From Gordonia zhaorongruii (GTDB lineage Bacteria > Actinomycetota > Actinomycetes > Mycobacteriales > Mycobacteriaceae), in the NCBI RefSeq assembly GCF_007559005.1, contig NZ_CP041763.1, forward strand, positions 776,463 to 840,462: a stretch of DNA of 64,000 nt, given 5' to 3'. The first letter of the stretch is position 1. Every line of letters begins with the position of its first letter. Made by a program: the position numbers and the translations under genes. The notes under the pieces were generated by a model. That model was not told where the DNA came from. It saw only the letters and a list, made by a program, of their open reading frames with translations, and searched no databases. Shown here one piece after another: positions 1-64,000 of the stretch.

Positions 1-1584
1 TGCATCGTCACCTGTGTATAGGGCCTCGAGTTGGTGAGTGTCGTAGGCTCCTCGTCGCCACTCCACCGTCGAAAGGTCGGTGCCGTCAGCAATGCCAAAA
101 TAGTGGAACGGACAAAGAATCTCGGCGCCAAGTGCGTCCCACAAGCGGAGTTCAGTGGCTATCCGGCCGCCGAAGTACGTGCGAACGTCCGCTCCGTCAG
201 CACGTTCTGGCGTTGCTGTGAGCCCCACGAGTTCACCCGGGGTGAGGTGGCGGAGTAATCGTTGGTATGTGGGGGCCTCCGCGTGGTGGAACTCATCGAT
301 GATCACGACGTCGAAGTGCTCCGCGGGGATCTCGCTGATCTGGTCGGTACTTAGCGACTGCACACTGCCAAAAACATGGTCCCAACGTTCGGGCCTGGCA
401 CCATCGACTAGGATTTCGCCGAAGTTGGCATCACTGAGTACTTCTCGAAACGTGCGAAGTGCTTGATGAATAATCTCCTTGCGGTGTGCGACGAAAAGGA
501 GGCGAGGGCTCCTGCCTAGCCCTGCGGTGAGGTGACGGTAGTCCAGTGCGGCTACCACGGTCTTCCCAGTGCCGGTGGCGGCAACAACCAGGTTCTTATG
601 CCGGTTGTGTACTGCACGTTCTGCCCATAGCTCCTCGAGCATGGTCTCCTGGTATGGGTAGGGACGGACATCGAGGTTCGAGATACTCACGGTGGCGCGA
701 TCGTTCGGTCCATGACCGGCAGCGGCCGCGAGTGCGTCGTCGAGACGATCTCGGTGTTTCGTCGGGTCGTATCGCTCGAACGCAGGGTCATCGTTCCAGT
801 AGGTTTCGAACGTGGACTGAAAGCGCTCAAGGAGGCTAGGGGTCGCTACCCGCGAGAGTCGAACATTCCACTCGACCCCGTCGATCAGTGCAGCATTCGA
901 CAGGTTCGATGACCCAATGTAGGCGGTGTCTAAACCGCTGTTGCGGTGGAACATCCATGCCTTAGCGTGTAGTCGGGTGCGAAGGGCGTCGTATTGAACG
1001 CTCACTTCCGCGCCGAACTGATCGATCATTCGGTCGAGAGCTGCTCGTTCCGTAGATCCGAGGTACGTCGTCGTGATTATCCGCAACGGCTTACCAGCCG
1101 CGGCCAGGTCCTTGAGCTCGCGCTCAAGTAGCCGAACACCGCTCCAACGGATAAAAGCGCACACCAGGTCAACGCGGTCAGCCGACGCAATTTCGGCAGG
1201 CAACTCGTGTCCAATCGAGGGCTCACCGTTCCCAGAGTTCGTTAGCAGCGCAACCTCAGAAAGCGGAGTTGCCGGCCGCAGCTTCGTTCGGTCTCGAACG
1301 CCTGGGACGGGATCGCCGAAGACGCGTGTCAGTTGCTGCGGCGGAGTGAGCACCAGACCAGCGGTCTCGTTGACGGACGTGAGAATCAGATTAGCCGCCG
1401 CGACTTGGTCTTCGGGGTTCGTGATGGATGCGAGGGAACGCCGAACGAGTTCGCTCACGTGCCTCGCGAGTACGTGTGGGCGATCTGCCTTCTCGACTTC
1501 TGCCACATCGTGTAACAGTGATGAGCGGTCAAGCTCGCTCTGTAGCGCCGTCGTTACGAGATGCTCGTAAATGCCCCGATCCAT
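1..1584 (-). CDS. PLD-nuclease/SF2 helicase (DUF3427-type), C-terminus cut by window edge
   Basis: An open frame runs from ATG at 1584 to base 1 without a stop, giving 528 residues; the rest lies outside the window. Residues 200-230 hold a phospholipase-D HKD-type motif (H206xK208, then GSSNLS at 224-229). A superfamily 2 helicase core follows: Walker A ATGTGKT at 336-342, DEFH box at 430-433 and motif III LTATPER at 455-461. This order, PLD domain then ResIII-type helicase, is that of the DUF3427 helicase family, usually about 1000 residues, so about half the protein is visible. Family members are thought to act on DNA and often lie in defence or variable islands; the role here is inference. 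GC content is lower than in the neighbours (three lines counted by eye: 52, 57 and 63%), which suggests transfer. No ribosome binding site precedes the ATG. Confidence 0.85.
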   Translation of the reverse strand, partial: MDRGIYEHLVTTALQSELDRSSLLHDVAEVEKADRPHVLARHVSELVRRSLASITNPEDQVAAANLILTSVNETAGLVLTPPQQLTRVFGDPVPGVRDRTKLRPATPLSEVALLTNSGNGEPSIGHELPAEIASADRVDLVCAFIRWSGVRLLERELKDLAAAGKPLRIITTTYLGSTERAALDRMIDQFGAEVSVQYDALRTRLHAKAWMFHRNSGLDTAYIGSSNLSNAALIDGVEWNVRLSRVATPSLLERFQSTFETYWNDDPAFERYDPTKHRDRLDDALAAAAGHGPNDRATVSISNLDVRPYPYQETMLEELWAERAVHNRHKNLVVAATGTGKTVVAALDYRHLTAGLGRSPRLLFVAHRKEIIHQALRTFREVLSDANFGEILVDGARPERWDHVFGSVQSLSTDQISEIPAEHFDVVIIDEFHHAEAPTYQRLLRHLTPGELVGLTATPERADGADVRTYFGGRIATELRLWDALGAEILCPFHYFGIADGTDLSTVEWRRGAYDTHQLEALYTGDDA

Positions 1585-1648
1585 GGACGTAGTCTGACAG
1601 GTGGTAGCGACATACTTCCGTCAAATCGGTCGCCGTACCGTGATGGCT

Positions 1649-3013
1649 TCACGCTGCGGCAGCAACTTCCTCGACCCGCTCAGCCTTCCACTGCCACGCC
1701 GCATATAGCACCTCGGTGGCGTAACCAAGGTCGAGTCGGCCGCCGCCCGTCGGGTCGACTCCGTCCACAGGGACGTGTGGGCTGGGTCGCCAGCCGTCGG
1801 GTGCACGATGCAGCGGCGCGGCGACGAGTGGCTCGCCCTGCGTTCCGCGGAACGCGAAGCGTTGGTGCCCAAGCGCCTTGATGGAGAACTGTCCGCCGTG
1901 GAGTGCGCGGTGATGCTGGCTGCACAGCAGGATCAGGTTATCGGGATCGGTTGTCCCACCCTCTGACCACGGCTGAACGTGGTGGATGTGCAGGTGTCGG
2001 GTCCGGCCGCATCCGGGGGATCGGCATGAGCGGTCACGCATCATCACGGTACGAACGAGCGCTGCGTTCGGAACGCGGCGCTTCCGCCCCCACCTCAGAA
2101 TCGGTCCGACTCGTCGACCACTGACGGACATCGCGTCACCCTCGCCGTGACGAACGACCCGCAACGATGCATCGCAATGTGCTTCGTCGCGTTCCGCGGA
2201 ACGCAGCGCAGGCCCTTCGTCCAACGAGGCAACTCCGTCGATCTCGTGAATCAGGAGTTCGCCGCCGACGGCGACCTCCGGCATCTTCACGCCGTCGACG
2301 ATCGTGTCGGACATCGCGACGACGGCCGAGGCGACGTTGTACGGAACGTTGCGCCACAGGTCGTGCGGCATCTGATTCGGGTCCGCCTCGCCAGACATTT
2401 CAGTTGGCAGAGGTGCGTCGTCAGCGGTAGTTCGGGTGCGTTCGTACTCGGCGCGTACGACGGCAGCGAGGAAACGGGCGCCGTCCAGCGCAGTGAGTCG
2501 CATTGACACTGTCAGAGTGCCGTCGTCCTTCCACGACCAGTGCGCCGCGGACTCGGGAGCCTCGTCCTCGGATTCGGGATCTTCTGAACGGTCCTGGCGC
2601 CGGATACCCGCTACCAGTCGCTCGACTTGCGCCGCGGTCGCCGACAGGGCGAACGTGGTCAACTCTTCGTCTCGGATCGGTGTGGCGATACGCGTGATCG
2701 CGCGGACCTTCGAATAGGAGACCTCACCGTTGTGGAACCTGCTGCGCAGGCAGGACAAGTCGACGAGTGCTTGAGCGACGCGGACGTGGTCCTGCGCAGT
2801 GCGCAAACTGAGGCCGACTCGCCAGGACAACCAGTGCGCGCACGATGCGATGCCTTCGCCGGACCACCCGTGGCGGGTGTCGAACGCGGCGAGGTAGTCG
2901 AGGAATCGTGCGGTGAGAGCCGCCGTTTGAGAGGCGTAGCCGATCAGACGCTCAGCGAGTTCATCCTCGGTCAACTGGTCGGGGTCGGTGTCGGTGAACA
3001 GAGTCGCGGTCAT
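1649..3013 (-). CDS. DUF222 / HNH endonuclease domain protein (13E12-repeat type)
   Basis: The 454-residue protein has an N-terminal helical DUF222 region and a C-terminal HNH nuclease motif at about residues 330-372 (CRSPGC, then HIHHV, then DNLILLCSQHH), with the cysteine and histidine pattern expected for zinc and metal binding. These proteins are multicopy in mycolic-acid actinobacteria. Nuclease activity is expected from the motif, but the biological role is unknown. The ATG at 3013 is preferred over GTG at 3019 because AGGAG lies 5 bases upstream of it and would overlap the GTG. The gene carries two copies of a perfect 16-base palindrome (1840-1855 and 2189-2204) read in different frames. 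It lies just upstream of the low-GC helicase gene on the same strand, with 64 bases between them. Confidence 0.85.
   Translation of the reverse strand: MTATLFTDTDPDQLTEDELAERLIGYASQTAALTARFLDYLAAFDTRHGWSGEGIASCAHWLSWRVGLSLRTAQDHVRVAQALVDLSCLRSRFHNGEVSYSKVRAITRIATPIRDEELTTFALSATAAQVERLVAGIRRQDRSEDPESEDEAPESAAHWSWKDDGTLTVSMRLTALDGARFLAAVVRAEYERTRTTADDAPLPTEMSGEADPNQMPHDLWRNVPYNVASAVVAMSDTIVDGVKMPEVAVGGELLIHEIDGVASLDEGPALRSAERDEAHCDASLRVVRHGEGDAMSVSGRRVGPILRWGRKRRVPNAALVRTVMMRDRSCRSPGCGRTRHLHIHHVQPWSEGGTTDPDNLILLCSQHHRALHGGQFSIKALGHQRFAFRGTQGEPLVAAPLHRAPDGWRPSPHVPVDGVDPTGGGRLDLGYATEVLYAAWQWKAERVEEVAAAA
1840..2204. repeat. Pair of identical 16-bp palindromes within the HNH gene
   Basis: GCGTTCCGCGGAACGC occurs at 1840-1855 and at 2189-2204, and a shortened relative GCGTTCGGAACGC lies near 2064-2076. 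The two full copies are translated differently (FRGT in one, RSAE in the other), so the shared DNA is not explained by a repeated protein motif. They could be a small dispersed palindromic element or chance enrichment in a GC-rich gene. Confidence 0.5.
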
Positions 3014-3194
3014 GACCACTCCTATCGAATGAATGTTCTAAGCGGAGAGTATCGCCTGGTGGTGACAGTTTTCGCTCGTATCTGCCCCATACGGGTCGGT
3101 AATGCGGGAGATTGGCGGAGGAGGCACGTCGAGCGGCGATGATCGATGCTGAACGCATGACCATGAGTGATCCACGCGAAAGGAACCGCACAAC

Positions 3195-3611
3195 ATGGGA
3201 GAACTGACCGAGGCGCAGATCGACGAGTTCTTGCGTGCGCTGCACGTCGGAGTGCTGTCGATTGAGCGGAAATCGAATCCACCACTCGCCGTACCGATCT
3301 GGTACGACGTGAACGACGACGGAAACATCATCATGTTCACCGGGGAGACAGCCTTCAAGGCGAAGCTGATCGAGAAGGCCGGCCGTGCGTCGTACACGGT
3401 GCAGCAGGAGTCGCTGCCGTACACGTATGTGGCGGTGGAAGGCCGTGCGACGGTCGAGCCGGTTGATGAAGCGACGATTCTGCGCATCGCCGTTCGGTAC
3501 CTGGGGGAAGAGGAAGGCGCCAAGTTCGTGAGGCAGGGTGGTGGCGTGCTGGATTCCGTGCTGATCACGGTGCACCGTGATCGGGTGAGGTCGTTTACTT
3601 ACGGGGGTTGA
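3195..3611 (+). CDS. PPOX-family F420- or FMN-dependent oxidoreductase
   Basis: This 138-residue protein has the split-barrel fold signature of the pyridoxamine 5'-phosphate oxidase family. The N-terminus (VGVLSIERKSNPPLAVPIWY) matches the strand pattern of small PPOX-class proteins, which in mycolic-acid actinobacteria commonly bind F420 or FMN. The length fits single-domain members of 130-150 residues. The substrate cannot be read from the sequence. GAAAGGA lies upstream of the ATG with about 10 bases of spacing. The gene is transcribed away from the HNH gene and is followed by a dispersed palindromic repeat that separates it from efeB on the opposite strand. Confidence 0.8.
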   Translation: MGELTEAQIDEFLRALHVGVLSIERKSNPPLAVPIWYDVNDDGNIIMFTGETAFKAKLIEKAGRASYTVQQESLPYTYVAVEGRATVEPVDEATILRIAVRYLGEEEGAKFVRQGGGVLDSVLITVHRDRVRSFTYGG

Positions 3612-3645
3612 GGGCACTTTAGGGCTGGGTGCGAGGGTGGCGGGT

Positions 3646-3706
3646 GGTTTCGACTCGCTGCGCTCGCTCAACCATCGAGGGAGGGGACGCTCGCTCAACC
3701 GGCGAG
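3646..3706. repeat. REP-like intergenic repeat, copy 1
   Basis: A 28-base unit at 3646-3673 begins GGTTTCGACTCGCTGCGC and ends GCTCAACC; its core CTCGCTGCGCTCGC can fold back. A partial copy (GCTCGCTCAACCGGCGAG) follows at about 3690-3706. The reverse complement matches 15323-15350 at 27 of 28 positions by eye. Both copies lie between a gene end and another gene end or start, typical of bacterial interspersed palindromic elements. Confidence 0.75.
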
Positions 3707-3727
3707 CAGGGGCGAAGGGGCGTGGAG

Positions 3728-5008
3728 CTACACGAACAAGTGCTGGCCCCACCACTCGCCGTCTTTGAGGCCCGGGGGGACGGCGAAGACGGCGGAGGCG
3801 TTGGGTATGAGGTACTCGGTCATCGCGTCCTTGCGGGACAGTTCGTGCTGGATGGGGACGAACTGCTTGAAGGTGTCGCGGTTGAAGGCGATGAAGAACA
3901 GACCGGCGTCCAGGTGGCCGAAGCCGTCGGAGCCGTCGGTGAAGTTGTAGCCGCGGCGCAGCAACTGGGCTCCGCCGTGCTGTGACGGGTGCGCCAGGCG
4001 GACGTGGGCGGTCTTCGGGATCATCGGTGCGCCGTACGACGTGATGTTGAAGTCGGGCTCGTCGAACTCGTTGGACTGGCCGAGCGGAGCGCCCTCGCCC
4101 TTGGTGCGGCCGACGATGTTCTCCTGCTCGAGGAGATGGGCGCGGTCCCACGGTTCGATGTCCATGCGGATGCGGCGCGCGACGAGGTACGTGCCGCCCG
4201 TCATCCATTGCGCCGCAGGAGGATTGTCCTCCTGGCCGACCCAGACCCACTCGTCTGCGACCTCGGAGTCCTCGGCTCGCATGTTGGCGGTGCCGTCCTT
4301 GAACCCGAACATGTTGCGGGGCGTCTCTTGCGACCGGGTGGTCGAGGAAGTCCGGCCGAACCCCAACTGCGACCAGCGGACCGACACCACGCCGACGCCG
4401 ATGCGCGCCAGGTTGCGGATCGCGTGGACGGCGACCTGGGGATCGTCGGCGCACGCCTGGATGCAGATGTCGCCGAACGAACGGGACGGCTCGATCTTCT
4501 CGGCCGCGAACGCGGGCAGGTCGGCTAGCGCGGCCGGCTTGCGGCCGCCGATCCCGAAGCGGTCCTTGCGATTCGGGTCCGCGGCGTTCGGACCGAACAG
4601 TCCTGGACCGAAGCCGACCGTGAGAGTCAGGTGGGCGGGGGAGAGCCCCAGCGCTTCACCGGTGTCGGCGGGTGGCACGTAATCGCCGAGACCGAGCGCA
4701 CCGTTCTCGACGGTCGTCTCGCCGCGTGTCATCCGCTCGGCGGCCGACGTCCACTTCTTCAGCATGTCGATCAGGTCGTCGCGTGAATCGGTGATCACGT
4801 CGAAGGCCGCGAAGTGGAGGCGGTCCTGCGCCTCGGTGACGATGCCTGCCTGATGCGCGCCGCGGAACGGGACCACCTGATCCGTGGCCTCGGCGCCCTC
4901 GGACGATCCGGCGGAGAAACCGCCGACCGCACCGGCTACACCACCGACAGCCAGCCCGGCGCCTGCTGCCCCGAGGACGGCGCGGCGTGAGACGTTGCCG
5001 TCAGTCAC
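3728..5008 (-). CDS. efeB: Deferrochelatase/Dyp-type peroxidase EfeB
   Basis: The 426-residue protein starts with a twin-arginine signal (VSRRAVLGAAGAG at 6-18), so it is exported folded with its haem. The Dyp peroxidase motif GFKDG lies at 235-239 with the catalytic aspartate D238, and the probable haem ligand is H335 (AHVRLAHP), followed by RRGYNF at 351-356. EfeB proteins oxidise ferrous iron or take iron out of haem outside the membrane and pass it to EfeO and EfeU. The start is GTG at 5008, overlapping the efeO stop in GTGA, so translation is coupled. The length is usual for the family. Confidence 0.93.
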   Translation of the reverse strand: MTDGNVSRRAVLGAAGAGLAVGGVAGAVGGFSAGSSEGAEATDQVVPFRGAHQAGIVTEAQDRLHFAAFDVITDSRDDLIDMLKKWTSAAERMTRGETTVENGALGLGDYVPPADTGEALGLSPAHLTLTVGFGPGLFGPNAADPNRKDRFGIGGRKPAALADLPAFAAEKIEPSRSFGDICIQACADDPQVAVHAIRNLARIGVGVVSVRWSQLGFGRTSSTTRSQETPRNMFGFKDGTANMRAEDSEVADEWVWVGQEDNPPAAQWMTGGTYLVARRIRMDIEPWDRAHLLEQENIVGRTKGEGAPLGQSNEFDEPDFNITSYGAPMIPKTAHVRLAHPSQHGGAQLLRRGYNFTDGSDGFGHLDAGLFFIAFNRDTFKQFVPIQHELSRKDAMTEYLIPNASAVFAVPPGLKDGEWWGQHLFV

Positions 5009-6234
5009 TTCTTCTGCAGGACGATGCCGGGCACCTGGGAGAGGCTCGCCGACAGGGCGTCGATCTGGTCCGACAGGTCGCGGCGGGTGTTCTCGTCGAC
5101 CATGTCGTACGAGACGTAGCCGTCGCCCTCACGGAGTGTGTTGATGGCGTCGCGGATGCCCCCGAACTGCTCGGTGATCTTGTCCATTAGCTGCGGGCTG
5201 GTCTTCGAGATCATCGGCTGCAGTTCGGCGATCAGCGTCTCGGCGCCGTCGATGTTGGCGGCGAAGTCGAACAGGTCAGTGTGGCTGTAACGGTCTTCCT
5301 CACCGCCGACCTTGGTGGCCGCGATCTCGTCGACCAGTGCCTGCGGCCCGGCGACGAACATCTGCGTCTCGAACTGGAAATCCTTCTTCGACATCTCGGC
5401 CTGCAGAGCCTTCACATCGCGGAGCAGTCCGTCGGCGATCTTGTCGATGGCCGCCTTCTTATCGGCGCTCTTCGCGTGCGCGGCGTCGGCCGGAGCCACC
5501 TTGTCGCCGCCCTCGCCGATCTGCTCGGGCCTCGGCGGCCACAGGAAGCGCTCCAGGCGGTGAAAGCCGGTGAACTCGATCTTGCCGTCCTCGGTGTCAT
5601 CCCAGCGCATGTCGATCTTCGGATCCAGGTCCGGGAACGATTCGGCGACCGGCTCGATCCGCTCGTAGAACGTGCGGACCTGGCCGAACATGTTGCGTGC
5701 GGTCTCGTTGTCGCCCGACTTGATCGCGTTGGTGAACGTCTCCGTCTGCGCGACCAGTCCATCTACCTGACCGCGTGCGTAATCGAGGTAGCGCGCCTTC
5801 GCGGCCTCGACATCGGCGGGGGCCTGGCTCTTCTCCTTTACCTCACCGGTGACGTTCAGTTCCTGGCTGATGCCGCTGCCGACCATGCCCGGCTTGCACG
5901 CCACCGTGTAGGTACCCGGCTCGACGATCTCGACGCCGAGCTTGCCCTTGAGGCCGGGACCGATGTTCTCGACCTCGCCGAGCACGCGGTTGTTCTTCCC
6001 GTACACGTAGAACTCGGTGACCTTGGATCCCTGGTTCTGAATCTCGAAGTTGACCTGGCCGGTCTCCAGGTCGGTGCTCGCCAGATCGCAGGCGTCGTCG
6101 GTCGACGTCACCGCGATCGCGCCGTCGCTGCTCGACTTCGCCTCACAGGCGGCGAGGGCGATCGGGGTGGCCGCCGCCAATCCGATGATTGTCGCAGTGC
6201 GGAGACTGCGGAACACGCGGGGAGAGACGGTCAT
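5005..6234 (-). CDS. efeO: Iron uptake lipoprotein EfeO (cupredoxin + M75 peptidase-like domain)
   Basis: A lipoprotein signal ends in ALAAC with Cys30. Residues 35-130 form the cupredoxin-like domain, and the remainder is the imelysin/M75 domain with the HxxE motif at H225-E228 (HRLERFLW), a proposed metal site. EfeO is the extracytoplasmic partner that hands iron to the permease EfeU. The 409-residue length fits the two-domain form. AAGGA lies 10 bases ahead of the ATG. The gene sits second in the efeU-efeO-efeB operon, 19 bases after efeU and overlapping efeB by four. Confidence 0.93.
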   Translation of the reverse strand: MTVSPRVFRSLRTATIIGLAAATPIALAACEAKSSSDGAIAVTSTDDACDLASTDLETGQVNFEIQNQGSKVTEFYVYGKNNRVLGEVENIGPGLKGKLGVEIVEPGTYTVACKPGMVGSGISQELNVTGEVKEKSQAPADVEAAKARYLDYARGQVDGLVAQTETFTNAIKSGDNETARNMFGQVRTFYERIEPVAESFPDLDPKIDMRWDDTEDGKIEFTGFHRLERFLWPPRPEQIGEGGDKVAPADAAHAKSADKKAAIDKIADGLLRDVKALQAEMSKKDFQFETQMFVAGPQALVDEIAATKVGGEEDRYSHTDLFDFAANIDGAETLIAELQPMISKTSPQLMDKITEQFGGIRDAINTLREGDGYVSYDMVDENTRRDLSDQIDALSASLSQVPGIVLQKK

Positions 6235-6253
6235 AACGGGAGATTCCTTACGG

Positions 6254-7165
6254 TCATGCGGGATCGCTCTGAAGGGTCTGGGGTGCCGATTCGTCGGCGC
6301 GGGGTGCCGGGGGCTTCGCCGGACCGCGGCCGCGGACGACGAACAACGTTCCGACGATCGCCACGTAAGCGAGCCAGGCGATCACCTGGAGCCAGCTGGG
6401 CTCGGGACGGAAGTTGAAGATGCCCTGCAGCACTTCGCCGTACCAAGCGCTCTGGTCGTACCAGGAGGTGAGGTCGAAGGCGGTGCTGTGCAGGCCGGGC
6501 AGCCACCCGTACACCTGCAGGGCGTGAATGCCGTAAGCGAGGATGCCGGCGGCCACCACGATCAGGAACAGTCCGGTGTAGAAGAAGAAGCGCTTGAAGT
6601 CGATGCGGACGGCGCCCTTGTACAGGAGATACGTCAGCGCGGCCGCGACGACGATGCCGGCGATCAGTCCGAGCAACGGCCACGGCCCGCTCGTGGCGCT
6701 CTCCGCGTAGCCGACCATCAGCAGCGCCGTCTCGAAGCCCTCACGACCGACGGCGAGAAAGGCGAGTCCGGTGATCGCGGCACCGCCTGCGCCCATGGCC
6801 TTGGTCAGTCCCGACTTCAGTTCTCCGGAGATGCTCGCGGACGCCTTGCGCATCCACAGCACCATGAAGGTCACGATCACCACCGCCACCAGGGACGCCA
6901 GGCCGGCGATCAGCTCGGCGGCCAGCGACGACATGGTCGATGTTCCGAACTGAATGATGAGGAAGGTGCCGACGGTCATCGTGAGGGCGGCGCCCACGCC
7001 GAGCCAGATCCACTTGAGGGCATCGCGCCGCTCGGATTTCACCGCGAACGCGATGAGGACCATGACGACGATGCCTGCTTCGAGTCCTTCACGGACTCCG
7101 ATCAACCCGCTGCCGAACATCTGGGTGACGACCGACGGCGCACCAGCGGCGGCGAGTAGGTTCAT
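6254..7165 (-). CDS. efeU: Ferrous/ferric iron permease EfeU (FTR1 family)
   Basis: The 303-residue membrane protein has about seven hydrophobic segments and both REXXE iron-binding motifs of the FTR1 family: REGLE at 25-29 and REGFE at 141-145. Together with EfeO and EfeB it forms the EfeUOB system for low-level free iron uptake. The long hydrophilic tail after the last segment is rich in Pro, Ala and Asp. It is the first gene of the operon; iron-dependent control is expected, and a weak iron-box-like sequence lies upstream. Confidence in the family is very high from the paired motifs. Confidence 0.95.
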   Translation of the reverse strand: MNLLAAAGAPSVVTQMFGSGLIGVREGLEAGIVVMVLIAFAVKSERRDALKWIWLGVGAALTMTVGTFLIIQFGTSTMSSLAAELIAGLASLVAVVIVTFMVLWMRKASASISGELKSGLTKAMGAGGAAITGLAFLAVGREGFETALLMVGYAESATSGPWPLLGLIAGIVVAAALTYLLYKGAVRIDFKRFFFYTGLFLIVVAAGILAYGIHALQVYGWLPGLHSTAFDLTSWYDQSAWYGEVLQGIFNFRPEPSWLQVIAWLAYVAIVGTLFVVRGRGPAKPPAPRADESAPQTLQSDPA

Positions 7166-7201
7166 GCGGACACTTTCGTTTCATCAGGTCAGGCTTCTTC
7201 G

Positions 7202-7245
7202 TAAGGCAAGCCATGCCATATTGACAGAGAATTAGCCTAGCGCAG
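7202..7245 (-). promoter_or_regulatory. Possible IdeR/DtxR iron-box region upstream of efeU
   Basis: TAAGGCAAGCCATGCC at 7202-7217 and ATTAGCCTAGCGCAG at 7231-7245 each match part of the DtxR/IdeR consensus TTAGGTTAGCCTAACCTAA, but neither matches both halves well. The position ahead of an iron importer makes the assignment reasonable, though weak on sequence alone. Confidence 0.35.
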
Positions 7246-7268
7246 GAAAGTGCGAAGCAGAACCTGGC

Positions 7269-8408
7269 CTACCGGTTCACGCGCGCGGTGGTGTCCACGG
7301 CCGCCGCGAACGCCCGGAACCGGTGTTTGCCGACGTCATACCCCCGGCGGGCGAGCAGCGCGTCGCGCACCTGCGGGTGAATCCGGCTGGCGGCAGTCGT
7401 CCACCAGGGCTTATGTGATCGAGGTAGATCGTGGAGCAGGCGATCGGACGCCGCCGTGAACACCGGTGCCAGACGCAGGTAGTCGGGCCGGAACTCGCGC
7501 AGATCACGGTCGGAGTAGTAGCGGGAGTGCACGTCGGCGATCGCCCGCGGCAGGTCGGCGTCGATGTGCGCCGACACCCCGCGGAGCAGCCCTGCCATCA
7601 CCGGACGTGCAGGGTTGTCCGGATCCCGGCGCTCGCACGTCGACCAGGCCTTCTGCCACATCGGCTCGCATTCCTCGCCGCGCTCGAAAGCCAGCAGACT
7701 GCGCGTGTAGTACTCGTCGAACACCGGGATCAACCGCAGTACCCAGTCTGGGTTGGCCAGCCCAGGGCAGGCATCGATCATCTCCTGCGTCACGTACGAG
7801 TAGACGCGGGCGAACCACTGCTTCGGATCGTCGGAGGCGGCCAGGCGATCCGCCAGGTCACGTTGGGATTCGAGCACGGCCAGTGCCGCACGACGCGGCG
7901 CCGCGGTGTTGGCCGCGACCCGTACTGGGATCGGGGCGAGCGGCTTCTCATCCGGCGGGTCCAGTCGGGAGAGGAGTTCGAGCGACTCGGCGACCTGGGC
8001 GCGGACACGCGAGGCGAGAAGCCGGGTCGCGACCGTCGACACCAGTCGCATCTCGACGGTCCAGGTGATGGTGCACCCGGCCGGCGATGGATCGATCCGC
8101 TGGCGACCGAGGTGATGGAGCAGCGCCGGGCCGCCGTCGTGCACCCGGTAGTCCAGGCGGAACGGCGCCTCGGAGTGCTCGACCACTTCCTTGAGGCGCG
8201 CACGTCCGCCGGGCAGCGTGACGGTCCGCAGCGCGCCTGCGGTGTTCGGCAGGTCGTCGACGCCGCCGTCGGCGAGCGTGATCTTCGCCGTCGACCAGCG
8301 ATTCATCTGCGTCGGGTCGGTCAGCAGCTGCCACGCCTGGCCGGGTGTGCAGCGCAGGTTCTGCGTCAACTCGAAGGTGACGGTGCCCGCAGGCGGCTCG
8401 TTCGTCAT
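7269..8408 (-). CDS. SRPBCC-domain protein with C-terminal DUF5995-like region
   Basis: The 379-residue protein begins with a SRPBCC (START-like, polyketide cyclase/dehydrase) domain over about residues 8-150. The C-terminal half is helical (an LLRGVSAHIDADLPRAI segment and a YYSDRDLREF segment) and resembles DUF5995-type proteins; I am less sure of this second name. No catalytic function can be assigned. The start ATG at 8408 overlaps the stop of the upstream oxygenase gene by four bases, so the two proteins are translationally coupled and probably act on the same hydrophobic substrate. It is the last gene of the TetR-oxygenase-SRPBCC operon. Confidence 0.7.
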   Translation of the reverse strand: MTNEPPAGTVTFELTQNLRCTPGQAWQLLTDPTQMNRWSTAKITLADGGVDDLPNTAGALRTVTLPGGRARLKEVVEHSEAPFRLDYRVHDGGPALLHHLGRQRIDPSPAGCTITWTVEMRLVSTVATRLLASRVRAQVAESLELLSRLDPPDEKPLAPIPVRVAANTAAPRRAALAVLESQRDLADRLAASDDPKQWFARVYSYVTQEMIDACPGLANPDWVLRLIPVFDEYYTRSLLAFERGEECEPMWQKAWSTCERRDPDNPARPVMAGLLRGVSAHIDADLPRAIADVHSRYYSDRDLREFRPDYLRLAPVFTAASDRLLHDLPRSHKPWWTTAASRIHPQVRDALLARRGYDVGKHRFRAFAAAVDTTARVNR

Positions 8409-9631
8409 GCGACGGTTCCGTACCTGCGGGCGTCCGGGTTGCTCAGGTCGATGCCGAGTTGCGAGGTGACGAGGTGCAGTTCGCGTTGGGCCATCCGGGT
8501 GTCGGAGCCGAACACGCCCATGGCGCGCAGCACCTCGCGGGACCGGACGATCGGCCGTGCGAGCACCACGACGTTGCTCAGCCGGGTGCTGCGCAGGCCC
8601 AGTGCGCTCGCGATGTCCGGATCGACCCACCGGGTCGACACACTCGCGAACAGCGTCCGCAGAAACGGCCGGGTGACCGTGTGAACGGCCGAGTTGATGG
8701 CCTGTGCGACGGGTGCCGGGAGCGGTGGCAGCGGCACCTCGGTGCGGTACCCGTCGTCGAGCAGTGCGGTGACGAGAGTTCGCGCCTGTTCGTCGGGCTC
8801 CATCTGGAACGCCCGCGCGATGCGGTCGATCTCCTCGGCGTCGGCGAAGTTCCGGGGGAGGAGGTCGTCGTCGACGCCCATCACCCAGCCGATCCAGCGC
8901 CACATGTGCGTGATCGCCTCACGCTCGGCGCGGGAGTACCGGAGGCCGAAGTCGCCGGCGATCCGGAGCGGCAGGGCGAGGAACCCGGCGGTGATCGTGA
9001 ACTGGGCGTACGTCTGATTGATCGGCACGCCCCACGACTGCGTGTCCCACCCCTGATGCTCGGTCAGGTGATACCGGACCATCGCGTGCACCAGCCGGAT
9101 GCGCAGCGTCTGCACCCAGCCCGGGTTCCCGACGTCCATCAACTCGGGTGCGGTCGCGAGCGCCACCCACCGGGCCGTCGATTGCACTCGGTCCCAGGTG
9201 CCGGTGGCTAGGCGCCCCGTCTCGACGAGCGGGCGGGTGAACCCGCGCGCCTGGTAGCCGTAGATGAGCGATTGGTACAGCGTCGACGACTGCAATGACC
9301 CGAACCGCCACCATGCCATCGCACCGGCGTGTGCCAGGGCCGGATCGAACCAGTCCGGTGGGGTGGAGGTGGCGGCGATGAACGCGGCGAGCGCGGGCGG
9401 GAGGTCGTCGGGTGGATTCTCCAGCGCTCCGACCACGTCCGACCACGCCATGGCGCCCGGCTCATCGCGGGCCGCGAAGAACTCGGCGACCACCGCGTCG
9501 CCGAGGAGGTCGCCGCGCATCAGACCGTCGGCCATCGCGTCGACACGGTCGGGGTGATCGCGTCGAACCGCATGCCAGTTACTCGCCCCGGTGATACTCG
9601 CGGCCAGCTCCGGTGTGATCTGCGTCCCCAT
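8405..9631 (-). CDS. DUF2236 oxygenase, MpaB / latex-clearing-protein superfamily
   Basis: The 408-residue protein carries the DUF2236 fold of MpaB-type and Lcp-type oxygenases. The segment RIRLVHAMVRYHL at about 177-189 has a histidine (H182) at the place expected for the haem ligand, and WGVPINQ follows at 200-206. Lcp enzymes cleave polyisoprene oxidatively and MpaB acts in mycophenolate biosynthesis, but most family members have no known substrate. This one lacks a visible signal peptide, unlike secreted rubber-cleaving Lcp. The start ATG at 9631 is chosen because the family-like sequence begins there and a palindrome sits directly upstream; no Shine-Dalgarno sequence is visible. The downstream SRPBCC gene overlaps by four bases. 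Confidence 0.8.
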   Translation of the reverse strand: MGTQITPELAASITGASNWHAVRRDHPDRVDAMADGLMRGDLLGDAVVAEFFAARDEPGAMAWSDVVGALENPPDDLPPALAAFIAATSTPPDWFDPALAHAGAMAWWRFGSLQSSTLYQSLIYGYQARGFTRPLVETGRLATGTWDRVQSTARWVALATAPELMDVGNPGWVQTLRIRLVHAMVRYHLTEHQGWDTQSWGVPINQTYAQFTITAGFLALPLRIAGDFGLRYSRAEREAITHMWRWIGWVMGVDDDLLPRNFADAEEIDRIARAFQMEPDEQARTLVTALLDDGYRTEVPLPPLPAPVAQAINSAVHTVTRPFLRTLFASVSTRWVDPDIASALGLRSTRLSNVVVLARPIVRSREVLRAMGVFGSDTRMAQRELHLVTSQLGIDLSNPDARRYGTVA

Positions 9632-9651
9632 AAAAGACAGTGTGTTCTTTT
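9632..9651. promoter_or_regulatory. AT-rich inverted repeat ahead of the oxygenase gene
   Basis: AAAAGACAGTGTGTTCTTTT has perfect 6-base arms (AAAAGA/TCTTTT) around an 8-base centre. It abuts the oxygenase start codon and lies 12 bases after the tetR stop. It is a candidate operator for the neighbouring TetR protein, or part of an AT-rich promoter. Confidence 0.4.
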
Positions 9652-9663
9652 CTGGGGTGGGAA

Positions 9664-10329
9664 TCAACGATCCGGTGAGATCGTGTCCGAATCGGTGCCG
9701 ACCGGACGGGTGGCGGCCGGGTTGGCCGCACTCAGTCCGGACCAGAGCAGCGCGGTGACATGGTCGACGAGCTCCACTCGGGACAGTTCGCGGCTGGTAG
9801 CCCACCACTCGACCGTCGCGGAGACCGCGCCGATCATCGCGCGTGACCACACCGGGGCGGGGGCCGGGTCGAGTCCGCGGTCGGTGAAGCCGACCGTCAG
9901 TATCTCGCTGAGGGTCGTCTCGACGAGAGACCGTCCCTTGAGGCGCCAACGACTCGCGAGAGCCGGTGCCAGCACGGGGTTCTCGTCGAACCAGGCGGCC
10001 AGCAGGTCGACGGCGGCGCGAGTCTGCTCGTGCGGATCCGCCGCACTGCCGGCGAGGTTCTCCATGCCCGCGACCAACGACGCCCCGTGCCGCTGCGCGA
10101 GCGCGTCGAGCAGGCCGTCTCGATCCGTGAATGCCGCGTAGAGCGCCGATCGGGTGAGGCCCGCGACGGCGGCCACACGTGTCAGCGACACCTCGGGCCC
10201 GTTCGCGGCGATCGCGCTCTCGGCGGCGTCCAGCAACTGCTGACGGCGGGCATCGCGATCGAGCGGCGGGCCCGGTGGGCGCCCGCGGCCCCGAGGTGCG
10301 CCGTCGCTCCGGGCTTTGATCTGACTCAC
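9664..10329 (-). CDS. TetR-family transcriptional regulator
   Basis: The 221-residue protein has an N-terminal TetR helix-turn-helix (VSLTRVAAVAGLTRSALYAAF) preceded by a basic RGRGRPPG tail, and a variable C-terminal ligand domain. The start is GTG at 10329; the frame stays open further upstream, but that region overlaps the divergent gene and its promoter and lacks family-like sequence. It is followed after 32 bases by the DUF2236 oxygenase gene, so it probably controls that operon and itself. Inverted repeats at 9632-9651 and 10347-10365 are the likely binding sites. Confidence 0.85.
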   Translation of the reverse strand: MSQIKARSDGAPRGRGRPPGPPLDRDARRQQLLDAAESAIAANGPEVSLTRVAAVAGLTRSALYAAFTDRDGLLDALAQRHGASLVAGMENLAGSAADPHEQTRAAVDLLAAWFDENPVLAPALASRWRLKGRSLVETTLSEILTVGFTDRGLDPAPAPVWSRAMIGAVSATVEWWATSRELSRVELVDHVTALLWSGLSAANPAATRPVGTDSDTISPDR

Positions 10330-10346
10330 ATGAATGACGCTACTGG

Positions 10347-10365
10347 GAACCGTTCGGCTCGGTTC
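10347..10365. promoter_or_regulatory. Inverted repeat between tetR and the transglycosylase gene
   Basis: GAACCG and CGGTTC form perfect 6-base arms separated by 7 bases. The site lies 17 bases upstream of the tetR GTG start, in the divergent promoter region, so autoregulation is plausible. Confidence 0.35.
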
Positions 10366-10438
10366 GGAGTTGACCAGGTGTTGTGGCACCCTGATGCGGG
10401 CCCGATTTCGGGTTGATGGGGGAATTCCGGAAGGACTG

Positions 10439-11188
10439 GTGGCTGTGTCGACGGCGAGTACTGCGCGGCGAATCGTTCTGCCTGCGATGGTCGGCGCGGC
10501 GATCGTCACGCTGAGTGCGTGCAAGATGCCGTGGGACGGCCCCGACATCCCCGAGGGGCTGCCGCCCGGGCCCGGCGTCCAGCAGCCCTACGTCGACATC
10601 CACGCGAAGGGCCGCACCGCGGAGACGCTGCGTGGATGGGCCGAGCCCATCTCCGAGGAGACCCGGATCCCGGTCGTGTCCCTCCAGGCGTACGGCAACG
10701 CCGCCGAGATCCAGCGTCAGCAGCACCCGGAATGCGGGATCGCCTGGACCACCATCGCGGGCATCGCAGGCGTCGAGAGCAAGCACGGCACGCACCACGA
10801 GGCCGACGTCGCGGCGGACGGCGAGGTGTTCCCGCACATTCGCGGGCCGCAGCTCGACGGCAGCAACGGCAACTGGGAGATCCGCGACACCGACGGCGGC
10901 AGCGTCGACGGTGACAAGGAGTACGACCGCGCAGTGGGACCGTTCCAGTTCATCCCGACCACGTGGAAGCGGTTCGGCGTCGACGCCAACGGCGACGGCA
11001 AGGCCAGCCCCGACAACATCGACGACGCGTCGCTCTCGGCGGCGCGCTACCTGTGCGCCTCGTCCGGCGGTGACATGACCACTCCCGAAGGCTGGGAGAA
11101 GGCCGTTCTGACCTACAACAACTCGATGGATTACGTGATCGACGTCCGCAACCACGCCAACGCGTACTCGGTGAACGTCAGGTACTGA
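10439..11188 (+). CDS. Lytic murein transglycosylase-like lipoprotein
   Basis: The 249-residue protein has a lipoprotein signal ending in LSAC and a C-terminal lysozyme-like transglycosylase domain: GIAWTTIAGIAGVESKHGTHH contains the catalytic glutamate, followed by GPFQFIPTTWKRFG and LSAARYLC. It should cleave peptidoglycan glycan strands at the outer face of the membrane. GTG at 10439 has GGAAGG four bases upstream; GTG at 10445 is an alternative. The upstream extension of the frame (from ATG 10334) reads through the promoter region and is rejected. It lies just ahead of eno, the position of a transglycosylase-type gene in related genomes. Confidence 0.85.
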   Translation: MAVSTASTARRIVLPAMVGAAIVTLSACKMPWDGPDIPEGLPPGPGVQQPYVDIHAKGRTAETLRGWAEPISEETRIPVVSLQAYGNAAEIQRQQHPECGIAWTTIAGIAGVESKHGTHHEADVAADGEVFPHIRGPQLDGSNGNWEIRDTDGGSVDGDKEYDRAVGPFQFIPTTWKRFGVDANGDGKASPDNIDDASLSAARYLCASSGGDMTTPEGWEKAVLTYNNSMDYVIDVRNHANAYSVNVRY

Positions 11189-11246
11189 CCGCGTACCAGC
11201 ACGAGGCCATTACCCTGGACAGCGAACGAGCATCGGCACACCATGA

Positions 11247-12545
<1,299 letters not shown>

Positions 12546-12558
12546 TTAGCTAGATCTC

Positions 12559-13143
12559 ATGGCAGGAACCACGTCCGGGCGCGGGAACCGGGGCCGGAGT
12601 CGGTCTCGACCCGCGGCCCACCGCACCCGGGCGCGGTCCGTCGACCACGCCGACGACCTCGCGCTGATCGCGAACGTCGTCGACGATGAGCAGAAGGCGA
12701 GCACTCGCCGCAGAGAGACTGCCGACACGTCGCGCTCGCGCCCCCGTCGCGGCTTGGCCGGGCGGCTCGGCCACGTGAGTCCGAAACGTGCCGCGATCGT
12801 CGCGCTGGTGATCGTGGTCCTGGCGCTGACGCTGGCGGTGCCGGTGCGGACGTACCTGTCGCAGCGGTCCGAGTTCAACGAACTCCGGCAGTCGAACGCG
12901 GCCCTGGAGGCGGAGGTCGCCGAGTACAAGTCGAAGATCGACAAGCAGAACGATCCGGCGTACATCGAGGCGCAGGCGCGCCAGCGTCTGCAGTACGTGA
13001 AGCGCGGCGAGAAGCAGGTCATCGTCATCTCGCCGGCGAAGGAACAACGAGAAGCCGCGGAGAAGGCGGAGCGCGAACGCGCAGCCAACCCGTGGTACCA
13101 GAACATGTGGGATGCGGTGGCGACACCGCCGGAGGGCAAGTGA
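12559..13143 (+). CDS. ftsB: FtsB/DivIC-type septum formation protein
   Basis: The 194-residue protein has a basic disordered N-terminus of about 75 residues, one membrane segment (AAIVALVIVVLALTLAVPV), a coiled coil (QRSEFNELRQSNAALEAEVAEYKSKI) and the DivIC motif ending in QARQRLQYVKRGEKQ. It should join FtsQ and FtsL-like proteins at the division site. The long N-terminal extension is common in Mycobacteriales. The location directly after eno is the conserved position for this gene. Confidence 0.88.
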   Translation: MAGTTSGRGNRGRSRSRPAAHRTRARSVDHADDLALIANVVDDEQKASTRRRETADTSRSRPRRGLAGRLGHVSPKRAAIVALVIVVLALTLAVPVRTYLSQRSEFNELRQSNAALEAEVAEYKSKIDKQNDPAYIEAQARQRLQYVKRGEKQVIVISPAKEQREAAEKAERERAANPWYQNMWDAVATPPEGK

Positions 13144-13649
13144 CCGTATCGGACGACGATCTCGCGATCGTCGAGAAGCAACTCGGGAGGACGCCGCGGG
13201 GCGTTCTCGACGTCAGTTATCGGACGCCGGACGGGCAGCCCGCGGTCCTCAAGACCGCGCCGCGGCTCCCGGACGGCACGCCGTTCCCGACGCTGTACTA
13301 CCTGACCGACCAGCGGCTCACCGCGTCGTGCAGTCGACTCGAGTCGGCGGGCGTGATGAAGGAGATGCAGGCCCGTCTGGCCGACGATGATGTCGCGGCT
13401 GCGTACCGGTCCGCCCACGAGGGCTATCTCGCCGAGCGCGACGCCATCGAATCGCTCGGCACCGATTTCTCCGGCGGGGGAATGCCCGACCGGGTGAAAT
13501 GCCTACATGTCCTGGTGGCGCACGCGCTGGCCAAGGGGCCGGGCGTCAATCCGTTCGGCGACGAGGCGGTCGCCATGATCGCCGAGCAGGACAAGCTGCG
13601 CGGTATCGCTGTGCCCGCCGACTGGCCCGCACTGGAGGCCGACGAATGA
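13140..13649 (+). CDS. DUF501 domain protein
   Basis: This 169-residue protein matches the DUF501 family in length, in the LPDGTPFPTLYYLTDQRL segment and in the KCLHVLVAHALAKGPGVNPFGD segment near the C-terminus. The function is unknown, but its place between ftsB and ppx is conserved across actinobacteria. GTG at 13140 has GGAGG upstream and overlaps the ftsB stop in GTGA; the ATG further upstream would overlap ftsB by many codons and is rejected. Confidence 0.9.
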   Translation: MTVSDDDLAIVEKQLGRTPRGVLDVSYRTPDGQPAVLKTAPRLPDGTPFPTLYYLTDQRLTASCSRLESAGVMKEMQARLADDDVAAAYRSAHEGYLAERDAIESLGTDFSGGGMPDRVKCLHVLVAHALAKGPGVNPFGDEAVAMIAEQDKLRGIAVPADWPALEADE

Positions 13650-14602
13650 GCGGTCCCACCCGTGTGGCGGCGGTCGACTGCGGCACCAACTCGCTGCGGC
13701 TGCTCATCGCCGAACCCGCGTCCGACGGTTCGCTGACCGACGTCGCCCGCGACATGATCGTCGTCCGGCTCGGCCAGGGCGTCGACGCGACGGGGGAGTT
13801 CGCTCCGGAGGCCATCGAGCGGACGCGTGAGGCGCTCGCCGGCTACGTGGAGCGGATGCTCGAGGCCGGGGTGGAGCGCGTGCGGATGGTCGCCACGTCG
13901 GCCACCCGCGACGCGGGTAACCGCGACGACTTCTTCGCGATGACCGCCGAGCTGCTCGGTCGCATCCAGCCGGGCGCCGTCGCCGAGGTGATCTCGGGCG
14001 ACGAGGAGGCTCGCCTCTCGTTCCGCGGTGCGGTCGGCGGACTCGATCCGGCTGACGGACCCTTCGTGGTGACCGATCTCGGCGGAGGCAGCACGGAGGT
14101 CGTCGTCGGCGGTGAGCGCGGTGTGACGGGCGCGTACTCAGCGAACATCGGCTGCGTACGGCTCACCGAGCGTGCGCTGCGCTCGGACCCGCCGACCCTC
14201 GACGAGCGGGAGGCCGCCGTCGGCCACGCCCGCGGCGAGCTCGCGAAAGCCTTTGCCGCCGTGGATGTCTCGGGTGCGCGAACCTGGGTCGGCGTGGCCG
14301 GCACGCTCACCACGTTCGCCGCGGTGAACTCCGGCCTGGAAACGTACGACCCCGAGGCGATCCACCATTCGCGGATCGGCCTGGCCGATCTGCACGCGCT
14401 GTGCTCCCGCATCGTCGCCATGACGCGCGACGAGCGCATGACGCTGGGTCCGATGCATCCGGGCCGCGCCGATGTCATCGGCGGCGGCGCACTGGTGACT
14501 CAGGAACTGGCCCGCAACTTCGCCGACCGCGCCGCCATCACCGAGATGGTCGTCTCCGAGCACGACATCCTCGATGGCATCGCGCTCGGTCTCCTGGACT
14601 GA
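13646..14602 (+). CDS. ppx: Exopolyphosphatase / guanosine pentaphosphatase (Ppx/GppA family)
   Basis: The 318-residue protein has the actin-like ATPase fold of Ppx/GppA: VAAVDCGTNSLRLLI at the start is the first phosphate loop and DLGGGSTEVVV near residue 145 is the second. It hydrolyses polyphosphate or pppGpp, so it takes part in phosphate storage and the stringent response; which substrate dominates cannot be told from sequence. The length matches the short actinobacterial form without an HD domain. ATG at 13646 overlaps the DUF501 stop by four bases. Confidence 0.92.
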   Translation: MSGPTRVAAVDCGTNSLRLLIAEPASDGSLTDVARDMIVVRLGQGVDATGEFAPEAIERTREALAGYVERMLEAGVERVRMVATSATRDAGNRDDFFAMTAELLGRIQPGAVAEVISGDEEARLSFRGAVGGLDPADGPFVVTDLGGGSTEVVVGGERGVTGAYSANIGCVRLTERALRSDPPTLDEREAAVGHARGELAKAFAAVDVSGARTWVGVAGTLTTFAAVNSGLETYDPEAIHHSRIGLADLHALCSRIVAMTRDERMTLGPMHPGRADVIGGGALVTQELARNFADRAAITEMVVSEHDILDGIALGLLD

Positions 14603-14623
14603 CGCGGGAAGTTGGGCCGGCGC

Positions 14624-15163
14624 TCAGCTGCGACGGAGGAGCGTCACGTCGTTGCACGCCTCGCACACGTCGTCGGGGATGACGCCCGCGCGCTGCAGGT
14701 AGCCGAAGGCGATGCAGCCCAGGCAGATCCCGAACGCGAACTCCAGGAACGCGGCGACGATGAGCGCGCCGACGACGATCTGCGCAGCGAGTCCGAGTCC
14801 GGCGAGCGATAGCACGAGCGCGGTTCCGGAGAATGCGACACCGACGGCCTGCGCGAAACGCTTGGGCGGTCCGGGGACGGTCTTCTCCTTGCGCCAGAGT
14901 CGGGGAACGATCACATGCACGGCGAGACGTCCGAACGGGGAGTACCGGGGCCCGCCTGCCAGTCGCAGCACGAATCCGAGCGCGAGCACGGCGTAGAGCC
15001 ACGGCTGGTTCACCGCGATCGCCGCCGCGGCGAGTGCGATCACCAGGCCGGCCGTCGAACGGGCCGCGTAGTCGTTCACCGGATCAGGGAAGTCGAGGAG
15101 GCCGCGGTGCCACGACGGCTGACTCGGGTCGACGGCGATCGACGAGTCGATCTGGGTGAACAT
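14624..15163 (-). CDS. DUF4395 integral membrane protein
   Basis: The 179-residue protein has about four hydrophobic segments and the DUF4395 pattern: an N-terminal VNDYAARSTAGLV segment, a middle GGPRYSPFGRLAVHVIVPRL segment, and a C-terminal FAFGICLGCIAFGYLQ with two cysteines, followed by CEAC. In many actinobacteria this protein is paired with a rhodanese or thioredoxin gene, but none is adjacent here. GAAGGAG lies 5 bases upstream of ATG 15163. The gene ends 22 bases from the convergent ppx gene. The cysteines suggest a redox or sulfur role (inference). Confidence 0.8.
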   Translation of the reverse strand: MFTQIDSSIAVDPSQPSWHRGLLDFPDPVNDYAARSTAGLVIALAAAAIAVNQPWLYAVLALGFVLRLAGGPRYSPFGRLAVHVIVPRLWRKEKTVPGPPKRFAQAVGVAFSGTALVLSLAGLGLAAQIVVGALIVAAFLEFAFGICLGCIAFGYLQRAGVIPDDVCEACNDVTLLRRS

Positions 15164-15251
15164 GCGGGCTCCTTCGGTTAGCGACGCTTCACGGTATGAG
15201 CGTGAGGGGGAGGGTGTCGAGGGTTTTGCGCGCGTGTGCTCGATGGCACTG

Positions 15252-15384
15252 GGTTTCGACACGCGTCCTCGGCTGGCGCCTCGGTCGCGGCTCAACCAAC
15301 GAGTAGCGAGGCCCCTCTCGGTGGTTGAGCGAGCGGAGCGAGTCGAAACCGATGGTGGTTGGTCGTTCAACCGGCGAGGGGGCG
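15252..15384. repeat. REP-like intergenic repeat cluster, copy 2
   Basis: A clean 28-base unit at 15323-15350 starts GGTTGAGCGAGCGGAGCG and ends GTCGAAACC; it is the inverted form of 3646-3673 with one mismatch. A longer, decayed relative spans 15252-15297 (starts GGTTTCGACACGC, ends GCTCAACC), and TCAACCGGCGAGG at 15367-15379 matches the end of the first locus. The cluster fills the space between the DUF4395 promoter and the 3' end of recQ. Confidence 0.75.
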
Positions 15385-17211
15385 TCAGGCAGATTCGAAG
15401 TCGCCGATGACCTCGAGGATCGAGGCGCCGTAGCGGTCCACTTTGGCGTCGCCGATGCCGCTGATCGACAGGAGTTGCTCGCTGCTCGTCGGCCGGACCT
15501 GGGCCAGCGCCTCCAAGGACTTGTTGGTGAGCACCGTGTAGGCGGGCAGTTCGGCGGCCTTCGCGACGGAGGTGCGCCACCGGCGCAGCGACTCGAAGAG
15601 GTTGCGGTCGTCGTCGGTGAGGTCGGCGGATACCGATGCCGGGGCGCTCCGGCGGCTACGGACCGGACCGCGTGCGTCCTCTCGCAGGGTCAGCGAGCGT
15701 TCGCTGCGCAAGACCGGGCCGGCCTCGTCGGTCAGCCGCAGGACGCCGTAGTCGCCGTGGGGCGTGATGATGCCCGACGCCACCAGCTGCCGGACCACGC
15801 TGCGCCAGGCCCCGTCATCGAGGTCGGTGCCGATTCCGTAAGTGGAGAGCTGATCGTGGCGCTGCTGACGGATCCGCTGGTTCTCGGCACCGCGCAGGAT
15901 GTCGATGAGATGTCCGGCGCCGTAGGACTGATTGTGCTCGCGCTGCAGCCGGACGATCGTCGACAGCAGCTTCTGCGCGGGGATCGTGCCGTCCCACGTC
16001 TTCGGCGGCGACAGGCACGTGTCGCAGTTACCGCACGGAGCGATCTCCTGGTCGAAGTAGCGGAGCAGCCGCACTCGCCGGCAGTCCGGCGTCTCGCACA
16101 GGGCGAGCATGGCGTCAAGATGCTGAGACTGCACCCGGCGATGGGCGGCGTCGCCGTCGCCCTGGTCGATGAGCCGTCGCTGCTGCATAACGTCGGCCAG
16201 GCCATACGCCATCCACGCCACCGACGGTAGGCCGTCGCGGCCTGCACGCCCGGTCTCCTGGTAGTACCCCTCCACGCTCTTCGGCAGATCGACGTGGGCG
16301 ACGAATCGTACGTCCGGTTTGTCGATGCCCATGCCGAACGCGATGGTCGCGACCACCACGATGCCGTCCTCGCGGAGGAACCGGTGCAGAGTCCGCTCGC
16401 GCACCGACCTGTCCAGACCTGCGTGATACGGGAGCGCGTTCACGCCGTTCGCGGCCAGGAACGCCGCGATCTTCTCCACCGACTTCCGGCTCAACGCGTA
16501 GACGATGCCGGTCGCCGCTTCGCCGTCCACCACGCCGTCGGTGCGGATGAAGTCGAGGAGCTGCTTGTTGACCTGGTTCTTCGGCTCGATCCGGTACGTG
16601 ATGTTGGGTCGGTCGAAATTCGCGACGAAGTGGCGTGCATTCCCCAACTGCAGACGCTGGGTCAGCTCCTCGTGCGTGCGCCGGGTGGCGGTCGCGGTGA
16701 GCGCGATGCGTGGCACATCAGGCCACAGGTCGGCGAGATCGCCGAGCGCCAGGTAGTCGGGCCGAAAGTCGTGGCCCCACTGGGACACGCAGTGCGCTTC
16801 GTCGATCGCGATCAACGACAGCGTGCCGCGCGAGAGGAGGTTGCGCGTGTACTGCTGACTCAGACGTTCGGGCGCGATGTAGATCAGGTCCAGGTCGCCG
16901 CGCAGGAAGCGGTCCTCGACGTCGGATCGCTCCTCGGGCGTCTGCGTCGAGTTAAGGAACGCGGCCCGCACACCGAGCTGCCGGAGGGCGCCCACCTGGT
17001 CGGCCATCAGTGCGATCAACGGTGACACGACGATGGCGCATCCGTCGCGTACCAGCGCGGGCACCTGATAGCACAGGCTCTTGCCGCCGCCCGTCGGCAT
17101 CAGGACGACGGCGTCGCCGCCCCCGACGACGTGCGAGACGATCTGCTCCTGGTCACCTCGAAAGGAGTCGTACCCGAAGACGGTGCGCAGCACCTCGAAC
17201 TGGTCGGTCAT
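15385..17211 (-). CDS. recQ: ATP-dependent DNA helicase RecQ
   Basis: The 608-residue protein is a full-length RecQ: motif 0 ([14 protein letters not shown]), Walker [21 protein letters not shown] box [20 protein letters not shown], a zinc-binding cysteine set in the RQC region ([10 protein letters not shown], then CGNCDTC) and a C-terminal HRDC domain ([20 protein letters not shown]). It unwinds DNA 3' to 5' in recombination repair. ATG at 17211 is chosen because helicase homology begins there; the longer open frame upstream overlaps the next gene. It lies 8 bases downstream of a small unknown gene on the same strand. Confidence 0.95.
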
Positions 17212-17219
17212 CGGCCGGT

Positions 17220-17480
17220 TCAGGACTCCTCGGCGCTCTTCGCACGCGCGTCGACGTTGAGTTCCGGGTTGGCCACGGCTGCCTGCGAACCGTCCTGCGC
17301 CCGTTCCGCGAGCTTCGATGCCTCTCGCATCTCGAAGCCGTCGGTGACCAGTTCGCCGATCTCCCGGGCGACGTCGGCGATGGCGGTGGTGATTATCGAC
17401 GCGATGTTGCCGACATGCGCCGCCGTGCTCTCGACGCCCGTCTGCACGACATCCTTGCTCCGCTCTGCACGACCGATCAT
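17220..17480 (-). CDS. Small hypothetical protein upstream of recQ
   Basis: An 86-residue protein is encoded just before recQ, 8 bases away, and is probably co-transcribed with it. It is helical and amphipathic in the middle ([28 protein letters not shown]), with no membrane segment, signal or recognisable motif. GGAGCGACC precedes ATG 17480, giving a GGAG ribosome site. I do not recognise the family. It is accepted because of the start signal, the tight spacing and the lack of another gene in the space. Confidence 0.65.
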
Positions 17481-17515
17481 GGTCGCTCCTTCCCCTAGGT
17501 TCGCCCACCGACGAT

Positions 17516-17549
17516 ACTGCCCCGCCGGACACAGGTCCGGCGGGGCAGT
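17516..17549 (-). terminator. Hairpin terminator after the desaturase gene
   Basis: ACTGCCCCGCCGGAC and GTCCGGCGGGGCAGT form a perfect 15-bp stem around the loop ACAG. It lies 26 bases past the desaturase stop and separates that operon from the small gene and recQ. No U-tract follows, as is common in actinobacteria. Confidence 0.8.
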
Positions 17550-17575
17550 CGATCGGTCCAGCGGTTCGAGCAGTG

Positions 17576-18742
17576 TCAGGCGGCGCCTGCGGCCTTCTCC
17601 CGTTCGATGTTGACGACGACGTTGTTGTCGTCCTTCGTCATGAAGTTCGGCAGCGACAGCTTCGCGATCTTCTTCCACGTGGAGCCGAGCTGCTGCGACA
17701 GTCCGCCGGTGTTGTACGGGAGGCCGTAGCGCTCGCAGATCTCGCGCACCTCGGCGGCCATCTCCGGGTAACGGTTCGCCGGGACATCCGGGTACAGGTG
17801 GTGCTCGATCTGGTGCGACAGGTTGCCGCTGAGGATGTGGAAGAGTCGGCTGCCGGTGATGTTGGCCGAACCCAGCATCTGACGGACGTACCACTGTCCC
17901 TTGGTCTCGTCGGCGCACTCCTCGGAGGTGAAGGTCTGTGCACCGGTGGGGAAGTGGCCGCAGAAGATGATCGAGTAAGTCCACAGGTTGCGGACGATGT
18001 TGGCGCTCGCGTTGCCGACCAGCGTGCTCGCGAAGAACGGCCCGGTCAGGGCCGGGTAGATGATGTAGTCCTTGGCGACCTGCTTGCTGGCCTTGTTCCA
18101 CATCCCCTTCAGGAGACCCTTGACGTCGGTCCACTTGCGCTTGCCCTGCACGATGTTCTCGGCCTCGAGGTCGTGCAGCATGACGCCCCACTCGAAGAAC
18201 ACCATCAGCGCGGTCGCGTAAGCGAGGTTGCCCAGGTAGTACGGGTTCCACTTCTGGTCCCGGTCCATGCGCAGAATGCCGTAACCGACGTCGCGGTCCT
18301 CACCGAGAATGTTGGTGTACGTGTGGTGCATGTAGTTGTGGCTGTGCTTCCACTGATCGCCGGGGCACACGGTGTCCCAGTCGAACTCACGCGAGTTGTA
18401 GGTGTCCTCGCGCATCCAGTCGTACTGGCCGTGCATCACGTTGTGGCCGATCTCCATGTTGTCGAGGATCTTCGACAGGGCGAGGGAGCCGACTCCCGCG
18501 AGCCACACGGGCGGCAGGAACGGGACGTACATGGCGGCGCGGCCGGCGAACTCGAGCTTCCGCTGCACGGAGATGATCGAGTAGATGTATTCGCGGTCCC
18601 GTTCGCCCAGGTCGGCGACGACGCGGGCGCGCAGTTCGTCGAGCTCGCGGCCGAGTGCCTCGACCTGCTCGTAGCTGAGCGAGACCTCGGCGGTGTCGGA
18701 GTCGGTGTTCTTCGTGGGCTGGGGGAGGTGTGTGAGAGTCAT
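17576..18742 (-). CDS. desA3: Membrane fatty acid desaturase, DesA3-type stearoyl-CoA delta-9 desaturase
   Basis: The 388-residue protein has the three histidine boxes of membrane di-iron desaturases: GHNVMH (H100, H104), HSHNYMHH (H135 to H140) and HQIEHH (H310 to H315), with hydrophobic spans between them. Its layout resembles mycobacterial DesA3, which converts stearoyl-CoA to oleoyl-CoA in the membrane. Electrons would come from the reductase encoded 17 bases upstream, as with DesA3 and Rv3230c. Control by the divergent FabR-like repressor through the palindrome at 19866 is likely. The stop is followed by a strong hairpin. Confidence 0.9.
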
Positions 18743-18759
18743 GCGGGATTCCCTTCTTC

Positions 18760-19833
18760 TCAAGCGTCGATCTCGACGTCGCCGCACGGGGCGGTGACGC
18801 AGATCTGGACGTGCTGGTCGGGCTCGGATTCGATGTCGCCGGTCAGCACGTTGCGAGTGCTTCCGGCCTTGCGGACCTTGGTGCAGCTGAAGCAGATGCC
18901 CATCCGGCATCCGTATTCGGGATTCAATCCGGCATCTTCGGCCTGTTCGAGGATGGTGCGGCCGTCGTTCTCGGCGGTCACGTCCGATCCGCTGAAGGTG
19001 ATTTCGCCGGTGACGTCGTCGGGATCGATCTCGATCGGTGCCGCGAGCGTGAACGCCTCGGTGTGCAGACGGTCGGCGATGCCTGCGCCGTCGGTGTACT
19101 CGCGGACCGCGTCCATCAGCGCTGCCGGGCCGCACATGTACACCTGTGCACCGTCGGCCTCGGCTACATCGGCGATGTGCGCGGCCGAGAAGTGCTCCGG
19201 GGCATCGGTCCGCGTGTAGTGCAGGCGAACGTCGACGCCGTCGACGGTGCGGTCGATCGCGTCGAGTTCGACGCTGTAGGGAACGTCGTCCGGGGTACGT
19301 GCGTAGTGCACGAAGGTGACCGGTCCCCGATGTCCCTCGGAGATCAGGGTGCGCAGCATTGAGAGGACAGGTGTAATGCCGCTTCCACCGCTGACGAGGA
19401 CGACTCGCTCAGGTCGTTCCTGCGGCAGGGAGAACTCGCCGCCGGTGCTGTCCAGGGTGAGCACCTCGCCCGGCCGGACCTGCTCGCGAAGGTGATTGGA
19501 GACGAGGCCGCCGTCGTGCACGGCAACGGTGATCTCCAGCTCGCCGCGGTTGGACTCGGCGTTGGCCGGAGAGAAGAACCGACGGTGTCGAACGCCGTCG
19601 ATTACCACTCCGACCTCGACGTACTGTCCAGCTCGGTGCCCTTTCCACTGGCGCGTGGGCTGCAGGGTCAGGGTGACCGAGCGGTCGGTCTGGCGCCGGA
19701 CCTCGAGGACCTTGGCGCGCGTGTCGCGCCAGGTGAGCATCGGGTCGATGAACTCGAGGTAGCGATCGACCGGGTACGGGGTCGCGGTGGCCTCTACGAG
19801 TGAGCCGACGAGAGTTGCGATGCGATTGGCCAT
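18760..19833 (-). CDS. Ferredoxin reductase with C-terminal [2Fe-2S] domain, desaturase partner
   Basis: The 357-residue protein has an FAD-binding barrel (HRAGQYVEVGVVIDGVRHRR, RxFS-type), an NAD(P) domain (VVLVSGGSGITPVLSMLRTL) and a C-terminal plant-type [2Fe-2S] domain (CRMGICFSC, with a last cysteine in QICVTAPCG). It should pass electrons from NADPH to the desaturase, like mycobacterial Rv3230c. ATG at 19833 is chosen over the upstream start at 19881, because the latter would translate across the operator palindrome. The gene is the first of the two-gene operon. Confidence 0.92.
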   Translation of the reverse strand: MANRIATLVGSLVEATATPYPVDRYLEFIDPMLTWRDTRAKVLEVRRQTDRSVTLTLQPTRQWKGHRAGQYVEVGVVIDGVRHRRFFSPANAESNRGELEITVAVHDGGLVSNHLREQVRPGEVLTLDSTGGEFSLPQERPERVVLVSGGSGITPVLSMLRTLISEGHRGPVTFVHYARTPDDVPYSVELDAIDRTVDGVDVRLHYTRTDAPEHFSAAHIADVAEADGAQVYMCGPAALMDAVREYTDGAGIADRLHTEAFTLAAPIEIDPDDVTGEITFSGSDVTAENDGRTILEQAEDAGLNPEYGCRMGICFSCTKVRKAGSTRNVLTGDIESEPDQHVQICVTAPCGDVEIDA

Positions 19834-19865
19834 GCCGGTTCTCCTCCAGTTCGTTCTAAGTTTGA

Positions 19866-19881
19866 GTGTACATATGTACAC
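19866..19881. promoter_or_regulatory. Perfect 16-bp palindromic operator in the desaturase/FabR-like intergenic region
   Basis: GTGTACATATGTACAC is a perfect palindrome located 33 bases upstream of the reductase start and 88 bases upstream of the divergent TetR start. It is the obvious binding site for the FabR-like protein encoded next to it. Confidence 0.75.
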
Positions 19882-19956
19882 ACAAATAATGACTGGCTGT
19901 TCCGGTGGGTGTCAAGGTCGTGTCCATGTGTTGGCCGTCACGGGGGACCGGTGGCT

Positions 19957-19962
19957 TAGACT
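19957..19962 (+). promoter_or_regulatory. Putative -10 box for a leaderless fabR-like transcript
   Basis: TAGACT ends 6 bases before GTG 19969, and no Shine-Dalgarno sequence is present. The spacing would place the transcription start at or next to the GTG, as in actinobacterial leaderless mRNAs. Confidence 0.4.
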
Positions 19963-19968
19963 GCCCAC

Positions 19969-20592
19969 GTGGCTGGGAGCCGAGCGGAGAAGAAGGAGCA
20001 GACGCGTCAGGCGCTGCTCGATAACACCATCGACTTGGTGGACGACCGTTCCTTCGGCAGCATCAGCCTGCGTGAGGTGGCACGAGGCGCCGGAATCGTG
20101 CCGACCGCCTTCTACCGCCACTTCGCCTCGATGGAGGATCTCGGCGTCACGCTCGTCGAGGACGCGATGCGCATGCTTCGCGGAGCGTTGCGGGAGGCCC
20201 GACGCGATCTGACGGCCCGGGGCATGCCCACGGCGCGGGAGTCGCTCGCAGTTCTCCTCAAGAAGGTCAAGAGCGACGAGAAGCAGTTCCGCTTCCTGGT
20301 TCGCGAGCAGCACGGCGGCGTCAGCGAAGTGCGCCGCGCGATCGGGACCGAACTGCGACTGCTCTCGCGTGAGCTGGCGATCGACCTGGCGCGCACGCCC
20401 GGCCTCGCTCAGTGGGAGGCCGAGGATCTCGAGGTGAGCGCGGACCTGATCGTCACCATCATGCTGACGACAGTGGCCGAACTGCTCGACGGGGACGGCC
20501 GGGAGTCGACCGAGCGTGCCCTCGTCAGCCGTGCTGAACGTCAACTCATCCTGGTGTTCCTCGGAATGGGGCAGTGGCGCCCGCGTTCCTGA
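19969..20592 (+). CDS. FabR-like TetR repressor of unsaturated fatty acid synthesis
   Basis: The 207-residue protein resembles E. coli FabR along its length: an EKKEQTRQALLD start, the recognition region SLREVARGAGIVPTAFYRHF, and the later FRFLVREQHGGVSEVRRAI segment. FabR-type regulators sense the acyl-chain pool and repress unsaturated fatty acid genes. The gene is divergent from the reductase-desaturase operon, with a perfect palindrome between them, so its target is clear from context. The start is GTG 19969, probably leaderless. A 182-base stretch without a gene follows. Confidence 0.88.
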   Translation: MAGSRAEKKEQTRQALLDNTIDLVDDRSFGSISLREVARGAGIVPTAFYRHFASMEDLGVTLVEDAMRMLRGALREARRDLTARGMPTARESLAVLLKKVKSDEKQFRFLVREQHGGVSEVRRAIGTELRLLSRELAIDLARTPGLAQWEAEDLEVSADLIVTIMLTTVAELLDGDGRESTERALVSRAERQLILVFLGMGQWRPRS

Positions 20593-20774
20593 TCGATCTG
20601 GTCGTGGTGAGTACGTATTCGCCTGGGATATCGATGGATTCGACCGCTGCCGATAAGAGCCGCTGCCGGTAACGGTCACGCAACGCCTGCGTTGCGGTAG
20701 AGGCACACGACTTGGAGTCCAGCTGCGAGCGACCTATCGTTACTCAAGTTGCTGGTGTTACTGAAGGGACTAGA

Positions 20775-21686
20775 GTGATTCGTCGCAGGGTGGTGTCGTC
20801 GTGTGTGTCCGTGGTTGTCGCGTGCGGCGTGACTGCGGGCGCGGGCACTGCGAGCGCGATGCCCTCCCTACCCGGTCTGCCACCGCTTCCCGACCTGCGG
20901 ATCCCGTTGCCCATGCTGGTGCCGAACGTGCCTGCGCCGCCCGCCACAGAGGCTGATCTGAAGAACAGCTTCGACAAGGCGGCGAAGAGATCGAGCAAGA
21001 AGACGCCCGGCAGCGTCGGAATCGCCATCACCCCGGTCAACAGCGACGAGACGATGTCGTTCGGCAGCGTCCGCACGGCCCGTGCGTGGTCGACCCTGAA
21101 GGTTCCGGTGTCGATCGCCGCCGAACGCGCCAACGGCGCAGCGGTCGACGACGATGTGCGCAAGGCGATCCGCAAGTCCGACAACGATGCGGCCGAACGG
21201 CTCTGGGACTCGCTCGGCGGTGGTGCTCGTGCCGTCGACGGCGTGACGGCCGTCCTGCGCGAGGCGCACGACGTGAAGACCCACGTGGACTCGGAGTTGG
21301 ATCATCCGCGCAGCTACCCGGGCTACACCCATTGGAGACTGGCGCAGCAAGCGGTGTTCGGCGCGCACCTGCAATGTCTTCCCGATTCCGGTCCGGTTCT
21401 CGATCACATGCGTGAGGTCGAGGCGAACCAGAAGTGGGGAATGAAGAACGTGCGCAAGCGCGGTGTGACCACCGCGGTGAAAGGCGGATGGGGGCCGGCG
21501 ACCGACGCAACGGGGAAGTATGTCGTGCGTCAGCTCTCAGTCGTCACCACCCCGCGCGGCGCATTCGCGGTGAGCATGGCGGCCCTTCCGACGAGCGGAT
21601 CGTTCTCGGATGGGACCGTCATGCTCAACCGCATTGGTAAATGGGTCGGCGACAACATGGACGTGCTGCCGACGGGCCTCTGCTGA
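20775..21686 (+). CDS. Secreted beta-lactamase-fold (class A/PBP-like) protein
   Basis: The 303-residue protein has an export signal (VVSSCVSVVVACGVTAGAG...SA) and a Pro/Leu-rich linker. The serine hydrolase triad of the penicillin-recognising fold follows: S106xxK109 (STLK), SDN at 135-137 and KGG at 236-238. These are the active-site elements of class A beta-lactamases and related peptidases, so it acts on peptidoglycan-like or beta-lactam substrates outside the cell. A clear glutamate of the omega loop was not identified, so true beta-lactamase activity is uncertain. GTG 20775 follows AAGGGA with 5 bases of spacing; an ATG at 20712 would add residues ahead of the signal and is rejected. 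Confidence 0.85.
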   Translation: MIRRRVVSSCVSVVVACGVTAGAGTASAMPSLPGLPPLPDLRIPLPMLVPNVPAPPATEADLKNSFDKAAKRSSKKTPGSVGIAITPVNSDETMSFGSVRTARAWSTLKVPVSIAAERANGAAVDDDVRKAIRKSDNDAAERLWDSLGGGARAVDGVTAVLREAHDVKTHVDSELDHPRSYPGYTHWRLAQQAVFGAHLQCLPDSGPVLDHMREVEANQKWGMKNVRKRGVTTAVKGGWGPATDATGKYVVRQLSVVTTPRGAFAVSMAALPTSGSFSDGTVMLNRIGKWVGDNMDVLPTGLC

Positions 21687-21700
21687 CCGACCCGGCGTGA

Positions 21701-23056
21701 CTACTTCCCGAACGTGGTCAGCAGGATCGCCTCGGCGAGCGCGGTACGCCGCAGTTCCTCCGGGTCGACGCTCTCGTTCGGCGCGTGGATGTGGGTGAGC
21801 GGCTCTTCCACGCCGAGCAGTGCGATCTCCGCGTCCGGGTGCGCTGCGGCGAGTGCGCTGGTCAGGGGAATCGATCCGCCCTGACCGGCATGGAACACCG
21901 GCACTCCGTCGTAGGCGCTGACCATCGCCTCGGTCAGCGCTGTGTAGCCGGGACCGTCCGTCTCGGCGCGGAAGCCGCCACCGAACGCGTCCGGCTCGAA
22001 CTCCATCTGCACGCCCCACGGAGTGTGCTCGCGCAGGTGCGCGACGAGTGCGTGGTACGTGGCCTCGGTGTCGAGGCCCGGCGGAACACGCAGGTTCAGC
22101 ATCGCCGATGCCTGCGGGATGATCGCCGCCGCACAATCCTCGGTGTTCGGCACGTCCATCCCGATCACGGTGACCACCGGCCGCGCCCATGCCATGTCGG
22201 CCGGGTCCCCGCTGCCGAGGATCTCGGTGCCGTCGAGTGCGCCGATATCCTTCCGGAACTGCTCATCCGAGTACGTCACTCCCGCCCACTTCTGATCGTT
22301 GGGGACGCCCTCGATGACGGTGTCTCCGTGCTCGTTTCGCAGCGACGCTATCCCGGCGATCAGCGCGGCCATCGCGTCGGGCGTCGGTCCGCCCGCGCCA
22401 CCCGCGTGGACGCCGGATTCCAGCGCCCGAACGGTCATCTTCACGTTCACCACGCCACGCAGGCTGGTCGTCAGGGTCGGGATGCCGACGGCCACGTTGC
22501 CGGTGTCGCCGATCAGGATCAGGTCGGCTGCGAACAGTTCTGGGCGTCGCGCCACCAGGTCGTCGAGTCCTTCGCCGCCGGCCTCCTCCGAGCCCTCGAT
22601 GATGATGCGCACGTTGCACGACACATCGTCGAGAACCGCGCGCAGGGCGGTCAGGTGGGCGACGATGTTGCCCTTGCAGTCGGCTGCACCGCGTCCGTAC
22701 CAGCGGCCGTCGTGATCGGTCAGCTCGAACGGCGGGGTGTTCCACTCGGCGTCGGGCCCGGGCGGCTGCACGTCGTGATGGCTGTAGAGGGCGATGGTCG
22801 GGCTGCCCTCCGGGCCGGGTCGGTGCCCGACGATGGCGGGTGAGCCGTCGCAGGTGACGATCACCTCGGACGAGAATCCGAGTTCGGCGAAGGCCGCTGC
22901 CACCCAATCGGCACTGGCCCGGTTCGCTTGCGCTTTCGACGAATCCAGGTGGATCGATGGCAACGAGACGAGAGTGCGAAGGTCGTCCTTCGCGCGATTC
23001 ATGAGTTCGGTGACGGCGGTCGACAGGGTTTGTGTGCTCATCCCAGTGGGGCTCAT
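21701..23056 (-). CDS. M20-family metallopeptidase (dipeptidase)
   Basis: The 451-residue protein is an M20 zinc peptidase: metal ligands in ALYSHHDVQPPG and GRGAADCKGNI, the catalytic pair in IIEGSEEAGGEG, and a C-terminal histidine in HIHAPNE. The GGAGGPTPDAM insert belongs to the dimerisation lid. The family removes amino acids from small peptides. The start at ATG 23056 lies 4 bases after the pirin stop; a second ATG at 23041 is also possible. It is the last gene of the pirin-MarR-pirin-M20 operon. Confidence 0.92.
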   Translation of the reverse strand: MSPTGMSTQTLSTAVTELMNRAKDDLRTLVSLPSIHLDSSKAQANRASADWVAAAFAELGFSSEVIVTCDGSPAIVGHRPGPEGSPTIALYSHHDVQPPGPDAEWNTPPFELTDHDGRWYGRGAADCKGNIVAHLTALRAVLDDVSCNVRIIIEGSEEAGGEGLDDLVARRPELFAADLILIGDTGNVAVGIPTLTTSLRGVVNVKMTVRALESGVHAGGAGGPTPDAMAALIAGIASLRNEHGDTVIEGVPNDQKWAGVTYSDEQFRKDIGALDGTEILGSGDPADMAWARPVVTVIGMDVPNTEDCAAAIIPQASAMLNLRVPPGLDTEATYHALVAHLREHTPWGVQMEFEPDAFGGGFRAETDGPGYTALTEAMVSAYDGVPVFHAGQGGSIPLTSALAAAHPDAEIALLGVEEPLTHIHAPNESVDPEELRRTALAEAILLTTFGK

Positions 23057-23060
23057 GCCA

Positions 23061-23819
23061 TCAGGATGGCACGACATCGAAGCTCGCGTGCATCTCCCAG
23101 AACAGGATCTCGGCACCCGCACCGCCGGCATCGGGTATGACCTGGTAATTCGGCGAGTCTGTGAGGCGTGCGGCATCCCCTTCGGACAGCTCACGGTGCT
23201 CACCGTCGACGTCGATCGAGACGGTTCCGCGCGCAACGTACAGGTGCCCGAACGGTGCGCCGGGCAGTGTGATCGGCTGGCCCGCGTGCGGCCGGGCGAT
23301 GTGCAGCGCGGCGAATCGGTTCTCGATCCGGGCGACGTCCGGCCCGGTGTGCTCGGCGCGACCGGAAGCGACGACGACGGGCTCACCGGACGCGAGCGCC
23401 TCGGTGAAGTCGTGCTCGGAGTGACTCGGCGGAAGGCCGTCCGTCTGCGGGGCCACCCACATCTGGACCACTCTCAGCGGCCGCCGCTCGGAACGGGTGG
23501 ATGCGTTCCGTTCGGAGTGGATGATCCCGCGTCCTGCGGTCATCCGGCCGAGGACGCCCGGTCTCATCGTCGCGGTGTAGCCGGCGGAGTCGTGGTGCAC
23601 CACGGCACCGTCGAGCACCCAGGTGAGGATCTCCATGTTCTGGTGCTGGTGCGCATCGAGGCCTTCTCCGGGGGCGACGACGTCGTCGTTGTTCATCACG
23701 AGGACACCGTGGGCGTTGCCGAACAGGTCGTAGTTCCCAGTGCCGGGGAACGACTGCCGGGAGGTAAGCCATTCGTTCGACCAGTGGTGACGATCGCCGG
23801 AGGCGATGACGGTGATCAT
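23061..23819 (-). CDS. Pirin-family bicupin protein (second pirin of the operon)
   Basis: The 252-residue protein is a two-cupin pirin. The N-terminal cupin has the metal-binding set HQHQNMEILTWVL and GAVVHHDSAG, then MTAGRGIIHSE. Pirins of the YhaK/YhhW type dioxygenate quercetin or act as redox sensors; the substrate here is unknown. ATG 23819 overlaps the stop of marR by four bases. A second pirin lies on the other side of marR; the two are only distantly alike, so this is not a recent duplication. Confidence 0.9.
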   Translation of the reverse strand: MITVIASGDRHHWSNEWLTSRQSFPGTGNYDLFGNAHGVLVMNNDDVVAPGEGLDAHQHQNMEILTWVLDGAVVHHDSAGYTATMRPGVLGRMTAGRGIIHSERNASTRSERRPLRVVQMWVAPQTDGLPPSHSEHDFTEALASGEPVVVASGRAEHTGPDVARIENRFAALHIARPHAGQPITLPGAPFGHLYVARGTVSIDVDGEHRELSEGDAARLTDSPNYQVIPDAGGAGAEILFWEMHASFDVVPS

Positions 23820-24277
23820 CGGGTACCGAGGTGGGTCGACAGGCGGCGCATGACGGTCTCGAGCGCCGGACCGTCGTCGGGGGACAGGGCCGAGTAGAAG
23901 ACCTCTTCCACATCGTCGCGGTGCCGGCGCGCGGCGGATCCGAAGGCGGTGAGTCCGCTCGCGGTGAGGGCGGCATAGCTGCCCCGACGGTCGCCGGGAA
24001 CGGGTTCGCGGCACAGCCAGCCGCGCTCGCACAGGGTGCGCACCTGGTAGGTGAGCCGGGATGCGGAGAACACCATGCGCCGCGACAGCTCGTTCATGCG
24101 GAGACGGTGGTCGGGAGCCTCCGCGAGGAGTAGGAGCACGTGATAATCGGTCAGCGACATGGCCGGGTCGCCGGCGCGGAGCCGCTCGTCGAGGAGCGTC
24201 TGCACGCGTGCGCTGTTCTCGATGAAGAGCCGCCATGCTCGCTCGGTCGGAGCGCAGGCGTCGTGGACAGCGGTCAT
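23816..24277 (-). CDS. MarR-family transcriptional regulator embedded between two pirin genes
   Basis: The 153-residue protein has a MarR winged helix: LTDYHVLLLLAEAPDHRLRMNELSRRMVFSASRLTYQVRTLCERGW, then the wing PVPGDRRGSYAALT. MarR proteins bind palindromes as dimers and often respond to phenolics or oxidants, which fits pirin partners with quercetinase activity. ATG 24277 overlaps the upstream pirin stop, and its own stop overlaps the downstream pirin start, so regulator and both targets are made in a coupled ratio. The candidate operator at 25264-25287 lies ahead of the first pirin. Confidence 0.9.
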   Translation of the reverse strand: MTAVHDACAPTERAWRLFIENSARVQTLLDERLRAGDPAMSLTDYHVLLLLAEAPDHRLRMNELSRRMVFSASRLTYQVRTLCERGWLCREPVPGDRRGSYAALTASGLTAFGSAARRHRDDVEEVFYSALSPDDGPALETVMRRLSTHLGTR

Positions 24278-25248
24278 CGGACGGACCGGTGCGGGCGCAG
24301 TGCATCCGGCGGGACCACGCCGAGGCGGCCGGCCTGGAAGTCCTCGAGCGCCTGGACGAGTTCCTGCTTGGTGTTCATGACGAACGGACCGTACTGCGCC
24401 ACCGGTTCCCGGATCGGTCGTCCGCCGAGAAGGAGGACCTCGAGCGCGGGACGATTGGAGTCCTGCGTGTCGTCGGCGGAGACGGTGATCCGGTCGCCCG
24501 CGCCGAACAGGGCGAGTTGGCCTCCCTCGATGGGGCGTCGGTCCGGGCCGACTGCGCCGCGGCCCGACAGCACGTACACGAGCGCGTTGAAATCGGGGTT
24601 CCACGGCGTCGAGAGGCGGGCACCGGGCTGAATCGTCGCGTGGGCGAACGTGATCGGCGTGTGGGTCGATCCGGGTCCTTCGTGGCCGTCGATACCGCCC
24701 GCGACGATGCGGACGAGAGCTCCCGCGTCGTCAGAGGTCAGCAGGCGGACCTGCCCGCCTTCGAGGTTCTGATAGCGCGGCGCCAGGAACTTGTCCGCTG
24801 ACGGCAGGTTGACCCACAGCTGGATTCCGTGGAAGACGCCGCCCGATTCGACGAGGTCGACCGGCGGGGTCTCGATGTGCAGGACGCCCGATCCGGCGGT
24901 CATCCACTGGGTGGCGCCGTTCTCGATGAGTCCGCCGCCGCCGCTGGAATCCTGGTGCTGGAAACGGCCGTCGATGATGTACGTGACGGTCTCGAATCCG
25001 CGGTGCGGATGCCAGTCGGTGCCGCGGGGTTCGCCGGGCTGATACTCGACCTCGCCCATCTGGTCCATGTGGATGAACGGGTCGAGATCCCGCGAGTGGA
25101 CGCCGGCGAACGCGCGGACCACCGGGAATCCCTCGCCTTCGAAGCCCCGCGGTCCGGTCGTGATGGTGCGGACCGGACGCTCGACTTCCTCGGGGCCGGG
25201 TGCGCTGATGCGCGGCAATGTCAGGGTGTCGGCGGTCACTGCGGGCAT
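24274..25248 (-). CDS. Pirin-family bicupin protein (first pirin of the operon)
   Basis: The 324-residue protein is a full pirin. The cupin signature HPHRGFETVTYIIDGRFQHQDS supplies the metal-binding histidines (WHPHRG, then HQDS), followed by MTAGSGVLHIE, and a C-terminal cupin ends near residue 260. It is longer than the second pirin, with an N-terminal strand and a C-terminal tail of about 40 residues. TAAGGAG lies 6 bases ahead of ATG 25248. It is the first gene of the four-gene operon; a 76-base AT-rich region upstream holds the putative MarR operator. Confidence 0.92.
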   Translation of the reverse strand: MPAVTADTLTLPRISAPGPEEVERPVRTITTGPRGFEGEGFPVVRAFAGVHSRDLDPFIHMDQMGEVEYQPGEPRGTDWHPHRGFETVTYIIDGRFQHQDSSGGGGLIENGATQWMTAGSGVLHIETPPVDLVESGGVFHGIQLWVNLPSADKFLAPRYQNLEGGQVRLLTSDDAGALVRIVAGGIDGHEGPGSTHTPITFAHATIQPGARLSTPWNPDFNALVYVLSGRGAVGPDRRPIEGGQLALFGAGDRITVSADDTQDSNRPALEVLLLGGRPIREPVAQYGPFVMNTKQELVQALEDFQAGRLGVVPPDALRPHRSVR

Positions 25249-25263
25249 GTCTGCTCCTTAAAA

Positions 25264-25287
25264 TTAAAACTATCTATTCGGTTTCAA
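25264..25287. promoter_or_regulatory. Imperfect palindrome, candidate MarR operator
   Basis: TTAAAAC at 25264-25270 and GTTTCAA at 25281-25287 form arms with one mismatch around a 10-base centre, in an unusually AT-rich stretch ahead of the pirin operon. The arm length and spacing suit a MarR dimer. Confidence 0.4.
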
Positions 25288-25337
25288 CTGCACCCCAGGT
25301 CATTTAATTCCACGGTGATTCAGGTCATACTCGATGA

Positions 25338-25742
25338 ATGGCAATCATGTCGACACCAGACCGCGCGGGACGAGGCGGGGCCGAACGTCAGCGACTGCGG
25401 AAACTCGCGCAGGCCGCGATGAACGCCGACCAGACCGTCGACCAGGTCGAGGGCATCCTCGGTGAGATGGGCCCGGTCCTGGGCGGACTCACGAAGACCA
25501 TCGACGATCTCGACGTCACCCTCGAGCAGTTCGACGAATCACTGGTGACGTTCAGCGCGACGCTGGCACGTGTCGACGCCACGGTCACCAGGATGTCGGA
25601 CATCGTCTCGCGACTCGACGCCATCGTGTCGCGCGTCGAGGGAGTGGTGGTCATCGCAGAGACTGCGTTGCGCCCGATCACCGTCGTCGAATCGGCCGGT
25701 CGCGCGGTTGCGTCGCGCCTCGGACTCGTTGATCAGAATTGA
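25338..25742 (+). CDS. Small coiled-coil protein, unknown function
   Basis: The 134-residue protein is almost wholly helical with heptad-like repeats ([49 protein letters not shown]) and ends in a short amphipathic helix ([19 protein letters not shown]). No signal peptide or membrane segment is clear. I do not recognise a named family; the pattern recalls small actinobacterial coiled-coil or phasin-like proteins. Starts at ATG 25338 or 25347 are possible and neither has a strong ribosome site. It precedes the aquaporin gene by 13 bases and may share its transcript. Confidence 0.7.
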
Positions 25743-25755
25743 AAGGGAACCGAAA

Positions 25756-26541
25756 TTGACTGACACAACTGAGTCGACGCCCGCGGTCGCGGCCTCGGCG
25801 AAATGGCTCGCCGAACTGTTCGGCACCTTCTGGCTGGTGTTCGGTGGCTGCGGCAGTGCCATCTTCGCCGCAAAGGTCGTCGCCGATGCCGAGGGAACCG
25901 ATGCGAGCATTCAAGTCGGCATCGGATTCATGGGCGTTGCACTGGCCTTCGGTCTGACCGTCGTGACGATGGCGTACGCCGTCGGGCACATCTCCGGTGG
26001 ACACTTCAATCCCGCCGTCACTCTCGGCGCAGCGGTCGGCGGGCGCCTCCCTTGGCGGGACCTTCCCGGTTACTGGGTCTCGCAGGTCGTCGGCGGCCTT
26101 CTGGCGGGCGCCGCGCTGTACTTCATCGCGAGCGGCCGTGACGGGTTCGACGCCGAAGGGAACATGGCGGCGAACGGCTACGGCGACCACTCGCCGAACG
26201 GATACGGCCTCGCCGCCGTCATCACGGCCGAGATCATTCTGACGGCGTTCTTCCTGATCGTCATTCTCGGCGCGACCGACGGACGGGCGCCGAAGGGCTT
26301 CGGGCCGTTGGCGATCGGCTTGTCCCTCACCCTGATCCACCTGATCTCGATCCCCGTCTCGAACACCTCGGTCAACCCGGCACGGTCGACGGCTGTCGCA
26401 TTTTTCAACGGAGCCGGAGCGCCCGGCCAGCTATGGGTGTTCTGGCTCGCGCCATTGGTGGGCGGTGTGATCGGCGGGCTGCTGTATCCGCTCCTGTTCG
26501 AGAACGGAAAGCTCGCGATCGGCGGCGCTGCGAAGGGCTAA
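25756..26541 (+). CDS. Aquaporin/glycerol facilitator (MIP family)
   Basis: The 261-residue protein has six membrane spans and both NPA boxes of the MIP family: [10 protein letters not shown] in the first half and VNPARSTAV in the second. It starts with the family-like [18 protein letters not shown]. The arginine after the second NPA is the selectivity-filter residue, and the overall sequence is closest in feel to AqpZ, though glycerol transport is not excluded. The start is a TTG at 25756, supported by AAAGGGA 7 bases upstream and by the lack of a suitable ATG or GTG. It is followed 10 bases later by a monoacylglycerol lipase gene. Confidence 0.92.
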
Positions 26542-27388
26542 TGTCTGCCGTATGCAGACCGATACGTCGTCCGTCACCGGGCGGCATGGCACGACCATCG
26601 TCTACGACGTCCACCGTCCCGCAGGGGATCCGGTGGGCGTCGTGGTCATCTCTCACGGAATAGGGGAGCACGGGGGACGCTACCGACACGTAGCCCGGGC
26701 ACTGGCCGACCTGGATTACCTTGTGGTGGTTCCCGATCATGCCGGTCACGGGCGGTCCGGCGGCAAGCGGATGCGCGTCGACGACTTCAGCGACTTCATC
26801 GCCGATCTGGACACCGTGATCGAGGCTGTCGGGTCGGTCGCGGTGCCGCGGTTCCTCATCGGGCACAGCATGGGCGGCGCGATCGCGCTCCGCTACGCCC
26901 TCGACCACGCGGATCGGCTCGACGGGCTGGTGCTCTCGGGTGCGGCTCTCGTGCCCGGGAAGGGCCTGCCGCCGGTGCTGGTGAAGCTGGCGCCGTTCCT
27001 GGGCCGCGTCGTGCCGTGGATGCCGTCGACGACCCTGCCGTCGGAGGCGGTGAGCCGAGACGCCGACGTGGTCGCGGACTATCAGACGGACCCGCTCGTG
27101 TGGCACGGCAGGATCGGCGCCGGACTCGGCGGACAGGTCATCGGTGCGATGGCCGATTTCCCGAAGGAGTTACCGTCGCTGACCATGCCGACGCTGGTTC
27201 TCCACGGGGGCGCAGACGTGCTCGCCGACCCCGATGGCAGCGTCATGGTCGGCGATCTCGCGGGCGCGGAGGACGTGACGGTGACGATCTATCCCGGACT
27301 GTTCCATGAGATCTTCAACGAGCCGGAACGCGATGCGGTGATCGGCGAGGTGACCGATTGGCTCGTCGCGCACACCGCTGATCGCGGC

Positions 27389-29200
<1,812 letters not shown>

Positions 29201-29204
29201 GGGT

Positions 29205-30050
29205 TCAGATTCCCACGCGCGTGATCAGTCGGCCCACCAGACGCGGCGAGAAGGCCGAGATCGTACGCAGAATCACGGCGTAACGCGGATACAGTTCGGC
29301 AGGTCGCTCACGGACGGCGCGCAGAATCCAGTGGGCGGCCTGCTCGGAGGTGAGTGCCGGGGCGTCGTCGTACGACGACGTCGGGGCGATCATCGGCGTC
29401 CGCACCAACGGGAAACCCGTGTTGGTGACGGTGACGCCGGTGCCGTCGCATTCGGCGTCGAGGGACCGGCCGAATGCGGCGATGGCGGCTTTGGACGCGT
29501 GGTAAGCGCTGAACTTGGGCATCGTGCCGGCAGTGACGCCCCACGTCACGACGTTGACGATGTGCCCGTCGCCGCGTTCGAGCATGGTCGGCAGCAGCCG
29601 GAGGATCAGCGATACCGGCCCGAAGTAGTTGAGCGCCATCGTGCGTTCGTAATCGTGGAATCGGTCGACGGTCTCGGACACCGGGCGGCGGATGGAGCGT
29701 CCCGCGTTGTTGACGACCACATCCGGTGCGCCGAAACGGCTGAGGACGTCGTCCGCGAGGAGTGCTGCCTCGTCGGGGTCGGAGATGTCGGCCGTCAGCG
29801 GATGGGCTGATCCGCCCTCGGCGGTGATGGCGTCACATGTGGTCTGGAGGTTCTCCGCGTTACGCGCGACTGCGAGGATCGTCGCGCCGTGTGCTGCGAG
29901 CAGATGTGCGGTGGCTTCGCCGATGCCCGACGATGCGCCGGTGAGGAGGACCGTCGTGCCGGAGAGATCGGGACGAGAGCCGGCTGGTCGGTGACGGATG
30001 CCGCGAACCGTCCGGGGCGGGTTCAGCAGCGCGTCGACGACGGATATCAC
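29205..30050 (-). CDS. Short-chain dehydrogenase/reductase
   Basis: The 281-residue SDR has the cofactor loop LLTGASSGIGEA, the NNAG motif (VVVNNAGRS) and the active-site YHASK with the usual serine-like position replaced (VNVVTWGVTAG lies where a Ser is normally found). The replacement by Thr is notable. The N-terminal 28 residues are an extension ahead of the Rossmann fold. Start GTG 30050 overlaps by four bases the stop of a 53-residue gene. Together with FadE5-like downstream, it forms a lipid operon. Confidence 0.85.
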   Translation of the reverse strand: MISVVDALLNPPRTVRGIRHRPAGSRPDLSGTTVLLTGASSGIGEATAHLLAAHGATILAVARNAENLQTTCDAITAEGGSAHPLTADISDPDEAALLADDVLSRFGAPDVVVNNAGRSIRRPVSETVDRFHDYERTMALNYFGPVSLILRLLPTMLERGDGHIVNVVTWGVTAGTMPKFSAYHASKAAIAAFGRSLDAECDGTGVTVTNTGFPLVRTPMIAPTSSYDDAPALTSEQAAHWILRAVRERPAELYPRYAVILRTISAFSPRLVGRLITRVGI

Positions 30051-30208
30051 TTGGTCTTCTTGATGACCTCAAGCGCCTCGTCGGCATCGACGTTCTTGGC
30101 CACGAGTTTTCCGTTCTTCACCTTGCGGATGCTGTAGCGGTCAGCCTTTTTTCCAGCCGCGACGTGCAGTCCCGCCTTCTTCGCCTTCTTGTTCAACTGT
30201 TCCAGCAC
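30047..30208 (-). CDS. Small basic hypothetical protein, 53 residues
   Basis: A short frame from GTG 30208 to TGA at 30047-30049 encodes 53 residues, very rich in lysine (KKAKKAG, GKKADRYSIRKVKNGK, IKKTK). Its stop overlaps the GTG start of the SDR gene in GTGA, a layout used by many real gene pairs in this window. The middle (YSIRKVKNGKLVAKNVDADEA) looks like a compact beta-hairpin fold. I do not recognise a family. No strong ribosome site precedes the GTG, so the start is tentative, but the overlap and coding-like sequence make a real gene likely. Confidence 0.6.
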   Translation of the reverse strand: MLEQLNKKAKKAGLHVAAGKKADRYSIRKVKNGKLVAKNVDADEALEVIKKTK

Positions 30209-30371
30209 GATTGGATGGTAACTGTTCGAAGTGAACTGTCACATCGAGTCGGACCGAGACCGGTAGCTGCCGGAGGCCGGAGTCGGCCGGTGAACGGAAT
30301 AAAGTCCGAAATGTCGTAATAGCTGCGATATGGGGTGCGACCCGAATCACTGCCGACTTCGGTGTGCGCGT

Positions 30372-31073
30372 CTAATTCGTGCCAGGGCCCGCCTCGAGCG
30401 CGGCCCGAACCTGCCGTTCCAGAGCGGCCGATCCCTCCGGCGGAAGCGAGATGAGTCCGTCGAGATCCGTGCGTGCGCGCAGGTACGCCTGGCGCCGCTC
30501 CTCGGGTGAGGCGCCCTCGTTCATCGCGAGTTGCAGCAGTCGCTGAGCGCGAGCGAGCCGTTCCTGTTCGAGGGCGCTGAAATCGGATCGCCGTCGCCTG
30601 CGGGCCTCGGCTTCGGCGACCCGCAGGGACGCGGAGTACTCGTGGACCGCATCGCGGAACGTGCGGACCGTGCCGGGGTCGGTCGCCGAGTCCTCTGTCG
30701 GCTGCAGCAGTTCGACGCGGCTTCGAGCGCGGTGGAACTTCTCGGTCAGAGGTTCGCGCAGATCGACGAGCATCGGATAGTCGAGCAGCGTCGCCAGATC
30801 CGTCTCGTAGGCGAACCACCGTTCCTCGGTGTCCCGGTACTCCTGGGTCGCCGCCGTCAGTTCCCGGTGGACGGCGCCGGCGTCGATCCGTCCGCGGCTC
30901 TCCGCTTCGGCGCGGGCCACCGAGGCCTCCTGCTTGATCCGGTACTTCTCGAGTCGCCGCTGGCCACGACGCTCATTCCATGCACCGACGCCGCGGGCGA
31001 TGCCGCCGATCGAACCACCGAACACGAAGATGAGCCACCAGTAATTGCCGACCGCATCCCAGAATGAGCTCAC
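30372..31073 (-). CDS. Membrane-anchored coiled-coil protein, unknown function
   Basis: The 233-residue protein begins with one membrane segment (WWLIFVFGGSIGGIARGVGAW) and continues as a long charged helical region full of Arg, Glu and Ala (RRLEKYRIKQEASVARAEAE, then RVAEAEARRRRRSDFSALEQ). No enzyme motif is visible. It lies 40 bases after the TetR gene of the MmpL locus on the same strand, so it may be co-transcribed with mmpL and tetR. The family was not recognised beyond a general resemblance to actinobacterial hypothetical membrane proteins. Confidence 0.75.
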   Translation of the reverse strand: MSSFWDAVGNYWWLIFVFGGSIGGIARGVGAWNERRGQRRLEKYRIKQEASVARAEAESRGRIDAGAVHRELTAATQEYRDTEERWFAYETDLATLLDYPMLVDLREPLTEKFHRARSRVELLQPTEDSATDPGTVRTFRDAVHEYSASLRVAEAEARRRRRSDFSALEQERLARAQRLLQLAMNEGASPEERRQAYLRARTDLDGLISLPPEGSAALERQVRAALEAGPGTN

Positions 31074-31113
31074 TCGTTCAGCGTAATGCTGATCAGCAGC
31101 TCCAGGGGAGGTG

Positions 31114-31743
31114 TCAGACGGGCAAACCGGCTTCGAGGAGGTCGATGGCCTCGATGCACTCCTCGAGTGTCGGCATCTCGCCCTCGCCGGTGTGGCCCGT
31201 CACGTGGAACATGACGCCTGCCGCCGCTGCGATGAACACCCGCAATCGCAGGTCGTCGGCCGGTACATCCAGGTAGTCGGCGATGAAGCCCCTCGCCTCG
31301 GCGAGGATCCCGTCCGATTCGTTCTGGAACGCCACCATGAGTTCGGGTTCCTTGTTGAGGAGATCCGATCGTCGTGGATCCGAGGCCCACTCGTCCGCTT
31401 CCGCGATGTGGAAGAGGTCCGTGACGATCCGCCGAAGCAGGTCGAATCGGCTCAAGCCCGGCGGAATGGCCTGGAGGATCGCGACGCGCTGCTCGTCCAG
31501 ATCGTCCTGCAGGACTACCTGTTCCTTGCTCTGGAAGTAGCGGAAGAACGTCGTGTGACTGACCTGGGCGGCGTCTGCGATCTGCGCAACCGTGGTGGCC
31601 GTGTAGCCCTGACGGTCGAACAGGTCCATCGCCGCATTCCGGATCGCGTTGCGGGTCCGCGCCTTGTTCCGCTCACGCAGACCGGGCCGCGGCCCCGGGC
31701 ATCTTCCCGGGGCCGCGGTCGGCTGTGCTCTCTCGTTCGACAC
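31114..31743 (-). CDS. TetR-family regulator of the MmpL operon
   Basis: The 209-residue protein has a TetR helix-turn-helix (YTATTVAQIADAAQVSHTTFFRYFQSKEQVV) after a Pro- and Arg-rich leader. The start is GTG 31743, seven bases after the mmpL stop, so it is the second gene of the operon. The TAAC/GTTA array at 34011-34033, directly ahead of mmpL, is the probable binding site, which would give feedback control of the transporter and of the regulator itself. The ligand is unknown. Confidence 0.88.
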   Translation of the reverse strand: MSNERAQPTAAPGRCPGPRPGLRERNKARTRNAIRNAAMDLFDRQGYTATTVAQIADAAQVSHTTFFRYFQSKEQVVLQDDLDEQRVAILQAIPPGLSRFDLLRRIVTDLFHIAEADEWASDPRRSDLLNKEPELMVAFQNESDGILAEARGFIADYLDVPADDLRLRVFIAAAAGVMFHVTGHTGEGEMPTLEECIEAIDLLEAGLPV

Positions 31744-31750
31744 GGCAGAC

Positions 31751-34009
31751 CTACGCCTGACTCCGCTCGGGGGTGCCGGCGGCTGCCTCGTTGGCCGGGC
31801 CGGTCTCCTCGAGACCCTTCAGGCCCTTGTCGCGCACGGCTCCACCTTCGATGTCGAAGTCGATGACCAGCTTGTCGAGCCACTTCGGCAGGCCCCATGC
31901 ACGGTCGCCGAGGAGCGACAGTGCGGCCGGGATCACGATCATGCGGATGATGAATGCGTCGAAGAACACCGCGATCGCGAGGGCGAAGCCCATCATCTTG
32001 GCGGTGGTGTCCGGAGCGAGCATGAACGCCGCGAACACACTGATCATGATGAGCGCTGCCGACGTGACCACGCGGGAGCCGTGGCGATAGCCCGCGACGA
32101 TGGCGTCCTTGGCACTCAATCCGTGGATGAACTCCTCGCGCATCCGGGTCACCAGGAACACCTGGTAGTCCATCGCGAGGCCGAACACCACACCCACCAG
32201 GAAGATCGGCAGGAACGACAGGATCGGCTTGGTGTGGTCGATGAGACCCAGTGCGCCGTCCTGGAAGATCAGGACGGTGATGCCGAATGTCGCGGCGACC
32301 GAGAAGACGAAGCCCAGCGTGCCGATCAGCGGCACCCAGATCGACCGGAACACCCCGATCATGATCAGGAAGGCCAGGCCGACCACCACGGCGATGTAGG
32401 GGATCAGGGCAGAATCGAGCTTGGACGAGAGGTCCGACATGATCGCGGTCTGACCGCCCACGTGAATCTCGCCGCCTGCGGCTTCGACGTTCGAGCTGAG
32501 GCCGCGGATCTCCTCCATCAACGTGTGCGTCTGGTCCGACGACGGAGCGCTCTGCGGCGTTACCGTGATGAGGGCAGTATTCGCGCCGGCGTTCGGTGCG
32601 GCGGGGTCGGCGCCGTTGCCCATCCAGGCGACTGCGTCCGGGGCCGTGACCCCGTCGAGCTTCTTGATCTCCTCGACCGCGGTGTCGGCAGCGCCGTCGA
32701 CGCTGCCCGACTCGCTGTGGACGACGACGAACAGTTCGCCCCCGACGCCTTCACCGAATCCCTGCGAGACCAGTTCCTGCGCGTCGACCTGGTCGTCGGA
32801 GACCATGTCCATGCCGAGCTTCATGCCGCCGACCGGGATGGCCGCGGCGACCAGAATCGCGAGCCCACCCGCGATGAACGGGATCGGCTTGTTCACCACG
32901 GTGCGTCCGAAGCGGACGCCCAGCGGCGTGGCGTCGGCCTTGGGATCGGCGTTCTTGATCCACGGGATGCGAGGCGCGAACGCGAAGCGACCGACTGCGC
33001 CCAGCAGCGCCGGGATCAGAGTGAGGGCGCCGAGGACGGCGGCGACGACGGCGACGGCGGCGCCCAGCCCCATCTGGGTGATCAGGGGGATGCCGATGAC
33101 CATCAGGGCGGCGACGGCGATCACGACGGTCAGGCCGGCGAACACCACCGCACTGCCTGCGGTTCCGACAGCACGGCCCGCGGCGTCTGCGGGATCACCG
33201 CCGCGCGCTCGTTCGGAGCGGTACCTGGACACGATGAACAGCGCGTAGTCGATCGACACTGCGATGCCCAGCATCATGACGATCGCGGTCGCGGTCTGGT
33301 TGACCGACATGAACTTCGCCGACAGTGTGAGCAGGCCCATGGTGAGGCCGACTCCGACGATGCCGGTGATCAGCGGGATGAATGCCGCGACCAGCGCACC
33401 GAAGGCGACGATCATGATGACGAAGGCGACGGCGAAACCGATCAGCTCGGCGGTACCGCCCTGCTCCATCGCACCCATGATTCCGCCGAGCGCCTCGACC
33501 TGGAGGCCGTCGACGCGGTGCTCGGAGATGACGTCGACGAACTCCTCCTTGTCGGCGGCCGTCGCATCCATCATGTTGATCGACTGCTGCACCGGAAGCA
33601 GGCCGACTCGGCCGTCGTCGCCGAGAACCTTGGCAGCGAGCTCCGGCTTGGCCGCAGCGGCGGTCACCGGGTTGACGATCGCGTCGGCGTTGGCGACCTC
33701 GGGAAGCTTCTTGAGGTCGGCGACCAGCGCATCGATCGCGGGACCGTGCTTATCGAGACCGTCAGGTGCGGCGATCACGACGTTCGTGGCCGCCTCGGTC
33801 TGCTGCTCGGTGATGGCGGGGAAGTACTCCTCCATCTGCGACATCGCCGTCCCGCCGTCGGTGCCGGGGAGATCGAACTCCTGGGCGAACTTGGGCTGCA
33901 GTGCGCCGACGAGTGAGAAGACGACGGCGAGCGAGGCGACCCAGGCGCCGATCACCCACCATTTGTGACGGAAGGAGAACCGGCCGATGCGGAACAGAAT
34001 GGATGACAT
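31751..34009 (-). CDS. MMPL/RND-family lipid or drug transporter
   Basis: The 752-residue protein has the twelve-span RND layout: one span, a large external domain, five more spans, then a second half of the same pattern. The N-terminus (RHKWWVIGAWVASLAVVFSLVG) and AVSIDYALFIVSRYRSERARG are typical of MMPL proteins, and the second half has GLAMDYQVFLVTRMREE. The DY pairs in these spans are the proton-relay site. It should export lipids, siderophores or drugs driven by protons. A TetR gene follows directly. The ATG abuts the operator-like array, so the mRNA may be leaderless or very short-leadered. Confidence 0.92.
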   Translation of the reverse strand: MSSILFRIGRFSFRHKWWVIGAWVASLAVVFSLVGALQPKFAQEFDLPGTDGGTAMSQMEEYFPAITEQQTEAATNVVIAAPDGLDKHGPAIDALVADLKKLPEVANADAIVNPVTAAAAKPELAAKVLGDDGRVGLLPVQQSINMMDATAADKEEFVDVISEHRVDGLQVEALGGIMGAMEQGGTAELIGFAVAFVIMIVAFGALVAAFIPLITGIVGVGLTMGLLTLSAKFMSVNQTATAIVMMLGIAVSIDYALFIVSRYRSERARGGDPADAAGRAVGTAGSAVVFAGLTVVIAVAALMVIGIPLITQMGLGAAVAVVAAVLGALTLIPALLGAVGRFAFAPRIPWIKNADPKADATPLGVRFGRTVVNKPIPFIAGGLAILVAAAIPVGGMKLGMDMVSDDQVDAQELVSQGFGEGVGGELFVVVHSESGSVDGAADTAVEEIKKLDGVTAPDAVAWMGNGADPAAPNAGANTALITVTPQSAPSSDQTHTLMEEIRGLSSNVEAAGGEIHVGGQTAIMSDLSSKLDSALIPYIAVVVGLAFLIMIGVFRSIWVPLIGTLGFVFSVAATFGITVLIFQDGALGLIDHTKPILSFLPIFLVGVVFGLAMDYQVFLVTRMREEFIHGLSAKDAIVAGYRHGSRVVTSAALIMISVFAAFMLAPDTTAKMMGFALAIAVFFDAFIIRMIVIPAALSLLGDRAWGLPKWLDKLVIDFDIEGGAVRDKGLKGLEETGPANEAAAGTPERSQA

Positions 34010-34010
34010 G

Positions 34011-34033
34011 CTAACGATTGTTAGTCAGTAACA
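34011..34033. promoter_or_regulatory. TAAC/GTTA operator array ahead of mmpL
   Basis: CTAACGATTGTTAG at 34011-34024 has 5-base arms, and TGTTAGTCAGTAACA at 34019-34033 overlaps it as a second palindrome, giving three half-sites in 23 bases. It starts 2 bases from the mmpL start codon, ideal for repression by the TetR protein of the same operon. Confidence 0.65.
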
Positions 34034-34109
34034 CTTTTGCTGCAAGGGGTCGTTCGGGTGATCTTCGACGCGCTAGCTGCGCCGGGTAGCACAGATCACG
34101 CAGCGCACA

Positions 34110-35537
34110 TCACGTAGCGGCGGACGGCGTGCGCGCAGGGCCGGGTGCCACGAGCGCAGCCGCGATCGCCGTGGTGAGCGGAACCGACAGGCAGATCGCG
34201 ATCCCGCCGACGAAGGCCCGCGCTAATTCGATGGCGACCTCCTCGGATGTCAGCAGGGATGAGACCGGTTGCGCGGCAACCGAGAACAGCAGAAGCAGCG
34301 GCAGGGCGCTGCCTGCGTAAGCGAACACCAGTGTGTACACGGTGCTCGCGATGTGGTCTCGGCCCACCCGCATCGCTGCCCGGAACGCCCCGAGGCGCGT
34401 CTGCCCGGGCATCGCGGCCAGCTCGAACGTCGCCGACGCCTGGGTGATCGTCACGTCGTTGAGGACACCGAGCGTGCCGATGACGAAGCCGGCCAGGAGG
34501 AGGCCGTTGAGGGAGATCGTCCCCTGATACAACTGCAGCTTCATCGCGGATTCCGCCGAGAGCCCGGTGAGAGTGAGTGACGAGATCGCCGCACTGCTGA
34601 GTAGTCCGGCGAAGACCAGGGACAGCAATGTGCCGAGGAGTGCGGCGCTGGTTCGCAGATTCGCCCCGTGCGCCAGATACAGGACGGCGAACAGGATGGC
34701 CGCCGCCGACACGATCGCGACCCAGACGACGTTGTTGCCGCTGAGGATCGACGGCAGGGTGAAGAAGCCGAGGATGGCGAAAGCTATCGCGAGACCGATG
34801 ATCGCGCGCACTCCCCGCCACGTCGCGACGACGATCACCGCGAGTACGAAGGCGATCGCCCACCCGATGAGCGGCGTTCCGCGGGTGTAGTCGTAGAACG
34901 CGTATCGCCTGAGCGTCGTGCCGGATTCGGCGTCGGGGGTGGGCATCGCGCTGACCCGGATCTCGTCGTCGACCGACAGTCGAGGCTGGCCCGGCTGCGG
35001 GTCGTCGGGGCTGCCTGCGTCGATCGACGACGAGTCCGGACCGACAGCGGTCTGTGCGCGATTGGTGGGGACCGACAGCACGCTGTACGAGTCGGTGTCC
35101 GGGCCCGAATCGATGTGGATGACCGACGAGATGCACGGCCCGCCGGTGGTCGGGATCATCGGGTAGTCCCTGCTCGGCGTGCCACCATCCGACGAGCAGT
35201 CGGCGCGGTTCTGCGATACCACGGTCGCGTCGTACAGCTGGAGCGGTCCGCCGTCGGACGACCGGAACTGCATCGGGATCGGGTGGTCGCCGTCGGACGG
35301 CCAGGCGATGATCGCACCGATCGCGACGATGACGGCCGCGATCGCCAGTGCGCCGATCACCACGGGCTTGGCGTAGCGGGCGAGGTCGCTCGTCACGCCG
35401 CCCCCGTGGTGATGCCCGTGGCTGTGACCGTGGATCCGTTCGGGCGCAGGCGCGGGCGCCGGTTCGGGTTCGGGCGCAGGTGCGGGTTCGTGCCGCGGCT
35501 CGGGCTCGCGGTCGGGTTCTGGAAGCCGGTGACTCAC
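34110..35537 (-). CDS. YibE/F-family membrane protein with Pro-Glu repeat and His-rich N-terminus
   Basis: The 475-residue protein has about eight membrane spans and the YibE/F pattern in its second half (a GTLGVLNDVTITQASATFEL segment and FAYAGSALPLLLLFS). The N-terminus is unusual: about 30 residues of alternating Pro, Glu and Ala (PEPEPAPAPAPE), then a histidine-rich stretch HGHSHGHHHGGG before the first span. The His stretch could bind Zn, Ni or Co (inference). The function of YibE/F is unknown; a transport role is assumed from the spans. The gene follows the acyl-CoA dehydrogenase by 21 bases and may share its TetR-controlled transcript. Confidence 0.85.
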   Translation of the reverse strand: MSHRLPEPDREPEPRHEPAPAPEPEPAPAPAPERIHGHSHGHHHGGGVTSDLARYAKPVVIGALAIAAVIVAIGAIIAWPSDGDHPIPMQFRSSDGGPLQLYDATVVSQNRADCSSDGGTPSRDYPMIPTTGGPCISSVIHIDSGPDTDSYSVLSVPTNRAQTAVGPDSSSIDAGSPDDPQPGQPRLSVDDEIRVSAMPTPDAESGTTLRRYAFYDYTRGTPLIGWAIAFVLAVIVVATWRGVRAIIGLAIAFAILGFFTLPSILSGNNVVWVAIVSAAAILFAVLYLAHGANLRTSAALLGTLLSLVFAGLLSSAAISSLTLTGLSAESAMKLQLYQGTISLNGLLLAGFVIGTLGVLNDVTITQASATFELAAMPGQTRLGAFRAAMRVGRDHIASTVYTLVFAYAGSALPLLLLFSVAAQPVSSLLTSEEVAIELARAFVGGIAICLSVPLTTAIAAALVAPGPARTPSAAT

Positions 35538-35558
35538 CGTCCCAGAGTAAGCGGTGCC

Positions 35559-36716
35559 CTACAGGCCCATGTTCTTGGCGATGATCGAGCGCATGACCTC
35601 GCTGGTTCCGCCGTAGATGCGGGTCACGCGGTTGTCGGCGTACAGGCGGGCGATCGGGTACTCGTTCATGTAGCCGTAGCCGCCGTGCAGCTGCAGGCAG
35701 CGGTCGATGACATCCGAAGCGGCCTCGGTGCAGAACAGCTTCACCGAGGCGGCGTCGGCCGCGGTGAGCTCACCGACGTCGTACGACTCGACCGCTCTGT
35801 CGACGACGGCCTCCATCGCGTCGACCTGAGTCTGGCAGGCGGCCAGCTCGAACTTGGTGTTCTGGAAGGCGGCGACCGGCTTGCCGAAGACGTTGCGCTC
35901 CTGCGTGTACTCCTTGGCGAAGCGCACGGCGGCGACGGCCTGAGCATGCGCGTCGACGCCGATCGAGAGCCGCTCGCGGGGCAGGTGCTGACCGAGGTAC
36001 GAGAAACCGAGGTTCTCCTCGCCCAGCAGGTCCTCGGCGGGTACCAGGACATCGGTGAACGAGAGCTCGGCGGTATCGGACGTGCGCAGTCCGATCTTGT
36101 CGAGCTTGCGTCCCACCTCGTAGCCCTTCAGCGTGGTGTCGACGACGAGCAGCGAGATGCCGAAGCGGCGATCGTCCTCGCGGGGCGCCGACGTGCGGGC
36201 GCAGACGATGACGCGGTCGGCGTTGACGCCGCCGGTGATGAATGTCTTCGCGCCGTTGAGGACGTAGTGGGTGCCGTCTTCGGTGAGCTTGGCCGTGGTG
36301 CGCATGCCCGCCAGGTCCGAACCGGTGCCCGGCTCGGTCATCGCGATCGCGAACATGGTCTCACCGGAGGCCATGCTGGGAAGCCAGCGCCGCTTCTGCT
36401 CGTCGTTCGCGTGCTTGAGCAGATAGGGAAGGCACAGGGCGACGTGCACGGAGGACCCGCCGAAGTTGACGCCCGCACGGGTCGTCTCCTCGGTGAGGAT
36501 CGCCTGGTACTTGTACGAGGTCTCGCCCGCTCCGCCGAACTCCTCGGGCACCTCGATCCCGAAGATGCCGAGGTCGCCGAGCTTGCGGTAGAAGTCCTTC
36601 GGGACGATGCCGTCCTCGAGCCACTGGTCGTAGACCGGAACCACCTCGGACGCGATGAACGACCGGATGGTGTCCCGGAACGCGTCGTGGTCTTCGTTGT
36701 AGATCGTGCGGCGCAT
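35559..36716 (-). CDS. Acyl-CoA dehydrogenase
   Basis: The 385-residue protein is a standard-length acyl-CoA dehydrogenase. It carries FAIAMTEPGTGSDLAGMRTTA (FAD and substrate binding), YVLNGAKTFITGG, and the C-terminal LQLHGGYGYMNEYPIARLYADNRVTRIYGGTSEVMRSIIAKNMGL. The catalytic base is probably the glutamate in YGGTSEV. It should oxidise acyl-CoA of unknown chain type. The gene lies 33 bases after a TetR gene and 21 bases before a YibE/F gene on the same strand. Confidence 0.93.
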   Translation of the reverse strand: MRRTIYNEDHDAFRDTIRSFIASEVVPVYDQWLEDGIVPKDFYRKLGDLGIFGIEVPEEFGGAGETSYKYQAILTEETTRAGVNFGGSSVHVALCLPYLLKHANDEQKRRWLPSMASGETMFAIAMTEPGTGSDLAGMRTTAKLTEDGTHYVLNGAKTFITGGVNADRVIVCARTSAPREDDRRFGISLLVVDTTLKGYEVGRKLDKIGLRTSDTAELSFTDVLVPAEDLLGEENLGFSYLGQHLPRERLSIGVDAHAQAVAAVRFAKEYTQERNVFGKPVAAFQNTKFELAACQTQVDAMEAVVDRAVESYDVGELTAADAASVKLFCTEAASDVIDRCLQLHGGYGYMNEYPIARLYADNRVTRIYGGTSEVMRSIIAKNMGL

Positions 36717-36749
36717 TGCGCCACCTCCTTCTCCATAGGTGATCGATGT

Positions 36750-37340
36750 TCAGTTCTGCGGGAGGACGCCGAGCATGCGCAGCGTCAGATCGGCGTAGTG
36801 ATCGCCGACGGTCTGGGGAGTCCACGGCCTGTCGGTGCGGAACCAGCGGGCCACGTCGATGCCGAGCGAGGTGATGGCGGTGGTGGTCATCGAGATGTCC
36901 GGGGCCACGAAGGTTCCGTCGGTCACGCCGTCGCGGATGAGGCCGGCGATCAGTCCGTCGATGCGCGTCCGGAGGGCGACGATCTCGGCGAGGTGCTCGG
37001 TCGAGAGTCTCGTCATCTCGTAGTTGACGACGCGCGAGCTCGCATGGTGCTGCGCGTGGTAGATCACGAATCCGCGGATCAGCCGTCGCATCCGCTCGGA
37101 CGGAGTCGTGTCGGCGGCCACCGCTTCCTCGACGATGCGGTTGATCTCGTCGTGCCCGAGCCTGGTGATCTCGTACAGCAGTTCCTCTTTGGAGGTGTAG
37201 TGGACGTAGACGGCGGCGGGACTCATCCCGGCCGCGGCGGCGATGTGCCGGGTGCTGGTGCCGTGGAAGCCGTTCTCGGCGAAGGAGGTCATGGCACCGG
37301 CGAGGAGCCGCTGCCGCGTCAGTTCGGCTTTCGTCGCCAT
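36750..37340 (-). CDS. TetR-family regulator of the acyl-CoA dehydrogenase operon
   Basis: The 196-residue protein has a TetR helix-turn-helix (HGTSTRHIAAAAGMSPAAVYVHYTSKEELLYEI) and a FadR/KstR2-like ligand domain. The gene leads the operon tetR-acyl-CoA dehydrogenase-yibEF and is divergent from an SDR gene. A perfect 20-base palindrome lies between the two starts and must be its main operator candidate. Such regulators in this order usually sense an acyl-CoA made or consumed by the operon (inference). ATG 37340 is the only reasonable start. Confidence 0.9.
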   Translation of the reverse strand: MATKAELTRQRLLAGAMTSFAENGFHGTSTRHIAAAAGMSPAAVYVHYTSKEELLYEITRLGHDEINRIVEEAVAADTTPSERMRRLIRGFVIYHAQHHASSRVVNYEMTRLSTEHLAEIVALRTRIDGLIAGLIRDGVTDGTFVAPDISMTTTAITSLGIDVARWFRTDRPWTPQTVGDHYADLTLRMLGVLPQN

Positions 37341-37372
37341 GACACCGGCCTCCTCTGTTAGGTTGAGCGGGA

Positions 37373-37392
37373 AACTAAGCGATCGCTTAGTT
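37373..37392. promoter_or_regulatory. Perfect 20-bp palindrome, TetR operator in a divergent promoter
   Basis: AACTAAGCGATCGCTTAGTT is a perfect palindrome, 33 bases from the tetR start and 41 bases from the divergent SDR start. Binding would control both transcripts at once. Confidence 0.8.
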
Positions 37393-37432
37393 ATCTGACC
37401 ACACGGCAGATTACACGAGGGAAGGCCCGACC

Positions 37433-38206
37433 ATGCCTGAGGCTGATGCCCGACGAATCGTCGTCACCGGAGCCGCTGCCGGGATCGGGCGGGCCATCGC
37501 CACCCGGCTCGCCGCAGAGGGTGAACGCGTCCTGGTGAACGACCTGGATGCGAACGCCGTTCATGCGCTGGCGCACGAGATCGGGGCGATCGCCGCACCC
37601 GGGGACGCGGCGTCCCCGGAGGGAGTGGCCGAGCTCGTCGGCGTGGCCCGCGAATGGCTCGGGGGCATCGACGTCTGGTTCGGCAACGCCGGCGTCGATC
37701 GCGGCCGCGGACTCGAGGCGGACGACGAGGAGTGGTCGGAGTCGTGGGAGGTGAACGTGATGGCGCACGTGCGCGCCGCACGCCTCCTGGTGCCGGAATG
37801 GGTATCCCGCGGCGGTGGCCGGTACGTGGTCACGGCGTCGGCTGCGGGACTGCTCACGATGCTCGGCGCGCCCGCGTACTCGGCGACCAAGCACGGGGCG
37901 GTCGCGTTCGCCGAATGGCTGTCGGCCACCTATCGGCACCGGGGCGTCGTGGTGCAGGCGATCTGTCCGCAGGGCGTGCGCACGCGCATGTTCGACGAGG
38001 CAGGCGACCTGCAAGGGCTGCTGGCCCACGACGGTCCGCTGGAGCCCGACGACGTCGCCGATGCGGCATGGCGGGCGCTCGCCGGGGACGAGTTCCTCGT
38101 GCTGCCGCACCCGCAGGTAGCCGACTACTACGCGGCTCGCGTGACCGGCACCGACCGGTGGCTCGCAGGCATGAACAAGATTCAGCGCGGGCTCGAGTCG
38201 AGCTAA
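37433..38206 (+). CDS. Short-chain dehydrogenase/reductase
   Basis: The 257-residue SDR has TGAAAGIGRA at the cofactor loop, FGNAGVDRG in place of NNAG, VTASAAGLL and the active-site Y-x-x-x-K in YSATKHGA. The change from NNAG to GNAG is seen in several SDR groups. It is divergent from the TetR gene and shares its 20-base palindrome, so it likely belongs to the same regulon as the acyl-CoA dehydrogenase and could act on the 3-hydroxyacyl or an alcohol intermediate (inference). The stop codon overlaps the end of trpF by four bases tail to tail. Confidence 0.9.
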   Translation: MPEADARRIVVTGAAAGIGRAIATRLAAEGERVLVNDLDANAVHALAHEIGAIAAPGDAASPEGVAELVGVAREWLGGIDVWFGNAGVDRGRGLEADDEEWSESWEVNVMAHVRAARLLVPEWVSRGGGRYVVTASAAGLLTMLGAPAYSATKHGAVAFAEWLSATYRHRGVVVQAICPQGVRTRMFDEAGDLQGLLAHDGPLEPDDVADAAWRALAGDEFLVLPHPQVADYYAARVTGTDRWLAGMNKIQRGLESS

Positions 38207-38811
38207 CTCTCCGCCGACCGGGCCGCTGCGATGAACGCACGCACGAGGACGTGGTCCTTGACGCCCGGTGACGACTCGATGCCGCTCGAGGTGTCGACGC
38301 CCCACGGCCGGGCCTGCGCGATCGCATCCGCGACGTTGCCCGGGTGCAGGCCGCCGGCCAGCAGCCAGCGGCCGCCGACTCCGCGCTCGGCGAGCGCCGA
38401 CAGATCCCACCGCTCACCGGAGCCGGGCCGGGGCGCGTCGAGCAGCAGGCTCTCCTCGCCGTAGGCCCCGACCTGCAGCGGCGGGTCGTTCGCGAGCGAC
38501 GTGGCACGCCACAGGCGGGGGATGATCCGGGCGGCCGACGCGAAGTCGGCCTCGCCGTACGAGCCGTGCAGCTGCAGCACGTCGAACCCGAGGTCGACGG
38601 CGATCGCTGCGGCGTCGGCGGCAGGCATGTCGTTGACGACGAGCACGGTGTCGACGCGGCCCGCGGCCTGTGCGACGACGGTCCGTGCGGTTGCGGAGTC
38701 CACTGCACGGGCACTGGTCCGGTTCATCACCACACCGACGGCGTCCGCGCCCGCATCGACGGCGACGTCGACCGTCTCGGGACGGGTGAGTCCGCAGACC
38801 TTCACGTACAT
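38203..38811 (-). CDS. trpF: Phosphoribosylanthranilate isomerase
   Basis: The 202-residue protein starts YVKVCGLTRPE, which holds the catalytic cysteine of TrpF. It continues with LQLHGSYGEADF and WLLAGGLHPGNV and ends with GVDTSSGIESSPGVKD carrying the catalytic aspartate. It should isomerise phosphoribosylanthranilate in tryptophan synthesis. ATG 38811 matches the family start; a GTG at 38835, overlapping the nagE stop in GTGA, would add eight residues. A separate TrpF is notable because many actinobacteria use the bifunctional PriA (HisA/TrpF) instead. The loop GVVMNRTSARAVD differs from the usual GFVF...S.R pattern, so it is a divergent member. Confidence 0.82.
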   Translation of the reverse strand: MYVKVCGLTRPETVDVAVDAGADAVGVVMNRTSARAVDSATARTVVAQAAGRVDTVLVVNDMPAADAAAIAVDLGFDVLQLHGSYGEADFASAARIIPRLWRATSLANDPPLQVGAYGEESLLLDAPRPGSGERWDLSALAERGVGGRWLLAGGLHPGNVADAIAQARPWGVDTSSGIESSPGVKDHVLVRAFIAAARSAES

Positions 38812-38831
38812 GGTGCCCAGGTTAGCTGCGC

Positions 38832-40883
38832 TCACCGCAGTTCGAGCACTGCGGACTTGTCGTTCATCACGACCACCGGGCTCACCGTGGGGTGGCCTGC
38901 GGCCTCGACCGCGGCGAGATCGACGTTCACCAGCGGCTGTCCTGCGGTGACGGTGTCGCCGGCCTTCACCAGGGCCTGGAAGCCCTCGCCCTTCATCTTC
39001 ACCGTGTCCAGACCGATGTGGATGAGGAGTTCGGTCCCGTCGGTCAGGCGCAGTCCGACCGCGTGGCCGGTGGGGAAGACGGTCACGACGGTCGCGTCGG
39101 CGGGCGCGGTCACGGTGCCCGACGTCGGGACGATCGCCGCGCCGGGGCCCATCATGCCGGTGGAGAACGTCGTGTCCGGGACCTCCGAAAGATTGACGGC
39201 GTAACCGGGGATCGGCCGCGGAAGTGTGATCGTCCGGCGCTGCGCGAGCACCGTGGTGCCCGTCGCACCGAGTTCGGAGTCGATCTCCGCATTGGCGTCG
39301 TCCACCGCCTCGACGGCGTCGTCGACGGACTCCGGATCGACCTCGCCCGCCAAGATCCTGTCCATCGCGTTCTTCACGAACTGCACGTTCAGGCCGTAGA
39401 TCACCTGAACCGAGTGGCCGCCCGGCTTGATGGTTCCGGCGGCACCCGCACGTGCGAGGGCGGGTTCGTCCACCTTGGCGGTGTCGGCGACCTCCATCCG
39501 GAGCCGGGTGGCGCAGTTGTCGAGTTCGGTGATGTTGTCCTTGCCGCCGAGTCCGTCGATGAACTTCCCGGCGATTCCCAGGAAGCCCTTCGATGCGGCG
39601 CCGCCCGCTCCGTCGTCATCCTCGTCCGCCGGGGCATCGTCCTCGCGACCCGGGGTCTTGAGCTGGAACTTGAGGATCACCCAGCGGAAGACGAAGAAGT
39701 AGACGACGAACCAGAACGCGCCCATCACCAGGATGATCCACGGGTTCTCGGCCATCGGGTTCTGCCAGTTGAGTACCAGGTCGACGAAACCGCCGGAGAA
39801 CCCGAAGCCCATGCGGACCGGAAGCAGGGAGGCGACCGCCATCGAGATGCCCATGAACACCGCGTGGATCACGTACAGGAAGGGCGCCAGGAACATGAAC
39901 GCGAACTCGAGCGGCTCGGTCACGCCCACGAAGAACGACGAGACGGCACCCGACAGCAGAATGCCGTAGGCGATCTTCTTGCGCGTGGTCTTCGCCGTCA
40001 CGTACATGGCGAGCGCGGCACCCGGCAGTCCGAACATCATGACCGGGAAGAAGCCGGTCATGTACTGGCCGGTGACGCCGTAGTCGCCTTCGCCGGAGAG
40101 GAAGTTGTTCAGGTCGTTGATGCCGGCGACGTCGAACCAGAAGACCGAGTTCAATGCGTGGTGCAGACCGAAGGGGATCAGCAGCCGGTTGAAGAAGCCG
40201 TACAGGCCGGTGCCGAACGCACCCGCGCCGACGATGGCCTCCCCGAAGTTCACCAGACCGGTGTAGATGAGCGGCCACACGAACAGCAGGATCAGTGCGA
40301 CGATGAGGGACACCCCCGCGGTGATGATCGCGACGGACCGACGCCCCGAGAAGAACGCCAGCGCGTCGGGGAGCTGGATGTCCTTGAAGCGGTTGTAGCA
40401 GGCCGCGCCGATGATGCCGCACAGGATGCCGATGAAGGCGTTCTGGAAGGAGCCGGGCGTGAAGGCCGCGTTCACATCCGGGGACTGGATCACGAGGTGG
40501 CCGCCTTGATCGGCCGTCTGCCAGCCGTCCGACAGTGCGGTGCCGTCCTCCGCAGCTTCGGTCTTCCAGCCCGATCCGAGCAGGCTCATCACCGACGTCG
40601 GCGCCAGCAGGCTGGTGATCACCAGCCACGACACCAGTCCGGCCAGCGCGGAGGTGCCGTCGGACTTGCGGGCCATGCCGATCGAGACGCCGACGGCGAA
40701 CAGGAGCGCCAGGTTGTCCAGGATCGCCAGGCCCGCGGTCAGCAGGAAGGAGGTGACGATGGTCGGCTGGTCGTCGTTGAGACCGATGATCCAGTTGGCG
40801 ATGCCGACCAGGATCGCGGCGACCGGAAGCACCGCCACCGGCAGCATGATCGACTTACCGAGATTCTGGAGGAACTTCATCAT
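38832..40883 (-). CDS. nagE: PTS transporter EIICBA, N-acetylglucosamine/glucose type (NagE-like)
   Basis: The 683-residue protein fuses all three PTS domains. Residues 1 to about 400 are the EIIC channel (FLQNLGKSIMLPVAVLPVAA, FGLPGAALAMYV). The EIIB domain has the phosphocysteine in ELDNCATRLRM, and EIIA ends the protein with the phosphohistidine in LLIHIGLDTVKM. The sugar is imported and phosphorylated, most likely N-acetylglucosamine or glucose. The long acidic linker (EDDAPADEDDDG) before EIIB is typical. The gene is divergent from the siderophore operon and is followed directly by trpF. Confidence 0.92.
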   Translation of the reverse strand: MMKFLQNLGKSIMLPVAVLPVAAILVGIANWIIGLNDDQPTIVTSFLLTAGLAILDNLALLFAVGVSIGMARKSDGTSALAGLVSWLVITSLLAPTSVMSLLGSGWKTEAAEDGTALSDGWQTADQGGHLVIQSPDVNAAFTPGSFQNAFIGILCGIIGAACYNRFKDIQLPDALAFFSGRRSVAIITAGVSLIVALILLFVWPLIYTGLVNFGEAIVGAGAFGTGLYGFFNRLLIPFGLHHALNSVFWFDVAGINDLNNFLSGEGDYGVTGQYMTGFFPVMMFGLPGAALAMYVTAKTTRKKIAYGILLSGAVSSFFVGVTEPLEFAFMFLAPFLYVIHAVFMGISMAVASLLPVRMGFGFSGGFVDLVLNWQNPMAENPWIILVMGAFWFVVYFFVFRWVILKFQLKTPGREDDAPADEDDDGAGGAASKGFLGIAGKFIDGLGGKDNITELDNCATRLRMEVADTAKVDEPALARAGAAGTIKPGGHSVQVIYGLNVQFVKNAMDRILAGEVDPESVDDAVEAVDDANAEIDSELGATGTTVLAQRRTITLPRPIPGYAVNLSEVPDTTFSTGMMGPGAAIVPTSGTVTAPADATVVTVFPTGHAVGLRLTDGTELLIHIGLDTVKMKGEGFQALVKAGDTVTAGQPLVNVDLAAVEAAGHPTVSPVVVMNDKSAVLELR

Positions 40884-40998
40884 CAGGCGGGGCCCATCGT
40901 CGCGAATCGTCCGGGTGGTGGCGTTAATCCGTGATGGACCTTACAAGGGGAGTGCGAAGGCGGGGCGAGTTCGACCGCTTGGCCGCGCAAATGCTACG

Positions 40999-41017
40999 TT
41001 AGGGCAGCCTACCCACA
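40999..41017 (+). promoter_or_regulatory. IdeR/DtxR iron box upstream of the siderophore importer
   Basis: TTAGGGCAGCCTACCCACA matches the DtxR/IdeR consensus TTAGGTTAGCCTAACCTAA at about 14 of 19 positions, with both halves present. It lies 40 bases ahead of the binding-protein start, where repression under iron sufficiency is expected. Confidence 0.7.
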
Positions 41018-41057
41018 TGGTTGTAGGCTCCTGACCTCCTCAGAACGGACTACCAGC

Positions 41058-42074
41058 GTGCGCAGAAATCGCATCGTCACGCTCCTGCTGGCCGCGGTGC
41101 TCGCCGCGTCTGCGACCGCGTGCACCGCCTCCGATGAAAAGTCCTCCGGTGAGTCGGGAGGCGAAGGCTTCCCGATCACCGTCGAGCACACCTACGGCAC
41201 CACGACCATCGAATCGAAGCCGGAACGCGTCGCCACTGTCGCCTGGGCCAACCACGAGGTGCCATTGGCGCTCGGCGTCACCCCGGTAGGCATGTCGAAA
41301 GCCACCTGGGGCGACGACAACGGCAACGGCATCCTGCCCTGGGTCGAGGACAAGCTCGACGAACTGGGAGGGGAGAAGCCCGCGTTGTTCGACGAGACCG
41401 ATGGCATCGACTTCGAAGCGGTCGCGAACACCGAGCCGGACGTCATCCTCGCCGGGTACTCGGGCGTGACGAAGCAGGAGTACGACAAGCTGAGCCAGAT
41501 CGCGCCCACCGTGGCCTACCCGAAGGTCCCGTGGGGAACTTCGTGGCAGGACATGGTCAAGATCGACTCGAAGGCCATGGGCATGGAGACACAGGGCGAC
41601 GAGCTGATCGACCGGCTGAACGACCGGGTCGGCGCGTCGCTGAACCGTCATCCCGAATTGAAGAGCACCAAGCCGCTCTTCGTGTTCCTCGACCCGACGG
41701 ACACCAGCAAGATCGGCTACTACACAGCGAACGACACCCGCGCCGGGTTCCTGCGTGAGATCGGGCTGCCGCTGCCGGCTCAGGTGGCGAAAGCGACGGA
41801 TGAGTCCGAGGAGTTCTACGTCGAGGTGAGCGCGGAGAAGGCTGATCTCTTCAAGGACGTGGGCCTGTTCGTCACCTACGGCACGGAGGCGACGAAGGCG
41901 CAGCTCCAAGCCGATCCGCTGCTGAACAAGATCCCGGCGGTCAAGGAAGGCCGGATCGCGATCCTGCCTGACGGGACCCCGCTGGCGTCGATGGCCAACC
42001 CGTCGCCGCTGTCGATCCCGTGGGGCATCGACCGCTACTTCGACACTCTCGCAACGGGACTCAAGACCTCTTGA
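41058..42074 (+). CDS. Siderophore-binding lipoprotein of an iron ABC importer (FecB-like)
   Basis: The 338-residue protein has a lipoprotein signal (LLLAAVLAASATAC) followed by a periplasmic-type binding fold of class III. The early motif SKPERVATVAWANHEVPLALG and VSAEKADLFKDVGLFVTYG are typical of iron-siderophore binding proteins. It collects ferric siderophore for the two permeases encoded next. The start is GTG 41058 with a weak ribosome site. Iron control through the box at 40999 is likely. The stop overlaps the TTG start of the first permease. Confidence 0.92.
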   Translation: MRRNRIVTLLLAAVLAASATACTASDEKSSGESGGEGFPITVEHTYGTTTIESKPERVATVAWANHEVPLALGVTPVGMSKATWGDDNGNGILPWVEDKLDELGGEKPALFDETDGIDFEAVANTEPDVILAGYSGVTKQEYDKLSQIAPTVAYPKVPWGTSWQDMVKIDSKAMGMETQGDELIDRLNDRVGASLNRHPELKSTKPLFVFLDPTDTSKIGYYTANDTRAGFLREIGLPLPAQVAKATDESEEFYVEVSAEKADLFKDVGLFVTYGTEATKAQLQADPLLNKIPAVKEGRIAILPDGTPLASMANPSPLSIPWGIDRYFDTLATGLKTS

Positions 42075-43084
42075 TCCGAGCGCAGGCGACCAGGCCGTCC
42101 GGACGGATGGCCTGGCTCGTCGTCGGCGCCGTCGTGCTCGTCGCTCTGTGCGGGGTCTCGATCGCGTTCGGTGTCCGCGACGTGGCGTTCGACGCGATCC
42201 ACGGCGCCCTGTTCGGCGGTTCGGAGACGATCGCCGAAGCGGCCGTCGCCGAACGCATTCCGCGTACGGTGCTCGCGATGATCGTCGGCTCGGCGCTGGC
42301 GCTGTCCGGCGCCGGGATGCAGGCTGTGACGCGCAACCCGGTCGCCGATCCGGGAATCCTCGGCATCTCGGCGGGAGCGTCGCTCGCCGTCGTGTGCGGC
42401 ATCGTCTTCTTCGGGCTGGGTGATCCGTACTCGTACATCGCGATCGCGATCGCGGGCGCCGCACTGACCGCCGTGTTCGTCTACGCGGTGGGCTCCATGG
42501 GGCGCGGCGGTACGACGCCCCTCAAGCTCGCACTCTCCGGCGCGGCGACCGCCGCCGCGCTGACCTGCCTGATCAGCGCGGTACTGCTGCCGCGAGTCGA
42601 CGTGATGGCACGGTTCCAGCATTGGCAGGTGGGCGGCGTCGGCGGCGCCGACTGGGACCGGATCGCGGTGCTGTCCCCGGTGCTCGCGGCAGGCGCCCTC
42701 CTGACGTTCGCGTTGGCGCGCGGGATGAACTCGCTCGCGCTCGGCGACGATGTGGCCGCAGGCTTGGGCGAGAACGTCGGACGGACCCGGCTCCTATCGG
42801 GGATCGCCGCCGTGGTGCTCGCCGGTGCCGCGACTGCGATCGCCGGACCGATCGCCTTCGTCGGGCTCTTGGTGCCGCATGCCTGCCGGGCCATCATCGG
42901 GACCGACCACCGCTGGCTGCTTCCCTTCAGTGCGCTCGGCGGCGCAGCACTGCTCGTCGTCGCGGACGTCGTCGGCAGGCTCGTCGTTCGGCCCGAGGAG
43001 ATGGACGTCGGAGTCGTGACCGCTCTCATCGGCGCGCCGTTCTTCATCTGGATCGTCCGTCGGCAGAAGGTGAGGGAACTATGA
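42071..43084 (+). CDS. Iron-siderophore ABC permease 1 (FecCD family)
   Basis: The 337-residue membrane protein has the FecCD/BtuC pattern: RIPRTVLAMIVGSALALSGAGMQAVTRNPVADPGILGISAGASLAVV, later GPIAFVGLLVPHACRAIIG. It forms half of the channel. A TTG at 42071 overlaps the preceding stop in TTGA and is preferred; an ATG at 42107 would drop the first 12 residues. A start within the previous gene (42020) would need a 55-base overlap and is unlikely. Confidence 0.9.
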   Translation: MIRAQATRPSGRMAWLVVGAVVLVALCGVSIAFGVRDVAFDAIHGALFGGSETIAEAAVAERIPRTVLAMIVGSALALSGAGMQAVTRNPVADPGILGISAGASLAVVCGIVFFGLGDPYSYIAIAIAGAALTAVFVYAVGSMGRGGTTPLKLALSGAATAAALTCLISAVLLPRVDVMARFQHWQVGGVGGADWDRIAVLSPVLAAGALLTFALARGMNSLALGDDVAAGLGENVGRTRLLSGIAAVVLAGAATAIAGPIAFVGLLVPHACRAIIGTDHRWLLPFSALGGAALLVVADVVGRLVVRPEEMDVGVVTALIGAPFFIWIVRRQKVREL

Positions 43085-44121
43085 CCGAGCCTCAGACGAC
43101 TCGGCACGCGGTCCAGGCCGGCCGACGGCAGCGGACAGTCCGACGCCACACGATCGTCGGCGGACTCGCACTGCTGACTGCGCTGCTCTTCGTGGTCTCC
43201 CTGATGGTCGGCCAGACGTTCTACGGCATCGACGAGGTGTTCATGGTGCTGCGCGGCGACCAGATCGCCGGAGCCTCGTTCACCGTCGGCGATCTGCGGC
43301 TGCCCCGAGTGACCCTCGCGCTGCTCGCCGGCTTCGCCTTCGGGTTCGCCGGCGTCACATTCCAGACACTGCTCCGGAATCCGCTCGCATCCCCCGACAT
43401 CATCGGGATCTCCTGGGGCGCTTCCGCTGCGGCCGTCGTCGGCATCGTGATCTTCGGACTGACCGGCCCCAGCGTATCGGCGGCCGCCCTCTGCGGTGCC
43501 GTCGGCGCCGCAGCGGCCGTGTACGGGCTGTCGCAGAACGGCGGTTTCGCCGCCACCCGGCTCATCCTGATCGGCATCGGGATCGGCGCCATGTTGAGCA
43601 GCGTCGTCTCGTGGGTGCTCGCCCGCGCATCCGAGTGGGACATCCAGGCGGCTCTGCAGTGGATCACCGGAAGCCTCGCGCAATCGTCCTGGGAAGCCGC
43701 CGCACCACTCGCGCTCGCAGTGGCGATCATCGTTCCGCTGATGCTCCTCGTGGGGCGCGACATCGACATGCTCCGGCTCGGCGACGACACCGCCGCGGGC
43801 ATGGGCGTGCGGGTGGAGGCGACACGCGTCGCGTTCCTGCTCGGCGCGGTGATCCTGTTGGCGTTCGCGACGGCTGCCACCGGTCCCATCTCGTTCGTCG
43901 CCTTCATGGCCGGGCCGATCGCGTCGAGGCTGATCGCCGGTGGCGAGCGCATGCTGCTGCCGTCGGGACTGATCGGCGCGATCATCGTGATGTCGGCCGA
44001 CCTCGTCGCGCAGTTCGCGCTGCCGCACCGGTATCCGGTCGGCGTCATCACGGGTGTGCTCGGCGCCCCGTTCCTGATCTATCTGCTCATCCGCGTCAAC
44101 CGGTCGGGAGGCACCCTGTGA
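43081..44121 (+). CDS. Iron-siderophore ABC permease 2 (FecCD family)
   Basis: The 346-residue membrane protein is the second FecCD half: LRLPRVTLALLAGFAFGFAG, then TLLRNPLASPDIIGISWGAS, and later TGPISFVAFMAGPIASRLI. It pairs with the first permease. ATG 43081 overlaps the previous stop by four bases. The N-terminus has 25 basic residues (RRQRTVRRHT) before the first span. The frame upstream of 43081 is only a shadow of permease 1. Confidence 0.92.
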   Translation: MTEPQTTRHAVQAGRRQRTVRRHTIVGGLALLTALLFVVSLMVGQTFYGIDEVFMVLRGDQIAGASFTVGDLRLPRVTLALLAGFAFGFAGVTFQTLLRNPLASPDIIGISWGASAAAVVGIVIFGLTGPSVSAAALCGAVGAAAAVYGLSQNGGFAATRLILIGIGIGAMLSSVVSWVLARASEWDIQAALQWITGSLAQSSWEAAAPLALAVAIIVPLMLLVGRDIDMLRLGDDTAAGMGVRVEATRVAFLLGAVILLAFATAATGPISFVAFMAGPIASRLIAGGERMLLPSGLIGAIIVMSADLVAQFALPHRYPVGVITGVLGAPFLIYLLIRVNRSGGTL

Positions 44122-44918
44122 CCGCTGAACATCAACTCGCAGCACAGGGGGTCCGGCTCGCCTACGGCGACCGGGTCGTCGTGGACGGGCTGGACCTCGA
44201 CGTCCCGCCCGGCCGGATCACCGCGATCGTCGGGGCGAACGGCTGCGGTAAGTCGACGGTGCTGCGCAGCCTGGCCCGGCTCCTCAAGCCGGAGGCCGGA
44301 CAGGTGGTGCTCGACGGCGCGAGCATCACCTCGCGACCCACCAAGGAGGTCGCACGAGTGCTCGGACTGCTGCCGCAGAGTCCGGTGGCGCCGGAGGGGA
44401 TCACCGTGTCCGATCTGGTGGGCCGAGGACGGCATCCGCACCAGAAGATGCTCGCCGGGTGGACGGCCCACGACTACCAGGCGATCGCCGACGCGCTCGA
44501 CGCGACCGGGATCGCCGATCTCGCCGAACGCTCGGTCGACGAGCTGTCGGGCGGGCAGCGCCAGCGGGTGTGGATCGCGATGGCGCTCGCGCAGGAGACC
44601 GAGATCCTGCTGCTCGACGAGCCGACCACGTTCCTCGACGTCGCCCATCAGGTGGAGGTTCTCGATCTCCTCACCGATCTGCGCGCGGCACGGGGCACCA
44701 CCATCGTGATGGTGCTCCACGACCTGAACCTCGCGGCGCGCTACGCGGACCACCTGATCGCGATGCGCGCAGGCAGTCTCCACGCGCAGGGCGATCCCGA
44801 GGACGTCGTCACCGCCGAGCTCGTCGAGAGCGTGTTCGGGCTCAAGAGCCGGATTCTGACCGACCCCGTCTCCGGGAAACCTGCAGTCATGCCGATTGGG
44901 AGGCACCATGTCCGCTGA
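44118..44918 (+). CDS. Iron-siderophore ABC transporter ATPase (FecE-like)
   Basis: The 266-residue ATPase has Walker A GANGCGKST, signature LSGGQRQRVWIAMALAQ, Walker B ILLLDEPTTFLD and the H-loop VLHDLNLAARYAD, as in FecE/FepC proteins. It powers ferric-siderophore import. Start GTG 44118 overlaps the permease stop in GTGA; the 3' end overlaps the next gene by 11 bases, so all five proteins of the locus are tightly coupled. Confidence 0.93.
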   Translation: MTAEHQLAAQGVRLAYGDRVVVDGLDLDVPPGRITAIVGANGCGKSTVLRSLARLLKPEAGQVVLDGASITSRPTKEVARVLGLLPQSPVAPEGITVSDLVGRGRHPHQKMLAGWTAHDYQAIADALDATGIADLAERSVDELSGGQRQRVWIAMALAQETEILLLDEPTTFLDVAHQVEVLDLLTDLRAARGTTIVMVLHDLNLAARYADHLIAMRAGSLHAQGDPEDVVTAELVESVFGLKSRILTDPVSGKPAVMPIGRHHVR

Positions 44919-45873
44919 TACGCACCTCGCTGAGGTCCAGACCGAGTCCCCGTTCGCGGTGGGCCGCGCCCGCGTCCACTCCGTCGTCCCGGTCTCGCAG
45001 AGCTTCGTCCGGGTCACGTTCGTCGGCGAGCACGTCGACCGGATCGGAACACCCGGCACCACCTTCGATCAACGGGTCAAGCTGGTGTTCCCGGGGGACT
45101 CCGGAACAGTGCCCGAGCTCGCCGACTCCGTCGACTGGTATCAGCAGTGGCTGGCCGTTCCCGAAGACGAGCGCGGCTCGATGCGCACGTACTCGATCCG
45201 CGACGTGCGGGTGGGAGACGACGGCTCCACCGAGCTGGTCATCGACTTCGTGCTGCACCTGAAGCCCGGACTCACCGGTCCGGCGTCGTCGTGGGCGTCG
45301 ACCGCGACGGAGGGCGACGAGGTCCTGCTGATCGCCCCGCGCCGAGGACGGTTCGACGGCGGCGGCATCGAGTACGCGCCGGGCCGGGCTCGCGCAGTGC
45401 TGCTGGCCGGCGACGAGACCGCCGCACCGGCGATCGCGCGCATCCTCGAGGACTGCCCGCGCGACGTGCGTGGTTCGGCGTTCATCGAGATCCCCACCGC
45501 GGACGACGAGCTGCCGTTCGCAGCTCCGGACGGCGTCGACGTGCACTGGCTGGTGCGCGACGGTGCCGAGCACGGCGCGAAGCTTCGGCCCGCCGTGCTC
45601 GACCATCTGGCGGCCGCGATCGGCAAGGAGGTCCGGGACGACGAGGACGTCGCCGTCGACGACGACTCGCTCGTCTGGGAGACGCCGACCTACTCCGGTG
45701 CGGGTGAGGACGTCGACTCCGGGACGGTCGCGGTGATCGACCGCTACTACTGGATCGCGGGCGAGAGCAAGGTCGTCACCGGACTGCGCAGGCACCTGGT
45801 GAAGGACCTGGGCATCGCACGCGCGCAGGTCGCGTTCATGGGCTACTGGCGCCACGGCGTCGCTATGGCCTGA
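44908..45873 (+). CDS. Siderophore-interacting protein (ViuB-type ferric reductase)
   Basis: The 321-residue protein has the SIP FAD-binding domain (MRTYSIRDVRVG, an RxYSxR motif) and the C-terminal NAD(P)H-binding SIP region with GYWRHGVAMA at the end. Such enzymes reduce the imported ferric siderophore in the cytoplasm and so release iron. ATG 44908 follows GGGAGG with 4 bases of spacing; a TTG at 44896 would cover that site and is rejected. It is the last gene of the iron operon and gives the importer its release step. Confidence 0.9.
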   Translation: MSADTHLAEVQTESPFAVGRARVHSVVPVSQSFVRVTFVGEHVDRIGTPGTTFDQRVKLVFPGDSGTVPELADSVDWYQQWLAVPEDERGSMRTYSIRDVRVGDDGSTELVIDFVLHLKPGLTGPASSWASTATEGDEVLLIAPRRGRFDGGGIEYAPGRARAVLLAGDETAAPAIARILEDCPRDVRGSAFIEIPTADDELPFAAPDGVDVHWLVRDGAEHGAKLRPAVLDHLAAAIGKEVRDDEDVAVDDDSLVWETPTYSGAGEDVDSGTVAVIDRYYWIAGESKVVTGLRRHLVKDLGIARAQVAFMGYWRHGVAMA

Positions 45874-45918
45874 ACGCCGCGCAGGAACATCCGAGCCGAC
45901 CGAGAGGTTGTACCGACC

Positions 45919-47334
45919 ATGGCCGACAGCACTGAGAACCACACCGAGTACCGGATCGAGCACGACACGATGGGGGAGGTGCGCGTCCCGGCGGACGCTC
46001 TCTGGCGTGCGCAGACGCAGCGGGCGGTGGAGAACTTCCCGATCAGCTTCCGTCCGCTCGAGCGGCCTCAGATCCGCGCACTCGGTCTGCTGAAGGCGGC
46101 GACCGCCCAGGTGAATCACGATCTGGGTCTCCTCGACGCGCAGAAGGCGGACGCGATCGTCGCCGCTGCCCGCGAGATCGCCGAAGGCGTGCACGACGAT
46201 CAGTTCCCGATCGACGTCTTCCAGACCGGATCGGGCACCAGCTCGAACATGAACACCAACGAGGTGATCGCCTCGATCGCGGCGCAGTCGGACGTGCAGG
46301 TGCACCCGAATGACGACGTCAACATGTCGCAGAGTTCGAACGACACGTTCCCGACGGCGACTCACGTCGCCGCGACCGAAGCCGTCGTGCGCGACCTGGT
46401 TCCCGCTCTGCAGCAGCTGCAGGCGGCGCTCGCCGACAAGTCGGAGGAGTGGCGCGAGGTTGTGAAATCGGGGCGCACGCACCTGATGGATGCGGTGCCC
46501 GTGACGCTGGGACAGGAGTTCGGCGGATACGCGCGCCAGGTGCAGGCCGGCGTGGAGCGAGTGCAGGCGACCCTGCCGCGCGTCGGGGAACTGGCCATCG
46601 GCGGCACCGCGGTCGGTACCGGGCTCAACGCGCCCGAGGGGTTCGGCACCCGCGTCGTGGCGAAGCTCGCCGAGCTGACCGGCGTCGACGAGCTGAGCCT
46701 CGCGACCGATAACTTCGAGGCGCAGGCGGCCCGCGACGGACTCGTCGAGCTGTCCGGCCAGTTGAAGACGGTCGCCGTGTCGTTGACGAAGATCGCCAAC
46801 GACATTCGCTGGATGGGTTCGGGTCCGCTCACCGGGCTCGGCGAGATCCGTCTTCCCGACCTGCAGCCGGGCAGCTCGATCATGCCGGGCAAGGTGAATC
46901 CGGTTCTGCCCGAGGCCGTCACCCAGGTCGCGGCGCAGGTGATCGGCAACGACGCGGCAGTCACGTGGGGCGGCGGCAACGGTGCGTTCGAGCTCAACGT
47001 CTACATCCCGATGATGGCGCGCAACGTCCTCGAGTCGATCACGTTGCTCAGCAACGTGTCGCGGCTGTTCGCCGACCGCTGCATCAGCGGACTGGTCGCG
47101 AACGCGGATCACCTGCGCACGCAGGCCGAATCGTCGCCGTCGATCGTCACGCCGCTCAACTCGGCGATCGGCTACGAGGAGGCGGCAGCGGTCGCCAAGC
47201 AGGCGCTGCGTGACGGCAAGACGATCCGCGAGACCGTCATCGACCGCGGACTCGTCGGTGATGATCTGTCCGAAGAGGAACTCGACCGCCGACTCGATGT
47301 CCTCAAGATGGCGAACGTGGACCGGAAGCGTTAG
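45919..47334 (+). CDS. fumC: Fumarate hydratase class II
   Basis: The 471-residue protein is a homotetrameric fumarase of the aspartase superfamily: [51 protein letters not shown] and the signature [16 protein letters not shown]. It interconverts fumarate and malate in the TCA cycle without a metal. The gene is separated by 45 bases from the siderophore operon and converges on the FAD oxidase gene. A second fumarase of a different class lies 1.2 kb downstream. Confidence 0.97.
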
Positions 47335-47371
47335 TCGGAGATCACGCTGAACCTGGTCGGTCCGGATGCAG

Positions 47372-48499
47372 TCAGAACCGGTTCGGCTCGAGCGCTGCCG
47401 CCCGCACTCCGCCTGCGGCGACGTCGTCCGGCAGCGGATCCCCGCGGAAGACAGCGGCTCCGGCCCGGGCCAGGCCGTCGGCCATCTGGATGCCGTATCC
47501 GCCCTGGCCCGCGAACCAGAAGAAGCCCTCCACTCCCGGGTCGAAGCCGACCACCGGTGACCGGTCCGGCGCGAAGGTGCGCAGGCCCGCCCACGAGGAG
47601 CGGATGTGTCGGACGTTCAGGTCGGTGACCTCGTTGATCGACTCGATGGCGCGGGCGATCGTCAGATCGTCGGGCCGGACGTCGTGCGGATGACTCGGCG
47701 TCTCGTCGGCGGGGGAGCACAGGAGCCCGTTGGCTTCCGGCTTGATGTAGAAGGCGTTGTCGAGGTCGTCGACGACCGGCAGCGACGGCGTCCTCAGCCG
47801 GCTGGGCGCGTCGACGCCGAAGATCGTCCGGATCTTCGGACTCACATCGACCGGCGCAGCACCTGCGAGCCCGGCGATCGTGTCGACCCATGCGCCCGCG
47901 GCGTCGACGACCACCGGCGCGCGCACCGTGTCGTCTCCGCTGAGCGTCACGGTCCACTCGCCGTGGGTGCGGACCAGCCCGGTCACCGCGGCCCGGGTGC
48001 GGACCTCGCCGCCGTGCTGCCGCAGTCCGCGGACATAGCCCTGGTGCAGGGCGTGGACGTCGATGTCCATCGCCGCCGGGTCGAGCAGCGCGGCCTCGAT
48101 CGCATCGCGTGTCAGGTACGGCGCGAGGGCGACGGCGTCGTCGGCGGACAGCATCTCGACGGTCTGCGCCTGACGTCGGACATCGTCGTGGAATGCGGTC
48201 AGCGCGTCGCCGCGACCTTGCCTCGCGAATACGAGGTAGGGGCGCGGTGTGAGGAGCGGGCCGTCGAACCCGTCGGCAGGGGCGGCGAGGAACGCGCGGC
48301 TCGCACTGGTCAACGCACGTACCGTGGTGTTGCCGAACGTCTCCAGATAGAGAGCGGCCGAACGGCCGGTGGTGTGGAACGCGAGCGTGTCCTCCTGCTC
48401 GACGAGGCAGACCCGTCTATCGGCGCTCAGCTGATAGCCGATGGACACTCCTGCGATCCCGCCGCCGATCACGACGACGTCGAACGCTGCCGAAGCCAT
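47372..48499 (-). CDS. FAD-dependent oxidoreductase of the DAO (D-amino acid oxidase) family
   Basis: The 375-residue protein begins with a Rossmann FAD-binding motif VVIGGGIAGVSIGYQL, has the DAO pattern FHTTGRSAALYLETFGN near residue 45 and ends with WFAGQGGYGIQMADGLARAG. It probably oxidises an amino acid, amine or 2-hydroxy acid. No signal is present, so it is cytoplasmic. GCGGAGG precedes ATG 48499. It is downstream of the class I fumarase gene on the same strand with 78 bases between, so a shared transcript is possible; the metabolic link is not clear. Confidence 0.85.
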   Translation of the reverse strand: MASAAFDVVVIGGGIAGVSIGYQLSADRRVCLVEQEDTLAFHTTGRSAALYLETFGNTTVRALTSASRAFLAAPADGFDGPLLTPRPYLVFARQGRGDALTAFHDDVRRQAQTVEMLSADDAVALAPYLTRDAIEAALLDPAAMDIDVHALHQGYVRGLRQHGGEVRTRAAVTGLVRTHGEWTVTLSGDDTVRAPVVVDAAGAWVDTIAGLAGAAPVDVSPKIRTIFGVDAPSRLRTPSLPVVDDLDNAFYIKPEANGLLCSPADETPSHPHDVRPDDLTIARAIESINEVTDLNVRHIRSSWAGLRTFAPDRSPVVGFDPGVEGFFWFAGQGGYGIQMADGLARAGAAVFRGDPLPDDVAAGGVRAAALEPNRF

Positions 48500-48577
48500 T
48501 CCGCACCACCTCCGCGTGTTCCGGTGATGGCTCCAGGGTAGGAGACGAGACGGCCGCCGTAGGCCGACTGTCGGTCC

Positions 48578-50284
<1,707 letters not shown>

Positions 50285-50335
50285 ATTAGCGAGCCTCAGC
50301 CCTTCGTCACAGGTAAGGACTACCTACCTCGCCGG

Positions 50336-51187
50336 TCAATGAGCATGGAACTCGATGTGGTCGGCGGGGACCTCGCGGCGACCACCGTCGGCGTCGAGGA
50401 ATGACCGGGAGTCCTGGTACGCGCGGTCGATGAGTTCAGCCGCCCGGCTGAAGTCGATCTCGCCGACGTCGATCGGGCAGGGCGGCGGCAGAACGATCAG
50501 GTCGGCGTCATCGGAGTACTCGCGGATGTCCCGGATCAGTCGCTTGTGGACGAGAAGCTCCATCGTCTGGAGCAGCATTCCGGTGACGCTCGTCGGCGGT
50601 GCGTCGAGAGCGCATTTGTAGCCGCACGACAGGATGTAGATCCGGTCGATGCCCGAGGCGATGGCGGGCGAGATGGCTGTGTTGTCGGCGACCCCGCCGT
50701 CGACGAGCAGACTGCCGTTGTGATCGACGGGCGGGAGCAGGCCGGGGAGGGCGCTGCTGGCCAGGATCGCCTCCACCGAGTTGCCGGAATCGAGGATGAT
50801 CTCGTCGCCGGTGAGCAACGCGGTGGCGATCACCCGTAAGGGAATGCGGGCGTCTTCGAGGTCGGTGAACGTCAGGTGACGCTCCGCGAGGTTGCGCATT
50901 CCGTGGTCGCCGAACAGGGCCGGACTGCGGCCGAGCAGTGCGTTGAGGAGCCGGCGCGGTCGGGGCGGGAATATCTGCCAGGTACTCAGGCCCTTCCACA
51001 CCTCCCCGAGTTCGTCCGCCGATTCGATGGACAGCCCGTGCCCGGCGATGAAGCCGGCGTTGAGTGCTCCGGCCGATGTGCCGACGAGCAGATCCGGCTG
51101 CACGCCCCGTTCGGCGAGAGCGGCGAGCATGCCCACCTGGATGGCGCCGAGGTTCGCGCCGCCGGACAAGACGAAAGCGGTGGTCAC
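50336..51187 (-). CDS. Patatin-like phospholipase
   Basis: The 283-residue protein carries the patatin catalytic dyad: the nucleophile in GTSAG near residue 38 (preceded by the oxyanion loop GGANLGAIQ) and DGGVADN near residue 165. It should hydrolyse acyl esters of phospholipids. No signal peptide is present. The start is GTG 51187. It lies 51 bases upstream of the class I fumarase gene on the same strand, with no obvious functional link. Confidence 0.9.
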   Translation of the reverse strand: MTTAFVLSGGANLGAIQVGMLAALAERGVQPDLLVGTSAGALNAGFIAGHGLSIESADELGEVWKGLSTWQIFPPRPRRLLNALLGRSPALFGDHGMRNLAERHLTFTDLEDARIPLRVIATALLTGDEIILDSGNSVEAILASSALPGLLPPVDHNGSLLVDGGVADNTAISPAIASGIDRIYILSCGYKCALDAPPTSVTGMLLQTMELLVHKRLIRDIREYSDDADLIVLPPPCPIDVGEIDFSRAAELIDRAYQDSRSFLDADGGRREVPADHIEFHAH

Positions 51188-51334
51188 GTTCGCGAGAGTA
51201 GTCGCGGGGACGACGACGCACCGGGGAGCCGGTATATCGACCGAACGACTGCGCGTAACCGCAGGAGCCGGTGGCGCCGATCATCCGGTTAGGAGCGTCG
51301 GTGAGAGCACCGTCGCCCGACCGGAGGAGTCCTG

Positions 51335-51898
51335 ATGAATCGCAGTATCACCACCGCAGCCTCTGCCGGCGTGATCGCCGCCGCTGCGCTCCTGGGCACG
51401 GCGTGTTCGACGGACGGCAGTCCGGACGCGGTACCGGACTCGGCAACCGTGAGTGCCCGTTCCTCACAGCCGACTCACACGCAACAGCCGACTCACACAC
51501 AGGCGGTTCACGGCGATGTGTCGGTGAACGGCAGTGGCTCTGCGCCGGACTCGGATCCGGTGGTCGAGACGACCCAGCCGACCGAAACAACCCAGCCGAC
51601 CGGAACCGAGTCGACGGTATCGACGTGCGATTCCGCGTCGGCAGGCAATCTCGCGGCGGTGGCCTCGAACTCGGCGGTCGCGGACCGCCTGGTCGCACCG
51701 ATCCTCCTCGGCGGGGTCTCCTGCTCGGGAACCAGTGCAATCGGCGTGACCGCACCCGACGGCGAGCATCAGCCCACGGGGATCCTGTTCCGCAACAACG
51801 GAAGCGGTTGGTCCGCTGTCGAGATCGGCAGCGCGATCGACTGCTCGTCGCTCGGCGTGCCCGCGGAGGACGTTGCGAACCTGGAAGGCTGCTACTGA
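51335..51898 (+). CDS. Putative lipoprotein with Thr/Gln/Pro repeats
   Basis: The 187-residue protein has a lipoprotein signal ending in LLGTAC. It is followed by a low-complexity stretch with two short direct repeats: QPTHTQ twice and TTQPT twice. The C-terminal 90 residues (VAPILLGGVSCSGTSAIGVT, ending EGCY) contain four cysteines and look like a small secreted domain with disulfides. GGAGG lies ahead of ATG 51335. I do not recognise a named family. The DNA repeats (CAGCCGACTCACAC) suggest replication slippage. Confidence 0.8.
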   Translation: MNRSITTAASAGVIAAAALLGTACSTDGSPDAVPDSATVSARSSQPTHTQQPTHTQAVHGDVSVNGSGSAPDSDPVVETTQPTETTQPTGTESTVSTCDSASAGNLAAVASNSAVADRLVAPILLGGVSCSGTSAIGVTAPDGEHQPTGILFRNNGSGWSAVEIGSAIDCSSLGVPAEDVANLEGCY

Positions 51899-51976
51899 CG
51901 GTCGATTGCCGGGATCCCGGTCAGGGGCCAGGCGATAAGCTGGTCGCACATGCGTCGAGGCTAGGAGACCATCGCC

Positions 51977-52441
51977 ATCGGTACCAATCGTGAACTGCGC
52001 GCGTCGGTGACCATCGATGCTCCCGCGAGTCGGGTGTGGGAGGTGCTCACCGACTTCCGGAACCTCGTGCGCGCGAGTCCGGAGTTGATGTCCATGACGC
52101 CGCTGCGGCCGGGCGGACTCCGGGTCGGCCAGGTGTACGCGAGTCTGAACCGCCGGAACCTGGTGGTGTGGGCTACCCGCAACCGGATCATCCGGGTGGA
52201 CCGCGAGCGGGCCCTCGCCTGGGACACGGTCACCAGCGGAGCTCGCTGGATCTTCGAACTCGACGGCGCCGCAGGCACCACGGTGCTCACCGAGCGGCGG
52301 TCGGTCCCGGATGGTCTGACCATGACCGGACGACTGTTCGCGAGCACGATGCTCGGCGGCGGGGAGAACCACGCCGCCGAGCTCGAAACTGCCATCGACC
52401 GGACACTCCGGGTGATCAAAGCGAAGGCGGAATCGGCCTAG
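51977..52441 (+). CDS. SRPBCC-domain protein with probable ATC start
   Basis: The 154-residue protein is a START-like SRPBCC domain (ASVTIDAPASRVWEVLTDFRNL, then TTVLTERRSVPDGLTMTG). If translation began at GTG 52007 it would lack most of the first strand (ELRASVTIDAP), which the family needs. In frame upstream there is only a stop at 51962-51964 and no ATG, GTG or TTG before 52007. AGGAG at 51963-51967 lies nine bases ahead of ATC 51977, giving GTNRELRASV as the first residues. Either ATC is the start or one base is wrong. The 3' end overlaps the convergent DUF3556 gene by four bases. Confidence 0.6.
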   Translation: MGTNRELRASVTIDAPASRVWEVLTDFRNLVRASPELMSMTPLRPGGLRVGQVYASLNRRNLVVWATRNRIIRVDRERALAWDTVTSGARWIFELDGAAGTTVLTERRSVPDGLTMTGRLFASTMLGGGENHAAELETAIDRTLRVIKAKAESA

Positions 52442-54216
52442 GGGCGGGGGTCACGGGCGCTCGGTGACGCCACGGTCCGGCTGGCGGGCGCATCCGCCCG
52501 CTGCGAGGTGACGTGAACCGGAACGGTCCCGGTCGTATCGAGCCACGGCTGGCGTTCGATCAGGTCGCTGACGGTGACGGTGCCTTCTTCGACCACCCCG
52601 CTGGCGGCGTCGAAGATCACGTACTTCTGGTCGCCGTTGTGAACGGGCTGCGCCTCGATCATGACCAGCCGAAGATCGCCGTCCTGCAGGTTCAGCCGCC
52701 GGTGCACAGCGGTCGCGAGCTGCTCGTTGTGCAGGTGTCCCTCGCCGAAGTTCCAGCCGATGAGAGAGCCTGCCATGAATTCGCCCTCGCGGACCACGTA
52801 GTCCTCGCGGTCGGGGACCGCACGCGGGATCAGACCCATGTGCGCACGACCGTGACTGTGCATCGACCGCCAGGCGGAGAACTTCTGCATCATGAACTCG
52901 CTGGTGTCCTCGTCGTACAGCTTGAGCAGTTGGTGCTTCGTCATGGGCGCCGACTTCGTGATCTCGGCCTCCATGCGCTCCTCGAGCCCCGGGCGCATCA
53001 GCCAGGTGTTGGTTGCCCAGTTGCCCGCGTAGTAGCGCATGCCAGTGAGGAACGAGATCGCCTGCGGCTTGATGTCGCCGATGACGATGCCCGCGATCAG
53101 TGCGACGGCGATCAGGTACGGCCACGGGGTGGTCGCGTTCCAGATGGAGTACGTCGAGTCGGTGTAGTTGAAGAACAGGAACCAGGCTGCACCGATGACG
53201 AACAGGTTCCATTCCAGCGGCACTCCGGCCGGGAACGTCGACAGGATGAACAGGTGGAAGATGGTCAACCCGATGAGGATCACTGTGGTCAGGATCGAGT
53301 TGGTGGAGAAGATCAGGATCGCCGGCATCACGAATTCGATCACGGTGCCCTGGTGGGCGGCGATCTTGGCGAACAGCGATGGGCGCATGTCCTCCGGGTA
53401 GTTGCGGTACAGCTTCTTCTTGACCCATGGGCCGCCGACGAACGGGCTGTTCGAGATCATCACCGACACCACGAACGGGAAGTGGTGGTTCAGCTTCGAC
53501 GACGCGGCACCCCACCAGACGGCGACCATGATCAGCTTCAGAGCGATGATCATGTCGATGCAGGGGAACAGGAAAGCGATCGCCATGACGAGGTACTGAT
53601 CGGAGCGGGCTGACAGGAAGATCGCCTTGTCGCGCAGGCCGACGAGCGCCAGTGCGACGACGATGGCGATCGGGACCGCCGGGGCGATCATCCCGGCATC
53701 GCCAACGTCACCCACACCGTCGGACACCAAGCCCCACACCAGGATTCCCAGAAGTGCCGCGTAGAGGACGACGTCGACGATCGTCCGGGTTTCGCCGCCG
53801 GTCAGCGGGACCTTGCCCGGCCATGGAGCCAGGCGGATGGTGCCCGGACGCAGCCAGTAGGTGAATCCGCCGACCGGCGGGAAGAACCGCATCGTCAGCG
53901 GACCGGATCCGCAGCCGAACCCGCAGACCTCGAACAGGATCGTGAAGATCACGACCTTCTGGAACACGATCGGCTCGGTCCACCACGAACCGATGTCCGA
54001 CAGCTCACCGATGCCCGGAGTGCTGATGGAGATGATCCACAGCGGCAGCAGCACATAGGCGGCCATCTTCACGAAGTAGAAGAGGTAGGCGCCGGGAGGC
54101 GTGCCGAACCCGTTCGCGCCCCAGTGCTGCACCTGGATCCTCAATCGCTCCAGCTGCGGCAGCTTGCGCCACTCACTCAGGTCGATGTCGGGCAGGGTAG
54201 GGGACAGGATTCCCAT
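52438..54216 (-). CDS. DUF3556 multi-spanning membrane protein
   Basis: The 592-residue protein has about ten membrane spans (AAYVLLPLWIISIS, FTILFEVCGFGCGSG, FVVSVMISNSPFVGG among them) and a hydrophilic C-terminal region of 180 residues. The early GVFP-type and WPGKVPLTGGETRTIVD segments fit DUF3556, a family known mainly from mycolic-acid actinobacteria and of unknown function. GAAGGA lies ahead of ATG 54216. The gene is 43 bases downstream of an acyl-CoA ligase, so a lipid-modifying or lipid-transporting role at the membrane is a reasonable guess. The upstream frame extension to 54285 is not used because it lacks a start signal. Confidence 0.82.
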   Translation of the reverse strand: MGILSPTLPDIDLSEWRKLPQLERLRIQVQHWGANGFGTPPGAYLFYFVKMAAYVLLPLWIISISTPGIGELSDIGSWWTEPIVFQKVVIFTILFEVCGFGCGSGPLTMRFFPPVGGFTYWLRPGTIRLAPWPGKVPLTGGETRTIVDVVLYAALLGILVWGLVSDGVGDVGDAGMIAPAVPIAIVVALALVGLRDKAIFLSARSDQYLVMAIAFLFPCIDMIIALKLIMVAVWWGAASSKLNHHFPFVVSVMISNSPFVGGPWVKKKLYRNYPEDMRPSLFAKIAAHQGTVIEFVMPAILIFSTNSILTTVILIGLTIFHLFILSTFPAGVPLEWNLFVIGAAWFLFFNYTDSTYSIWNATTPWPYLIAVALIAGIVIGDIKPQAISFLTGMRYYAGNWATNTWLMRPGLEERMEAEITKSAPMTKHQLLKLYDEDTSEFMMQKFSAWRSMHSHGRAHMGLIPRAVPDREDYVVREGEFMAGSLIGWNFGEGHLHNEQLATAVHRRLNLQDGDLRLVMIEAQPVHNGDQKYVIFDAASGVVEEGTVTVSDLIERQPWLDTTGTVPVHVTSQRADAPASRTVASPSARDPRP

Positions 54217-54259
54217 GACGTGTTCCTTCGGTCTTACGGGTCGGTCGAGTCGGCGACGG

Positions 54260-55741
54260 TCAGTGCTCAGCGTCGGCAGACTCATCTGCCTGATCGCTCA
54301 ATCGTTTACGCATGGCGGGCTTGTCGAGCTTGCCGACCGGGTTCTTCGGAACGTCGTCGACGATCCAGACGGCGACCGGACGCTTGTACTTCGACAGCGA
54401 CTCGTCGATGTGCTTCTGGATGACGTCTTCGGTGGTCGACGGATCCGACACCGACACGAACAGCACCGGCTCTTCGCCGCGCATGGGATGAGGTCGGCCG
54501 ACGACAGCGGCCTCGAGGACTCCGGGAACCTCGTAGACGACGTTCTCGATCTCCTTCGGATAGATGTTCTCGCCGCCGCGGATGATCATGTCCTTCGCGC
54601 GATCGACCAGCGTCAGGTAACCGTCCTCGTCGAACCGTCCGATGTCGCCCGTCCGGAGCCAGCCGTCGATGAAGGCCTTCTCGGTCTCCTCCGGCAGATT
54701 CAGGTATCCGCGCATCACATTGGGGCCCTTGATCTGCACCTCGCCCGCCGAGCCGTCGGTGATCTCCTCGCCGCCGGGTCCGGCGATGCGCACCTGCTCG
54801 CGGGGGAGGGGGAGGCCGACGGTGCCCGGTTTCCGCTTGCCGTGGATCGGGTTGACCGTCGAGGCGCATGTGGCCTCCGACAGTCCGTATCCCTCGATGA
54901 CCGGCACCGAGAAGCGGCTCTCGAACTTGTCGAGCAGTTCGGCGCTGGCAGGGGCGGCACCGCACACGGCGAACTGCAATGAGGAGGTGTCGGGCTGCAG
55001 TTCCTCGGGCAGGTTGGCCAGCATCGCGAAGATCGTGGGCACCCCCGAGAAGTAGGTCGGCCGGGCGGCTTCGACACGGTCGAAGAACGTGCGGGGATCG
55101 AACCGGCCGGCGACGGTGACCGATCCGCCCGCGACGAGCGAGGACAGTGCACCGACCACGATGCCGTTCACGTGGAAGAGCGGCAGGATCAGCAGGCTGT
55201 GCGTCGAGCTGTCGAGGGAGAACTCCTCGATCGCCATCTCAACCATCGCCGTGAGATTGGCGTGATCGAGCATCACACCCTTGGGCCGACCGGTGGTGCC
55301 GCTGGTGTAGATCAGCAGTGCCAGGTCGTGCTCATCGGTCTGCGTCGTCTCCCGCGTACCCGTCTTCGCCGAGGAGAGGTCGGTCACGACCGTCACGTCG
55401 TCGGCGAGCTTGGCCTTGAGGTCGTCGCTGGTGACCACCGCCGACTGCTTGCAGTCGGCGAGCTGGTAGGCGATCTCCTTCGGTTCCAGAGAGGGGTTCA
55501 CCGGAGTCGCCGTCGCCCCGAGCCGCCACGCGGCGAACAGCGCGATCACGAAGTCCGCGGTGTTGGGCAGCATGATCGCGACCACGTCCGACTTGCTCAC
55601 GCCGGCTTCCGCCAGAGTGCCTGCCGCACGGATGATCGCCTCGTCGAACTCGTGGTTCGTGAATGTCTGCGTGTCATCTGCCAGTGCGGGCGCACTCGGA
55701 TCGGACTCGGCGCGTGAGCCTGCCATCTCAGCCAGAAACAT
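54260..55741 (-). CDS. Acyl-CoA synthetase / AMP-dependent ligase (FadD-like)
   Basis: The 493-residue ligase has the P-loop LIYTSGTTGRPKGVML, the GYGLSEATCAST segment and the hinge GWLRTGDIGRFDEDGYLTLVDRAKDMIIRGGENIYPKEIE, and it ends with the catalytic lysine in NPVGKLDKPAM. It activates a carboxylic acid, probably a fatty acid, with ATP and CoA. AGGATTCAC precedes ATG 55741. It is the first gene of the operon with DUF3556, and is divergent from a PucR-type regulator with a possible operator between them. Confidence 0.92.
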   Translation of the reverse strand: MFLAEMAGSRAESDPSAPALADDTQTFTNHEFDEAIIRAAGTLAEAGVSKSDVVAIMLPNTADFVIALFAAWRLGATATPVNPSLEPKEIAYQLADCKQSAVVTSDDLKAKLADDVTVVTDLSSAKTGTRETTQTDEHDLALLIYTSGTTGRPKGVMLDHANLTAMVEMAIEEFSLDSSTHSLLILPLFHVNGIVVGALSSLVAGGSVTVAGRFDPRTFFDRVEAARPTYFSGVPTIFAMLANLPEELQPDTSSLQFAVCGAAPASAELLDKFESRFSVPVIEGYGLSEATCASTVNPIHGKRKPGTVGLPLPREQVRIAGPGGEEITDGSAGEVQIKGPNVMRGYLNLPEETEKAFIDGWLRTGDIGRFDEDGYLTLVDRAKDMIIRGGENIYPKEIENVVYEVPGVLEAAVVGRPHPMRGEEPVLFVSVSDPSTTEDVIQKHIDESLSKYKRPVAVWIVDDVPKNPVGKLDKPAMRKRLSDQADESADAEH

Positions 55742-55838
55742 GTGAATCCTTCGTTCTCGGAGTGCTGTACAGCACGTCACTTTACGAACACCTATGTGAT
55801 CGCAACCATATCCAGCGGCGACAAAGTTCCGGCTCGTA

Positions 55839-55855
55839 TTGTCCCCTCGAGACAA
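55839..55855. promoter_or_regulatory. Inverted repeat in the ligase/PucR intergenic region
   Basis: TTGTC at 55839-55843 and GACAA at 55851-55855 are perfect 5-base arms with a 7-base centre, and another GACAA lies near 55820. The site is between the divergent starts at 55741 and 55890, so it could serve the PucR-type regulator or form part of its promoter. Confidence 0.4.
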
Positions 55856-55889
55856 CGCCGTGGGGTGCGCACCGACTACTGTCACATTC

Positions 55890-57158
55890 GTGACCGAGTA
55901 CGGGATTTCGCAGTCCGATGACGTTGTTGCCGACGTGGTGGCATCGGTGATCACTGAGATGAGCGAGAACCTGGTGGGGGAGTCGCGGCACATCCGCGAG
56001 GTCCTGGAACGCGATATCACCGAACTGCGCGGGAACCGGCAGTTACTCGACCTGCTCGGCGACAGCGTCGAGAGCAACGTCGACGCGGTGTTCCACATCA
56101 TGCGTCACGGCATCTCCACCGACGGTGTGCAGGCCCCGTCGGCGGCGGTGGAGTACGCGCATCGGCTTGCGCAGCAGCTCATTCCGATGGCCGCGTTGGT
56201 GCGTGCGTACCGACTCGGCCAGACCGCACTGCAGGAGCGGGTGTTCACCACCATCGAAGCCTCCGACATCGAGCCTCGCCTCGGGTTGGAGGCCGCGCGC
56301 CGGATCGTCTCGATCGCATCCGCGTACATCGACACCGTCACCGAGCAGGTCGTCGCCGCCTACCAGGCGGAGCGCGACAAATGGATGTCCAACCGCAACA
56401 CCATCCGGACCGTGCGCATCCGGGAACTGCTGTCGACGACTGCCGAGGTAGACGAAACCCAGACGTCGGCGGCCATCGGATACAACCTGAATCAACATCA
56501 CTGCGCCGCGATCGTCTGGTCGACGGCTCCCGACCCGCAGCACGACGAGCTGTCCCGCATCGAACGTGTCACCCGCACGCTCGCCACCGAACTCGGTGCG
56601 GGGAGCGAGTTCCTGTTCGTCGCCGCCGACCGGCTGACCGCGTGGGTGTGGATGTCATGGCCGGCGGACACCGATCCCGACCTCGGTACGGCGCGCGATC
56701 ACATCGGGGAGAACCTCTCCGGCCTCTACGTCGCACTGGGTACGCCGCACCCCGGGAGTGCCGGGTTCACCAAGTCGCACCGCGAGGCCGTCGAGGCGCG
56801 GAACATGGCCGAACTCGCGGAGGACCCGCCGCAACTGCGGTCCTACGCCGACCCGGGTCTTGCCGTGGCTTCGCTGGTCAGCGCCGATTCCGTCCGGGCG
56901 CGGGAGTGGGTGGCACAGGTCCTCGGGCCGCTGGCGGCCGATACCGACGCTGCCCGACGGCTCCGTGAGACGCTGCGGGTATTCCTCGGCAACCAGTCGA
57001 GCAACAAAGCGACAGCAGAGCAGCTGCATCTGCACTACAACACGGTCAAGTACCGGGTGAAGAACGCCGAACGCGATCGCGGACGCCCCATCGCCGACGA
57101 TCGTCTCGACGTCGAAGTAGCGCTCCTTCTCGACTACTGGCTACCGCGGCCGGACTAG
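55890..57158 (+). CDS. PucR/CdaR-type transcriptional regulator
   Basis: The 422-residue protein has a helical N-terminal sensor region, a middle GGDEF-like degenerate domain (FVAADRLTAWVWMS) and a C-terminal PucR helix-turn-helix (FLGNQSSNKATAEQLHLHYNTVKYRVKNAER). The C-terminal type is shared with CdaR and PucR activators. It is divergent from the acyl-CoA ligase-DUF3556 operon and likely activates it. The start is GTG 55890, seven bases after TACTGT, which fits a leaderless transcript; an upstream start at 55839 lies inside the inverted repeat and is rejected. Confidence 0.87.
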   Translation: MTEYGISQSDDVVADVVASVITEMSENLVGESRHIREVLERDITELRGNRQLLDLLGDSVESNVDAVFHIMRHGISTDGVQAPSAAVEYAHRLAQQLIPMAALVRAYRLGQTALQERVFTTIEASDIEPRLGLEAARRIVSIASAYIDTVTEQVVAAYQAERDKWMSNRNTIRTVRIRELLSTTAEVDETQTSAAIGYNLNQHHCAAIVWSTAPDPQHDELSRIERVTRTLATELGAGSEFLFVAADRLTAWVWMSWPADTDPDLGTARDHIGENLSGLYVALGTPHPGSAGFTKSHREAVEARNMAELAEDPPQLRSYADPGLAVASLVSADSVRAREWVAQVLGPLAADTDAARRLRETLRVFLGNQSSNKATAEQLHLHYNTVKYRVKNAERDRGRPIADDRLDVEVALLLDYWLPRPD

Positions 57159-57282
57159 TGACGGAGCGGAGAATCCGCCCCAAACACTCATCTGGAATAT
57201 TCCTCATCCCCTGCGAAATCCGGGGCGGCAAAGGGCAGCATGTGTTCGGTACACATTCGACCGAATCAATGGAACAGGGACC

Positions 57283-57861
57283 ATGCGAACACAACGACGG
57301 TTTATCAAACTCCTCACCGCGATGATCGCGATCGTGATCGTCCTGGTGGCAGGCGGCTGCAAGGGAAGCGACTCCGACTCCACTACGGCCGCAAACGGTT
57401 CGGGTGCCAATTCGCAATCGGAGAATGCTTCGGGTGAGTTCGCCTGCCCGAAGGAGAACACCATCAAGTTCGCGAAGACGAAGTTCACCTGGCATGCCGG
57501 GCTGGGCTTCGGCGCCTTCCACCGGTGGATCTACAAGCCCGCCAAGGCCGGGAGCTTCAAGAAGGGTGCTGACGGGCGTGTGAAGGCGTTCGTCAAGGCG
57601 GGAGCGGCGGCCCTGTTCGTCAAACGCCAGGTGCGCCTCGCCTCCGAGGACGCGAAGGCCAACCCGACGCTCTGCAAGTCGATCGTCAAGCCGATGAAGT
57701 CCATCTCGGACAAGGTGTCGGATGCCGTGAAGAGTGCTCGCAAGGGCGACCTCGGCGCGGTCAACTCCCTCAACGACGACGTCAAGTCGGTGATGACGAA
57801 GTCCAAGGATCAAGGCAGTGAGATCAAGCCGGATGAGAACGCGGACATCGGCGCCAAGTAG
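57283..57861 (+). CDS. Secreted lipoprotein, unknown function
   Basis: The 192-residue protein has a lipoprotein signal (LTAMIAIVIVLVAGGC), a Ser/Asn/Ala-rich linker and a C-terminal domain rich in lysine (KSIVKPMKSISDKVSDAVKSARKGD). AFHRWIYKPAKAG and two cysteines (ACPKE and LCKS) are recognisable landmarks, but no family is evident. AACAGGGACC is ahead of ATG 57283. A 123-base AT-richer leader with an inverted repeat (TTCGGT...ACCGAA at 57245-57265) precedes it. The stop is followed by a strong hairpin. Confidence 0.78.
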   Translation: MRTQRRFIKLLTAMIAIVIVLVAGGCKGSDSDSTTAANGSGANSQSENASGEFACPKENTIKFAKTKFTWHAGLGFGAFHRWIYKPAKAGSFKKGADGRVKAFVKAGAAALFVKRQVRLASEDAKANPTLCKSIVKPMKSISDKVSDAVKSARKGDLGAVNSLNDDVKSVMTKSKDQGSEIKPDENADIGAK

Positions 57862-57877
57862 CGTCTGAATTCTGAAT

Positions 57878-57920
57878 ACGTGAGTGGCCGACGCGAGATT
57901 CTCGCGTCGGCCACTCACGT
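57878..57920. terminator. Bidirectional hairpin terminator between convergent genes
   Basis: ACGTGAGTGGCCGACGCGAG and its exact reverse complement form a perfect 20-bp stem around a 3-base loop ATT. It lies 17 bases past the lipoprotein stop and 32 bases from the end of the convergent DUF3616 gene, so it can stop both transcripts. Confidence 0.9.
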
Positions 57921-57936
57921 TCGTGACCCGACCGTT

Positions 57937-57960
57937 CAGTCAGTCGGACAGTCAGTCGGA
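57937..57960. repeat. 12-bp tandem duplication at the 3' end of the DUF3616 gene
   Basis: CAGTCAGTCGGA occurs twice in a row (57937-57948 and 57949-57960). On the coding strand it repeats the codons Leu-Ser-Asp-stop, so a second copy of the gene end sits just past the functional stop. Confidence 0.85.
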
Positions 57961-59028
57961 CAATGGGAATCGGTCCGCGAGCATGCCGCGCTGCGGGTTG
58001 ATGCGGCGAGGAGCGGGGCTGTCGTACACCACGAGAAGCTCCCTCGGGTCCGGGTCGTTCAGCAGGGCGATGCCCTCGGCGTGGTCATCGCCCTCGCCGT
58101 AGGGGAGGTCGAGCACCGTCTCGAGGTCGGGTGCTCGCACCAGCTGCGACGCTTCGGCGTCCGGCGCACCTTTCCAACGGTGCACACGCACCGGACCGTC
58201 GAGGTCCATGGTCGGTCCGGAGAGAACCAGGATGTCCCGCCCGTCGGAGCACAGGTCGCGAACGCCCAGGCCGCCCAGATCCAGCAGGTGCTTTCGGTAG
58301 CGGGAGCCATCGTCGAGGCGGCGGGCCTTCAACCGTTCCGGATGCTTCTTCGACGGGGTCAGCCGCAGTTCGATGACCGTGGCCCACCCGCGCAGTACCG
58401 GCCCGCGCAGCCCGACGAACACCCGGTCGCCGAAGGCGGCGATCCCCTCGATGTCGATTCCGTTGTCCTTGCTGGGGATCGATAGGAACGGGGCCAGGTG
58501 CTCATCCTCGCGAAGCAGTTCTGTCAGGCTCTTCGATCCGACGCCCAGCACCGCCGCATGCTCGGTGCGCCCATCCAACTCGACGTGCTCCCGCAACTCG
58601 GATACGCCGTCCTCGTCGGTCACCGGAATCCGCAGCAGCACGTGCCGGTTCTCTTCGGACTTCACTTTCGCCAGGCGCTCGAATGCCTTCTCTGTGCTGT
58701 GCTGCTCTTTGATCCGCGACCGTTTGCGGCTGTGCGAACCCACCGCCCAGAGGTAGTGCCCGTCGCGAGCGAAGCCTTCGAGGTCGGCTTCCTCATCGGC
58801 GTCGTCGGACGGCATCGGCACCAGGTCGGCCAGCGCGTACACCTGTTCGTCGCCGTATACGACGGTGCGTCCGGGTTTCCGGGTGAGTCGGTGGATGACG
58901 GCGCCCTCGTCGCCGCCGACCCATAAGGTGTCGTCCCCGTCCGTGCGGATCGCGGACAGATTGGTGTTGATCTCCTTTTTCCGCGCGCGCTCGGAGAACT
59001 GGAGGCGGGCAGTGCGTGGTGAAGCCAT
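57952..59028 (-). CDS. DUF3616 domain protein
   Basis: The 358-residue protein matches the DUF3616 layout: a repeated beta-propeller-like pattern with DGDDTLWVGGDEGAVIHRL early, FARDGHYLWAVGSHSRKRSR in the middle and GIDIEGIAAFGDRVFVGLRGPVLRG later. The family is of unknown function and is sometimes linked to phosphoesterase-like propellers. No signal peptide was found. The stop lies within a 12-base tandem duplication, and a strong hairpin follows. The upstream region up to the next gene, 312 bases, shows no coding sequence on either strand. Confidence 0.82.
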   Translation of the reverse strand: MASPRTARLQFSERARKKEINTNLSAIRTDGDDTLWVGGDEGAVIHRLTRKPGRTVVYGDEQVYALADLVPMPSDDADEEADLEGFARDGHYLWAVGSHSRKRSRIKEQHSTEKAFERLAKVKSEENRHVLLRIPVTDEDGVSELREHVELDGRTEHAAVLGVGSKSLTELLREDEHLAPFLSIPSKDNGIDIEGIAAFGDRVFVGLRGPVLRGWATVIELRLTPSKKHPERLKARRLDDGSRYRKHLLDLGGLGVRDLCSDGRDILVLSGPTMDLDGPVRVHRWKGAPDAEASQLVRAPDLETVLDLPYGEGDDHAEGIALLNDPDPRELLVVYDSPAPRRINPQRGMLADRFPLSD

Positions 59029-59340
59029 GATTCAAGGGTACGGATGCCGAATGACCGCGACTCGAATCGGAAACATCGTGCGAGTGGTACCCATGCCGAC
59101 CGGCATCGGTCTATAGCCGGTTGCCGGCCGTCATACGTACCACTCCGACGAGATACCGTCGCCGTCCGAGGCCGCGGGCCGAGTCGACCGGCAATCTACG
59201 CGACGCCCGCGCGGGCGCACTCCCAATCGTCGGGGACAGTCCCACCGTCGAGGAAGTCGCGCAGGAACGACGCGTCAGGCTATCGAACGTTGCGATCGCC
59301 CGGTGCGTCTCCGGAATCAGAGGTGCACCGGGCGCATCGG
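59029..59340. other. Gene-free stretch between DUF3616 and the small membrane protein
   Basis: About 310 bases without a convincing gene on either strand. It holds the DUF3616 promoter side and, at 59298-59333, a hairpin after the small membrane gene. The short open frames here have neither start signals nor family resemblance. Confidence 0.6.
59298..59333 (-). terminator. Hairpin after the small membrane protein gene
   Basis: GCCCGGTGC at 59298-59306 and GCACCGGGC at 59325-59333 form a 9-bp stem with an 18-base loop, 8 bases past the stop of the minus-strand gene. The stem is plausible as a terminator, though no U-tract follows. Confidence 0.5.
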
Positions 59341-59652
59341 TTACGTCTGTTGCCGAAGAACCTGCCCAAATTCGTCAACAGTGAGGGTCACAGTCTTCTT
59401 CTCGGTGGCCTGCATGATGTAGAGGATGAGCCATACGAGGCTCCAGCAACCGCATGTCACAAGTGTCAAGATCAGATGAAGCATGTGATTGATGGGCTTG
59501 CCGTATCGGAGGACGGCGTTGTAATCCGACTGCGATTCCACCATCGCTCCACGGACAACCTCGTTGTGAACGCCTTGCGCGAGACGGCTCTTTCGGGTGT
59601 CGGGGTCGGCCTTGGGTAGTGGGCCGTTCGTTGGGTACCCCGGTTGCGTCAT
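59341..59652 (-). CDS. Small membrane protein with CGCW motif
   Basis: The 103-residue protein has a hydrophilic N-terminus (PGYPTNGPLPKADPDTRKSR) and one or two close membrane segments (MLHLILTLVTCGCWSLVWLILYIMQATEKK), then a short hydrophilic tail. The YGKPINHMLHL-(x)-CGCW block is shared by small actinobacterial membrane proteins that also occur in phages, so phage origin is possible (memory-based, not searched). GAAGGAG lies 7 bases ahead of ATG 59652. The gene lies next to an AT-rich stretch and a tRNA. Confidence 0.75.
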   Translation of the reverse strand: MTQPGYPTNGPLPKADPDTRKSRLAQGVHNEVVRGAMVESQSDYNAVLRYGKPINHMLHLILTLVTCGCWSLVWLILYIMQATEKKTVTLTVDEFGQVLRQQT

Positions 59653-59885
59653 CTACATTCTCCTTCGGTCATCGATAGGTATCGAAAGTCTTAAACCCGC
59701 CAGAGATTAGCGGTATCCGACGTTCTTGAATTGCCGACTTTCCGAATTTTGGAGAGATTCGTCCGGTTGGACGACGTGATGCCGCCGAATGGCTTGTATG
59801 CATGGGGCTAGCGGCGCTTCGGGCAGTGCCCAAACCTGTAGTCGCTCGCACCGGGCAGGCCAGGAGCCAAGCCCGTTGCTACCAG

Positions 59886-59959
59886 TGCCCCCAGTCGGAC
59901 TCGAACCGACACTTTGCAGATTTTAAGTCTGCTGCCTCTGCCAATTGGGCTATAGGGGC
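59886..59959 (-). tRNA. tRNA with anticodon UAA (nominally Leu), class I structure
   Basis: The 74-base cloverleaf on the minus strand has a 7-bp acceptor stem (GCCCCTA/TGGGGGC), a 3-bp D stem (GCC/GGC) with GG in the loop, an anticodon stem GCAGA/TCTGC with loop CTTAAAA, and a T arm GTCGG-TTCGAGT-CCGAC. The discriminator base is A; CCA is not encoded. The anticodon reads UAA, which decodes UUA (Leu). A bacterial tRNA-Leu should have a long variable arm, but the variable loop here is only AAAGT (5 bases). The identity is therefore doubtful even though the tRNA shape is clear. Confidence 0.8.
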
Positions 59960-60078
59960 GTGCGGTCAAGCATGCCAGGGCTGCGGTGTCGTGTGGCATC
60001 GGGCCGCCGGTCTTGGGAACACGCTCGCGGACGGCGTTGTTGAACCGGGCAACATCTCACGTATGGAGGCGCATCATC

Positions 60079-60783
60079 ATGCAGGTCGAGATCTGGACCG
60101 ACATCAACTGCCCGTTCTGTTACCTCGGCAAGAAGCGCTTCCACGATGCGCTCGACGAGTTCGAGAATGCGGAGTCGGTGCAGGTGACGCACCGTTCGTT
60201 CGAGCTCGACCCGAATGTCCCGGAGGGGACATCCGGGGACGTGGTCGAGAATCTGTCGAAGAAGTACGGACGCACGCTGGAGCAGGCGGCGGACGGGGAG
60301 CGTCAGCTCGCCGCGTCGGCGCGTGAGGCCGGGCTCGAGTACGTGACGTCGGGGCGCGACATGGGCAACTCCTTCGATATGCACCGGCTCCTGCACTGGG
60401 CGAAGGAGCTCGGCCGGCAGGAGACGATGCTCGACGCGCTCTATGCGGCCAACTTCGCGGAGCCCGAGCCGCTGTTCGGCAGCAGCGACCGCCTCGTCGA
60501 GGTGGCGGTCGGCGCGGGCTTCGAGGAGGCCGGCGTACGAGAGGTGCTCGACGACCCGACTCGGTACGCGCAGGACGTCCGCCGGGATGAGGCGCAGGCG
60601 CAGGAATTCGGAGTGCAGGGTGTGCCGTTCTACGTCTTCGACCGCAAGTACGCCGTGTCCGGAGCTCAGCCGGTCGAACTGTTCACGCAGGCACTGAATC
60701 AGGCGTGGGCCGATCGCCCGACGCCGACACTCATCGGTGAAGGCGACGCCTGCGGGCCCGACGGGTGCGAGGTGCCTCGGTAA
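60079..60783 (+). CDS. DsbA-family oxidoreductase, FrnE-like
   Basis: The 234-residue protein has the thioredoxin-fold motif CPFC at C11-C14 (DINCPFCYLGKKRF), a helical insert and the cis-proline region FGVQGVPFYVFDRKYAVSGAQP near residue 185. This matches cytoplasmic DsbA/FrnE proteins, which act as thiol-disulfide oxidoreductases or isomerases in oxidative stress. GGAGG precedes ATG 60079 by 9 bases; the frame extends upstream to 59986 but without a good start. The C-terminus CGPDGCEVPR adds a second cysteine pair. The tRNA lies upstream on the other strand. Confidence 0.9.
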   Translation: MQVEIWTDINCPFCYLGKKRFHDALDEFENAESVQVTHRSFELDPNVPEGTSGDVVENLSKKYGRTLEQAADGERQLAASAREAGLEYVTSGRDMGNSFDMHRLLHWAKELGRQETMLDALYAANFAEPEPLFGSSDRLVEVAVGAGFEEAGVREVLDDPTRYAQDVRRDEAQAQEFGVQGVPFYVFDRKYAVSGAQPVELFTQALNQAWADRPTPTLIGEGDACGPDGCEVPR

Positions 60784-60807
60784 TGCGGGCTGTCGTCTGG
60801 GGGCGCG

Positions 60808-61947
60808 TCACCTATCCGGCGCGACGTCCAGGTACTCGGTGAACCCGTACTGGTCGTGCGGACCGATCACGGCGAACTCGAAGAGGCCCTCGCCGGTATC
60901 GACGGTCTCGCCGTCGTCGTAGGCGAACGTCGCGTAATAGTCGATCGGGCAGAACATCCTCATGGTCGGATCGAGTTCGGACACGTCGTTGCGCATGCCC
61001 TGGGTCTTCTCGTCGCCCTGCCACATCCCGTGGCGCCAGTCCTGCTCCAGGCCGTAACCGGTGCCGAAGCCGATGTAATTGGCCACCTGGGATTCGCACC
61101 GGACACTTGTCGTCACGCCACCAGGCTTGATGAATCGCAGCGTGGCGCCTGCCGGTTCGCGACCGCCCGGGACGAACTCTATGTCGTGCTCCACTCGCCC
61201 CAGCCATTCCGGATCTCGGCGGGAGTCGTTCCACACGAGTCTGGCGTCACCCATGATCCGTTCGCCGGTGCGCAATTCCTGGACCAGCACCACGATCGCG
61301 TAGTCGGCGAAGCGCATCACCGAGTAGATCCAGAAGAACGACGTCGCATCGGTCGATGCGGCACGACGCCCGGGAGGTTCGGCTTCGCCGACGGGTCGTA
61401 CGCCCCAGGACCGGTCGCGGTTGCCGCGCCATCCGTCGGGTTCCACCTCGGATTCCCGGCCGTCGACAGTCAGTGAGCCTGACCACCGACCGGTCTGCAC
61501 GAAGCGCATGGTGTCGAACGTGACGCGTTCGAGCTGCCGCTGGAAGTGACGCGGTTCCAGGACCGCAGGACCGTCCGCGTCGAAGGTCAGATCGAACGAC
61601 AGGTCGCCGTGGCCGGGACTCAAGCTCACCCGCAGTGTGCGGAGGCCCTCGAGGATCTCGACCCGGAAGGGACCGATGGTCAGATCGTTCCGGTCCGCGC
61701 CGAGGGCGCGCGAGCTGCGCACCACGATGTGGTCGTCACCGTGCCGCACGACGGCGAAGCAGTCGGCCACTCCGAGGTTGGGATACACGCCCAACCCGAT
61801 GATCAACCACGGATCACCGTCGGGCCCATGGCAGTTGAAGTAGTACCGGTCGTAGAAGTTGCGGTCCGACGTACCGACGTGCCGGATCACCTCGGCGATC
61901 TGGTGGATCGGATGGTCGTCCATCTCCGACAGCGCGGACTCGCTCAT
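60808..61947 (-). CDS. Hypothetical protein, coupled to a kinase-like gene
   Basis: The 379-residue protein has no recognisable catalytic motif and no signal peptide. It contains NFYDRYYFNCHGPDGDPWLI near residue 33, then WRGNRDRSWGVRPVG and later NYIGFGTGYGLEQDW. The sequence is beta-rich, and the first block resembles hypothetical proteins that accompany phosphotransferase genes in mycobacteria (memory only). ATG 61947 overlaps the stop of the upstream kinase-like gene by four bases, so the two proteins are made together. The role is unknown; the pairing suggests a shared lipid or steroid-like substrate (inference). Confidence 0.75.
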   Translation of the reverse strand: MSESALSEMDDHPIHQIAEVIRHVGTSDRNFYDRYYFNCHGPDGDPWLIIGLGVYPNLGVADCFAVVRHGDDHIVVRSSRALGADRNDLTIGPFRVEILEGLRTLRVSLSPGHGDLSFDLTFDADGPAVLEPRHFQRQLERVTFDTMRFVQTGRWSGSLTVDGRESEVEPDGWRGNRDRSWGVRPVGEAEPPGRRAASTDATSFFWIYSVMRFADYAIVVLVQELRTGERIMGDARLVWNDSRRDPEWLGRVEHDIEFVPGGREPAGATLRFIKPGGVTTSVRCESQVANYIGFGTGYGLEQDWRHGMWQGDEKTQGMRNDVSELDPTMRMFCPIDYYATFAYDDGETVDTGEGLFEFAVIGPHDQYGFTEYLDVAPDR

Positions 61948-63068
61948 CGCTTCACATTCTCCCAATACGTGCCGGCGATCATCGCCTCCATCGCCGAGCG
62001 GTGCAAGATCATGTCGTCCGGGTCAGTCGGCTCCTCAGTCTGGCCGAAGTGGATTGCGCGGCAATTGATCCGGAACATGATCACGGCGTGGATCAAGGCG
62101 GCGTAACCGGTGAAGAAATCCAGGTCCACCGGCCGATATCCGGTCTGCTCCTCGTACGACGCTGCGACATCCTCGCGGCGCAGGAAACCGGGCAGTCCGT
62201 CCATGCCGGCCAACTCCGCGAGGTCCTGAAAGAATCTGTGCAGGAAGATCATCCATCCCACGTCCAGTTCGCGTGGGCCGATGGTCGCCATCTCCCAATC
62301 GAGGACGGCGACGGGTTCGAAATCGCGGTACATGATGTTTCCGATCCGTGCGTCACCCCACGACAGCGCCGGTTCGGGTTCGTCCCGGGGGTAGGTCTCC
62401 TCGACCCAGGCGAAGGCGCGGTCGATCAGCGGGGCGCCCGCACGTCCGGCGCGCGCCCAGTCGTAGAACCCGTGGAGGCGCCGTATGTGGGAGCGCAGCG
62501 GGGACTCGCCGTCGCCGGGCGCGGCGACGCCGACCGGCGGCAGGGGAGCGGCGTGGATCTTCGCGAGGACGCCGACCGACGCGGTCGCCATCTGCGACCG
62601 CTGCTCGGCGGTCGCCTCGGTGACCCACGACCCGAAGGTGTACGGCATGACGTCCGGTGGGACGTCGCCACCCACACGGTCCATCACGAAGAACGGCGCA
62701 CCCAGTGCGTCCGGGCTCGGCTCCGACCACCACAGCGCGGGCAACGGCACGTCGGTGTGCTCGGCTAGATGCCGGATCAATTGGAACTGGCCGTCGAGAT
62801 CGTACGATCCGAACACCGGATCGTTGTCGGGCATCGGCGCGACGCGCACCACCAGTTTCCGATCCTGGCCGTCGACGCGAACGTCCGCAAGCAGGGTCTC
62901 GCTCGACATACCGTTCGCCGCCGGTATCTCGATCCCGGTCACGTGGGCTCGGTCGCCCTCGTGCTGCTTCATCCAGGCGTCGAGTCGGTCGCGGAGCCAT
63001 TCGGGGTCCCGGCGCGATCCGCTCGGCCGGGCCGCCTGGGAACCCTCATCATCGGTGATTCGAGTCAC
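61944..63068 (-). CDS. Aminoglycoside phosphotransferase-fold (APH) family protein
   Basis: The 374-residue protein has the kinase-like catalytic loop SWGDARIGNIMY (the usual HGD is WGD here) and the metal-binding DWE in VAVLDWEMATIGPRELD, followed by WMIFLHRF. It belongs to the APH/ACAD10-like phosphotransferase group, whose members phosphorylate hydroxyl groups on varied substrates and commonly accompany acyl-CoA dehydrogenases. The start is GTG 63068, preceded by CTAATCGCGAT, which looks like a leaderless promoter. The upstream frame extension to 63152 is not family-like. It overlaps the unknown gene downstream and is divergent from an MmpL gene. Confidence 0.85.
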   Translation of the reverse strand: MTRITDDEGSQAARPSGSRRDPEWLRDRLDAWMKQHEGDRAHVTGIEIPAANGMSSETLLADVRVDGQDRKLVVRVAPMPDNDPVFGSYDLDGQFQLIRHLAEHTDVPLPALWWSEPSPDALGAPFFVMDRVGGDVPPDVMPYTFGSWVTEATAEQRSQMATASVGVLAKIHAAPLPPVGVAAPGDGESPLRSHIRRLHGFYDWARAGRAGAPLIDRAFAWVEETYPRDEPEPALSWGDARIGNIMYRDFEPVAVLDWEMATIGPRELDVGWMIFLHRFFQDLAELAGMDGLPGFLRREDVAASYEEQTGYRPVDLDFFTGYAALIHAVIMFRINCRAIHFGQTEEPTDPDDMILHRSAMEAMIAGTYWENVKR

Positions 63069-63149
63069 ATCGCGATTAGAGCATGTGGCGACTCGTGTGC
63101 GAGCTGTTCGGCGCCGACTCGTCATAGAACGGACCGAAAACAGGCCTTC

Positions 63150-63180
63150 CAACGATGACTTATCAGTGGTAACTTATCGT
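63150..63180. promoter_or_regulatory. 31-base imperfect palindrome ahead of mmpL (operator)
   Basis: The outer arms AACGAT and ATCGTT are perfect, and 12 of 15 pairs match overall. It lies 33 bases from the mmpL GTG start, and the downstream GTTAACC repeats the theme. It resembles the array at 34011 in using TAAC/GTTA half-sites, so a TetR regulator is likely, though none is adjacent here. Confidence 0.5.
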
Positions 63181-63212
63181 TGTTAACCTACTGGAATCGT
63201 AAGGGGATCCTC

Positions 63213-64000
63213 GTGCTCGCACGAATGACACGGCGCGTCATCGCCGCACCCAAGATCGTGCTCGGAATCGCCGTGGCGTTGCTCGTGCTCTGCGGGGTGT
63301 ACGGGATCGGTGCCGCGGAGAAGATGATGTCCGGCGGATTCGAGGATCCAGGTTCCGAATCGAGTCACGCCACGAAGGTGCTCGATGAGCGTTTCGACCG
63401 CGGCGGCGCCCAACTCGTATTCAAGCTCGACGCACCGGAAGGCGTGGACGTCACCACCGATCCGGAATCGGTGGCGGCGGGCCGCGAAGTGCTCGACGTC
63501 CTGCAGTCCAAGGGGGTCGACCGCGGTGGCTACGTGCAGGCCGGCGTCCTGAATATCTGGGACTCTCCGGAGCTGGCAGGGGAACTGCTGAGCAAGGACA
63601 AGTCGTCCACGCAGATCATCGCCTCCATCGCGGGCGGTGACGAGAAGGCACCGTCGAACGCGGAGGAGATGGTCGACCTCGTCGGCTCGCAACGCCACGG
63701 CATCGACATCCAGGCCGGCGGCATGGCGGTGGTCTTCGGGCAGATCAACGAACAGACCTCCAAGGATCTCGCAGTCGCCGAGGCGATCGCGATCCCGATC
63801 AGCTTCCTGTTCCTGATCGTGGTGTTCGGCGGCGTGATCGCAGCCGCGCTCCCCGTGCTGATCGGCGGTGCGGCCATCGTCGGCACCCTGGCGATGCTGC
63901 GGGTGATCGCCGAGTTCGCCGACGTCTCGATCTTCGCGCTCAACCTGACCACCGCGATGGGGCTGGCTCTCGCCATCGACTACACGCTTCTCATCGTCAC
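63213..64000 (+). CDS. MMPL-family transporter, truncated by window edge
   Basis: From GTG 63213 the frame stays open to the end of the window, 262 residues. The first membrane span (VIAAPKIVLGIAVALLVLCGVYGIG) is followed by the external domain and then spans near residues 190-210 and 215-230, ending with MGLALAIDYTLLIV, which carries the proton-relay DY pair of MMPL proteins. AAGGGGA precedes the GTG by 5 bases. The gene is divergent from the kinase-like gene, with a palindrome between them. The rest of the protein lies past base 64000. Confidence 0.9.
   Translation, partial: MLARMTRRVIAAPKIVLGIAVALLVLCGVYGIGAAEKMMSGGFEDPGSESSHATKVLDERFDRGGAQLVFKLDAPEGVDVTTDPESVAAGREVLDVLQSKGVDRGGYVQAGVLNIWDSPELAGELLSKDKSSTQIIASIAGGDEKAPSNAEEMVDLVGSQRHGIDIQAGGMAVVFGQINEQTSKDLAVAEAIAIPISFLFLIVVFGGVIAAALPVLIGGAAIVGTLAMLRVIAEFADVSIFALNLTTAMGLALAIDYTLLIV

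What the first reader, a model, noticed from the sequence alone, without database searches (positions are those of the whole stretch)
59886..59959. tRNA with UAA anticodon but short variable loop
The cloverleaf is complete, yet a UAA-anticodon (leucine) tRNA with only 5 variable-loop bases contradicts the class II structure of bacterial tRNA-Leu. UUA is very rare in this high-GC genome. The tRNA may carry a different amino acid, be a phage-type tRNA, or be a minor regulator-type tRNA. It lies next to an AT-rich segment (45% GC in one line) and a phage-like small membrane gene.
Basis: partly seen in the sequence, partly recalled or inferred. Interest (0 to 1): 0.55.

Follow-up and report, generated by a model that had tools for sequence, protein, structure and literature searches.

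The report
Short-armed leucine tRNA of actinobacteria
This is a real transfer RNA that reads the rare leucine codon UUA but lacks the long extra arm that textbooks give every bacterial leucine tRNA, and it is not an oddity of one genome: Gordonia, Mycobacterium, their relatives and many phages carry this short-armed type.

Summary
In detail: window 59959..59886 (minus strand) encodes a full cloverleaf with anticodon UAA and a 5-nt variable loop. It is the only UAA-anticodon tRNA among the 49 tRNAs found in this Gordonia genome; the four other leucine tRNAs (CAA, UAG, GAG, CAG) have long arms. It keeps the leucine D arm (three base pairs, A14, A15, G18-G19, A20a, unpaired 13/22), U48 and A73. 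In this genome only leucine tRNAs have that D arm, and a 2023 review names A73, A15-U48, G18G19 and A20a, not the long arm, as what E. coli LeuRS needs. UUA codons in carriers align with leucine as often as UUG codons do. All 59 Gordonia genomes searched match its pattern. In Mycolicibacter, Corynebacterium and two complete Gordonia genomes the UUG reader is short-armed too, with no long-armed copy found. Twelve of twelve phage records checked carry short-armed leucine tRNAs. Best reading: a leucine-charged class I tRNA-Leu(UAA), the sole UUA decoder here; not a regulator, not another amino acid. It contradicts the review's statement that tRNA-Leu has a long arm everywhere except animal mitochondria. 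Charging was not measured; origin (phage or cell) is open.

The parts
59886..59959 (-). class I tRNA-Leu(UAA) gene: 7-bp acceptor stem GCCCCUA/UGGGGGC, D arm GCC-CAAUUGGCAGA-GGC, anticodon loop CUUAAAA, variable loop AAAGU, T arm GUCGG-UUCGAGU-CCGAC, discriminator A73, CCA not encoded
   Evidence: ARAGORN, Rfam 63.8 bits, fold, D-arm comparison with the other tRNAs of the genome
59934..59950 (-). leucine-type D arm: 3-bp stem, 13/22 unpaired, A14 A15, G18 G19, inserted A20a; shared in this genome only with the four class II tRNA-Leu
   Evidence: D-stem covariation in relatives
59969..59977 (-). promoter-like element TGGCATGCT starting 18 nt upstream of the mature 5' end
   Evidence: YATGCT within 70 nt upstream in 21 of 30 Gordonia genes examined, mean 0.5 in shuffles; 13 of the 21 as TGNCATGCT, 11 of those starting 17-19 nt upstream; function inferred

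Best explanation
The gene encodes a working leucine tRNA of class I shape and is the only reader of UUA codons found in this genome. The cell's leucyl-tRNA synthetase charges it as it charges the four class II leucine tRNAs, because it recognises A73 and the elbow (A15-U48, G18-G19 and the inserted A20a in a D arm of three base pairs) and not the long variable arm. The long arm was lost, or the gene was replaced by an armless one, without loss of leucine identity. SerRS, which depends on the long arm, should ignore it. In Mycolicibacter, Corynebacterium and many Gordonia genomes the UUG reader, tRNA-Leu(CAA), has the same short-armed form, so there both UUR leucine tRNAs are class I. Shown: structure, sole UAA anticodon, leucine D arm, A73, U48, conservation, UUA aligned with leucine. 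Inferred: charging by LeuRS, transcription, avoidance of SerRS.
For: 49 tRNAs in the genome; all read with ARAGORN; class II are Leu CAA, UAG, GAG, CAG, four Ser and Tyr; no other UAA. The leucine D-arm motif occurs in 5 of 47 distinct tRNAs of the genome: the four class II Leu and this one. D-arm-unbiased cellular class I genes (pattern, 50 loci fetched): 29 of 29 unique genes with a CUUAAAA loop have the motif, U48 and A73; 10-25, 11-24 and 12-23 pair in all 29, with covarying changes at the first two; 13-22 never pairs. One LeuRS gene over the cut-off in the genome. E. coli LeuRS needs A73, A15-U48, G18G19, A20a and not the long arm (passages of PMC9976931). UUA sites with homologues: 71.5% leucine over 38 sites, UUG 70.6% over 725 (UUA masked); in Mycobacteriales 16 of 21 sites have a leucine majority and none a phenylalanine one. 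Mycolicibacter sp. MYC123 and Corynebacterium yonathiae have class I readers for UUA and UUG and no long-armed ones, as do Gordonia G018 and G031. The pattern is present in 59 of 59 Gordonia (29 of the others read as full tRNAs) and in 31 of 31 genomes of the family (G302 there by its CAA gene, its UAA gene is). In three sets (cellular UAA, viral UAA, viral NAG), each unique within itself, A73 is present in 318 of 318 and U48 in 315 of 318 genes; in seven phage tRNAs with the same D arm but Gln, Asn or His anticodons A73 is absent from all.
Against: No charging, expression or mass-spectrometry data. A15 with U48 is not leucine-only: Lys(CUU), Asn, Trp, both Gln and Arg(ACG) of this genome have it too. 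The acceptor stem equals that of the genome's tRNA-Lys(UUU), and by pairwise score that tRNA is as close as Leu(CAA) (33.1 against 31.9). Only 38 of 188 UUA codons had homologues to test; nine of the 38, and five of the 21 in Mycobacteriales, have no leucine majority. In viruses 4 of 23 D-arm-unbiased class I UAA genes lack the exact motif and 4 lack U48. The 318 count leaves out 12 dropped readings, and among 24 dropped hits of the non-leucine set two identical ones (L529, L548) have A73 and, by ARAGORN, an 8-nt anticodon loop. The tRNAscan-SE authors describe a human Leu(CAA) gene without the long arm that is really Met-like (passage of PMC8450103), so an anticodon alone proves nothing.
Confidence: 0.92

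Rival explanations
1. It is a phage or prophage tRNA that sits by chance on the chromosome and supplements a host tRNA.
Against: No host tRNA to supplement: no other UAA tRNA found in the genome. Pattern present in 59 of 59 Gordonia, with a conserved upstream element in 21 of 30. Of seven neighbouring ORFs scanned, four pass a Pfam cut-off (DSBA, DUF3616, APH, PucR-type helix-turn-helix) and none of these is a phage family by name. An ancient phage origin of the whole type is not excluded.
Confidence: 0.04
2. It carries another amino acid (Phe, because A35, A36 and A73 are shared with tRNA-Phe, or Lys, because the acceptor stem equals that of tRNA-Lys) and UUA is reassigned or mistranslated.
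For: Class I body; acceptor stem identical to tRNA-Lys(UUU) of the same genome.
Against: UUA columns align with Leu at the UUG rate and not with Phe or Lys; a D arm with A20a is seen only in Leu tRNAs of this genome; the same architecture occurs with CAA and NAG anticodons, so it follows leucine anticodons, which Phe or Lys enzymes would not.
Confidence: 0.02
3. It is a non-translating or regulatory tRNA, or a decaying pseudogene.
For: UUA is rare (0.38 per 1000 codons in the window), so little translation depends on it.
Against: Paired stems, compensatory D-stem changes in relatives, presence in the whole genus sample, and the only reader found for a codon that is used.
Confidence: 0.02

Closest known systems
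Bacterial class II tRNA-Leu (E. coli, Streptomyces bldA type)
   Same: Leucine D arm with A20a and unpaired 13/22, A14, A15-U48, A73; reads a leucine codon
   Different: Variable loop of 5 nt instead of a long arm (13 to 18 nt in this genome's class II Leu)
Animal mitochondrial tRNA-Leu(UUR)
   Same: UUR-reading leucine tRNA without a long arm, specified by A73 and A14 (passage of PMC9976931)
   Different: Here a bacterial chromosomal tRNA with a stable cloverleaf, in a cell whose LeuRS must also charge long-armed tRNAs
Phage-encoded short-armed tRNA-Leu
   Same: Same D arm, variable-loop length and A73; 12 of 12 named phage records checked: 7 UAA, 3 UAG, 1 CAA, 1 AAG
   Different: Acceptor stems vary widely in phages; in this genome the gene is the only UUA reader found
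Allo-tRNAs (8/4 and 9/3)
   Same: Unusual tRNAs, some with leucine or UAA anticodons (passages of PMC7609411)
   Different: Allo-tRNAs have an 8/4 or 9/3 branch and (recalled) a long variable arm; two tested ones inserted serine (same passages). This one has a 7/5 body and a short loop
Short-loop tRNA-Leu(TAG) in a tRNA gene cluster of Mycobacterium mucogenicum-clade genomes
   Same: Leucine anticodon and short variable loop (passage of PMC6582537)
   Different: There an extra copy beside a normal long-armed isoacceptor; here the short form is the only copy found for its codon

Membership tests
class II bacterial tRNA-Leu | long variable arm (10 or more nt) | tested here: not met
   AAAGU, 5 nt; 5-6 nt in 104 of 104 unique cellular relatives that form a cloverleaf
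tRNA-Leu (isotype, LeuRS substrate) | A73, A14, A15-U48, G18G19, A20a | tested here: met
   the list of elements from PMC9976931 passages
tRNA-Leu (isotype, LeuRS substrate) | leucine at its codons | tested here: met
   UUA columns 71.5% Leu over 38 sites, UUG 70.6%; indirect, by homologues
tRNA-Leu (isotype, LeuRS substrate) | charged with leucine | not testable with these tools
   needs an aminoacylation assay
class I tRNA | 7-bp acceptor, 5-bp T stem, 4-5 nt variable loop | tested here: met
allo-tRNA | 8/4 or 9/3 branch | tested here: not met
   7/5 branch, 5-nt loop
tRNA-Lys or tRNA-Phe | UUU/CUU or GAA anticodon and a D arm without A20a | tested here: not met
   anticodon UAA; D arm has A20a, those of Lys and Phe in this genome do not match the motif
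phage-type tRNA | lies in a phage genome or prophage | tested here: not met
   no phage family among the seven neighbouring ORFs scanned with Pfam (PHROGs not searched); 59 of 59 Gordonia. Relatives do lie in phages

The most novel reading that the evidence does not exclude
Armless leucine tRNAs form one lineage that moves between phages and actinobacteria and has replaced the cells' own long-armed UUR leucine tRNAs, for UUA and in many genomes also for UUG. [quoted passage not shown] passages of PMC13096335) would not touch an armless leucine tRNA. LeuRS does not need the arm, so leucine is an isotype of the long-armed class that can escape this way.
Probability: 0.12. Interest if true: 0.82.

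Novelty: new variant of a known kind. Interest (0 to 1): 0.62.

Why it matters
A 2023 review of tRNA identity gives every tRNA-Leu outside animal mitochondria a long variable arm (passage of PMC9976931). Many actinobacteria, Mycobacterium and Corynebacterium relatives among them, have a class I tRNA-Leu as the UUA reader and some as the UUG reader too. That is a natural test of the in vitro result that LeuRS does not need the arm. It warns against deciding Leu or Ser identity by arm length in genome annotation. It bears on UUA-based regulation in actinobacteria (bldA-type control), on toxins and nucleases that target class II tRNAs, and on where cells and phages got their tRNAs. Gordonia offers a natural experiment: a class I Leu(CAA) pattern is present in 43 of 59 genomes, while this genome has the class II form.

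Tried and rejected
Considered and rejected: a longer arm by another fold (the fold and the Rfam match agree on 5 nt); a hidden second UAA tRNA (49 of 49 Rfam matches read, none; pattern searches show one match in G000); reassignment of UUA; allo-tRNA (other branch); prophage cargo (no phage family among seven neighbouring ORFs by Pfam; PHROGs were not searched).

Led nowhere: synteny. The DsbA-family neighbour lies in 5 of 29 other Gordonia loci and the small membrane gene in 0 of 29 (flanks of about 1.5 kb), so neighbourhood does not help. Origin by sequence: among 13 of the genome's tRNAs compared, tRNA-Lys(UUU) and Leu(CAA) are about equally close, so loss of the arm and conversion of a class I tRNA cannot be told apart; no tree was built from 74 nt.

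Slips and losses: the DsbA gene was read one base out of frame; one search repeats it correctly. In one search the NAG set held 117 of 120 stretches, and the viral set 117 of 120, because loci already held under earlier numbers were not all identified. Dropped readings: 1 (cellular UAA), 3 (viral UAA), 8 (viral NAG) and 24 of 31 in the non-leucine set. Of those 24, seven had anticodon GGA with no T arm, and ARAGORN found no tRNA in the five of seven checked; L529 and L548, the same sequence with A73, are read by ARAGORN with an 8-nt anticodon loop, and L542 and L550, the same sequence with A73 and an unpaired anticodon stem, are not called. Scanning for CUUAAAA leaves out G302, whose loop is AUUAAAA (L117). 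The pattern needs TTAAAA and so misses class II genes with TTAAAC. For the codon test, 150 sources were used (window, L001-L030, L131-L249), not loci L031-L130 also held then; 150 of 188 UUA codons had no usable homologue.

Full report
What was checked. The tRNA at 59886-59959 (minus strand) is real: ARAGORN, Rfam (63.8 bits) and folding agree on a cloverleaf with a 7-bp acceptor stem, anticodon UAA and a variable loop of 5 nt. It is the only tRNA found in the window.

The genome. The window lies in a 3.23-Mb genome of one contig. The genus is Gordonia: a genome of the same genus, G012, has a contig of 105,731 bases with this tRNA at the place where Gordonia sp. 'Campus' has it. The genome has 49 tRNA matches, all read with ARAGORN. 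Class II tRNAs are four Leu (CAA, UAG, GAG, CAG), four Ser and one Tyr. There is no other UAA anticodon, and by the ordinary decoding rules C34 of Leu(CAA) does not read UUA, so this tRNA is the only UUA reader found. One LeuRS gene passes the family cut-off.

Leucine identity in the sequence. The D arm GCC-CAAUUGGCAGA-GGC has three pairs, an unpaired 13/22 and an inserted A20a. Among 47 distinct tRNAs of the genome this motif is found in five: the four class II Leu and this one. U48 and A73 are present as well; A15 with U48 also occurs in six other tRNAs of the genome, so that pair alone is not specific. A review read in passages (PMC9976931) gives A73, the A15-U48 pair, G18G19 and A20a as essential for E. 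coli LeuRS, and states that variants without the long arm and the anticodon arm remain active. [quoted passage not shown]

Leucine in the proteins. In 150 sources (window, 30 Gordonia loci of which L001 overlaps it, 119 named loci) 188 UUA codons were found among 278,397 codons. At 38 UUA sites with aligned homologues, with UUA masked before the search, the homologues have leucine at 71.5%, against 70.6% at UUG sites, 61.2% at CUA sites and 21.5% at UUC sites; 29 of 38 sites have a leucine majority and one a phenylalanine majority. In Mycobacteriales alone (chosen by record title) 16 of 21 sites have a leucine majority, the other five V, V, M, S and T.

Conservation. In Gordonia 59 of 59 genomes match the D-arm-and-anticodon pattern with UAA; 30 of these genes, this one included, were read as full tRNAs. 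In the family 31 of 31 genomes have a class I UUR leucine match (G302 only by its CAA gene there, its UAA gene appears). A pattern free of the D arm (276 of 396 genomes of the phylum match, chance matches included) separates class I from class II by length; all 21 family members show only the class I length, though a class II gene with TTAAAC would be missed. From 50 loci fetched from that search, 29 unique class I genes all have the leucine D-arm motif, U48 and A73, and the D stem covaries: 10-25 is G-C 24, U-A 4, C-G 1; 11-24 is C-G 28, U-A 1; 12-23 is C-G 29; 13-22 never pairs. Read through ARAGORN, 31 class I loci of that set gave 30 with the motif, the other being offset by ARAGORN. It lists Gordonia, Mycobacterium, Mycolicibacterium, Rhodococcus, Nocardia, Corynebacterium, Dietzia, Tsukamurella, Williamsia, Nocardioides, Arthrobacter, Microbacterium, Amycolatopsis, Actinomadura and others, and a few records outside the phylum: Planctomycetota, Rokubacteria, Deltaproteobacteria, Acidobacteria, Pyrinomonadaceae and two cyanobacteria. 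Among 104 unique genes from it, 104 have U48 and A73 and a loop of 5-6 nt; 10-25 is G-C 93, U-A 9, C-G 1, A-U 1.

The UUG reader too. Mycolicibacter sp. MYC123 and Corynebacterium yonathiae (a draft) have eight class II tRNAs each: four Ser, Tyr, and Leu GAG, UAG, CAG. Their Leu(CAA) is class I, as is Leu(UAA). Two Gordonia genomes of one contig each, G018 and G031, are the same. Pseudarthrobacter sulfonivorans has class I UAA with class II CAA, as does the window's genome. In one search, 43 of 59 Gordonia genomes show a class I CAA match and 16, this genome among them, do not. A paper on a M. [quoted passage not shown] this fits two short ones among five but the passages do not remark on it.

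Phages. A viral copy matches 192 phage records, most often of Streptomyces, Mycobacterium, Erwinia, Enterococcus, Acinetobacter, Vibrio, Pseudomonas and Lactobacillus phages. Twelve records were opened: all twelve hold a short-looped tRNA-Leu at the match, annotated tRNA-Leu, 7 with UAA (phages of Rhodococcus, Mycobacterium, Vibrio, Prochlorococcus, Pseudomonas, Cytobacillus, Acinetobacter), 3 UAG, 1 CAA and 1 AAG. In a D-arm-unbiased sample of viral contigs 23 of 98 unique UAA tRNAs are class I and 75 class II; all 98 have A73. Viral class I genes with NAG anticodons (CUN codons) gave 111 unique genes, all with U48 and A73. A complete scan for a narrower form of the same D arm with non-leucine anticodons gave 31 stretches, of which seven form tRNAs by my criteria, with Gln, Asn and His anticodons and never A73; among the 24 dropped, L529 and L548 (one sequence) have A73 and an 8-nt anticodon loop. 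Over the three leucine sets, each unique within itself, A73 is present in 318 of 318 and U48 in 315 of 318. The D arm was fixed by the search pattern in these sets; A73 and U48 were not.

Expression. Upstream of the gene 21 of 30 Gordonia loci have YATGCT within 70 nt (mean 0.5 in shuffles); 13 of them as TGNCATGCT, 11 of those starting 17-19 nt before the mature end. This suggests a promoter; transcription was not shown.

Mechanism. The simplest account is a class I leucine tRNA that LeuRS recognises by its elbow and A73. The long arm, used by SerRS and not needed by bacterial LeuRS, could be lost without loss of identity. How it arose is open: loss of the arm, conversion of a class I tRNA (the acceptor stem equals that of the genome's tRNA-Lys(UUU)), or uptake from phages.

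In print. Ten searches of the open-access library showed me no paper that describes class I tRNA-Leu as the normal UUR reader of actinobacteria; of most listed papers I saw only titles and abstract openings. Subscription papers and databases of tRNA genes were not searched, and the genes are annotated tRNA-Leu in phage records, so annotators have met them. Passages of PMC7609411, PMC6582537, PMC9976931, PMC8450103, PMC8629427, PMC11541572 and PMC13096335 were read. The link of bldA to UUA control is from listed abstracts and recall.

Noticed in passing
L097 and L125 (genomes G411 and G423): A second unusual UAA tRNA: variable region of 9 nt and a 15-nt D arm (GGCCAAYGGCGAGCC) without the leucine motif, A73. 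What charges it is unclear.
   Followed up: no
L410-L526, viral contigs: Phages also carry class I tRNAs with UAG, GAG, CAG and a few AAG anticodons, 111 unique genes, all A73 and U48: a class I leucine set for CUN codons.
   Followed up: partly
L528, L530, L537, L543, L552, L555, L556: The same D arm in phage tRNAs with Gln, Asn or His anticodons, with G73, C73 or U73 instead of A73.
   Followed up: no
L529:4142-4218 and L548:4578-4654: A phage tRNA with this D arm and A73 that ARAGORN reads with an 8-nt anticodon loop and a four-base anticodon UUAA.
   Followed up: no
L140, L143, L158, L200, L211, L223, L227: Class I tRNA-Leu(UAA) in records of Planctomycetota, Rokubacteria, Deltaproteobacteria, Moorena, Acidobacteria, Pyrinomonadaceae and a Synechococcales bin; chromosomal, phage-borne or mis-binned is not known.
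   Followed up: no
G020 (Gordonia), G131, G631, G686: Several copies of the class I UAA gene in one genome: three in G020, two in the others.
   Followed up: no
G000:C1:1436072-1437346: tRNA cluster with Val(GAC)-Cys-Gly repeated twice and a Val(CAC) gene on the other strand beside it.
   Followed up: no
window 59341-59652, minus: Small membrane protein with a sub-threshold DUF4234 match; not found in the 1.5-kb flanks of the tRNA in 29 other Gordonia loci.
   Followed up: partly
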